Of a DNA stretch of 37,972 nt, positions 1-37,972 are shown piece after piece. Source of the stretch: a virus. A program made the position numbers and the translations under genes. How positions within the stretch are numbered: position 1 is the stretch's first letter; the number at the start of each line of letters is the position of its first letter. Location of the stretch: positions 1 to 37,972 of IMG/VR virus record IMGVR_UViG_3300007963_000017; one strand, 5' to 3'. Under the pieces are notes generated by a model that saw only the letters and a list, made by a program, of their open reading frames with translations, ran no database searches and was not told the origin of the DNA.

Positions 1-192
1 CTCAAGGCCGTGAAACTTGTTAAGGCGTGCAACCTTGTTGGTGATACGCGGATCACAGCACTTTGTGACCGGCTGGAGAATGATCTGGCGCGAGTCACAC
101 CCGAAGCACTCAGGGACGATCAGTTCTTGAGAGCGCAAACCAAATCCATGACACAGAACGTCATTGATAACCTTCCATCACTGGAAATTTGA
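1..192 (+). CDS. C-terminal fragment of an unidentified phage protein
   Basis: The reading frame is open from the first base of the window (CTC AAG GCC then GTG) to TGA at 190-192, so this is the tail end of a gene that starts to the left. The 63 visible residues are charged and probably helical and end in NLPSLEI. I do not recognise a family. It lies 22 bases upstream of the MoxR-type ATPase start, in the same direction, so it is likely part of the same transcript. The GTG at 10 could be an internal start, but nothing like a ribosome binding site precedes it. Confidence 0.55.
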   Translation, partial: LKAVKLVKACNLVGDTRITALCDRLENDLARVTPEALRDDQFLRAQTKSMTQNVIDNLPSLEI

Positions 193-214
193 TAACAAAA
201 CTAAGGAGACCATT

Positions 215-1327
215 ATGAGTTTAGCTCAAGATATGTACGCTGTTTCACTAGAACAAGGCGTAGACGCAATCGCTGCAACAGGCAGAGAAAGAGACGGTGG
301 CATTGTCTACCTTGCCCAAGGCCATATGGGTACGGGCAAGACCACAATGCTCAAGATGCTGGCTAAGTTGTTCCCGAAACATAAGGCGATCTTGTTCGAC
401 TGCACCACCAAGGACTTGGGTGATCTGATGATCCCCAACATCAAGCTCAACAACGAAGTGTCATACGTTAACTTCGCAACGAATGAAGAGCTTGGCTTAC
501 ATCTCGATCAGCCAGTAATTCTGTGTCTTGACGAGTACGGCAAGTCAAATCCATCAGTCAAGCTGGCACTGCTTGGTGCCATGCAAGAGCGGGTGTTTGC
601 AGGTAGGTCGCTACATCCTGACTCAATCATCTTTGCGACGACTAATCTGGGTGCCGAGAAGGTCGGTGACTTGTTACCACCACATGCCTGCAATCGGATT
701 GTGCAGATGCGGATACGTAAGCCAGATCATATGGAGTGGGTTGCATGGGGTGTCGAGAACGGCATTGACCACACTGTACTTGGCTGGGCCAAGGAGACCC
801 CGCAGTTATTCCAGTCCTTCGAGGAAGTGCAAGACCCTAACGACAACCAGTACATCTTCCACCCCAAAGCGAAAGAACGTACATCGTTTGTCACACCGCG
901 CTCACTGGAGAAGGCGAGTTACATCGTCAAGAAACGTGAGGAACTGGATAGCTTTGTCATAACAAGTTTATTGACAGGGATCATCGGTGACCGTGGCGCA
1001 CAAGATCTGGCGGCGTTCGTAAAGCTGGCACACGATCTACCATCACTGGAGTCGATCAAGCAGGATCCAGAAGGTGCGCTAGTGCCAACGACTCCATCAG
1101 GCACTTGCATGGTGGTGTATCGAACACTGGGTTCCATTGAAAGGTCTTGGACTCCGGCATGGTTCACATACATGAAGCGTCTTGACACAGAAGCACAAGG
1201 CTACTTCATCAATGGGGTTCGAGATAAGAACTACGACGAAAAGCGCCGAGAGATTGTTGTGCAGGATGCCGGTTACGGTGAATGGTGCAGCAAGAACTCT
1301 TGGATGTTCACAGCCGACAAGGTGTAA
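215..1327 (+). CDS. MoxR-type AAA+ ATPase
   Basis: An AAA+ ATPase of 370 residues. Walker A is GHMGTGKTT with K42, and Walker B is VILCLDEYGK with D106-E107. A sensor-1-like ATTN and a possible arginine finger in CNRIVQMRIRK follow, as expected of MoxR/RavA-like chaperone ATPases. These typically remodel or activate a VWA-domain partner, often using a metal ion site on the partner. The ATG at 215 is chosen over the upstream ATG at 164 because AAGGAG (203-208) precedes it and the earlier start would overlap the preceding gene. The next gene starts 9 bases after the stop and encodes a HEXXH+VWA protein, which is the classic MoxR partner arrangement. The family call is firm; its role in the phage cycle is unknown. 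Confidence 0.85.
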   Translation: MSLAQDMYAVSLEQGVDAIAATGRERDGGIVYLAQGHMGTGKTTMLKMLAKLFPKHKAILFDCTTKDLGDLMIPNIKLNNEVSYVNFATNEELGLHLDQPVILCLDEYGKSNPSVKLALLGAMQERVFAGRSLHPDSIIFATTNLGAEKVGDLLPPHACNRIVQMRIRKPDHMEWVAWGVENGIDHTVLGWAKETPQLFQSFEEVQDPNDNQYIFHPKAKERTSFVTPRSLEKASYIVKKREELDSFVITSLLTGIIGDRGAQDLAAFVKLAHDLPSLESIKQDPEGALVPTTPSGTCMVVYRTLGSIERSWTPAWFTYMKRLDTEAQGYFINGVRDKNYDEKRREIVVQDAGYGEWCSKNSWMFTADKV

Positions 1328-1336
1328 GGAGATAAC

Positions 1337-2650
1337 GTGTTACTAGCAACAAAGATAACGGAGGAGCAACGGCTCCAGAAGTGTGTCGTAGATATTATGC
1401 GGCACCCACGCTACATGTGGTCAGCCGGTGTGCTGATGCTGGGCAAGCTGGAGGTTGTCGAAGACATACCCACGGCTCGTACCAACGGCGTCGATGTGCA
1501 GTTTGGACGTGCGTTCATACAGTCATTGACCGATGCACAGCTACGGTTTGTGCTGCTGCATGAGCTGTATCACAAGATATACAAACACCTCACCACATGG
1601 CGGTGGATGTATGACAAGGAAGCGCAATTGGCTAATGCCTCTTGTGACTTCAACATCAACGGCAAGCTGGTGGACGAAAACAAAAAGCCAGACCATCGGG
1701 TCAACGGCAGGATGGAGCAGTTCGCTACCATGCCCACCAACGACAAAGGTGAACGGATAGGTTTGTTTGACGAGAAGTACAGAGTCAAAGATGGCTGGAT
1801 GGATTCTGCTGCTATCTTCAAACAGTTGTACGAAGAACGTCGTGGAGGTGGGGGTGCTGGCGGTAACGGTACAGCCTCCGATGAAAATGTTGTGGTAGGC
1901 CAGGGTGGCCCAACAAATGGTCAACCTAGTAACGAGTTACCACAAGGCTTTGACGAACACGACTGGGACGGTGCACAAGAAGTACCCACAGACGAACAGA
2001 AAAAGAATGCGCGTGAGATTGACGAAGCATTACGTCAGGGTGCTATGGCAGCAGGCAAGATGGGGTCAGGTGGTAGCAGGTCACTCGAAGAACTACTTGC
2101 ACCACAGATAGACTGGCAAGAAGTTATGAGAGCGTTCGTCAACGATGTGTGCAGAGGTAATCACTTCTCGACGTGGAAGAGACCCAACCGCAGGTACATC
2201 GGCGCTAACATCTTCATGCCCAGTGGCATATCAGAGACCGTTGAAGATCTGGTGTGCAACATCGACACATCCCTGTCGATACAGCAGTGGCACATTACCT
2301 TGTTCCTATCGGAGCTAGCTGACTTGTGCGAAACAGTCAGGCCGAATCGGGTTCGGCTGTTGTACTGGGACACCCAAGTTTGTCGTGAAGAGATCTACGA
2401 AGGTGAAGAAATAGATAGCATCCGCACGTCAACAAAGCCAGAGGGCGGCGGTGGCACAAGGATAAGCTGTGTAACTAATTACTACAAAGCGCATGACATC
2501 AGGCCAACCGCGTCCATCGTCTTTACAGACGGTTACTTGGGTGGTGAGTGGGGTGAGTGGGATACACCGCTACTGTGGTGCTTACTCAATAACAAAGCCG
2601 CCAAGCCACCCATCGGCAGCTACGTACACATTGATGAAAACAAACTTTGA
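1337..2650 (+). CDS. DUF2201-like protein: putative metallopeptidase domain plus VWA domain
   Basis: The N-terminal half carries FVLLHELYHKIYKHL, a HEXXH zinc motif at H75-E76-H79, followed by NASCDFNINGKLVD, which resembles the third-ligand region of the DUF2201 N-terminal domain. A Gly/Asn-rich linker (about 170-210) leads to a VWA-like domain with a complete MIDAS: DTSLS (D310, S312, S314), T374 in GGGGT, and D398 in FTDGY. The start is GTG with AAGGAGATAAC just before it. It sits 9 bases behind the MoxR-type ATPase, and such pairs usually form a chaperone-substrate complex. Visible: all metal-binding motifs are intact. Inferred: the protein works with the ATPase on an unknown host or phage target. 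Whether it really cleaves peptides is not shown by sequence. Confidence 0.82.
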   Translation: MLLATKITEEQRLQKCVVDIMRHPRYMWSAGVLMLGKLEVVEDIPTARTNGVDVQFGRAFIQSLTDAQLRFVLLHELYHKIYKHLTTWRWMYDKEAQLANASCDFNINGKLVDENKKPDHRVNGRMEQFATMPTNDKGERIGLFDEKYRVKDGWMDSAAIFKQLYEERRGGGGAGGNGTASDENVVVGQGGPTNGQPSNELPQGFDEHDWDGAQEVPTDEQKKNAREIDEALRQGAMAAGKMGSGGSRSLEELLAPQIDWQEVMRAFVNDVCRGNHFSTWKRPNRRYIGANIFMPSGISETVEDLVCNIDTSLSIQQWHITLFLSELADLCETVRPNRVRLLYWDTQVCREEIYEGEEIDSIRTSTKPEGGGGTRISCVTNYYKAHDIRPTASIVFTDGYLGGEWGEWDTPLLWCLLNNKAAKPPIGSYVHIDENKL

Positions 2651-2653
2651 AAT

Positions 2654-2674
2654 GTCTAACACGTTAGACCTAAC
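2654..2674. promoter_or_regulatory. Palindromic element, copy 1 (GTCTAAC-AC-GTTAGAC plus an extra half-site)
   Basis: The arms GTCTAAC (2654-2660) and GTTAGAC (2663-2669) are perfect inverted repeats around AC. A third half-site, CTAAC at 2670-2674, continues the alternation, so half-sites recur every 7 bases at 2656, 2663 and 2670. The element lies in the 45-base gap before the 2696 gene and ends 27 bases upstream of its ATG (counting from 2669). There is no T-run, which argues against a simple terminator. It is either an operator for a dimeric repressor/activator or an mRNA hairpin; the sequence alone does not decide. Confidence 0.6.
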
Positions 2675-2695
2675 TGAAACTAGGAGAAGATAGAT

Positions 2696-3628
2696 ATGTA
2701 CACGCATGAGAGTGCTTTTTTCACACACAAGACTCACTTAGGAGAAGAGTGGGATGTGACTCAGCCAATCACGGACGAACGGACAAACGTGCGTATGTCC
2801 CACTCTTTCGCCAAAGACTTGAAGGACGAGATGCGCTGGGTGAGCTTTCGACAAGATCGCAGGAACGCAGACAAGCTATGGGTTTGTGACGATAGCCCGT
2901 TTCCTCTGGGGTTTATTGCCTTCGGTAACTACACCGATGCTGGCAAGGGAACCAAGTATGTTGTGGGTTCTCGCGTCATTGAGAACAACAAGTATGCTTC
3001 ATACAGTAATCAGCACTGGATGCTGATGAGTAAGAACAAGAGCACGGCGCTGCGAAATGCCAAGCGGTATCTGCGAGGCTGGATTGCAGGCGAGATAGCT
3101 GAGGGAAGTATTCAAGACTTCCAAAGAGCAAGGATGAAGGTGGTCGATGAGCTTAAAAGTGAGCTACGTGAACACAAGGGAGAGATGTCCTTGATAGCCA
3201 ACACGTCAAAAGACAATACCGCTTATGACATGCTCAAGAGACTTGTGCATCACATACCTGAGGAGAGTGATATACACAGACGTATGCAGAAGTGCATGGA
3301 GCTTGAACGTGAGATAGGTGACGATCAATCCCAAGATGTTACGGCTACGTTTGTTTGCATCAAGGAACCTGTAGCCGGTTACCCAGCACTGCATACGGTG
3401 GTGATACCGCCAGATGTGGTGAATGGAGGATATTGGAGAGCGCACCACCCTAATTATTTTCAATCTGATCTAATCAATACGACTATAGATGGCGGCGCTA
3501 AAGCTGACCAGTTCTACCATCTAGCAGAGTTTGTTAACAGGTTGACCGTGCTGGAGGATGGTACGTACGTGCGTGGCGTTGGCATGAAAGTCAGCGAGGA
3601 TATGTTCTATGTCCACACCACCGTATAG
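2696..3628 (+). CDS. Unknown 310-aa protein beside the MoxR/VWA pair
   Basis: I do not recognise a domain. The protein is soluble-looking, without signal or membrane segments. Its N-terminal third is rich in aromatic and basic residues, the middle (about 120-205) is charged and helical (RARMKVVDELKSELREHKGE), and the C-terminal third is beta-like. The start ATG is preceded by AGGAGA. It follows the VWA gene in the same direction after a 45-base gap that contains a palindromic element. A third gene next to MoxR-VWA pairs is often a partner or target, so a link is possible but is inference from position only. Confidence 0.65.
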   Translation: MYTHESAFFTHKTHLGEEWDVTQPITDERTNVRMSHSFAKDLKDEMRWVSFRQDRRNADKLWVCDDSPFPLGFIAFGNYTDAGKGTKYVVGSRVIENNKYASYSNQHWMLMSKNKSTALRNAKRYLRGWIAGEIAEGSIQDFQRARMKVVDELKSELREHKGEMSLIANTSKDNTAYDMLKRLVHHIPEESDIHRRMQKCMELEREIGDDQSQDVTATFVCIKEPVAGYPALHTVVIPPDVVNGGYWRAHHPNYFQSDLINTTIDGGAKADQFYHLAEFVNRLTVLEDGTYVRGVGMKVSEDMFYVHTTV

Positions 3629-3929
3629 CGATCTAAATATGGTTCAAGATATTGCAACAACGCTGGGTAACCAGAACAAGTTAAGCCATGATGGGCCAGT
3701 CTATCATGTAACCGCAGATCCTAAGTACGACTGGTGGAAAGTATTGTGTATTGGTATCGAATGTGTTGACAACGATTATACTGGTACATACTATTCATCG
3801 GACGAACTGCCGGAAGAACTGAGAGATAAGATACTCAGGCTTTCGGTTCTGGAACCACAGACACCACAGGTAGCAAGGGTCGGACTTCGGTCTGGCCCTG
3901 TGACCTTCTGGGTGTTTGGCGATGTCTAA
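3609..3929 (+). CDS. Unknown 106-aa protein
   Basis: A small soluble protein of unknown function. The annotated start overlaps the upstream gene by 20 bases and has GAGG about 9 bases upstream. The alternative ATG at 3639 would remove the overlap but has no visible ribosome binding site. The sequence contains YDWWKVLCIGIEC and a negatively charged centre; no motif is recognisable. Its TAA stop (3927-3929) lies inside the left arm of the next palindromic element, so the end of this message and the element are physically fused. Confidence 0.55.
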   Translation: MSTPPYSDLNMVQDIATTLGNQNKLSHDGPVYHVTADPKYDWWKVLCIGIECVDNDYTGTYYSSDELPEELRDKILRLSVLEPQTPQVARVGLRSGPVTFWVFGDV

Positions 3930-3941
3930 CCTGTTAGACAT
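3922..3941. promoter_or_regulatory. Palindromic element, copy 2 (ATGTCTAAC-CT-GTTAGACAT)
   Basis: Nine-base perfect inverted repeat arms around CT, followed by TTTT. It is identical at its 18-base core (TGTCTAACCTGTTAGACA) to the copy at 12391-12408. It ends 22 bases upstream of the VRR-NUC start codon. The short weak stem with a T-run could act as a feeble intrinsic terminator. The exact sequence conservation and fixed spacing to start codons fit a protein-binding operator or an RNA processing site better. Confidence 0.65.
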
Positions 3942-3962
3942 TTTCATAAGAAGGGGACTGTC

Positions 3963-4286
3963 ATGGCAAAGACGCCAGAAAAGAAAGTTAAGGACAAAGT
4001 AACCTCTGTCCTAAAAAGCATCGGTGCGTACTATTTCTATCCCGTATCGGGTGGTTATGGGCGCAGCGGGGTGCCCGATATTGTCGGGTGCTATCAAGGT
4101 AAGTTTTTTGGTATTGAGTGCAAAGCAGGGGCGGGGAAACTCACCACGCTTCAAACCAAGAACCTACAAGAAATCCGTGCTTGCGATGGTATCGCTATGG
4201 TTGTCAATGAAGACAACATACATGACGTGCTGTGCGAGCTAACGGAAACGACAACAAACCCTAACCAGTTAGAGTTTAATTTTTAA
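3963..4286 (+). CDS. VRR-NUC domain nuclease
   Basis: A single-domain 107-residue VRR-NUC protein of the PD-(D/E)XK superfamily. Visible catalytic residues are D39 in SGVPDIVGC, and E52 and K54 in FGIECKAG, followed by the typical KLTTLQ segment where Q63 helps shape the active site. Stand-alone VRR-NUC proteins of this size are common in phages. The family acts on structured DNA such as Holliday junctions or flaps, and short phage versions are thought to work as multimers in replication or packaging. The start ATG has AAGGGG upstream. It lies just before the small DNA-binding-like gene and the polymerase, in keeping with a DNA-processing role. The family is secure; the substrate is not. Confidence 0.88.
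   Translation: MAKTPEKKVKDKVTSVLKSIGAYYFYPVSGGYGRSGVPDIVGCYQGKFFGIECKAGAGKLTTLQTKNLQEIRACDGIAMVVNEDNIHDVLCELTETTTNPNQLEFNF
4261..4272. promoter_or_regulatory. Degenerate palindromic element, copy 4 (CTAAC-CA-GTTAG)
   Basis: A five-base-arm version of the palindrome family, overlapping the last codons of the VRR-NUC gene (NQLEFNF). It ends 24 bases before the ATG at 4297, matching the 22-27 base spacing of the other copies, and is followed by a T-rich stretch (TTTAATTTTTAATT). Taken alone it could be chance; its position in line with the three strong copies makes it more credible. Confidence 0.35.
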
Positions 4287-4296
4287 TTAGGAGACC

Positions 4297-4791
4297 ATGA
4301 TGACGAGAAAATATACTCGTAGGAAAATAACCAAAACAGCAAAGCTGAGAAAATATTTTAAGGAGCACCCCACGGCGACTGCGCGTGAAGCTGCCAATGC
4401 AACTCATGCCGCCTACGGCACTGCGTGGACGGTGAAAAAAGAAGTTGCGGATCCATTTGAAGCCAGTGCCCGCACATTTAGACGTGTGACGAATGATGCT
4501 GGGGCCACTCAAATCGAGCTTTCACACCCTCCTGTGTTATCACAAACACTGGTACAGGACGACAAACACGAATCTGGAACTAGCGACGGAAGCACCGCGT
4601 CTTACTACGAACTGCCTGCTGAAGCAAAAGAACTTCAAGACCTCATCTCTCATAAAGATATGAATGCACAGATTGGCGAGATCTTTCGTGCTGCGTATCG
4701 GTATGGACAGTCATCGCATAGTGATAAGTTACGTGACGCAAAGAAGATTCGATTCTACATTGATGCTGAAATTAAACGTCTAGGGGGTTGA
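4297..4791 (+). CDS. Putative helix-turn-helix DNA-binding protein (164 aa)
   Basis: The first 16 residues are strongly basic (MMTRKYTRRKITKTAK). Residues about 26-48 (TATAREAANATHAAYGTAWTVKK) have the pattern of a helix-turn-helix with a recognition helix ending in basic residues. The remainder is Ser/Thr-rich and then helical, with no known domain. The ATG at 4297 (or 4300) follows the box AGGAGACC, which also precedes the starts at 215 and 11575. It is downstream of palindrome copy 4, so it is one candidate for the regulator that binds the palindromes; that is inference. Confidence is good that it is a gene, low for the fold. Confidence 0.6.
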   Translation: MMTRKYTRRKITKTAKLRKYFKEHPTATAREAANATHAAYGTAWTVKKEVADPFEASARTFRRVTNDAGATQIELSHPPVLSQTLVQDDKHESGTSDGSTASYYELPAEAKELQDLISHKDMNAQIGEIFRAAYRYGQSSHSDKLRDAKKIRFYIDAEIKRLGG

Positions 4792-4792
4792 T

Positions 4793-4984
4793 ATGACTGA
4801 GGATGCAGAGCTTAAATTGTTCTACGTTACCGTCGAAGAAACTGTTTCGAGGCAGGTGGCGGTAGAAGCGAAGAACGAAGAGGAAGCACGATACCAAGCC
4901 ATAGATGATCGTGGCACGATTGTTCGTATACCTATTACTACAGGTGTGACTGTTACAGCCGTGTCGGAGAGGGAGCGAGTGTAG
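4793..4984 (+). CDS. Unknown 63-aa protein upstream of DNA polymerase
   Basis: A short protein starting one base after the previous stop, with an AGGGGG box upstream. Its last base is the first base of the polymerase GTG start (TAGTG), so it is likely translationally coupled to the polymerase. The pattern LKLFYVTVEETVSRQVAVEA followed by EEARYQAIDD looks like a small alpha-beta fold in which a beta-hairpin precedes a helix, as in DpnD/PcfM-type small proteins. That resemblance is weak and no function is proposed. Confidence 0.6.
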   Translation: MTEDAELKLFYVTVEETVSRQVAVEAKNEEEARYQAIDDRGTIVRIPITTGVTVTAVSERERV

Positions 4985-6816
4985 TGGATCTAATTACACT
5001 CGACTTTGAGACATACTACGACAAAGAGTTTTCTCTTAGTAAATTAACAACAGAGGAATACGTCCGTGACCCGCGTTTTGAGGTCGTGGGCGTAGGAGTA
5101 AAGGTAAACAATGGCGCTACCGAATGGGCTTCTGGAACACGCGAGGAACTTCAAGGATACCTTGACGAGTTTAACTGGGCTGACAGCATGGTGCTGGCTC
5201 ACAACACTATGTTCGATGGCGCTATATTATCTTGGCTGTTTGGTGTTCGCCCTCGGATTTATTGCGATACTCTTTGTATCGCCCGCGCTCTACATGGGGT
5301 GGAAGTTAGTGGAAGTCTCAAGGCGTTATCCGAACGCTATCAGATAGGTGCCAAGGGCACAGAAGTATTAGATGCGTTGGGTAAACGTCGTGAAGACTTT
5401 ACTGAGAAGGAGTTGGATAGCTACGGGGACTACTGCATCAATGATGTGGAGCTTACCTACAAGCTATTCAACATCTTCTTACGCAATGGGTTTCCAAAGA
5501 AAGAGTTGCGGGTCATCGACTGCACGTTGCGGATGTTTATAGAACCGATATTAGTTTTGGACTGCAAGCTACTGGAGGACAACCTGTATGACATCAAACG
5601 ATTCAAGGATAACTTGTTAGCAGAAGCGGGTGTATCTGACAAAAAAGAGCTGATGAGTAGCGATAAGTTTGCTGATCTGCTTAGAAATGCAGGTGTCGAA
5701 CCCCCCATGAAGGTCAGTCCCACGACAGGCAAAGATACCTATGCGTTCGCTAAAACTGATGAAGGATTCAAGAGCCTTGTAACGCATGAGAACTCCAACG
5801 TACAGGCACTTGTTAACGCACGTTTGGGCTTGAAAAGTACCTTGGAGGAAACTCGTACTGAGCGGTTCATAGATATAGCGAAACGTGGCACTTTCCCAGT
5901 CCCGACAAAATACTACGCAGCACATACAGGCAGATGGGGTGGTGACGATAAGGTCAACGTCCAAAATCTACCTAGCCGTGGGCCGAATGCTAAGAAGTTA
6001 AAGCGTAGCATTACCGCACCTGATGGATATGTTTTAGTGGACTGTGACTCTTCGCAAATCGAAGCAAGAGTATTGGCATGGTTTGCGGAGCAAGATGATC
6101 TGACTCAAGCCTTTGCAGATAAAGAGGACGTGTATGTGAAGATGGCTTCGCGCATCTACGGCGTTGGAGAGTATGAGGTAACGAAGGATCAGCGGTTTGT
6201 CGGTAAGACCACAATCCTCGGCGCAGGTTACGGTATGGGGGCGGTGAAGTTTCAAGCGCAGTTACAGACATTCGGTACGGATATAGAACTGGATGAAGCA
6301 CGGCGTATCATCAACATATATCGTGATGCGAACTGGAAGATCTCAAGTCTGTGGCGTGATGCGAACTATGCCTTGCAGTATATGGAGCGCGGCGAGTCAT
6401 TACCATTTGGGAAGCGTGGCGTCATAGAGGTGGTGAGTAAAAGACACGGTATCAAGTTACCGTCTGGTCTGGTTATGAAATACGAAGACCTACATGGAGC
6501 TAAAAATAGCTACGGTGTTGAGTACACATACAAAACAAGGAAAGGCCGAACCAAGATCTACGGTGGCAAGGTTATTGAGAACGTGTGTCAGGCACTAGCG
6601 CGTTGTATTATTGCAGAACAAATGTTAAAAATAGCAAAGAAGTATCGTCCAGTGTTAACTGTGCATGATTCTGTGGTAGTATGCGTACCCAAGGAATCTG
6701 CGAAGGCGGGTCAAGAGTACATCGAAGCGTGTATGCGCTATGTGCCAGAGTGGGCAGAAGGGTTACCACTAGACTGCGAGAGTGGTATGGCTAAAGCATA
6801 TGGAGATTGCGAGTAA
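4984..6816 (+). CDS. Family A DNA polymerase with 3'-5' exonuclease
   Basis: A replicative polymerase of 610 residues. The exonuclease has Exo I D7-F-E9, Exo II in LAHNTMFDGAIL and Exo III in YCINDVELTY, so proofreading should be intact. In the polymerase domain, motif A is DSSQIEAR (D355, E360), motif B runs from R404 through K408 to Y416-G417, and motif C is VHDSVV with H561-D562. There is no 5'-3' exonuclease domain. The residue equivalent to E. coli Pol I F762 is Leu (L412). No Cys-rich DnaJ-like insert is present, in contrast to my recollection of phage HMO-2011. The start is GTG with GGAG/GGGAG boxes about 10-18 bases upstream, coupled to the preceding stop. The SSB and primase-helicase in the same module complete the replisome. 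Confidence 0.95.
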   Translation: MDLITLDFETYYDKEFSLSKLTTEEYVRDPRFEVVGVGVKVNNGATEWASGTREELQGYLDEFNWADSMVLAHNTMFDGAILSWLFGVRPRIYCDTLCIARALHGVEVSGSLKALSERYQIGAKGTEVLDALGKRREDFTEKELDSYGDYCINDVELTYKLFNIFLRNGFPKKELRVIDCTLRMFIEPILVLDCKLLEDNLYDIKRFKDNLLAEAGVSDKKELMSSDKFADLLRNAGVEPPMKVSPTTGKDTYAFAKTDEGFKSLVTHENSNVQALVNARLGLKSTLEETRTERFIDIAKRGTFPVPTKYYAAHTGRWGGDDKVNVQNLPSRGPNAKKLKRSITAPDGYVLVDCDSSQIEARVLAWFAEQDDLTQAFADKEDVYVKMASRIYGVGEYEVTKDQRFVGKTTILGAGYGMGAVKFQAQLQTFGTDIELDEARRIINIYRDANWKISSLWRDANYALQYMERGESLPFGKRGVIEVVSKRHGIKLPSGLVMKYEDLHGAKNSYGVEYTYKTRKGRTKIYGGKVIENVCQALARCIIAEQMLKIAKKYRPVLTVHDSVVVCVPKESAKAGQEYIEACMRYVPEWAEGLPLDCESGMAKAYGDCE

Positions 6817-7004
6817 TGGAATTTACACCGTGGGACGAACTGCTCATCAGCCAGCGGGATCGACTTAATGCCGCTGACGCCGTTATAGAAGAGGCGACAT
6901 ATTTACGGGAAGCCATGAACGCTAAAGAGATAACATTTGAGCAAGCTCTTATGGCACTACTTATAGCTGAGTTACGTAACTTACCTTATGCAAGTGGTTC
7001 GTGA
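6816..7004 (+). CDS. Unknown 62-aa protein
   Basis: A short acidic helical protein starting at MEFTPWDELL. The ATG at 6816 shares its A with the polymerase stop (TAATG), and GGAG lies about 10 bases upstream, so this start is preferred over the TTG at 6807. No motif is recognisable. Its place between the polymerase and a nuclease, in a run of overlapping genes, suggests an accessory role in DNA metabolism, but nothing in the sequence shows it. Confidence 0.6.
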   Translation: MEFTPWDELLISQRDRLNAADAVIEEATYLREAMNAKEITFEQALMALLIAELRNLPYASGS

Positions 7005-7228
7005 GAATGAAGTGCGTCATTCTGTTTACCGAGACTCCGTTTATGGAAGGTAGTTACTCTAACCTCATAGAAGCATATGAAGCCAAAGAGAAACTCCTCA
7101 AGCGGTTTCCGAAACTTCGTCTCGAAATAGCAGAAGTATCTGACACGTTTAAGATCACGTACGACATGAATTGGAAAAACTATGAGGATATTTTGCAGAA
7201 AGCATACGACGAAGAGTATGAAGATTGA
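7001..7228 (+). CDS. Unknown 75-aa protein
   Basis: A small alpha-beta protein (MRMKCVILFTETPF, then charged helices, then an acidic tail EEYED). It starts at GTG 7001, which overlaps the previous TGA stop, or two codons later at ATG 7007. The stop overlaps the TTG start of the nuclease gene. No family is recognised. The overlap chain on both sides indicates coupled translation with the neighbours. Confidence 0.6.
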   Translation: MRMKCVILFTETPFMEGSYSNLIEAYEAKEKLLKRFPKLRLEIAEVSDTFKITYDMNWKNYEDILQKAYDEEYED

Positions 7229-7896
7229 ATGTAGCGCCTTGGTCGTTCAGTAAGATTAAGGCATTTCAACAGTGTCCTAAGCAGTTCTACCATGAAAAGG
7301 TGCTTAACCAGTATCCGTTCAAAGAAAGTGAAGCGACACTGTACGGAACGGCTTTCCACGAAGCTGCGGAGACATACATCCGTGACGGTGGGGAGCTTGA
7401 CCCACGGTTTTCGTACGCTAAAAAAACTTTGGACGCGCTGAACGCCAAGAAAGGTAAGAAGCTGTGCGAAGTAAAAATGGGACTGACCGAAGACTTAGAA
7501 GCGTGTAGTTTCTTTGCTAAGAATGTTTGGTTCCGTGGAATCGCTGACTTGTTAATCCTAAATCGTGATGACAAGTTAGCGTGGGTGATTGACTACAAGA
7601 CCGGCAAGTCGGCAAGATATGCTGACAAAGGGCAGCTAGAGCTTATGGCGATGGCTACCTTCAAGCACTACCCCGAAGTGGAGACCGTTCGGGCTGGACT
7701 GCTGTTTGTAGTGAGTAATGATTTGATAAAGGATCGCTACACCACAGAAGATGAAGAAGGACTGTGGGCAAAATGGATGGGTAACTACGAAGATATGGGG
7801 ACTGCATTCGACAACGATGTGTGGAACCCGAATCCTAGTGGGCTATGCAAGGCATGGTGTCCTGTTCTCGAATGTCCGCACAACGGAAGAAACTGA
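7225..7896 (+). CDS. PD-(D/E)XK nuclease, RecB/Cas4-like, probably with a 4Fe-4S cluster
   Basis: A 223-residue exonuclease-like protein of the PDDEXK_1 (RecB C-terminal/Cas4) family. It begins with the family signature WSFSKIKAFQQCPKQF. It has GTAFHEA (H45, E46), D108 in GIADLLIL, and the D123-Y-K125 catalytic motif in VIDYKTGKS, followed by QLELMA. C17 together with C208, C212 and C217 near the C-terminus reproduces the one-plus-three cysteine layout of AddB/Cas4 iron-sulfur nucleases, so a 4Fe-4S cluster is likely. The start must be TTG at 7225 because the frame is closed just upstream and the conserved motif begins six residues later. It probably processes DNA ends in recombination or replication. 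Confidence 0.88.
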   Translation: MNVAPWSFSKIKAFQQCPKQFYHEKVLNQYPFKESEATLYGTAFHEAAETYIRDGGELDPRFSYAKKTLDALNAKKGKKLCEVKMGLTEDLEACSFFAKNVWFRGIADLLILNRDDKLAWVIDYKTGKSARYADKGQLELMAMATFKHYPEVETVRAGLLFVVSNDLIKDRYTTEDEEGLWAKWMGNYEDMGTAFDNDVWNPNPSGLCKAWCPVLECPHNGRN

Positions 7897-8171
7897 TGCC
7901 ATATAAAAATCCGAAAGACCGTAAGAAACAAAAGAACCCCCCTGTGGGTAGCAAAGCGCATGAAGCACGTATGGAAAGACAACGTGCACGTCGAGCTATG
8001 GACAGGACGGGCCGCGATGCCAACAAAGATGGTCGGGCAGATAAACGTGAAGGCAAAGACGTAAGCCACAAGAAGATGTTAAGCCGTGGTGGTTCTAACA
8101 AAGACGGCGTGCGGGTAGAAAGTAAAAGTGCTAACCGCAGTCGTAATGGCAAAAGCCCAAAGCGTAGGTGA
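7896..8171 (+). CDS. Highly basic 91-aa phage protein with an HNH-like C-terminal motif
   Basis: Lys/Arg-rich throughout (MPYKNPKDRKKQKNPP). The ATG at 7896 overlaps the nuclease stop (TGATG) and is preferred to the upstream ATG at 7845, which would sit inside the nuclease. The C-terminal part, DVSHKKMLSRGGSN followed by RVESKSANRSRN, resembles the His-...-Asn-...-Asn core of HNH endonucleases (DHKKPLS.GG.N...N). The zinc-binding CXXC pairs and the DH dyad are absent, so it may be an inactive relative or simply a nucleic-acid-binding protein. Similar basic proteins are often labelled structural in phage genomes. Function is unproven. Confidence 0.6.
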   Translation: MPYKNPKDRKKQKNPPVGSKAHEARMERQRARRAMDRTGRDANKDGRADKREGKDVSHKKMLSRGGSNKDGVRVESKSANRSRNGKSPKRR

Positions 8172-8194
8172 ATGAAGAATTTAGAGGTGTGCTC

Positions 8195-8257
8195 ATGGGC
8201 GTGGGTATAGCAGCGTCCGTATACCTTATAGCGTACATTTTGTACTTAATAACTTAG
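8195..8257 (+). CDS. Possible 20-aa membrane micropeptide
   Basis: ATG at 8195 opens MGVGIAASVYLIAYILYLIT, which is almost entirely one hydrophobic helix, with AGAGGTG about 7 bases upstream. It ends in TAG at 8255-8257. Length alone makes it a weak call; the good ribosome binding site and a purely transmembrane composition are the support. If real it would be a small inner-membrane peptide made with the early genes. Confidence 0.3.
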   Translation: MGVGIAASVYLIAYILYLIT

Positions 8258-8289
8258 GTCAAGGGGTTTCCTACTCCTAGTTAGCACGT

Positions 8290-8470
8290 TCCCGTCCGTG
8301 TGACCGAAGACGGGACTTATTCATAGTGGGGGGCATATGGGGTCGGGTGAGTGATGGCATCCGACTGCTCCCAAGGCGTTATCCTTAAGCCTTGCTAAAG
8401 AAAGGGTGAAATGAAGTGCGCTCCCCCACGCATCGTGAGTGGCGATGAGTTTGAAGGCGTCAATTTCACC
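8290..8470 (+). promoter_or_regulatory. Cluster of hairpins, possible structured RNA or leader
   Basis: Successive inverted repeats are visible. 8290-8296 pairs with 8309-8315 (TCCCGTC/GACGGGA). 8341-8349 pairs with 8358-8366 (GGTCGGGTG/CATCCGACT with two G-U pairs). 8372-8377 pairs with 8389-8394 (CAAGGC/GCCTTG). An outer stem GGTGAAAT (8405-8412)/ATTTCACC (8463-8470) encloses two competing small hairpins, 8417-8432 (TGCG/CGCA) and 8431-8447 (CATCG/CGATG). The structure ends about 28 bases before the ATG at 8499. It resembles no riboswitch or ribozyme family I know. Strand is assumed from the transcription direction. Confidence 0.45.
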
Positions 8471-8498
8471 AACCATCACATTTTTATCGGAAGGGAAC

Positions 8499-8684
8499 AT
8501 GAGAGTAAAAGACGTCGATGAGTTTGAAGATGGAAACCTATGTGCACAGTATTTGTTTGAAGTGTGCGCGGTAGCTTCATCATGCAACAAAAAACCTGAA
8601 GAGCTTACGGACATAGATATTGCTAGGGCTAGAAGAAAATTGAAGAAACAGGGCGCTGATTTGTCTATGGATCTATGGAAATGA
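8499..8684 (+). CDS. Unknown 61-aa protein
   Basis: Begins MRVKDVDEFEDGN, with GGAAGGGA just upstream of the ATG at 8499. A longer in-frame start at 8439 would run through the hairpin cluster and has no ribosome binding site, so the shorter form is chosen. Helical and charged, with two cysteines in the middle (LFEVCAVASSCNKK); no known domain. Its stop overlaps the helicase start (ATGA at 8681), implying coupled translation. Confidence 0.6.
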   Translation: MRVKDVDEFEDGNLCAQYLFEVCAVASSCNKKPEELTDIDIARARRKLKKQGADLSMDLWK

Positions 8685-10216
8685 GAGTCATAGACAACAA
8701 AGCCTTATTACTCAGGCTCCGCAACAATCAACAAGTCACGCAGGTCATACCTAAAAGTAAAGCACTACCTGATAACAAAGTAGTGGTTAATTGGGGTATT
8801 GACGAAACTCATGTACTCAAAAACCTCGGTATAAACGCACCGTCGCCTATAGAAGGGCGGTACAAGTGGACGGGTAAACATCAACCGTTTGCCCACCAAA
8901 AAACTACTTCATCGTTCTTGACCCTTAACAAACGTGCCTTTTGCTTCAACGAGCAGGGCACCGGCAAGACAGCCAGTGCGATTTGGGCAGCAGACTTCTT
9001 GATGAATCAGGGGAAAATAAATCGCGTGCTGATTGTATGTCCGCTGTCGATCATGGATTCTGCATGGAGAGAAGATCTTTTTACCTTTGCGATGCACCGC
9101 ACCGTCGATATTGCCTACGGTTCTGCTAAGAAACGCGCCGAAGTAATCAACAGTAGTGCCGAGTTTGTAATAATTAATTATGACGGAGTAGAAATCGTAG
9201 AGGACGAAGTAGCAGCAGGTGGGTTTGACCTAGTGATTGTTGACGAAGCTACCCACTACAAGAATGCACAGACGAAGCGGTGGAAGACACTGAACAGACT
9301 GCTTGGCTCTGATAAGTGGCTTTGGATGTTGACAGGTACACCTGCGGCTCAAAGCCCAGTTGATGCTTATGGCATAGCTAAACTTGTTAACCCGAAAGCT
9401 GTACCCCGCTTCTATGGGTCGTTCAGAGATATGGTCATGTACAAAGTGACTAACTTCAAGTGGATACCCAAGCCCGATGCTACCGAGACCGTCTTCAAAG
9501 CACTGCAACCTGCGATACGGTTCACAAAAGAAGAGTGCCTAGACTTACCTGACATCGTTTACACAAAACGAGAAGTTGAGTTAACCCGGCAACAGAACAA
9601 ATACTACAAAGAACTAAAAGACAAAATGATTATGCAGGCGGCTGGTGAAGAGATCACCACACATACAGCAGCCGTGAATATGAACAAGCTCCTGCAAATA
9701 AGTTCTGGCGCAGTGTACACAGATAACGGTGAGACTTTAGAGTTCGACATCAAGCACCGATACAAGGTGTTGCGTGAAGTCATAGACGAATCAAGTAAAA
9801 AAGTTCTGATATTTGTGCCGTTCAAGCACACCATTAAACTGCTTGCTGATAAGCTACGTAGCGACAAAATCACTACAGAGGTCATTAGCGGGGCGGTCAA
9901 GGCAACAGATCGCACGCGGATATTCAAAGATTTTCAAGAGAAAAGTGATCCCAAGGTGCTAGTCATACAGCCGCAGGCAGCAGCACATGGTGTAACGCTA
10001 ACCGCTGCTAACACAATAGTATGGTGGGGGCCGACAAGCTCCGTCGAAACCTATGCACAGGCGAACGCTCGTATCCACAGGACAGGGCAAGACCACAAAT
10101 GCACAATCGTGCAGCTACAAGGGTCGCATATTGAAAAGCGTGTGTACGCACTGCTAGACAATAAGATCGACACCCACACAAAAATTATAGATTTGTACAA
10201 AGAAATACTTGCGTAA
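8681..10216 (+). CDS. SNF2-family DEAD-like helicase/translocase
   Basis: A 511-residue superfamily 2 ATPase of the SNF2 type. It has motif I EQGTGKTAS (K96), motif II VDEATHYKN (D188-E189), and motif III MLTGTPAAQ. The second RecA domain ends in HGVTLTAANTIVWWG (motif V) and QANARIHRTGQ (motif VI), which are diagnostic for SNF2 rather than RecQ or UvsW. The start at ATG 8681 overlaps the previous stop; ATG 8675 is an alternative two codons longer. Phage SNF2 proteins are thought to translocate on double-stranded DNA to remodel or displace bound proteins, or to aid recombination. The exact role here is unknown; the family call is firm. Confidence 0.93.
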   Translation: MRVIDNKALLLRLRNNQQVTQVIPKSKALPDNKVVVNWGIDETHVLKNLGINAPSPIEGRYKWTGKHQPFAHQKTTSSFLTLNKRAFCFNEQGTGKTASAIWAADFLMNQGKINRVLIVCPLSIMDSAWREDLFTFAMHRTVDIAYGSAKKRAEVINSSAEFVIINYDGVEIVEDEVAAGGFDLVIVDEATHYKNAQTKRWKTLNRLLGSDKWLWMLTGTPAAQSPVDAYGIAKLVNPKAVPRFYGSFRDMVMYKVTNFKWIPKPDATETVFKALQPAIRFTKEECLDLPDIVYTKREVELTRQQNKYYKELKDKMIMQAAGEEITTHTAAVNMNKLLQISSGAVYTDNGETLEFDIKHRYKVLREVIDESSKKVLIFVPFKHTIKLLADKLRSDKITTEVISGAVKATDRTRIFKDFQEKSDPKVLVIQPQAAAHGVTLTAANTIVWWGPTSSVETYAQANARIHRTGQDHKCTIVQLQGSHIEKRVYALLDNKIDTHTKIIDLYKEILA

Positions 10217-10273
10217 GCCACAACCTGCCATTACTATGCAGTCCTCACCATAAAATACCACTATGGGGATGCA

Positions 10274-10687
10274 ATGGATATGGATTTTGAGGGCAGCACC
10301 TTGCCCATAGATAAGTTAACTAAGGTTTTCTTCAAGATAAAAGAGAAGCGCGAAACACTGAAAGCAGCTTTTGATTCTGAAGATCGTGAGTTAGAAGCGA
10401 AGCAAAATAAAATTAAGACTGTTCTTTTAGATCACTTGAAGGCCACAGGTCAGAAAAGTGGTAAGACTGAAGCAGGCACATTTTATCGCTCAGTGAAACA
10501 ACGGTATTGGACTAACGATTGGGAGTCCATGCATAAGTTCGTATTGGAAGAACAAGTGCCAGAGTTTTTTGAAAAGCGTCTGCATCAAGGTGCGGTGAAA
10601 CAGTTTCTTGAAGACAACCCAGAGAAGTTACCCAAAGGACTAAACGTAGATTCGGAGTACGTCCTTACGATGAGGAAGTCTAAATGA
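10274..10687 (+). CDS. Conserved phage protein of unknown function (137 aa)
   Basis: The N-terminal half is a coiled-coil-like helix (residues about 8-55, KVFFKIKEKRETLKAAFDSE). It is followed by GKTEAGTFYRSVKQRYWTNDW and a C-terminal segment ending PKGLNVDSEYVLTMRKSK. I recognise this as a family common in marine and enteric phages near recombination/SSB genes, but it has no assigned function to my knowledge. It follows the helicase after a 57-base gap containing a short inverted repeat (CCATA...TATGG). The last codons overlap the next gene (ATGA). Confidence 0.7.
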   Translation: MDMDFEGSTLPIDKLTKVFFKIKEKRETLKAAFDSEDRELEAKQNKIKTVLLDHLKATGQKSGKTEAGTFYRSVKQRYWTNDWESMHKFVLEEQVPEFFEKRLHQGAVKQFLEDNPEKLPKGLNVDSEYVLTMRKSK

Positions 10688-10929
10688 ATACACTGGTGCC
10701 AATCGAAGACGTGGCAAAGCACTTTAGTGTGAGTCTATCGACAGTCCGTAAGTGGGCGCGTGATGGAGTCATACCAGAAAACATGTATGTGAAGATAGGC
10801 CACACCCAGCGGTTTGACCTAGATCGCGTGGCAGATGCTTTGATGCGGTACAAAGAAAAAAGTTCGTCGGACACATACGAAGTAGAGTATGCGAAAGATG
10901 GTTTTGGTGATGTTGATGATGACATCTAA
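10684..10929 (+). CDS. Small MerR/excisionase-type helix-turn-helix protein
   Basis: An 81-residue protein whose first 55 residues match the HTH_17/Xis pattern. VPIEDVAKHFSVSLSTVRKWARDG is the helix-turn-helix, and the GHTQRFDLDRVADAL segment is a short wing and helix. An acidic tail (GFGDVDDDI) follows. Proteins of this type bind DNA, bend it, and act as excisionases or small regulators. No integrase is visible in the window, so a regulatory or replication role is at least as likely. It overlaps both neighbours by a few bases. Confidence 0.8.
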   Translation: MNTLVPIEDVAKHFSVSLSTVRKWARDGVIPENMYVKIGHTQRFDLDRVADALMRYKEKSSSDTYEVEYAKDGFGDVDDDI

Positions 10930-11582
10930 TGCGCCGGATAAGTATTCAAGGGGCTAAATTTTCTGGGGTACCAAACTGCACTGACAAAGTAGACGTAGTT
11001 ATCGTAAACGCGGGGCCAGTCTCACGTTCGTATTATGAAGGTGTGTTTGATTCGCAGTTTAAGAAAGCTCCTACGTGTTGGTCAGTGGATACACAAAGAC
11101 CAGCGGCAGAAGTGCCAGAGGGTCAGAGACAAAGCTCAAGGTGCATGGATTGTTCTCATAACATCCGTGGTTCGGGAGCAAAGGGAGGTAGGGCTTGCCG
11201 ATTCCACCAGCGATTAGCAGTCGTTGAGGAATCAGACTTTGATACGGTGTATCAGTTGCAGGTTCCCGCCAGCAGTATATTTGGTAAGGAAGCGAGTAAG
11301 AGTTGTATGCCCTTACAAGCCTACGCCAAATTTTTAAGTGGGCATGGCACACCGTCTATGGCGGTTGTCACCAGAATTAGTTTTGACGAAAACAGCAGTG
11401 TGCCAAAACTTTTTTTCTACCCACGAAGAGCGTTAGAAGAAGAGGAACTTGGAACGATTAGGTTGCTAGTAGACCGAGATGATGTACTAGAGGCGATTAC
11501 AACCAGCTTTGTGGTTGAGTCGCTGTTCAATGTAACGGAAGGGTTCAATATAAATAGCCAATCAGGAGACCAACATGGCTGA
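10929..11582 (+). CDS. Unknown 217-aa protein with a four-cysteine metal-binding motif
   Basis: C50, the pair C72-X2-C75, and C90, with H77 and H93 close by, form a convincing metal site (CWSVD, CMDCSHNIRG, GRACRFHQRL). The rest is beta-rich and ends by overlapping the SSB gene by 8 bases. Similar proteins sit beside SSB genes in several phages that I recall, but no function is known to me. A role in handling single-stranded DNA is inferred from position only. The ATG at 10929 shares its A with the previous stop. Confidence 0.68.
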   Translation: MRRISIQGAKFSGVPNCTDKVDVVIVNAGPVSRSYYEGVFDSQFKKAPTCWSVDTQRPAAEVPEGQRQSSRCMDCSHNIRGSGAKGGRACRFHQRLAVVEESDFDTVYQLQVPASSIFGKEASKSCMPLQAYAKFLSGHGTPSMAVVTRISFDENSSVPKLFFYPRRALEEEELGTIRLLVDRDDVLEAITTSFVVESLFNVTEGFNINSQSGDQHG

Positions 11583-12315
11583 AGATTTTATGTACTACCA
11601 AATGACTAACGTGGAAGCGTTGTACCCAAAACTTGATACCACGTATAAGTTTGATAACCGCGCCAACGGTGGCAAAGGTGGATCCGTCAAGTGTGACGCA
11701 CTAGATGATGGTGCGGAATACAGCATATCGTTTTTGATGGCTGCGCCAGAAGCAAAAGCGTTGTACAAAGCAATGAAGGCAGCGTACACCAAAAAGAAAG
11801 AGGACGGTTGGCCTGAAAAGTTCCCGCTACCATTCAAGAAGCAAGAAGACGGTAGGTACTTAGGTAAGGCTAAGTTGAAAGGGGCGTATGGCACAGACAA
11901 AACCACGCCTCCTCTACAAGTAGACGCAAAGAATAACAAGTTACCAGCGGACTTTCAGTTGACCTCCGGTAGCATCGTGAATCTTGCGTTTACCTTTGTG
12001 CCCTACAGCGTACAAGGTACCGGCGTCAGCCTACGCCTTAACGGTGTGCAGGTTATTGATTACAAACCAATGCAGTCTCGTTCACCATTTGGTGTTGTAG
12101 ACGGTGGGTTTGTAGCACAGCCTGACAACCCGTTCAGCGATACCACAAAGAGCACCGATGTCGAGTTGGATGATGACGATTCAGATGACATCTTTAATTC
12201 TGTTGAAGAAGAAGCCCCAGCACCGAAAGAGCCTAAAAAGGTTGTCAAGAAGTCTGCCCCTGCACCCACAGACGATGATGACGTTAGTGCTCTGATTGAG
12301 GAATGGGACGACTAA
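11575..12315 (+). CDS. Single-stranded DNA-binding protein, T7 gp2.5-like
   Basis: A 246-residue protein with a beta-rich N-terminal domain containing KGGSVKCDALDDG, LKGAYGTDKTTPP and the family-typical GVSLRLNGVQVIDY. A flexible Pro/Lys-rich region follows, and then a strongly acidic tail ending DDDDVSALIEEWDD. The acidic tail is the hallmark of gp2.5-type SSBs, where it contacts the polymerase and helicase; here the aromatic is Trp three residues from the end rather than a terminal Phe. The start follows AGGAGACC. It acts in the replisome with the polymerase at 4984 and primase-helicase at 12433. Other folds of phage SSB are possible but less likely. Confidence 0.8.
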   Translation: MAEDFMYYQMTNVEALYPKLDTTYKFDNRANGGKGGSVKCDALDDGAEYSISFLMAAPEAKALYKAMKAAYTKKKEDGWPEKFPLPFKKQEDGRYLGKAKLKGAYGTDKTTPPLQVDAKNNKLPADFQLTSGSIVNLAFTFVPYSVQGTGVSLRLNGVQVIDYKPMQSRSPFGVVDGGFVAQPDNPFSDTTKSTDVELDDDDSDDIFNSVEEEAPAPKEPKKVVKKSAPAPTDDDDVSALIEEWDD

Positions 12316-12321
12316 CTTCAA

Positions 12322-12382
12322 CGGGATACTCACTACGGCTAGGTAATCCCGAAAAGGGTGTGGCGACACCCCTGCCGTAGTG
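12322..12382 (+). promoter_or_regulatory. Predicted RNA pseudoknot with nested hairpin
   Basis: Stem 1: CGGGAT (12322-12327) pairs with ATCCCG (12346-12351). Stem 2: CACTACGGC (12331-12339) pairs with GCCGTAGTG (12374-12382). The strands interleave, so together they form an H-type pseudoknot with linkers of 3 and 6 bases. Nested in the last loop is a third perfect hairpin, GGGTGT-ggcg-ACACCC (12356-12371). All three stems are free of mismatches. The element begins 7 bases after the SSB stop and lies just before a palindromic element and the primase-helicase gene. It could control translation of that gene, protect the SSB message end, or be a separate RNA. It matches no family I recognise. Confidence 0.6.
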
Positions 12383-12388
12383 CCTCTT

Positions 12389-12410
12389 AATGTCTAACCT
12401 GTTAGACATT
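12389..12410. promoter_or_regulatory. Palindromic element, copy 3 (AATGTCTAAC-CT-GTTAGACATT)
   Basis: Ten-base perfect arms around CT, followed by TTA. The core TGTCTAACCTGTTAGACA is identical to the copy at 3923-3940, which is far beyond chance for two 18-base sites in this window. It ends 22 bases before the ATG at 12433, as copy 2 does before its gene. It follows the pseudoknot directly, so the 117-base gap is almost fully occupied by structured elements. Confidence 0.68.
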
Positions 12411-12432
12411 TTAGGATTTTACGGGTGCAATT

Positions 12433-15282
12433 ATGGATACAAGAATTTTCTTGCGGAAGATTCTGCCCAGCCAAGGAGTATATGTTCTCTGGTGCAATAA
12501 CACAGAACTTAAAAGACACACACGAACACTGTCGTTTAAGAATATAGATGAGTTAGCAGCGCAGGCAACAGGATACGATAATAACGGTTGGGACGCTTAT
12601 TTCGCGTTAAGTGCTTTCAAGGAAGAAGGTACTCGTAAGGCAACAGATGCTTCACATATCAAAGCTCTGTTCCTTGACATTGATGTGGGGGAGGACAAAC
12701 CACACACTAGCAAGCAACACGCACTGCAAGAGCTAAAGCGTTTTTGCAGCGTGTTAGATCTACCTAAGCCTATGCTTTTGGACTCAGGTGGTGGGATACA
12801 CACCTACTGGGCATTTACGGAAGACGTAAGCATAGCGGACTGGAAGCCGGTAGCTGAGAAGTTCAAGGCTTTATGCGCCGAACACAAGTTTCTCATAGAT
12901 ACAGCAGTGCCTGCGGATGCAGCTAGAGTGCTACGCATATTAGGTACGCACAATTACAAGTTCGATACTCCTGTACCTGTGAAGTTGTTACAGGATGCCC
13001 CCGCCGTAGATTTTGATTTTCTCGCAAATCAGCTCGGCTGCGATCTGATACCAGTCCCCGAAAAAGCGGAGGCGATCTATGAGCCACCACCAGACAGAAT
13101 TTTCAGCTTCAAGAATATCTTGGCAAAGACGCAAGCGGGTAGAGGATGTGAGCAGCTACGTAGCATCGTGCTGCACCAGAAAGAAACGGTAGAGCCTATG
13201 TGGAGGGCGGGGCTTTCTATCGTTAAATACTGTGAGAATGCCGAGAGCCATGCACATAACATTTCGCACTTACATGACGAATACACTCCAGAACTGACAG
13301 CGGAGAAGTTTGAGCTAATCAAGGGGCCATACCGTTGCGCCACATTTGACGAGCTAAACCCCGATGTCTGCATACACTGCCCGAACTGGGGCAAGATCAA
13401 GTCGCCCATATCTCTAGGCGCTAGGTTTGCACCTGCAACGGCTGCAACACCTAATCCAGATACTCTTTTCTCCGATACTACAGTTGGCGAAGAGCCTACT
13501 TTGTCAGAACACGTTATCCCAAGTTATCCGCGCCCATACTTTCGAGGCGCAAGTGGCGGCATATATGTCCGTAGCGTTGGGCCAGACGGAGATGTAGATG
13601 AGCGGGTTGTTTACCACAACGATCTCTATGTGACCAAACGCTTAGTTGATGTGGAAGCAGGAGAGTCGATTGTATGCCGACTACACCTACCGAAAGACGG
13701 TGTACGGGAGTTTACAATGCCGTTGACAGCGGTTACGTCCCGCGAAGAGTTTAGAAAAACAATGTCCATGCAGGGCGTTGCAGTAACAAGACCAGACGAT
13801 TTAATACAATACATGACTACTTGGGTAAACGAATTACAAGCCTCCAGCACAGCAGATACGGCTCACCGACAGTTTGGTTGGATAGACGACAGGTGTTCAG
13901 CTTTCGTAGTTGGCGACAAAGAGATACACCCTAACAAGATTCGGTATAACCCACCGTCCACCCCGACTGCGGCGTTGCTTTCCAAGTTTGAGCCAAAGGG
14001 TACCTTGGATGGATGGAAAGCTATGGCAAACTTCTATACGACTAGGCCGGAACTTGTGATGCACCAGTACGTTGTGTGCACCGCGTTTGGGTCACCGCTT
14101 ATGCACTTCTTCCCACAAAATGCCTGTGCGCTCCACCTACATAGTGCGATCAGCGGGTGCGGTAAGACCGCAGCTATCCGCGTAGCAGCATCGGTGTGGG
14201 GGTATGAGAAAGCTCTTATGCTAGAAGAGCGAGACACAGACTCTATGAAGTTCAACCGTGCAGAGGTGCTGCACAACCTACCGTTCTACGTGGATGAACT
14301 GACCAATGAGCACAGTAAAAGACTGAGTGATCTGGCGTACCAGCTATCGTCAGGACAACAGCGTGGACGTATGGCGGGCGGTGCGAACCTAGAACGTACC
14401 CGAGGAGAGCCTTGGAAGTTTCTAGCCGTTACAACGGGCAACGCCAGCGTCATAGAACGCATTGCTTTGGAGAAACAAGCGCCGAAAGCAGAAGCACAAC
14501 GCATGATGGAGTGGCCTGCACAGAAGGTATTTGGCACTACGGAAGAGAAGCGTGACACCGATCTGTTCGATGAGGCGGTAGCCGCTAACTACGGACATGC
14601 TGGGGCCATCTACATTCAGCACATCATGCAGAATCTCGACTACGTAAAAGCCACACTCAAAGAAGTACAGCAGCGTGTGGACACGGTAGCGAAGCTAACA
14701 TCTGAGAACAGGTTTTGGTCTGCTGGAGTTGCTTGCACGCTCACGGGAGCTATCTTCGCTAAGAAGTTAGGACTCATAAACTACGACACGAAGGAGTTGT
14801 TCAAATGGTCTATCAAGTTATTGAAGCACAACATGGACTCGGTTAGCGGTATGGGCGTGTCAGTGCGGCAGACACTGAACGAATACTTGAATGAAAACTT
14901 CAACAACATACTGATGATTAAGAGCACTGATGACCTACGGAAACAGTCGAACGGGTTGGACTCACTGGTTATTCCAGACGCACTGCCGAGAGGAAAGTTA
15001 GTTGCACGATACGAGACGGATCTACAGCAGGTCTATCTAGCACCTAAACCATTGAAAGTCTGGTGCGCTGCACAGCAGGTGAACTACAGCGCGTTTGTAA
15101 GTGACCTGACTAAGAAAATGGGTGCGAAGCGAGGGAAGGTGCGTTTAACGAAAGGCACTCAGTTTCGGACAGACGCCCAGCACGTATTAATAGTAAAAAT
15201 GAAACTAGGAGGAGATGATGAGCAGGTTATTTCTGCAAGCGATACAGGCACAGAAAAGAGTGAAGGAGGTAATGAAAAGTAA
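12433..15282 (+). CDS. Primase-helicase: AEP-type primase fused to DUF927 helicase
   Basis: A 949-residue fusion. N-terminal residues about 60-200 look like a RepB-type archaeo-eukaryotic primase, with acidic pair D82-I-D84 in FLDIDVGE and DSGGGIHTYW with H123. Cysteines in PYRCATF and DVCIHCPNW (about 300-320) may bind metal. The C-terminal half is a DUF927 superfamily 3-like helicase with Walker A SGCGKT (K578) and Walker B FYVDEL (D621-E622), then a conserved QLSSGQQRGRM. It would synthesise primers and unwind the fork for the family A polymerase, replacing T7 gp4. No hexameric DnaB-like helicase is present in the window. Its 3' end overlaps the next gene by 65 bases. Confidence 0.88.
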   Translation: MDTRIFLRKILPSQGVYVLWCNNTELKRHTRTLSFKNIDELAAQATGYDNNGWDAYFALSAFKEEGTRKATDASHIKALFLDIDVGEDKPHTSKQHALQELKRFCSVLDLPKPMLLDSGGGIHTYWAFTEDVSIADWKPVAEKFKALCAEHKFLIDTAVPADAARVLRILGTHNYKFDTPVPVKLLQDAPAVDFDFLANQLGCDLIPVPEKAEAIYEPPPDRIFSFKNILAKTQAGRGCEQLRSIVLHQKETVEPMWRAGLSIVKYCENAESHAHNISHLHDEYTPELTAEKFELIKGPYRCATFDELNPDVCIHCPNWGKIKSPISLGARFAPATAATPNPDTLFSDTTVGEEPTLSEHVIPSYPRPYFRGASGGIYVRSVGPDGDVDERVVYHNDLYVTKRLVDVEAGESIVCRLHLPKDGVREFTMPLTAVTSREEFRKTMSMQGVAVTRPDDLIQYMTTWVNELQASSTADTAHRQFGWIDDRCSAFVVGDKEIHPNKIRYNPPSTPTAALLSKFEPKGTLDGWKAMANFYTTRPELVMHQYVVCTAFGSPLMHFFPQNACALHLHSAISGCGKTAAIRVAASVWGYEKALMLEERDTDSMKFNRAEVLHNLPFYVDELTNEHSKRLSDLAYQLSSGQQRGRMAGGANLERTRGEPWKFLAVTTGNASVIERIALEKQAPKAEAQRMMEWPAQKVFGTTEEKRDTDLFDEAVAANYGHAGAIYIQHIMQNLDYVKATLKEVQQRVDTVAKLTSENRFWSAGVACTLTGAIFAKKLGLINYDTKELFKWSIKLLKHNMDSVSGMGVSVRQTLNEYLNENFNNILMIKSTDDLRKQSNGLDSLVIPDALPRGKLVARYETDLQQVYLAPKPLKVWCAAQQVNYSAFVSDLTKKMGAKRGKVRLTKGTQFRTDAQHVLIVKMKLGGDDEQVISASDTGTEKSEGGNEK

Positions 15283-15517
15283 GGGTGGACGTAATGGCTC
15301 GTTACCACAAGATAAAGAGAAGCAAAGCAAGGCCGAACGTCAGTTAATTGACATAGCTCTTGCAGAAAAAGTGATAGGGCTACAAGAGAAGGGTATAACT
15401 AGATCTGGCATAGCTGATTTGTTGATGGTGTCGCCATCTAAGATAAGTAACATTACACAGCGGTTCTATCGTAAGGGCGGCAAGATATGCAGGTTGGTGC
15501 GTAAACACGGTTCTTGA
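15218..15517 (+). CDS. Small helix-turn-helix protein (99 aa)
   Basis: A basic N-terminus is followed by a helix-turn-helix at about 60-80 (ITRSGIADLLMVSPSKISNI), like those of sigma-region-4 or small repressors. Two in-frame starts have strong ribosome binding sites: ATG 15218, with AGGAGG ending 5 bases before it, and ATG 15272, with AAGGAGGT directly before it. The first overlaps the primase-helicase by 65 bases; the second would give an 81-residue form that still contains the HTH. I chose 15218 for its better spacing. It could be the phage regulator that recognises the palindromes; this is untested. Confidence 0.65.
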   Translation: MSRLFLQAIQAQKRVKEVMKSKGGRNGSLPQDKEKQSKAERQLIDIALAEKVIGLQEKGITRSGIADLLMVSPSKISNITQRFYRKGGKICRLVRKHGS

Positions 15518-15741
15518 TGTCTGTAGTAAAACTTGATGACTTAACCCCTGATGGAGTTCACATAGTGGTCGATTGGGGAGCTATGGTTATCGGTAGCTCT
15601 GTGTTTATACCATGTGTCAATACAGACAAAGCTACACAACAGGTGAAGACTATCTGCATCGAAAGAAAAGGGTGGGACATCGTAGCTAAGACGCGAGTAG
15701 AAAGTTCGCTTTTGGGTGTTCGTGTTTGGAGAATCTTATGA
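15517..15741 (+). CDS. Unknown 74-aa protein, last gene of the + strand module
   Basis: ATG 15517 overlaps the previous stop (TGATG). The protein is beta-rich: VVDWGAMVIGSSVFIPC in the first half and ERKGWDIVAKTRVESSLLGV in the second, then a C-terminal VRVWRIL. Short proteins with this ending occur in other phages as I recall and may be winged-helix-like, but no function is known. It is the final gene before the convergent junction. Confidence 0.65.
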   Translation: MSVVKLDDLTPDGVHIVVDWGAMVIGSSVFIPCVNTDKATQQVKTICIERKGWDIVAKTRVESSLLGVRVWRIL

Positions 15742-15789
15742 TAGGATCTCGCCCGACAAGGTTGATGGTCTCCTCCAATAAAACTTGTC

Positions 15790-15827
15790 CCCTCTACTGC
15801 GCTGCCCCTTCTATGCGTGGTAGAGGG
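15790..15827. terminator. Hairpin terminator between the convergent modules
   Basis: CCCTCTAC (15790-15797) pairs perfectly with GTAGAGGG (15820-15827), and the stem continues through two G-U and three G-C pairs to a 12-base loop, giving about 13 pairs. It lies between the last + gene (ends 15741) and the last - gene (ends 15834). For leftward transcripts it is followed by GGACAAGTTTTATT, a modest U-tract; for rightward ones the tract is poor. It most likely stops the late transcript and may also block the early one. Confidence 0.65.
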
Positions 15828-15833
15828 CTTCTA

Positions 15834-18800
15834 TTAGAAAAATCCGTCTTCTTCTACGAGACCTTGTATATTTTTAGGTAGCACCACACCGTTGTGCATT
15901 CTTGTTGCACTTGTTGCCCTGTGCCTAGCAAGGGATTTCTTCACTGTCTTTCTACTTATAAACAGGTCGGGGTCTCTGCCTACCGCTGCCGAAGCGTTAA
16001 ACTCGTCTATTTCACGCTCTGCATCGTCCATTCCTTCAAAGTCCCCGTACTGTTCAGCCACGTACAGTTTCTTCAACAGTTTTGCGCGTTTAGCTCTATC
16101 CCTATCTGACATTCTCTTAGCAGCAGAAGTCTCATCCATAGCCTTGGTGTACTCATTTGGTGGGAATCCGAACACCTTGGCAACTAGATCACCGGCTGTT
16201 ATGTCGTCGTACATGTAGTCACCACGCCGAGTGCGGATACCCCCTTCCATACCAAACCTGACAGCCTGCATTGCGTTCCTCACAGCTCCCGGTAGTATGT
16301 CTTCTGTACCTCTTACTAAGTCACCCTCTGCTATCTTATCAATACCTTTTCTAAACCTAGAATACACACTCCATGCAGGGCCACCTACAAGGTGAGCAAG
16401 CTCTTCTTCTGGTGAGGGGTTACTGTTAAACCTGTCAGCTTCAAACAACAAGTCGGTTAACTTGACACGTTGAGCTACGTCGAACCCAGTAAGTTCAGAG
16501 ACTAGACCTCGGTACAACAGTTCATTGTCTATTGCACGGCGCACATAAAAGTCAGCTTCTTCGTCATCGTCCCCTAAAAAGAACATGTCAGCCAACATAG
16601 TCACTGCACCGTATATTGGTATTCCCTGCACTCCTGCGAAGAACAACGCGGATAGGTGAACTCCTGCAAGCTGTTTTGCTGCGTCAGACCGAAAAGCATC
16701 AGCAAGAGCGCCCGCTGCGGCGGCTTTCATCCCTTTTGATTCAAGGTCTCTAGCGTAAGAGGCTCGCGCTACATCAAGTGCTTCCTTTCCGGTTTTGAGC
16801 ATGGTGTAGTACATCTGGATGCCGTAGTTCTTGTACATCAGAGCTACACGACCAACACCATCTCGCGCAAAGCGTGGGCCAGTTTCTAGGGTTGCACCAC
16901 CGTTAATCTGTTGTGTTTCGTATATTGCTTCTTCTGCGGCTTGTTGCTGTTGTTCAAGAGTGGGTTTCTTACCACCTGTTAACTTGTTCAGTGCAAGGTC
17001 GTACGCAGTAATTAGCGTTACTTGGCGGTTCATTACTTCTGCTTCGTGAAACATCAATGCAGATATGTTTGTTATCACATCAGGAACACTTTGCTTTCGG
17101 CCTGATTGATCTACGTTGAGTGTTTCTGCTAAGAACGATGAGTTGAGTTGCCCACGACGAGACGCTAGTTCTATCAAAGGCTTGAGATTATCTAGTTCTT
17201 CTCTGGATACTTTACCGTCAGCTTCATTTTTTGTTGCAGGTAGGTCTAAATCTTCGCGCACTGAAAAAACTAGCGAACCGTCACTGTCTCTAGTGAACGT
17301 GTAGTAGTTGTCGATTGATTTCAAAGCCTTGTCTTGCATAGCTTCGAGAGCTTGCCCCACACCACCTTCACGGAGTGCTTCTTTTACAGATGCAGGTGTC
17401 GTGTTGTCTCCGAACAAAGTTTCTGCTGACTTGTTAGAAGGAGACCCCATAAACAACTTTGTTGCAGCACCAAGAGCCTTACGAGTATCCCCGTAGCCGT
17501 GTTTACCAGCGAGCATTGGGTAAGCAAACAGCGGTATCTGAGACAAGTTTACTATTGCGGACGAGGGGTTCCAACCGATAGTCCACATAAATGCAAGTCG
17601 GTTTGCGTTTTTAGCAACGGTGTCTCTGGGTGGATTAACCGCAAAATTAGCACGATTAACCACCTCTGCAATCACTGCACTGTCCCTACGGTCTTTAGGC
17701 ACAGTCTCTAAAAACTCGTCTTTCAGCCGCATTATGCGGTTAGTATTTTTTATACGCTCCGTCTGTCGCGCCAAGTCGTACGCTTTCGTTCTAGCTGCTT
17801 TTACCGCATCAACGTCAAAACCCGATGTCTTTTTACGCTTAACTAATCCTTTTGCAAAAGAAGACTCTGGTAGTGACTCAAGGAACAGACGCATTACCTG
17901 TTCTTTTACGTCTGGCGCTGCATCATTAGCGTTGAGCACGCCGAGCACTTGCGCTATGAAAGACCCAGATGGAGGATCGGTGTAGACATCAGACTCATCA
18001 GGGTTAAATACTTCTACATCAAACCCCTGTGCAGCATAGTCTTCTGCCGCTTTGAGCCTGTCTCCCTGTGTCTCAAAGGCAAATACAGCAGACTCGGACA
18101 GTGCTTCTGGGTTCTTTACCGCCAGCCAATGTGTACCCTCACGAGTTAACGGGAAGTACGGTTCCACACCCGTGCGTTCTAGTAACTTACTGAGCAATTC
18201 ATTCTTGAGCGTCGTCTTCTGCTCGTCGTTAATATCAGCGTTGTCGATTCTACCCTTGAGTGCGTTTAGCAGTTCGTTGTACTGATCTTTATAGAACTGT
18301 CGCAAACTATCGTAGGCTTGCCTACCGTCTTTGCCGAGCGTAGCGCCCGTATAGATGGCGTGTAATTCTTTGTGTCGAGCTACTTTTAGCTGGTCAGTGC
18401 CTTCTACAGTCTGTTTACCGTATTTCTTTCTAGCCTGTGCAGGGGTAAGAGCGGGGTCTACTTCATCTAATGTACTGTCGTAGATTAGGTTATTCCAATC
18501 CTTCATTGTTTTTTCAGATGCGTTGTTCGCCCACCTAAATATAGGGGTCAACCTTCTACGAGTATTTTGTTCTGATACGGTCAGATCACCACGTTGGTTT
18601 TCTATGGCTGTAAAAACTTTCTTAGCGCCATCTATACCCCGATGCACAGCTATATCTAATACAGATTGATTAGGTAAAAGCCCTAAAACTACTTTTTTAC
18701 CTTGTTTTCCTTGTGTGGAATCTTTATCTAGCACAGCGGAAATGTCTCGTGCTAGTTTTTCTCCAAACGCTTTACGTCCTTCTTTACTCTTTAAGTCGCG

Positions 18801-21800
18801 TCGAGAATCTTTTATGCGATCCCCTATTTCTGTAACACCTTCTCTGTCACTCATAGACCGCAAGGTAGGCCCGTAGCGATCTTTAGCAGCAGGAGCTAAG
18901 ATTTCTTCTATCATGCGGCTTGCTTCACGCTGGGCAGTCTTAGGGCCGAGTTTGCCAATCCCAAGAAAGTCCATGATCGTTTTGAAGAACCGTTGCAACG
19001 CACTAAGTTTCTCACCTTTAGGGTTTATACCTGCTAGTTCAAGTTGAAACTTAGAATTAGAAAACGCTTCGGCTACAAATTCGTTTAGCGCTATGGTTTC
19101 AGCGTTACGTTTTGCAGTCTCTGGGTTCACACCTTCAGCTATAAACTGATTCTCTAACTTCTGGGGATCCATACCACCGTAGTACAAAGCCACATAGGGC
19201 TGTACTTGCCTACGAAGGTTCTGTAGTTGAGTGGTTACAGGGTGTGAAGGCTTCCCTATTGTGTTGAAAGTAGCTGCGTGAGTCATTTCATGCAGTAACT
19301 TGTGAGTATCTAAATACTTTTCGTTGAGATATATCGTGTTGTCTGGAGCAACAAATAGGCCAGCAGGCGTTCCTTCTGATCCAAGCCCTTTTCCCATCGA
19401 ACTTAGTTTGGACGGCGAAGCAATCTGCACCTGTGTATCGCCAACAAGCGTCGAAAGTTTTTTAGCAACGCGCTTGATAAACTTATCTTTAGAAACGGTA
19501 GCAAGCACCGACAGAGCAGACTCTAACTTATTATCCTGTAATAGTTTTATTACCTGTTCCGGGAGACGCGAATCTAATTCAATTTCCGTACGTGTGGGGG
19601 CGTAAAGTATTTCGACGCTATCTTCTTTTGCTTGCCTTACTGCCTTTCTTTCAGCAGTTATTTCTTCTAGCCTGTCAGTGGCCTCGCGTTGTGCAGCCCT
19701 AACTTTTCTAAGGTCGGCTGTATCTATACGTTCTCGCTGTTCTGCTCTAGCCTTTTCACCTTCGGCAACTCGCTGTTTTCTTTCTATATTTCTCTGAGCG
19801 GTGCGTATCTTTTCAATTTCAGAGGCTTCACGCTCATCCGCACGTCTTTCTGCTATGTCCGCTGCTGTAGCTCTTCTTACAGGCTCTCTAGGTGGAGCTT
19901 CACGAACTTCTGTTAACTTCTTAATAGCAGCCGCTTGAGTAGAACCTAGTGGTAGAGGAGCCTCTACATCAGCGGGGAAGTCAGGATCAGGGCGATCAAG
20001 CGATATGAAGCTAAAATCTGTTTCTCCGGTTTCAGGGTCTACAGACTCTTCTCTCCTAACACGTTCTACGCTGCCGTCAGGAAATCTAATCTCTGCATCA
20101 CCTGTGGTAGGGTCAATTTTAGACATACTGGCTTTAGTACGCTTACGACCTACCTTAGCTTTGACCTTACGGGCTAGTGCACCACGCTTTGTTCTTTTTC
20201 CAACATCAACTGCATCAGCGTCTCTTCCAGCACCTCCCACTGTTCGTCCGTCAAATGTAACAGTCTCGTCGGTATCCTCACGCTCTGCTCCAAACTCCAC
20301 GCTTGCTGGATCAACTGCATCGCCTGTTCCAACTCCTGTTGCAACAGCTCCCTTTTTTCGCGGTGCCAAAACTCTATCGGGTATACGACGTTGCTCACTA
20401 GGTACTCCTGTTGGACTAACGCCACGAGTTTCAGTAGCGTCGAATGTAACTGCTTCGCTCGTTGTGCGTTTTTCGGGTATTTGTGCTTCCATTTCTGAAA
20501 CATCAGTCGCGGCAGGAAGCGGATCTTGTTTTGTACGAGCAACATTTATTGCTCGCTCTATAGTAGCGGATTCAGATTCTGTTGGTTGCGTGTTTGTTAT
20601 GCCCGCCGCCGTTAGCGCACGAGAAAACCTTTTTTGTAACGTGCTGTACTGCCGTGTAGGTTGGTTTTCTATTACATCTAATAAGATGTTCCGACGCCGT
20701 TGTTCGGACTTTTTAGCTTGTGCAGTATCTAGTTGACCTGTAAGTGATTCCCTCTCAGATGCAGCACGTATTCTTTCTTGCTCTGTCTTAGCTCTATCCG
20801 CAGCGTCAATGTCAGCCGCAATCAAAGTTTCAATATCTGCGGTTTCTTCTGCGTCTATAGCGGCTCTAATTTCAGCCGTTTCTAGTTCATCAACCATATC
20901 GCGTTGTGCGACAGAGGCTTCGGTTGGCGTTTCTTCGGGGAACAGCCTGTCTCTTTCAGCCTGTAATTCGCTTTCAGGCTCTTCACGCATAGCTGGCCCT
21001 AGACGACGTTCTGCTTGCTCTTTCTCAAGGGCGAACATATCAGCCTGTCTTTCTCCCGCACGTTCACGGGCCGATTCTTGTGCTGCTTCTTCTGCTTCTA
21101 AATCTATTTCACCTAGCGGTTCTCTTTCTACCGCAACATCACCTAGCGATTCTTCTTCTTTTGCAGCATCGCCAACGGTTTTGCCTGCTCGTCGTGGAGC
21201 AAAGAGATCAACGAACCCTTGAAGTATGGCACCTGCGGCACCGCCAACTGCGGCTTCTTCTGCCGTGTCAGCACCAAGAATCTCTCTGGCAGCGTTGTAT
21301 TCTTGCTCGTTAAGGTTTTGCAGTATGTTGGATGCAGCTTCCTGCGTAAGTTCTGCACCACCTGTTATACCTGCGCTGGTAAGTCGTTCACCTATAGTTT
21401 CAACTTTTTCCGGCGGTATCTTTTCTAGGAGCTTAGTAAGTGTAGGTAGGTCAGCAAGTTTAACCACTCTTGCAAGAGGTATGGCTTCAAGTACACCTGC
21501 TAGTAGAACAAGGGGGGCATCTACTGCTTTTTCTCGTTCTTCTACTGTAGCATCAGCAGCGCGTGCTCGTTCACTCGCTTCACCTCTTGCAGCCGCGTAT
21601 CCTAAGCCTCCTAAGCCTGTAGCAACAGCCGCGCCGGGAGCGCCAAGAACCGCAGCGCCTAAACCAGCCCCAGCAAAACCAGCAAGAGATCCAAGACCAG
21701 AGGCTACTTTGTAGGTAGGTGAATCAGGATCGCCACCTTCAGGGCGCAAGAAGTCCGCTATACTCTTAATACGCTCTCTAGCGGCAGTTTCTTCCTCTTC

Positions 21801-22031
21801 TTCTAGTAGGCTAGCGACACCTAAACTAGCGGTTTCGCCAATACCAACAAGCCCTGCACCGAACCCAGAGGTGATGTCTTCAACCACGCCGGTTTCTCGT
21901 GGTGCAGAGGTAGGACGAGGAATAGTGCGTCCCGCTAAAACAGTTCTTAGCGCAGTTGCAGCTTCTGCATCTCCAGTAGCTAGAGCATTACGGTACGCAC
22001 GAAAAACCTTCTCTCTAGGTACTACTGGCAT
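15834..22031 (-). CDS. Giant virion protein (2065 aa) with HEXXH metallopeptidase motif, PLxRFG/polyvalent type
   Basis: The largest gene. A Gly/Ala-rich hydrophobic patch (about 110-147) could insert in membranes. A long charged, coiled-coil-prone and low-complexity region (about 290-800) follows, rich in Arg, Glu and Ala. H914-E-M-T-H918 sits in LLHEMTHAATFN, with NEFVAEAFSN about 70 residues later as a possible third zinc ligand, so a gluzincin-like peptidase is plausible. Further on, WNPSSAIVNLSQIPLFAYP (about 1485-1505) and RFARDGVGRVALMYKNYG (about 1717-1740) resemble the C-terminal part of PLxRFG-domain phage proteins. Such proteins are thought to be packaged and injected with DNA. It is the last gene of the late transcript. 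The exact role is inference. Confidence 0.8.
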   Translation of the reverse strand: MPVVPREKVFRAYRNALATGDAEAATALRTVLAGRTIPRPTSAPRETGVVEDITSGFGAGLVGIGETASLGVASLLEEEEETAARERIKSIADFLRPEGGDPDSPTYKVASGLGSLAGFAGAGLGAAVLGAPGAAVATGLGGLGYAAARGEASERARAADATVEEREKAVDAPLVLLAGVLEAIPLARVVKLADLPTLTKLLEKIPPEKVETIGERLTSAGITGGAELTQEAASNILQNLNEQEYNAAREILGADTAEEAAVGGAAGAILQGFVDLFAPRRAGKTVGDAAKEEESLGDVAVEREPLGEIDLEAEEAAQESARERAGERQADMFALEKEQAERRLGPAMREEPESELQAERDRLFPEETPTEASVAQRDMVDELETAEIRAAIDAEETADIETLIAADIDAADRAKTEQERIRAASERESLTGQLDTAQAKKSEQRRRNILLDVIENQPTRQYSTLQKRFSRALTAAGITNTQPTESESATIERAINVARTKQDPLPAATDVSEMEAQIPEKRTTSEAVTFDATETRGVSPTGVPSEQRRIPDRVLAPRKKGAVATGVGTGDAVDPASVEFGAEREDTDETVTFDGRTVGGAGRDADAVDVGKRTKRGALARKVKAKVGRKRTKASMSKIDPTTGDAEIRFPDGSVERVRREESVDPETGETDFSFISLDRPDPDFPADVEAPLPLGSTQAAAIKKLTEVREAPPREPVRRATAADIAERRADEREASEIEKIRTAQRNIERKQRVAEGEKARAEQRERIDTADLRKVRAAQREATDRLEEITAERKAVRQAKEDSVEILYAPTRTEIELDSRLPEQVIKLLQDNKLESALSVLATVSKDKFIKRVAKKLSTLVGDTQVQIASPSKLSSMGKGLGSEGTPAGLFVAPDNTIYLNEKYLDTHKLLHEMTHAATFNTIGKPSHPVTTQLQNLRRQVQPYVALYYGGMDPQKLENQFIAEGVNPETAKRNAETIALNEFVAEAFSNSKFQLELAGINPKGEKLSALQRFFKTIMDFLGIGKLGPKTAQREASRMIEEILAPAAKDRYGPTLRSMSDREGVTEIGDRIKDSRRDLKSKEGRKAFGEKLARDISAVLDKDSTQGKQGKKVVLGLLPNQSVLDIAVHRGIDGAKKVFTAIENQRGDLTVSEQNTRRRLTPIFRWANNASEKTMKDWNNLIYDSTLDEVDPALTPAQARKKYGKQTVEGTDQLKVARHKELHAIYTGATLGKDGRQAYDSLRQFYKDQYNELLNALKGRIDNADINDEQKTTLKNELLSKLLERTGVEPYFPLTREGTHWLAVKNPEALSESAVFAFETQGDRLKAAEDYAAQGFDVEVFNPDESDVYTDPPSGSFIAQVLGVLNANDAAPDVKEQVMRLFLESLPESSFAKGLVKRKKTSGFDVDAVKAARTKAYDLARQTERIKNTNRIMRLKDEFLETVPKDRRDSAVIAEVVNRANFAVNPPRDTVAKNANRLAFMWTIGWNPSSAIVNLSQIPLFAYPMLAGKHGYGDTRKALGAATKLFMGSPSNKSAETLFGDNTTPASVKEALREGGVGQALEAMQDKALKSIDNYYTFTRDSDGSLVFSVREDLDLPATKNEADGKVSREELDNLKPLIELASRRGQLNSSFLAETLNVDQSGRKQSVPDVITNISALMFHEAEVMNRQVTLITAYDLALNKLTGGKKPTLEQQQQAAEEAIYETQQINGGATLETGPRFARDGVGRVALMYKNYGIQMYYTMLKTGKEALDVARASYARDLESKGMKAAAAGALADAFRSDAAKQLAGVHLSALFFAGVQGIPIYGAVTMLADMFFLGDDDEEADFYVRRAIDNELLYRGLVSELTGFDVAQRVKLTDLLFEADRFNSNPSPEEELAHLVGGPAWSVYSRFRKGIDKIAEGDLVRGTEDILPGAVRNAMQAVRFGMEGGIRTRRGDYMYDDITAGDLVAKVFGFPPNEYTKAMDETSAAKRMSDRDRAKRAKLLKKLYVAEQYGDFEGMDDAEREIDEFNASAAVGRDPDLFISRKTVKKSLARHRATSATRMHNGVVLPKNIQGLVEEDGFF

Positions 22032-22037
22032 ACAAAC

Positions 22038-23804
22038 TTACGTCGCTAGTCTGTCTACAAGGGCTGCTAAATTAGGGTTCAGGTCTACATTATCTGAAGT
22101 TCTTCTGCCACCACTACCGCTCAACGTACCTGCGCGTTCTTGAATGCTCGCTTCAAAATCGTTTATACCCGCTTTTTCTAACATCTGAGTAAATTCAACG
22201 GTCATAGTCTCAAGCCTATCTATAGCAGCATTAACCTGTTCCTCGCTGCTAGCCCTGTCAAATCCAGCGTCACCCAAAATCTCTTTTTGTAACTCGGCCT
22301 TAGCCTGCAAGAATTCAGCCGCTAGTTCTGCATAAGCTAGTTCTTTATCCGCTGCTTGTTCCGCAGCGGCACGGCGATCTTCCATTTGATTCAAGAACAG
22401 TTCGAGCTTAGTTTTAGCCCCCTGCATGTCAGCGTCGAATTTACGATTACCTTCAGCAATAGCTAGTTTTACGTCGTCCGCTGCGGCACCTTGAAGTGCA
22501 GCGGCAGCGGCTCGTTGGTCTTTAGCCAGAACCTCAACGGCATCTTGACCTGATTGAATTTGAGAACCTGCTATGTCCAGATCAAGCTGGATCTTCTCGT
22601 TCTCAATACCAAACTGATCCGTCAAATTCTTACGTGCAGCGGCTTCTTGCTGCACACGTTGGTTAAATGCACCTGCGCCGAATCCAGCTAATGCAGTGCT
22701 GCCACGACCAGCGGCACCCAAAAGACCCGCTGTAAGTCGCTGTCTACGTAACTTAGCGGGATCTGTTTGTTGCGCTTGTAGCTCTTGCATACGCTGTAGT
22801 TGAGATTCTTTCGGCCCTAATTTACCTTCCTCTCGACCAATAGCGGCTTCAAGAATACCTTTGGTGCGGTCTTCAGCGTCCTGCCTAGCGTCTTCACGAG
22901 TCCCTTCGGGTTTGATACCCGTATCTTCTAAGAGAGTTCGCGCCATGTCTTGACGCGCGGTGCCTACAACGGTAGGTGTAGGTGTAGGTGAAGCTAACCC
23001 CAGAGCTTCAAGCCCTTGTGGTTGCTTGTCGGCGGGCTGTACGCCAGCGTCCCTAGTCATTATACCTGAAGCAATACCGCCTACACGTTCTTTTGGTTTT
23101 GAAGGGCCGCCTAACGCTTCCGTAGAAGCAGGTTCTTCGTCTTTCTGTCTTGTTTGTTCAGCTTCTAATTGTCTTGCTTTGTACGAATACGGTAGTGGCT
23201 GTTCAGCAAGCTCGTTAATTACCTCTACAACTTCTTCTGTAGTGATGTTTTCTGGTAGGACTATACCTAAAGCGCGTAGTCGTTCTTTTTCTTTCTCTAT
23301 TCTTTCTTCGCGCCTACGCACAGCGTCCATATCGGGAAGGCTGAATTGGCTAAAAAACCCCGGCTTCTCGGGGGCGCTGACAGACATACCGTTAGAAAAC
23401 GCAACAATGCCACCGCCAGCCATCATAGCGGGCTTCTGTGGGCCACCCATAGCAGGTAGTCCTTTTTTAGCGGTGCGTTGCATGTTTTGTTGGGCGCGTT
23501 TATTAATTTGACCAAGTGTACCGGCAGTGCGTTGCGCAACGTCACCTAGCTTTCGGCCTTGCTCTTGCTTAATCATGCCAAGCACTTCTTGCTCACGCTG
23601 CTGTGCAATCGTGGCGGGGTTCTGTTGCATCTGCATTTGCATGTTACGAGCAGCGGCTTCTTTCTCGCTTTTAAGTTGTTGTAAAGCAAGGAGATCTACT
23701 AGCTCTTGGCTCTGCTGATAGCGTTGTTGTAGTGCTTGCGGATTGTTTTGGTAGGCATCTTTCTTGCGAGATACCATTTCACCTAAACCTTGTGAATTAA
23801 GCAC
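22038..23804 (-). CDS. Coiled-coil virion protein (588 aa)
   Basis: Starts at GTG 23804, overlapping the upstream gene by 8 bases. The first 90 residues are Gln/Met/Lys-rich helix (NNPQALQQRYQQSQE). A motif MAGGGIVAFSNG (about 127-139) recurs in related form in the 229-aa protein upstream. Charged helices and Pro-rich linkers follow. A Gly/Ala-rich stretch LLGAAGRGSTALAGFGAGAF (about 357-378) is the only strongly hydrophobic part. The C-terminal third is again long helix. It lies between two other virion-type genes and the 2065-aa giant, so an internal or ejected virion protein is likely. No enzymatic motif is seen. Confidence 0.7.
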   Translation of the reverse strand: MLNSQGLGEMVSRKKDAYQNNPQALQQRYQQSQELVDLLALQQLKSEKEAAARNMQMQMQQNPATIAQQREQEVLGMIKQEQGRKLGDVAQRTAGTLGQINKRAQQNMQRTAKKGLPAMGGPQKPAMMAGGGIVAFSNGMSVSAPEKPGFFSQFSLPDMDAVRRREERIEKEKERLRALGIVLPENITTEEVVEVINELAEQPLPYSYKARQLEAEQTRQKDEEPASTEALGGPSKPKERVGGIASGIMTRDAGVQPADKQPQGLEALGLASPTPTPTVVGTARQDMARTLLEDTGIKPEGTREDARQDAEDRTKGILEAAIGREEGKLGPKESQLQRMQELQAQQTDPAKLRRQRLTAGLLGAAGRGSTALAGFGAGAFNQRVQQEAAARKNLTDQFGIENEKIQLDLDIAGSQIQSGQDAVEVLAKDQRAAAAALQGAAADDVKLAIAEGNRKFDADMQGAKTKLELFLNQMEDRRAAAEQAADKELAYAELAAEFLQAKAELQKEILGDAGFDRASSEEQVNAAIDRLETMTVEFTQMLEKAGINDFEASIQERAGTLSGSGGRRTSDNVDLNPNLAALVDRLAT

Positions 23805-24642
23805 CTATACCACCTCCATATTCTGACGTTGTGGGAGGAGTTGAACTGTCGCCACCACCAGTAAACAGATCAATAAACTCGCTAATACCACCTGCGCTAC
23901 CCAGAAGAGTAGATAGTGAGCTAGGTTGTGCATATGAGTAAGTTTGCGCTGCAATCGGCAGTCCTTGCAGCAACGACTGTTGGAACTGAAGCCCTTTGAA
24001 AGGGAAGTCACGTTCTTCACGAAACTGCCCGTAATCAGCGGCTATACCTTCTTGTTCTATTGCTCGTTGTTCAGCACCGCCAGCACGTTGAGCGCCTAGT
24101 GCTTCTAATCCAAAACGCCTGTCAGCGGCTAGTTGATCTCTAGCTTGGTTGTATGCTTGTGCATACCCTGTAGCACGGATGTTGGCTAGATTTTGCGCCA
24201 GATTACGTGCCCCTTCAGACTCCATAAGAGCTTGTCGAGAACCACCAAAAGCTCCAGCCTGAGTAAGCCTAGCAGCATCTGCTAGTCTTTGACGTTCTGC
24301 ATCACGAGTCGCTGCCTGCATTTGTGGTTGAAGTGACGCCTCTAAGTAGGGGTTCATGTATTGTTGAGCAGCGGCTGCATCGAATGTAGTAGGGGTTGTG
24401 GGTACGGCTAAATTAGCTAACCCTGTAAAGGCTTGTTGTTGTACTCCTGACGGGCCAGCAGTCAACGGCCCCATATAGGCTTGGTAAGGCTGATTAGCGA
24501 GCGCCTCACCTTTGCCAAGCATTCCAGTAACGTAATCACCAGCAAATTCTGCTAACGCACCAGATCTGCCTACCTCTTGCCCTACACTTGGGTCAGCAGG
24601 AACGGTTACACCACCACCATCTTGATACTTATACATACTCAT
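23797..24642 (-). CDS. Virion-associated protein (281 aa), probable internal or tail component
   Basis: Begins MSMYKYQDGGG with AAAGGTA just upstream. It is rich in Ala, Gln and Gly, with a long helical middle (about 95-215) containing AFGGSRQALMESEGARNL and repeated Arg/Gln heptads, then a glycine-rich tail (DLFTGGGD). I recall similar sequences with the GAFGGSRQ motif among marine podovirus structural proteins, usually next to the giant virion genes as here. A precise role is not known. Its 3' end overlaps the start of the 588-aa gene. Confidence 0.68.
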   Translation of the reverse strand: MSMYKYQDGGGVTVPADPSVGQEVGRSGALAEFAGDYVTGMLGKGEALANQPYQAYMGPLTAGPSGVQQQAFTGLANLAVPTTPTTFDAAAAQQYMNPYLEASLQPQMQAATRDAERQRLADAARLTQAGAFGGSRQALMESEGARNLAQNLANIRATGYAQAYNQARDQLAADRRFGLEALGAQRAGGAEQRAIEQEGIAADYGQFREERDFPFKGLQFQQSLLQGLPIAAQTYSYAQPSSLSTLLGSAGGISEFIDLFTGGGDSSTPPTTSEYGGGIGA

Positions 24643-24647
24643 TACCT

Positions 24648-25337
24648 TTATGCGGGTAGCATCTTTTGAGGTTTGATTTCTTTACCCTGTTTTGGGTTAC
24701 CTGTACGTTCTTTACGTATTCTAGTCATCATTTGGTGTAGCTGCTTTGCACCGGCATCAGAGTTACCGTTGCCTAAATGACTTACTACATCCGCAGGTAC
24801 AACAAATTCTCCATCACTCAAACGTGCTTCTTGACCACCTTCTATCCTTGCTGGAATCTTATCAGCCATACCATCAGTAGCACCACCTAAATAACGCCCT
24901 TCACTCATACGCATGATTCCACCAGCGGCTGCTTTTTGAGGGGGCATATTAAGTGCAGCAAGCCCTTGTGCTTGTTGTTGTGCTTTTGCGCGCGCTTGCT
25001 CTACAGACATAGGTTGACGTTCTGGCCGGTCTGCGTAAACGACATCGCTAAAATACCGTCTACCGCCTGATCCGGGTCTACGGTTAGGATCTTGCTGCAT
25101 AGGCACGCGCTCGCGTACAGCTTCGTATTTTGGAATACTGCCCTGATACCCGACCACAGGTGTTTTAGAGTCTAATAAGCCAAACTCTTTCAGGGCTAAA
25201 GAACCACCTACACCACCTACAAATTTACCGAGATCAGAACGAAAGAAATCGCCGACACCGCCCAAAAACGTGTCTTCGCCCGGATCATCGGTAAAAGCAT
25301 CGGATACGCTAGATGTTAAATCAGTCCACCAACTCAT
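24648..25337 (-). CDS. Virion-associated protein (229 aa) with conserved GG-I-M repeat-like C-terminal domain
   Basis: The N-terminal part (MSWWTDLTSSVSDAF, then GVGDFFRSDLGKFVGGVGG) looks like a short amphipathic or membrane-active region. The C-terminal half contains AAGGIMRMSEGRYLGGATDG, then ARLSDGEFVVPADVVSHLGN, a compact conserved block that I recognise from marine phage structural proteins without a known function. The start is ATG 25337, which shares its A with the upstream stop (TAATG). Gene order among giant virion genes suggests it is packaged. Confidence 0.7.
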   Translation of the reverse strand: MSWWTDLTSSVSDAFTDDPGEDTFLGGVGDFFRSDLGKFVGGVGGSLALKEFGLLDSKTPVVGYQGSIPKYEAVRERVPMQQDPNRRPGSGGRRYFSDVVYADRPERQPMSVEQARAKAQQQAQGLAALNMPPQKAAAGGIMRMSEGRYLGGATDGMADKIPARIEGGQEARLSDGEFVVPADVVSHLGNGNSDAGAKQLHQMMTRIRKERTGNPKQGKEIKPQKMLPA

Positions 25338-28300
25338 TATTTTTCTCCAATAATCCGTAACAATTCTTCGTTTGTGTCTATTACGCCCCCACGTTTGCGT
25401 GGTATTGGGGGTAAAGCAGGTAAAGAAGGTGTGTTTCTTGGCTGCGGTCTGTCGATTGTACCGTAAGGTGTAGGGAACATACCTGCACGTTGTTGTGGCC
25501 CCAATATACTACCAAAATCATATAGGTAGTCGATCTGAGTCAACGGAGACTGTTGCACCGTAACCTGTTGCCCTGTTAAATCTGCGGCTCCCATTAACTG
25601 ATCGAACAAATCTCTACGTTTAGCTTGTTGAGCCTCTTGTGCAATTTGTGTTTGCGTCTGTTGTTGCTGTTGCGCTAGCTCTTGTTGAGTAGCATATATG
25701 CCTGTGGGAGCAAATTTACTCTCAAGGTCAAACAGTACGTCCTGCCCTGTTGCAGCTTGTTGCAACAGATCCAAGTCAGCCTGATCTATGACGCCATCCC
25801 CTGTTACATCATAAGCTAGCTGTTCTTGGGTAAATTTATATGTTTCGGGGTCATTAATTGCTTCTTGTTGCGCTATAAGATCAGCAACAAACTCTATATC
25901 TGCATCAGTTACTTCTGAAGCGGGCTTACCTACAAGTTCCGCTACATCTTCTAGCTCAGCAGTTAACGTAGCTTCTGTGTCACGGATAGCACGCAGAAGA
26001 TCAGCTTCTGTGTCACCAATTAACGTGCGTAGCGACTCTTCAGATTCGCCAATACTTTCAAGCAACGCTTTTTCTGTAATGCCAAGCTCTTCAGCGAGGT
26101 CAGAAATTGCATCCCCTAGCGCAGTATCTCTGTCTTTGCCTGCCTGTTCAGCTTCATCAATCTTCTCTAAAAGATCACGTTTAGCAGTATCAACGTCTTC
26201 GGATATTCCTTCTATGTCTTTGGAGAGTTTAGTTTCTAAGTCGGCTAACTCGTCCTTGAAGTCTTCTCGTATAGAAAGTTCAGAGGCTGCTATAGCGTCT
26301 AATAAGTCTTTTTTCGTTGTACCTAGATCACCAGCAAGCTCTTCTATTGCTTGTTCTAGTGCTTCGTCACGAGTCTTGCCTTCTGCCGCTAACTCTTCTA
26401 TACGCTCAAGTAGACCTTCTTCTAGATCTTCAAGGTCTTCTTTGGTTACGGCATCAGGATCGTCAGGATCATCTTCTTCTGGATCACCTTCTTCTGGATC
26501 GTCAGGATCATCGTCAACAGGATCATCGTCAACAGGATCATCGTCAACAGGATCGTCAACAGGATCATCGTCAACAGGATCATCGTCAACAGGATCATCG
26601 TCAACAGGATCATCGTCAACAGGATCATCGTCAACAGGATCATCGTCAACAGGATCATCGTCAACAGGATCATCTGGCGGCAGTTCGTATTCAGGCGGTT
26701 CGTACCCCGTATCGTCGTCTGGGGGAGTACCATCTTCATCTACACCGAAATCTTCGCGTGCGGTAGATTCTGGATTAATAGACTCAATTAAATCTAATAC
26801 ACGGTCTATCTGTGTAGAAGTTGCATCTGGATCACTAAGTAACCCATCTAATTGAAGCAGTAGCATGTTTTCAGAATAATCAGCCACATTATCTGAAGTG
26901 TATTTCTCTGATTTGCCTATAAATGCAGCTAGATCTTCTCCTGTAGGTCTATACTCTAAATCTCTAAAGTATTGACGAGCTTCAGTTTTTGTAGTGTATA
27001 GAGGGTCAAATACGTTAGAACGAAGCTGCCCTAGTACGGTATTTGCTTGACCAGACTCAGTTTGCTGTACATATCGCGCTGCTTGTTCTTCGGTTAACGT
27101 CAAACCTTCACGGGCTGCGGTGTTTATAACCTCTTGCGCGTCGATGTAGCTGCGGTCTACTAGATCTGCAACGCTTGCTTTTAAACGGTCTTCAGCACGA
27201 GCGCCGGTAAACTGAAGTATGTCGGCCTCAGTAGGCTCATAGTCTGGGTTTTCAGCTTGAAATGCGTCTCTAGATTCGGTGTACGTGGTGTAGTCGGCAT
27301 CAAACGCATCATTTAGCAGGCTGGTCTGTAAGCCGCCATATTCATCACTGGTTATGCCAAACTCTGCTAGGGCCGCTCTAGCCTCTGCATCGTTAATTAG
27401 CCCGTTTTTAGCGCCTTCTATCGTGGCATTTATACCCGCATGGGTAGAGCGTATGGCTCCAGCTAAGGCATCTTGTGCGCTATCAATACCCAATACGGCT
27501 GCTGTGACTCCGCTACCACCAACAAGACCTCCCATACCCGCAGATGCTATTGCAGCGCCCCAATCGCGGTTTGGATCTACTGATTTTAGAAAAGCCTCTA
27601 ATTGTGTGGCAGTTAACGCTTCTTCTACGTATTCAAAAAGACCCTCTGTACCTATAGTTTTTGCAGCTTGCAGCCCTGCAACGAGAGAGTCTCCAGCATC
27701 AATACGATCACCTAACTCTTTTACCGCTTCTGCTACTTTTGGATCTAAGGTGCCTTTTTTACCACCCAATAAAAACTTATCTAATGCTTCACCGCCCATA
27801 CCATAGGAAATAAGCGACAGCACAGCAGCGGTGCTACCATTAAGCATTGCAGCGTTATGGGCAAACTCGTGAATTTCATCCATTTGCCCTGCAAACAGCC
27901 CATTTGCATTAAGTAAGTTGCCAACGGGTATGCCAGCAGCTTGCATAAGAGCTATTGTAGCTTGATTGTTTTCTTGTAACTGCTTTAACTTTGCATCGAA
28001 TGCTTCGTCATAAGCCCCGTCAGCACTACCACCAAAAGCCTCACTAGCATCAGTGGCGGCAGCGGCGGACATGCCCGATCTTATACCTATTTGGTTTGCC
28101 GCGACCTTGGCAGAAGTAGATACAGCGCCCTTACCTGCAACTTTTGCTGCGGCTAATGTGGCACCCTTTGCTATTGCCCCTACACCGCCACCCACGAGTA
28201 AAGGGCCAACTTCTTGAAAAAATTCTACCCCTGCAATCTCAGCCAGCATGATAGTTGGGTCATCAACAAATGCGTCTGCCCATGCTTGAGTGGTATTCCA

Positions 28301-31183
28301 GAACCCCTCTGCCTCTTGTATCGTGCTCCACATTTCTTTAACACGATCTTGGTACCCTTCGGTATTTGCAGAGTCACCGAGTTCAAGAAGTTTGTTTACC
28401 TCTTGCCCAAATTTTAAGTCATCAGGACGTGTCCCAAATAGGTAAGTAAGCCCTAACATAGCTTTGGTAAAGCCCGCACCCGCACGAATCATATTTGCAG
28501 TGGTGTTAACTACACCTGCTTCTAGATCAGCAGCCAGCTTACGAGCTTTTGCCTTGTTCATGCCGGAGGCAAGCATGGCGGGTAAGATGTTTTCAGACAC
28601 GTTATTGGCGGCTTCTACAGCATCTTGCGCCATTTCGTAGACGCTAATACCGTTAGTCGCACTTTCTGCGCCATTTTCTTTTACATATTCAACGCTTTCT
28701 TTATTGCCTGTAACAGAATCGGTGCGGCCTAGCTTGTCTGTGTACGCTTCTGGGTCGCTGTTACGTAGTTGTGCAAGCTCACTAAGATCTAACGCAGATA
28801 CAGCGTTTACAAGCCTGCCGGTGAGCTTCACACCAGACTCTTCTAATAGCCTTAAATGGCTATAGCCTTCACCACGCAACTCTACATAAGCGTTCATGGC
28901 GTCTAAGCGGAAGTCTGCGAGATCAGAATTACCTCCGTTAGCACGATCTTCTTCGTACATAGCATTAGCTATTTGGTCTATTGCTAACCCAATAGACGCT
29001 GCTCTAGCTTCTGGAGACATTCCGGGCAAAAGTTGTTCCGTGGTGTACTTTGTGCCTTCAATGTTTAATTCAGTTACCCCGTTAGCGATAAAGGTATTTG
29101 CTACAGAGGTATTAGAATCTGCGATCCCAGAATCTTCTTCAAAATTAAGTGTGGTAGCAGGAGCCTCCGCTCCGAAAGACTGCTCGAATAATTTATTAAG
29201 CGCCTCTTGTGGGTTTAATCTATCCCCTAAAGAAATCCCTGCTGCGTCAAGATATGCTTGAAACTGTGGGGCATCTATAATTTGATCGGCAAGTTCAAGT
29301 TTTTGTTCTAGCGGTATGTCTTTAGTGTTACGAAAAATGTTAGCCCACAAAGAAGGTTTTTCCTTAAACCTTATCTGTAACCCGTTAACATCTTCAAATA
29401 TAGGAACCCCGTTTTCATCGACTAACCCAGCACTGGGTTTATAGCCTCCTAATACTTCAGACATTTCTGCGGCTTCTGCCGCTTTCATATCAAAAGCAGC
29501 GATACCGTATTTACGTATGTACTCGTCGTCAGTTAAAAGATCAGAAAACTCCTCACGCTCTAAATCCTGTTGTGCTTCAGTTAACCCTGCTACACCTCCA
29601 GAGCCTTCAGACTCGTAATTAATACCTTTCGCTGCCGAGGATATATCTGTTTGACTTGGTGAGAACAAACCACCTAATGCTTCACCAGTGTCGCGTAGCA
29701 CCTCGCCCATCTTCTTAAAGAAGGTGTCTTTGTTTACGCCTGCTATGCCACCACCAGATAAGATGTACTGTCCCAACCCAGCAGCCAAGGCTGTATCAAG
29801 ATTCATACCTCGCGCTAAGGCCGTTTGAGTTTTGACTAAACCACTTACCAGCAGATTCTGGTTTACACCTGCTCTATCAAGAACTTCTGAAGTAAGACCT
29901 ACTTTATCAAGAGCGACAGTGGTCAGATCTGGGCCAAACGCTGCAAGAAATCCCGCGCCTACATTACCAGTAGCAGCACCCGAGGCTATTTGCGTAGCTG
30001 CGTATATTACTTTTGCTTTAGTGTAGTTATCCGCAAGCTGTGCGGCAGTAGAGCCTGCGTTTATAGCTGCTTGGTATTCTGTAGTGCCGGGAGTAGCTGC
30101 TGCTTGAGCGTTACCTAACTGTTGAGCAACCGTTGACCCCGCAAAGGACAGTCCTGCGCTTTTAAGTATGTCCTTAAAGTCACCGCCAGATACGGCTGTT
30201 GTAGCAGCAGAAACAGCAGCGGTAGCAGCGGCTAATTGTGCGGCACTATACCCAGCAGAACCAGCAGCACCAGCGGCAGTGCCAGCACCAGCAGCGGCAG
30301 CGGGGGTACCAAATGCACCTGTTTTTAAGAGCAACTGAGGTGCAAAATACGCTGTTGCTATAGCAGCCGCAATCTTAACGTATTTAAGGTTGTCATCCCT
30401 AGCTCTAAAAGTACGTATCTCTCCAAAACTAAACGGGTCGTATAGATACGTAGAGCGACCCTCATCGCGCTGAATATCAGATTGTCGAATGGGGAGAACA
30501 CCGTATTTGCCATACAGTGCTTGAATCATGGGATCTTCTTCAAACGTAGCTTGTAGTGCGTTTTGATAACTCATCCCACGAGTCATCATCAAGAAAGGAA
30601 TTTGGTCTTGAAGAATAGGTTCAATAAACGAGTGAAACTCATTTATCTGCGCGATAGAAGAATCTGTATGGCCTCTTAAATCCTTTTCCCTTCCTTTTCG
30701 CGATAGGTTAAAACCGCCAAATGACTGCTCCTTTATATTTTGCGCTATAGGAGAAAAATCTATTCCATAGTACCCGCCAAGAACTGTGGCTACCTGTTCA
30801 GGAGAGTCGGTAATAGCCAGCACTGCATAGGCGCTCTGCGCTTCTTCTTCAACGCGAGGCTTGCCTTCCTCATCGCTACCAAATATATCTAAGAGGTATT
30901 CAGGTGCATCTGAGCTTTGTATGTAATTCTCAGCCGATGTACGTGCTTCAAACCGTCCGTCTCTTCCTCTACCACCGCCTACATTAAATTTAACGCCCTT
31001 ATACAAATCACGTTGTGCGGCACCAGTCCCAATCTCTTTTATCGTAGATTCTAAAGAATCTTCGTAGGTGTCGTCGTACCATTTGTCAAGTTGGTCAACA
31101 CCGTCTACTTCATCGTAATTAGCGCCCTGCGATAACGAATCCCTAAATTTGTTAATAACTGCTTGAATATAGCTAGTAGCCAC
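25337..31183 (-). CDS. Giant virion protein (1948 aa) with tandem acidic repeat and coiled coils
   Basis: The start is GTG, overlapping the previous stop (TAGTG). An N-terminal globular part is followed by an Ala/Gly-rich hydrophobic region (about 270-330) and a further hydrophobic stretch in the middle, both possible membrane-insertion segments. Residues about 1498-1560 are a nearly perfect PVDDD tandem repeat. After it comes a chain of related coiled-coil segments (KDLLDAIAASE, RDLLEKIDEAE, KALLESIGESE, ADLLRAIRDTE). Near 1792 is DVTGDGVIDQADLDLL, a dockerin/EF-like calcium loop. The C-terminus is Pro-rich. Together with the 2065-aa protein it probably forms an ejected or internal complex analogous to T7 gp15/gp16, though no sequence relation to those is visible. 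Confidence 0.78.
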   Translation of the reverse strand: MATSYIQAVINKFRDSLSQGANYDEVDGVDQLDKWYDDTYEDSLESTIKEIGTGAAQRDLYKGVKFNVGGGRGRDGRFEARTSAENYIQSSDAPEYLLDIFGSDEEGKPRVEEEAQSAYAVLAITDSPEQVATVLGGYYGIDFSPIAQNIKEQSFGGFNLSRKGREKDLRGHTDSSIAQINEFHSFIEPILQDQIPFLMMTRGMSYQNALQATFEEDPMIQALYGKYGVLPIRQSDIQRDEGRSTYLYDPFSFGEIRTFRARDDNLKYVKIAAAIATAYFAPQLLLKTGAFGTPAAAAGAGTAAGAAGSAGYSAAQLAAATAAVSAATTAVSGGDFKDILKSAGLSFAGSTVAQQLGNAQAAATPGTTEYQAAINAGSTAAQLADNYTKAKVIYAATQIASGAATGNVGAGFLAAFGPDLTTVALDKVGLTSEVLDRAGVNQNLLVSGLVKTQTALARGMNLDTALAAGLGQYILSGGGIAGVNKDTFFKKMGEVLRDTGEALGGLFSPSQTDISSAAKGINYESEGSGGVAGLTEAQQDLEREEFSDLLTDDEYIRKYGIAAFDMKAAEAAEMSEVLGGYKPSAGLVDENGVPIFEDVNGLQIRFKEKPSLWANIFRNTKDIPLEQKLELADQIIDAPQFQAYLDAAGISLGDRLNPQEALNKLFEQSFGAEAPATTLNFEEDSGIADSNTSVANTFIANGVTELNIEGTKYTTEQLLPGMSPEARAASIGLAIDQIANAMYEEDRANGGNSDLADFRLDAMNAYVELRGEGYSHLRLLEESGVKLTGRLVNAVSALDLSELAQLRNSDPEAYTDKLGRTDSVTGNKESVEYVKENGAESATNGISVYEMAQDAVEAANNVSENILPAMLASGMNKAKARKLAADLEAGVVNTTANMIRAGAGFTKAMLGLTYLFGTRPDDLKFGQEVNKLLELGDSANTEGYQDRVKEMWSTIQEAEGFWNTTQAWADAFVDDPTIMLAEIAGVEFFQEVGPLLVGGGVGAIAKGATLAAAKVAGKGAVSTSAKVAANQIGIRSGMSAAAATDASEAFGGSADGAYDEAFDAKLKQLQENNQATIALMQAAGIPVGNLLNANGLFAGQMDEIHEFAHNAAMLNGSTAAVLSLISYGMGGEALDKFLLGGKKGTLDPKVAEAVKELGDRIDAGDSLVAGLQAAKTIGTEGLFEYVEEALTATQLEAFLKSVDPNRDWGAAIASAGMGGLVGGSGVTAAVLGIDSAQDALAGAIRSTHAGINATIEGAKNGLINDAEARAALAEFGITSDEYGGLQTSLLNDAFDADYTTYTESRDAFQAENPDYEPTEADILQFTGARAEDRLKASVADLVDRSYIDAQEVINTAAREGLTLTEEQAARYVQQTESGQANTVLGQLRSNVFDPLYTTKTEARQYFRDLEYRPTGEDLAAFIGKSEKYTSDNVADYSENMLLLQLDGLLSDPDATSTQIDRVLDLIESINPESTAREDFGVDEDGTPPDDDTGYEPPEYELPPDDPVDDDPVDDDPVDDDPVDDDPVDDDPVDDDPVDDDPVDDPVDDDPVDDDPVDDDPDDPEEGDPEEDDPDDPDAVTKEDLEDLEEGLLERIEELAAEGKTRDEALEQAIEELAGDLGTTKKDLLDAIAASELSIREDFKDELADLETKLSKDIEGISEDVDTAKRDLLEKIDEAEQAGKDRDTALGDAISDLAEELGITEKALLESIGESEESLRTLIGDTEADLLRAIRDTEATLTAELEDVAELVGKPASEVTDADIEFVADLIAQQEAINDPETYKFTQEQLAYDVTGDGVIDQADLDLLQQAATGQDVLFDLESKFAPTGIYATQQELAQQQQQTQTQIAQEAQQAKRRDLFDQLMGAADLTGQQVTVQQSPLTQIDYLYDFGSILGPQQRAGMFPTPYGTIDRPQPRNTPSLPALPPIPRKRGGVIDTNEELLRIIGEK
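26505..26666. repeat. 15-base tandem repeat encoding PVDDD
   Basis: Ten copies of GGATCATCGTCAACA, identical in each copy, plus one 12-base copy lacking ATC (26550-26561) after the third. They lie in frame inside the 1948-aa gene. Identity at third codon positions shows recent expansion by slippage or unequal exchange rather than selection on the peptide alone. Copy number is likely to vary between related phages and may be wrong in a short-read assembly. Confidence 0.95.
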
Positions 31184-31506
31184 TACGATACCTCCAGCAA
31201 GCTAGCAACAACGTGTAACCTGTTAGCAGTAGCAGCAGTAACTTTTAATATCTCAGACTCTTCTACCACCAAAGGCGCGGTAAGTAGTTCTACTGTGGCG
31301 TTAGCACTGACAGCTTTAACCTTGAACAAGCTAAATACTGCGCTATCAGCATCGGTAATAGTTACAGTTATAGTATCTGCGTTGCCAGAGTCCTCTGACA
31401 CTAGAATAGACTTAACAATGCCTCTCTTCGCTGTCGGGCATGTGTACAACGTGGTTGCATTGGTAGTAGTGAGATCTACTTTGGCGTTTCTGTACAGATT
31501 AGACAT
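31183..31506 (-). CDS. Small beta-rich virion protein (107 aa)
   Basis: Almost entirely predicted beta strands (VDLTTTNATTLYTCP, GIVKSILVSEDSG, ADTITVTITD), the composition of a small beta-sandwich such as a decoration, neck or tail-tip protein. It overlaps neighbours by one to four bases on both sides. I recall similar proteins among phage structural genes, but sequence gives only the fold class. Confidence 0.65.
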   Translation of the reverse strand: MSNLYRNAKVDLTTTNATTLYTCPTAKRGIVKSILVSEDSGNADTITVTITDADSAVFSLFKVKAVSANATVELLTAPLVVEESEILKVTAATANRLHVVASLLEVS

Positions 31507-31700
31507 TAGCTAAAAAACCACCCAGCAGCCTGCGCTTGAGGGGACGTGCTAGCGTCTCGCACAGCCTTATCTAATTGAGAAAAATACAGTCGAAGTGCGT
31601 TATTGAATTGATTAAAGTCGCGCTGGTTGTACTGCTGTGGTGGATTCGGCAGTACAGGTGCTACAAAATCTATGTCATATCTGGTGGTATCTGCGGGCAT
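31506..31700 (-). CDS. Unknown 64-aa protein, probably virion-associated
   Basis: A short protein, MPADTTRYDIDFVAPVLPNP followed by a helical half (QRDFNQFNNALRLYFSQLDK). The helix would suit a trimeric or coiled assembly. It shares single bases with the genes on each side, so it is tightly coupled to the 616-aa structural gene. Short linker-like proteins at this position are seen next to tail genes, but there is no direct evidence of function. Confidence 0.6.
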   Translation of the reverse strand: MPADTTRYDIDFVAPVLPNPPQQYNQRDFNQFNNALRLYFSQLDKAVRDASTSPQAQAAGWFFS

Positions 31701-33550
31701 TACCGTCTCCCATCGGGACGTATATCAAGTCGAGGTGCCCCTAACTGCCACTGCACACCCAAGTCTGCGGATTGTACCTTTATAGATAGCTGTCTACCAC
31801 GTACGCGGGTGTTTACTTGTGTAGTGTACTTCTCAACCGGCACTGTCGCAGAACGAGCTACTGTACCACTACTATCTCCACCTTCAGATGCAGGGCTACT
31901 AAACCCAGATCCAGAAGACTGTAGCGGTAGTAATTCTAGTGTTGCGCTGGGGCTTTCTGCCGTAGACCCATCAAAAGTTATATCGGGCAAGATTCGGCGT
32001 ATGAATGAGAACCTATCGCCGTCCTCTATATCAAACTCACCAGAAGTAATGAACGCCGTAATAGCTGCTCTCGTTCCGCTCTCGTTGTCATCCACCCCAT
32101 CTTCGTGCGTGACTAGATTGTTACTGTAAGTAGCCGCAACGGGGAGTTGGCGTATGCCAGTATCTAGCCATGCAGACCTAGCCAAGCTGCCAAAGTACCA
32201 AATCTGTTGTGCATAGTTGTAAACAATATACTTATCTATGGTTGAAGAACTGTTTGACGGATAAAACCACCAAACCTCATCAAAACCCTCATTAGTACCC
32301 GCAAAAACCTGCTCTATTTGTTCTTGGTTTATGTCGTTAAAAACATGTCTTTTTAGAGCGCAAGGTAGATTTTTAACCCTGCCATCGTACATATAGAAAG
32401 AATCTGCGCCCATCCAATAAGTTATGTCGTCGGCGTACACTGCGGCGTTTTGTGAGGCTATAGATACGTTATCTCCAAGTAGTTGAGATCCCCACACGGC
32501 AGGTGCGCCCACATACTGTAGAGAATAAAGGGCCGAATCAGTCCACACTAAAATTTCTTGACGAGACTGTAGGGCAGTTACTATTTTTGACCCTTTAGAA
32601 AGGCGTAAATCCCCCGCTTGATTATTAGCTGCGGGCGTCCAATTTGCAGCACTTTCTTGGTCTGACCACCTAATCAACATCGGATCTTGCACAGCAGACC
32701 CTAACGTATTAGCACCAAAGCAGAATACAAACCTACTTACATCTGACACAAGGATGAAATTTTGTTTTGTAGGGGTATTAGAAGCGCCTGCTATAGAAGA
32801 TAGCTCTACTGCGCGTGTAGTAAGTCCATTGCTAGCATCCCAATAGTAGATACTGGCACTACGAGGGCCAAATATAAGGTCTTCACCAAAATTAGATTGA
32901 CTAAACAAGCGCAAAGAGTCCGTAGAAGTGGATCCGTTACCCCATGTGCCTTCGTTCCACCCTCCAGCACCCCAGCCTACTAGCGGTACAGCGGCCTCTG
33001 GGCCTATATTAACTTGGTATTTTGCTGTTACAGAACCACCACCTGTAGCCGATGAAGAAGCTGCACTGCTTGATTCTATAGTGTATGTGTTGCCAGTAGA
33101 GTAAGTTATTTGAAACTCACCGTTTAATGTAAGCCCACCTACCGCAGAGGCTCCGCTAAACGTAACAAAATCACCGTTTATATACCCACCATTAGCATCC
33201 GTAACAGTAACAGTAGTAGACCCACTAACAGTCGTAAAAGGATTAGTAAGAGATACACCAGACGGCGTGCGTTCAGGTGTTACGTCAAAATAAGTACCGC
33301 CTTTTTCTATGTAAAACTTTAAGTTTGTACCTACCCCTAACAGGTTTTGCCCTTCTAGGGTAACCCAGTTAAACAAAGAGCGAGCGACACCTAAAAACGT
33401 GTTACCAGATATTTGCTCCCACCCACCTATTTTTTCAGGAAATCCTGCACGAAACCGCACTTTATCGCAGTCTGCCCAACCCTGTTCATCTACATAACGA
33501 GTAACTTCTTTGTTTACTCCGGGTTTTAAGACTACTTTACGTAACGTCAT
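31700..33550 (-). CDS. Tail or DNA-stabilisation structural protein (616 aa), beta-propeller-like
   Basis: The N-terminus, MTLRKVVLKPGVNKEVTRY with CDKVRFRAGFPEKIGGW, is a signature I associate with a conserved structural protein of marine podoviruses. Repeated beta-strand blocks, many with WFxG/WGxG-like turns, suggest a beta-propeller as in P22 gp10-type tail-hub or stabilisation proteins; a T7 tubular-protein-B-like role is the other option. It has no catalytic motif. It overlaps the endolysin stop by one base (TAATG). The family as a virion protein is confident; the exact part is inferred. Confidence 0.72.
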   Translation of the reverse strand: MTLRKVVLKPGVNKEVTRYVDEQGWADCDKVRFRAGFPEKIGGWEQISGNTFLGVARSLFNWVTLEGQNLLGVGTNLKFYIEKGGTYFDVTPERTPSGVSLTNPFTTVSGSTTVTVTDANGGYINGDFVTFSGASAVGGLTLNGEFQITYSTGNTYTIESSSAASSSATGGGSVTAKYQVNIGPEAAVPLVGWGAGGWNEGTWGNGSTSTDSLRLFSQSNFGEDLIFGPRSASIYYWDASNGLTTRAVELSSIAGASNTPTKQNFILVSDVSRFVFCFGANTLGSAVQDPMLIRWSDQESAANWTPAANNQAGDLRLSKGSKIVTALQSRQEILVWTDSALYSLQYVGAPAVWGSQLLGDNVSIASQNAAVYADDITYWMGADSFYMYDGRVKNLPCALKRHVFNDINQEQIEQVFAGTNEGFDEVWWFYPSNSSSTIDKYIVYNYAQQIWYFGSLARSAWLDTGIRQLPVAATYSNNLVTHEDGVDDNESGTRAAITAFITSGEFDIEDGDRFSFIRRILPDITFDGSTAESPSATLELLPLQSSGSGFSSPASEGGDSSGTVARSATVPVEKYTTQVNTRVRGRQLSIKVQSADLGVQWQLGAPRLDIRPDGRR

Positions 33551-33984
33551 TATTTGTACTCGCCTGATCGTATAAGTTCAGTAACTTCTACTGCGCGATC
33601 CCCCACCTGCTCTGCCCACCTGCTATCCATAAACTCGTCAGCAGCTACATCGTATTGTTCACGAGACATAGCTTCTAAGGCTTTAACGAACCCTCGTAGT
33701 CTGGTCAGACCAAGATTGAAGGATAGGTTAATCATCGCGTCACGACGAGGTTTACCCAAAGACCCATACCAGTCGTACGTTGCCCTTAACTCTGCATCGC
33801 AGCGTTCTATGTCATTCATTAACAGGTATTCGATCTCATCATCGGAAAGACCAATACCGCCGTTTTCGTCCAAATTGCGCCCGACACCTACAGTTATCAT
33901 GTTTTCTGAGCATTTGTACGCATGGCTACGCACACCCTCATGCCGTTTTAATGTTTCTACAAGTGGCCCCATGAATGTCACCAT
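33550..33984 (-). CDS. Endolysin, GH24 lysozyme (T4/P22 type) with Cys in place of catalytic Asp
   Basis: A 144-residue muramidase. The GH24 catalytic pattern is present as E16 in KRHEGVRSHAY, C25 and T31 in ENMITVGVGRN, with the same spacing as E11-D20-T26 of T4 lysozyme. C25 stands where T4 has Asp; T4 lysozyme with D20C is known to stay active, and Cys is natural in many phage endolysins (YLCPAG type). The C-terminal lobe contains RDAMINLSFNLG and the FVKALEAM helix of the fold. There is no signal peptide, so it depends on the holin encoded immediately upstream. The ATG follows GAGAGGT. Confidence 0.92.
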   Translation of the reverse strand: MVTFMGPLVETLKRHEGVRSHAYKCSENMITVGVGRNLDENGGIGLSDDEIEYLLMNDIERCDAELRATYDWYGSLGKPRRDAMINLSFNLGLTRLRGFVKALEAMSREQYDVAADEFMDSRWAEQVGDRAVEVTELIRSGEYK

Positions 33985-34368
33985 CTACCTCTCCCGTGCT
34001 ACGGAGTTAACCTTCTCGTAGCTTCTCATTGCGCCCAATCCGAGCATACCCATCATAACGGGCACTAAGAGCGTTGTATCTACTTCTGGCACAGCTACCC
34101 AGATGCTGATTATGTTGGCGATGATTGTGTTGTAGAGCAGGCCCAGCGCACAGATCCAGCCGATGGCAGGTCGCCACCCAGCAACAAACAAGCTCTTGTG
34201 TGCGGCCTCCATCTTGTTAATTTCAAGCTGGCCCTTGAGCGCCTCATGCGAGTGTTTTTCACTCATCGTCGCTATCTCATGGGCTAAGGCGTTCTTCTGG
34301 TCTTTGTCTTCAATGAACTTGTCCAGCAGTCCAGTGACCGGCCCAACTAGCGATGCAACAATACTCAT
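33985..34368 (-). CDS. Holin, 3TM/GTA-holin-like family
   Basis: A 127-residue protein with an amphipathic charged N-terminal half (about 1-58) and the family signature GWRPAIGWICALGLLYN at 64-80. Membrane segments are at about 68-92 and 98-114; the N-terminal VASLVGPVTGLL could be a third, weaker one. The call matches the Phage_holin_3/GTA holin type (DUF3154-like). It sits directly before the endolysin with no gap, the usual holin-lysin order. It would form inner-membrane lesions letting the lysozyme reach peptidoglycan. Confidence 0.88.
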   Translation of the reverse strand: MSIVASLVGPVTGLLDKFIEDKDQKNALAHEIATMSEKHSHEALKGQLEINKMEAAHKSLFVAGWRPAIGWICALGLLYNTIIANIISIWVAVPEVDTTLLVPVMMGMLGLGAMRSYEKVNSVARER

Positions 34369-34371
34369 AAT

Positions 34372-34698
34372 CTATTTCCTATTTGACCATGCTTGTGCGC
34401 CAAAAAACGCAGCCAGTATACCTGCAACGGACACAAAGTAGACCGCAGCCATGTCGCCCAAGATAGATGCAGCTTGGTTCATCCCGAAGAACTCACTGAC
34501 AACGACAAGCGATGGATAGAGCAACATCCCCCAGAGTGCAAACCAACTCATAGCACGTTGTGCGTCTGCTCGTTCGTGCCGTAATCGTAGTTCTTGTAGC
34601 TCTCTGCTAGTTTGTAGCTCTTCGTCAGTAACAATGCCATCGCCATCCGCATCGTATTCGGCGTATTCAGAGTCTTCTTCTAGTTTTTTTGCAGCCAT
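34372..34698 (-). CDS. Membrane protein with a canonical EF-hand (108 aa)
   Basis: Residues 16-27 form a textbook EF-hand loop (DADGDGIVTDEE: D16, D18, D20, T24, E27). It is flanked by charged helices and followed by two transmembrane helices at about 48-70 (WFALWGMLLYPSLVVVSEFF) and 77-101. The start at 34698 (TAATG overlap with the upstream stop) is preferred to a longer form at 34743 that would overlap the upstream gene. Placed directly before the holin in a cluster of small membrane proteins, it may be a second holin or a holin regulator. Calcium control is an inference from the loop. Confidence 0.75.
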   Translation of the reverse strand: MAAKKLEEDSEYAEYDADGDGIVTDEELQTSRELQELRLRHERADAQRAMSWFALWGMLLYPSLVVVSEFFGMNQAASILGDMAAVYFVSVAGILAAFFGAQAWSNRK

Positions 34699-34913
34699 TA
34701 GTCGTATGTCTTTGTGTTTGCGTTTACTCGTTTCGGTATGCAATACGCGCTGATATTCGTCTGCCGCTGCACCGCGCGATCCTTAACCAAATTAACCTTA
34801 CCCGTCTCAACCCACTGAGCAAACTGATTGCATCTCTGTATGTTGCGGAAATAGAACTGATCAGCAATTGGCTCACCCTCAACAATCACCACTAGCAGAA
34901 AGGCCATTATCAT
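34698..34913 (-). CDS. Small secreted or membrane-anchored protein (71 aa)
   Basis: The first residues (MIMAFLLVVIVEGEP) form a short hydrophobic signal or anchor. The rest is polar, with two cysteines (RCNQFAQW and AYCIPKRV) that could pair in the periplasm. Similar short proteins are common in marine phage lysis regions. It has no lipobox and is not embedded in a larger gene, so it is not a clear Rz1-type spanin. It overlaps both neighbours (ATGA, TAATG). Confidence 0.65.
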   Translation of the reverse strand: MIMAFLLVVIVEGEPIADQFYFRNIQRCNQFAQWVETGKVNLVKDRAVQRQTNISAYCIPKRVNANTKTYD

Positions 34914-35374
34914 CCGTACACCTTCACCATAATTGCAAACCCCGCTGCGATTATCATCCCACCAATAAGCAAAGTGGTGCCTCCTACTAGGATCTGGTTG
35001 GTCAGATGTTGTCGCGCCTTCTTTTTACGAGCAATCATTCTCAGATGCTCTTGCCTGTCCTGTTCTTGTTGGGCTTTTGCGGCCTTAAAATCGTCTAACA
35101 GCTTTGGGTCTGCGATGAGGAGCAAATCGTGGACGCTCTGCCAGTGCCGGTCATATTGCCTTTTTATCATTTGGAGCTTCAAGATTTCATTCTGAGTAAG
35201 AGGCTTGAAAGTGCTTTGTCGGCGTTGCGCCTCAAACTCTGTGATGCCCTCTCCAAAGTCCGAGATCATCCCCATTACCTGATGAACACCCTGACCTGTT
35301 TCGTTGCATTGAGCGATTAACCCGTTAATGGCAGATAAGGTGGCTGTAGCCGCTGCAATGCTTTCAATTACCAT
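34910..35374 (-). CDS. C-terminally anchored coiled-coil membrane protein (154 aa)
   Basis: The protein starts with a weakly hydrophobic Ala/Thr segment. A long charged helix (about 55-120, with ILKLQMIKRQYDRHW and KAQQEQDRQEHLRMIARKKK) follows. It ends in a single strong transmembrane helix (ILVGGTTLLIGGMIIAAGFAIMV is divided by no charge) at the C-terminus. Topology resembles tail-anchored proteins or an inverted spanin-like protein. Its role is unknown; the location among lysis genes is the main clue. No Shine-Dalgarno sequence precedes the start, which follows a GC-rich mini-hairpin, so translation is probably coupled to the upstream gene. Confidence 0.65.
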   Translation of the reverse strand: MVIESIAAATATLSAINGLIAQCNETGQGVHQVMGMISDFGEGITEFEAQRRQSTFKPLTQNEILKLQMIKRQYDRHWQSVHDLLLIADPKLLDDFKAAKAQQEQDRQEHLRMIARKKKARQHLTNQILVGGTTLLIGGMIIAAGFAIMVKVYG

Positions 35375-35380
35375 TGGGGG

Positions 35381-35569
35381 TCACCCCATGAAAAACTGCG
35401 GCAATGCTGCCGCTGCAATCAATGCGTACAGTCCGTAAATAAGATGCTCTAGGTGCTTAAACTTGGCAGAGCCTTCTGCAAGACGCTCTTCGATACGCTG
35501 GTAGCGCAAGGCACACTCTCGCTCATGGGCGTTGACTTCGTTTAATGCTTGTTCGCCTTTGTCGCTCAT
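35381..35569 (-). CDS. Small helical protein with C-terminal membrane segment (62 aa), XhlA-like
   Basis: A charged coiled-coil-like helix (NEVNAHERECALRYQRIEER) is followed by KFKHLEHLIYGLYALIAAAA, a membrane segment near the C-terminus. This layout is that of haemolysin XhlA-type phage proteins, which associate with holins, but the resemblance is at the level of architecture. The stop TGA lies in a 3-base loop between GGGG and CCCC (35377-35387), just before the next start. ATG 35569 overlaps the previous stop. Confidence 0.65.
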   Translation of the reverse strand: MSDKGEQALNEVNAHERECALRYQRIEERLAEGSAKFKHLEHLIYGLYALIAAAALPQFFMG

Positions 35570-35769
35570 ACCGATACATTCACTCTCTGGGTAGGCGCTA
35601 GTGGTTGCGCTTCTACCTTGTTACCTTCTTTGGTGTACATAGTCGGTATGATTGTTTCCACCGCCTCGCGCACAGTCTCGCCTTCAGCGCCTGTCCTTAA
35701 CCGCTCTTGCTTTTGAACTGCTACCTGCTTCCAACTAACTTGAGCAGTATCATTAATGCTGATGTCCAT
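35566..35769 (-). CDS. Unknown 67-aa protein
   Basis: Starts at ATG 35769 (MDISINDTAQVSWKQVAVQK), with GAGGGTGAG about 10 bases upstream; the GTG at 35778 is an alternative three codons longer. It has a helical, charged middle and a Pro-rich C-terminus (AQPLAPTQRVNVSV). No domain is recognised. It overlaps the 2OG-oxygenase-like gene by 17 bases and the next gene by four. Confidence 0.55.
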   Translation of the reverse strand: MDISINDTAQVSWKQVAVQKQERLRTGAEGETVREAVETIIPTMYTKEGNKVEAQPLAPTQRVNVSV

Positions 35770-36463
35770 CTTGCTCACCCTCTACAGGAAAACAATTGAT
35801 ATTGGCGGCTACTGTTCTTCGCTCGCCTTCCCCCTGAAAAGGGTAGACCATATGTTGCATCCAACTCGGAAACATATATAGCCTCCCCACCTGCGGCCTC
35901 ACTACGACATTCTGCGTAGGTTTAAGCCTTTCTCTATCCCATGTGCTCGACTGTCCGTAGTTGAAACACAAACAGCCATCTGACTCACCAGAGGCGTTAT
36001 ACAGACCATATTCTTGCGATCCCGGCCTTGGCCCCTGCACTATCTGTGGCGGCACCTTAGTCCATGTCGTACAGCTAATACCCATAACCGTCTTCGTGCC
36101 GTGGTCATGGATGGGGTTGTAATCCCCCTCGTAACTATGCACAGACCATAGCTCATCCATCTCGACGTTTCTGTTGCCGTCTAGCAACTGACCAGACTGG
36201 GCCATGAACTGGTTAATATACGTCACGCCCATCTCGCACAAGAACCTAGAAAACGGTGCAAGCCTTGGATCTTCGTGATCCATAACAAGCTGCTCACCTG
36301 TCTTAATCTGACCAACTAGCGTGTGCGCTGCGCTGACCTTATCGTCTTGCGTAACTAGCTCATCAAGGTAGTCGTTACACGAATCAACAAACTCTGTCGG
36401 GATGTCCAGTTCCATCAAAAATACCGATGGAAGCGGGTGCATCTGATACTGAATCTCAGCCAT
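35753..36463 (-). CDS. Putative 2-oxoglutarate/Fe(II) oxygenase
   Basis: A 236-residue protein with the layout of the phage 2OG-Fe(II) oxygenase family (PF13759-like). The first metal site is YNPIHDHG with H119 and H121 around D120. The distal site is FPSWMQHMVYPF with H204, followed by an Arg-containing GEGERRTVAANIN that would bind 2-oxoglutarate. The DWSF barrel strands lie between. Such enzymes hydroxylate proteins or small molecules and are frequent in aquatic phages, often near tail genes. The substrate is unknown. The family is likely but divergent from the standard motif. Confidence 0.75.
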   Translation of the reverse strand: MAEIQYQMHPLPSVFLMELDIPTEFVDSCNDYLDELVTQDDKVSAAHTLVGQIKTGEQLVMDHEDPRLAPFSRFLCEMGVTYINQFMAQSGQLLDGNRNVEMDELWSVHSYEGDYNPIHDHGTKTVMGISCTTWTKVPPQIVQGPRPGSQEYGLYNASGESDGCLCFNYGQSSTWDRERLKPTQNVVVRPQVGRLYMFPSWMQHMVYPFQGEGERRTVAANINCFPVEGEQDGHQH

Positions 36464-36644
36464 TTATCGCTTCGACAGCAGCTTCTTCCTCGCCGTCTTC
36501 TGGCTCTTCTTCTGGTTCAACCAACTGAGCATCAGCTTGCACTTTGATCTTCATCATCAAAGGCCATGTGCCTGACTTACTTGGCATATCACCAAGGATT
36601 GCTAGGATTGCGTTGATCTCGTTTTCTTCTAGGTTGATTTGCAC
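36456..36644 (-). CDS. Unknown 62-aa acidic protein
   Basis: Starts at GTG 36644 with AAGGAAAA upstream. The N-terminal MQINLEENEINAILAILGDM is a helical pattern I have seen in many short marine phage proteins (NEVN.IL..L..LP). The C-terminus is a run of Glu and Ala (EEEPEDGEEEAAV). No function is known. It overlaps the oxygenase gene by eight bases. Confidence 0.6.
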   Translation of the reverse strand: MQINLEENEINAILAILGDMPSKSGTWPLMMKIKVQADAQLVEPEEEPEDGEEEAAVEAING

Positions 36645-36657
36645 GGTCTATTTTTCC

Positions 36658-36918
36658 TTATGGTGTGTATGCTTTGGCTGCGGTAACAGCCGAGTCGATG
36701 GCACTAAAGTCTTCTGAACCCCAATCGCCTAGCGCCTTGCCGTACTCTAAGTATCCAGCACTACGCAGTACACGCTCTTGCTTTTCAGCACCTGTAAGAT
36801 CGTTGCCGAACTCGTTATCAGATGCCAACACACTGGTGATGACATTCGCGCCATCCAACATGGCTTGATACATTTTGGCTTTTTCTTCGTCAGTACGGGC
36901 TACTGCTTCTTCAGACAT
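36658..36918 (-). CDS. Unknown 86-aa protein
   Basis: A helical acidic protein (MSEEAVARTDEEKAKMYQAM) with no recognisable domain. The ATG at 36918 has an excellent ribosome binding site, AAGGAGG, and the gene lies 10 bases behind the tail-fibre stop. The strong site suggests abundant production, so a virion or assembly role such as tail-fibre helper is possible, but this is inferred from context only. Confidence 0.6.
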   Translation of the reverse strand: MSEEAVARTDEEKAKMYQAMLDGANVITSVLASDNEFGNDLTGAEKQERVLRSAGYLEYGKALGDWGSEDFSAIDSAVTAAKAYTP

Positions 36919-36928
36919 GATGTCCTCC

Positions 36929-37972
36929 TTATGATTCTAATGCGGCTACACGCGCCGTTAATGCAGTAATAATTGCGTCTTGGTCTTGGATGGCTTTGAC
37001 AAGGATCGGGATGAATTTTTCGTACTGAAGACCGTACTGTTTGCCATCACCCGATAGCGATACCGTAAGGTTTTTCTTTTCTGCAATCTTGTATCCAGCC
37101 GCTTCCTCGAGCGCCAACACAGATTGAGCTTTGAAGCCAACGTCCATCCAGTCTTCTTTGTGCGTACCGTCTGGCGTTTGTGCGTCTAAATCGTAATCAT
37201 CAGCGTATTTGTCGCCATATTTAGAACGCTTGTCCCAATAATATGTGACAGGTTCTAAGGCTTTTACAAAGTCCAACCCGAGGTCTAGGTCAACAAAGTC
37301 AGTTTTGTCGCGTTGATCTGACGCTACTGTTAAAGCTACTTGAATGTGAGCACTTGTAATATTTTCATCAGCTATATGAATTTCATTACTGTGAGTAGTT
37401 ACAACACCGCCGGGGCTTCCTGTGCGTCCTGAGTCATGGCCTAAACATAAGTTATTGGAGCCACTTGTAAGATCTTCTAACGCAAATATACCTATAGCGG
37501 TATTGTCATTTCCAGTAACAACAGCATCTCCCCCTGATCCATACCCGACAAAAACATTGTTAGACCCTGTAGTCATTTCGTCGCCAGCTAGACTGCCGAT
37601 GAGAGTGTTACGGACTCCCGTGGTGACTGCATCTCCAGCAGCGTATCCAATAGCTACGTTGTATGCGGTTGTCGCGGTAGTGAAGTTTTGGTTTTGAAGT
37701 GCAGATCTGCCTAAAGCTGTTGATCGACTTCCTAAACTATCTGCCGTGAGAGCGTTGTAGCCCAAGGCAACATTGTTTGAGCCTGTTGTGAACGCATCAC
37801 CCGCAAGAGCACCGATGAGGGTGTTGAAGGTTCCTGTGGTGACTGACAGACCTGCGTTAGTTCCTACAGCAGTATTGTAAGCATTTGTAGCTGTAGTGAA
37901 GTTCTGAAGCTCTAAAGCGTTTAGACCTATTGCAACTGATTTACTGCCTTTTGTGTCAGAACTCAAAGCGAA
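36929..37972 (-). CDS. Tail fibre with C-terminal S74 intramolecular chaperone (5' end outside window)
   Basis: The frame is open through the right edge, so only the C-terminal 347 residues are seen. The visible part starts with Gly/Asn-rich beta-helix-like repeats of the YadA-head kind (NTAVGTNAG, NNVALGYNAL, NNVFVGYG, DNTAIGIFAL). Then comes the peptidase S74 domain with ASDQRDK, where the Ser (codon at 37319-37321) is the expected self-cleavage site, then DFVKALEPVTYYWD and DVGFKAQSVLALE. A C-terminal trimerising helix (KAIQDQDAIITALTARVAAL) ends it. The chaperone folds the trimeric fibre and is then cut off. It determines host attachment. Confidence 0.9.
   Translation of the reverse strand, partial: FALSSDTKGSKSVAIGLNALELQNFTTATNAYNTAVGTNAGLSVTTGTFNTLIGALAGDAFTTGSNNVALGYNALTADSLGSRSTALGRSALQNQNFTTATTAYNVAIGYAAGDAVTTGVRNTLIGSLAGDEMTTGSNNVFVGYGSGGDAVVTGNDNTAIGIFALEDLTSGSNNLCLGHDSGRTGSPGGVVTTHSNEIHIADENITSAHIQVALTVASDQRDKTDFVDLDLGLDFVKALEPVTYYWDKRSKYGDKYADDYDLDAQTPDGTHKEDWMDVGFKAQSVLALEEAAGYKIAEKKNLTVSLSGDGKQYGLQYEKFIPILVKAIQDQDAIITALTARVAALES
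37487..37918 (-). repeat. Two copies of a 72-residue repeat in the tail fibre
   Basis: The block beginning ALELQNFTTATNAYN (from 37918) recurs as ALQNQNFTTATTAYN (from 37702), exactly 72 codons apart, and both continue with TLIG.LAGD..TTGSNNV. The similarity at residue level is high in the first 50 residues and weaker afterwards, with a third partial echo beyond. It indicates duplication of a structural module of the fibre shaft. Confidence 0.8.

Follow-up and report, generated by a model that had tools for sequence, protein, structure and literature searches.

A Divergent int-alpA RNA between the SSB and Primase-Helicase Genes of a Phage, and Two-Site Loop Complementarity across Its Family

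Results

The gap between the genes for an ssDNA-binding protein (SSB) and a primase-helicase in a viral genome holds a selected RNA structure, a nested three-way junction that is a divergent member of the int-alpA family (Rfam RF02996). Across that family, one hairpin loop is complementary to two sites downstream of the junction, a pattern that is new here. The copy studied comes from a lineage that keeps the scaffold after losing its target match, and a known fold takes the place of the pseudoknot predicted earlier. The window, by which we mean the whole stretch of DNA analyzed, is 37,972 nt of viral DNA (IMGVR_UViG_3300007963_000017); the gap in question is 117 nt long, from the SSB stop at 12315 to the primase ATG at 12433 (Table 1).

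Table 1. Features of the SSB/primase-helicase locus, in window coordinates
Feature	Position	Strand	Evidence or remark
SSB gene (Gp2.5-like ssDNA-binding protein)	11575..12315	+	PHROG 112, E 1.3e-19
Extra stem of the sequence-only reading, 5' strand (partner 12346-12351)	12322..12327	+	Outside the conserved structure
int-alpA-type three-way-junction RNA, whole element	12331..12382	+	R1 43.6 bits, E 2.2e-9; covariation; orthologues above the RF02996 cut-off
P1 5' strand CACUACGGC (partner 12374-12382)	12331..12339	+	15 homologues: 100% of cells paired, 3 pairs changed on both sides
P2, GG 12342-12343 with CC 12349-12350	12342..12350	+	No third pair (12344/12348) in the window; most kin have U-A or C-G there
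Junction CGAAAAG joining P2 to P3	12350..12356	+	Invariant core of the family
P3 hairpin GGGUGU-GGCG-ACACCC	12356..12371	+	Loop would recognize the target in other members
P1 3' strand GCCGUAGUG	12374..12382	+	Homologue alignment
Operator-like palindrome TGTCTAACCTGTTAGACA with flanks	12389..12412	.	Occupies the place of site A in other members
Probable primase ribosome-binding site, GGGUG	12423..12427	+	Spacing to ATG 12433; (A/G)GGUGC kept in close homologues
Primase-helicase gene (DUF927), 3' neighbor of the RNA	12433..15282	+	Pfam DUF927 E 1.7e-24; PHROG primase/helicase

A Nested Junction under Selection

Homologues were fetched by similarity of the primase-helicase protein, and the DNA 5' of their start codons was compared. 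In an alignment of 15 distinct homologues, whose rows were picked by protein only, the nested structure (nine pairs in P1, three in P2, and six in P3) is 97% paired and contains 15 double-compensatory cells against 4.4 +/- 1.6 after shuffling, a count reached by none of 500 shuffles. Among 43 wider primase homologues, picked by protein together with a match to our covariance model R1 (see below) and aligned to the structure of that model, the corresponding numbers are 128 and 35.7. A third alignment, of diverse members, was prefiltered on P1 and P3 pairing, and its counts are thus not independent evidence. Covariation of P1 continues within the sub-clade of the window, as seen against two close relatives (L006 and L008), and we therefore consider the junction to be kept there.

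In the wider protein-anchored set, G-U cells outnumber A-C cells by 29 to 7, and in the set of diverse members by 36 to 10, an excess that would be expected if RNA of the coding strand does the pairing; the 5 to 6 seen in the 15 close homologues is uninformative. Compensatory changes would equally preserve a DNA hairpin, and the replication-gene surroundings could suit ssDNA hairpins serving, for example, as an origin or a packaging signal. We regard such a DNA-level structure as very improbable, however, given the preponderance of G-U cells, the position of both loop-complementary sites described below at translation signals, and the occurrence of the element beside many different genes.

Folded alone, the 52 nt from 12331 to 12382 reach -23.9 kcal/mol (z -3.9), beating 200 of 200 dinucleotide shuffles, and the minimum-energy fold is the nested three-way junction with a 9-bp P1, a tiny P2, and a 6-bp P3, and no pseudoknot. 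For the whole leader (12316-12432), the predicted minimum is not the three-way junction and includes a 6-bp stem between 12322-12327 and 12346-12351; since this differs from the fold of the isolated element, folding energy by itself cannot decide between the topologies. The whole-leader fold also pairs CCGUAG of the P1 3' strand (12375-12380) with UUACGG 5' of the ribosome-binding site, a helix that we rejected as it is broken in L006 and L008 and not conserved. Pairing of CACCC in the P3 3' strand with the GGGUG of the ribosome-binding site is possible from the letters and would require P3 to open.

The sequence-only reading had proposed an H-type pseudoknot with a nested hairpin, built from three perfect stems (12322-12327/12346-12351, 12331-12339/12374-12382, and 12356-12361/12366-12371). 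All three are present in the sequence, and homologue covariation confirms its broader claim of a compact RNA structure under selection between the two genes. The 9-bp stem and the second 6-bp stem are conserved with compensatory changes; the first, on which the pseudoknot depends, is not. That stem is paired in 54.4% of cells in the 15 homologues against 53.7% after shuffling, and the covariance check suggested in the same reading, once run, found it without covariation and broken by unrelated substitutions, in contrast to the covarying nested fold. It is essentially private to the window genome and its nearest copies (L004 and L040), and L005, with a primase 99% identical, already breaks it. 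A single base, 12348, is C in the window and A in L005; with C, the extra stem is complete and the third P2 pair is lost, and we take the stem to be a by-product of one substitution. What had been read as the second half of the pseudoknot is P1, which closes the nested junction. That a single sequence allows three perfect stems, and that the whole-leader fold uses the 6-bp one, does little for the H-type topology when the stem is lost even among the closest relatives and a competing nested fold covaries, and we find that topology hardly credible. A true H-type pseudoknot does occur in the T4 gene 32 mRNA, where it lies 5' of the SSB gene. The window RNA resembles it as an RNA structure tied to an SSB gene and differs in sitting 3' of that gene and in the poor conservation of the pseudoknot stem proposed for it.

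Membership in the int-alpA Family

The element was assigned to int-alpA by orthology and by the model R1, not by its Rfam score. The window copy falls below the RF02996 gathering score of 35.8 bits and gives no match, whereas syntenic orthologues in L027 (40.3 bits), L009 (38.2 bits), and L034 (37.8 bits) lie above it. R1 was built from 41 elements, none of them from the close lineage of the window, and yet its sole match in the 38 kb of the window is 12331-12382 (43.6 bits, E 2.2e-9); it also recovers the elements of the close homologues. Across the 41 diverse members, the core GGCUAGG / CCGAARAG / CUGCC is near-invariant, and the window shows both the nested P1/P2/P3 junction and the Rfam core, as CUAG (12339-12342), CGAAAAG (12350-12356), and CCUG (12371-12374). 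It departs from int-alpA in its 4-nt P3 loop, in the broken third P2 pair, and in missing the complementarity between loop and 3' tail of the Rfam consensus. An Rfam search of the window gave no riboswitch or ribozyme match, and the candidacy of a known riboswitch or ribozyme was dropped on that ground. The earlier statement that the RNA fits no known riboswitch or ribozyme consensus stands, but Rfam does have an RNA family to which the element belongs.

Of 80 wider homologues (44-64% protein identity), 43 have an R1 match directly 5' of the primase gene. About half of the wider homologues have no R1 match, many of them with other short hairpins in that place, and the element is thus dispensable for the gene arrangement; it looks as if, between SSB and primase, one structure replaces another. 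Simple GC-rich hairpins lie ~100 nt 5' of the primase start in L234-L236, L241, L246, L255, L260, and L299-L305.

Distribution and Downstream Genes

The pattern GGCTAGG..CCGAARAG occurs in at least 120 stretches of the viral collection, a minority of which are chance matches without stems. A stricter pattern finds 58 stretches in 84,980 prokaryote genomes, and R1 confirms all 36 of the 36 loci scanned. An Rfam search of control genomes returned nothing above the cut-off and is uninformative on distribution. Elements of int-alpA type with E < 1e-8 (L168-L225) were seen on contigs of Firmicutes (Heyndrickxia, Clostridia), Nitrospirae, Planctomycetota, and Gastranaerophilales, and in the same set on those of a cyanobacterium (Oculatella), a Bacteroidetes MAG, and Streptomyces; these hosts are given by contig label, and the sequences could be prophages or contaminants. 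Proteobacteria are also among the labels of contigs with such elements, and intact leaders of the family occur, for example, in Enterobacter phage Tyrion, Edwardsiella phage GF-2, and Pseudomonas phage IME307. Two R1 matches each were found in L181, L222, and G009 (behind L092), and L200 has one strong and one weak match; two elements per genome would permit cross-talk in trans.

For 68 elements, the first gene 3' encodes a DUF927 primase-helicase in 11-12 cases, a DUF1376-type replication initiator in 4, and an integrase in 3; others encode HNH/AP2 and GIY-YIG nucleases, and the antirepressor domains Rha, KilA-N, and P22_AR account for one each. The start codon lies a median of 31 nt 3' of P1. 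The order SSB, element, primase is found again in clearly diverged phages, and some elements precede single genes with no SSB gene 5'. TATAAT-like boxes just 5' of P1 in some loci raised the idea of a fixed promoter, which we discarded as no position is enriched against shuffles and no such promoter was found at the window locus.

One Loop, Two Sites

The Rfam consensus itself contains a loop sequence, CCuUua, complementary to uaAgGG in the 3' tail and not marked as paired. In 65 dereplicated elements (clusters at most 70% alike), we scored the longest Watson–Crick match between the P3 loop and each of two regions, and permuted the loops among elements. Site A comprises nt 3-18 3' of P1 and site B nt 16-40, around the ribosome-binding site of the next gene. 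At site A, the mean match is 5.38 bp against 3.27 +/- 0.11 in permutations, and 46% of the elements reach at least 6 bp against 2%; at site B, 26% do so against 5%. Matches of at least 4 bp to both sites are present in 52 of the 65 elements, against 16.4 expected from permutation and a maximum of 25 in 300 permutations. The excess is absent from control segments of the same 65 elements (upstream, and 40-110 nt downstream). Permutation leaves the purine-rich ribosome-binding sites in place, and anti-Shine–Dalgarno bias alone is thus not the cause.

Site B was assigned in 52 elements, and its 3' end there has a median position ~6 nt 5' of the start codon; more than one-third of these ends lie beyond the start that was picked, owing at least in part to automatic start-codon choice. 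Loop and site A covary among the primase homologues, as in GUGUCA/UGACAC (L252), GUGCCG/CGGCAC (L264), UACCGA/UCGGU (L250), and UGCCGA/UCGGCA (L013). Taken by themselves, the primase homologues show a modest to weak loop-target excess, reached by 10 of 300 permutations. The complementarity suggests that many family members may form a pseudoknot-like contact, between the P3 loop and a site 3' of P1; it differs from the one proposed earlier and is lost in the window copy.

A Lineage without the Target Match

The window loop, UGGCGA, has no credible downstream partner (best ~3-4 bp), and the same is true of its nearest kin, L005-L008, whereas kin outside this sub-clade keep loop-target pairs such as UGCCGA/UCGGCA. 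The place of site A is taken in the window by the palindrome TGTCTAACCTGTTAGACA, which recurs 5' of two other genes of the phage. The sequence-only reading had noted a palindromic element adjoining the RNA, and it is real; elsewhere, the window has an identical 23-nt copy (3922-3944) and a degenerate copy (2651-2670). Each of the three copies of TGTCTAACNNGTTAGAC(A), at 12389-12412, 3922-3944, and 2651-2670, stands directly 5' of a plus-strand gene, and a variant, TTCTAACATGTTAGAA, is found at the equivalent place in L009 and L034. The palindrome is likely an operator of a phage regulator. A terminator was looked for at the SSB/primase locus, and none was found.

Discussion

RF02996 is filed in Rfam as an sRNA, with nothing further, and in the literature searched, we found no paper on int-alpA function; one 2025 paper merely notes its presence. 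The two-site complementarity provides this orphan family with a concrete, testable function in which the target of each member is predictable from its sequence. By analogy, we think it rather probable that the family works like the c4 antisense RNA of phage P1, as a translational control of adjacent phage genes, mostly of DNA metabolism. c4 represses translation by covering a ribosome-binding site and is excised by RNase P (PMC5320573, PMC12197685). In P1, the target a2 begins 4 nt 3' of the RNA, b2 ends ~10 nt before the icd start, and the P3 loop is complementary to b2. The c4 RNAs of P1 and P7 (RF01695) and int-alpA are thus alike in being three-stem RNAs just 5' of their target, co-transcribed with it in c4, and in having targets, putative ones in int-alpA, both directly 3' of the RNA and at a ribosome-binding site; they are unlike in that c4 has a separate sequence for each site, a' and b', while in int-alpA one loop fits both. 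Complementarity of the loop to both a ribosome-binding site and another place on the transcript holds for the family as a whole and not for the window copy.

The CI RNA of satellite phage P4 offers a second precedent: this small RNA, derived from an untranslated leader, matches seqA and seqC, two sites of the transcript it comes from, and stops the expression of phage replication genes (PMC4825925). It is unlike int-alpA in that its sites flank the RNA on either side and the outcome is transcription termination. RF01695 matched neither the window nor the scanned element loci, and R1 matched neither P1 c4 nor the P4 region; direct homology to c4 or CI was accordingly rejected, and the likeness is one of layout and of presumed function.

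The window RNA is presumably transcribed with the SSB-primase message. Under a c4-type mechanism, the P3 loop would pair with site B on the adjacent mRNA, in cis or, after processing, in trans, and block ribosome entry; site A may compete with site B or anchor the loop contact. The genes controlled would mainly be those of DNA metabolism and phage development (primase-helicase, replication initiator, HNH/GIY-YIG nuclease, integrase, and antirepressor), and the ancestral role in the window phage might have been to set primase-helicase synthesis relative to SSB. The fullest version of this picture is one that we can put at a little under an even chance: int-alpA RNAs would be very widespread phage leaders in which one loop chooses between a decoy and the ribosome-binding site, a c4/CI-type switch for replication, integration, and nuclease genes, and in some lineages, that of the window included, the loop has become uncoupled and the junction is kept for other use.

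The same loop partners would also serve a riboswitch or protein-sensing leader, where the invariant junction core has as its ligand either a small molecule or a protein such as SSB, primase, or a host factor, whose presence sets the loop to A (on) or B (off). Sites A and B are mutually exclusive partners and thus a ready switch, and in the 41 diverse members conservation is far higher in the junction than in the stems, as in ligand-binding junctions. On the other hand, the downstream genes have no common metabolic pathway, the c4 scaffold is conserved without a ligand, and a c4-like function requires none; we consider a sensing leader unlikely.

For the window copy itself, we doubt, though not strongly, that a c4-like mechanism is still operating. 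In its sub-clade, the retained junction may now serve in processing or stability or pair elsewhere. One could extend the former idea to the whole family, with the element as a cleavage or stability boundary that gives unequal amounts of SSB and primase from a polycistronic mRNA and with loop pairing as a secondary matter. Such an element would be well placed between a gene of the abundant type and an enzyme gene, unrelated GC-rich hairpins occupy the equivalent place in other homologues, and the window sub-clade has P1 still covarying without a loop-target match. As a general explanation it is quite unlikely, however, as it leaves unexplained both the family-wide loop-target complementarity and the elements that precede single genes without an upstream SSB.

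Two further features of the window lie away from the element. At 26446-26749, a 15-bp unit (CAGGATCATCGTCAA) forms a tandem array within a long minus-strand ORF (25337-31183). At the other end, a gene with a weak STAND-NTPase match (164-1327) is followed by one for a DUF2201 metallopeptidase/VWA protein (1337-2650), an arrangement resembling MoxR/VWA-type pairs.
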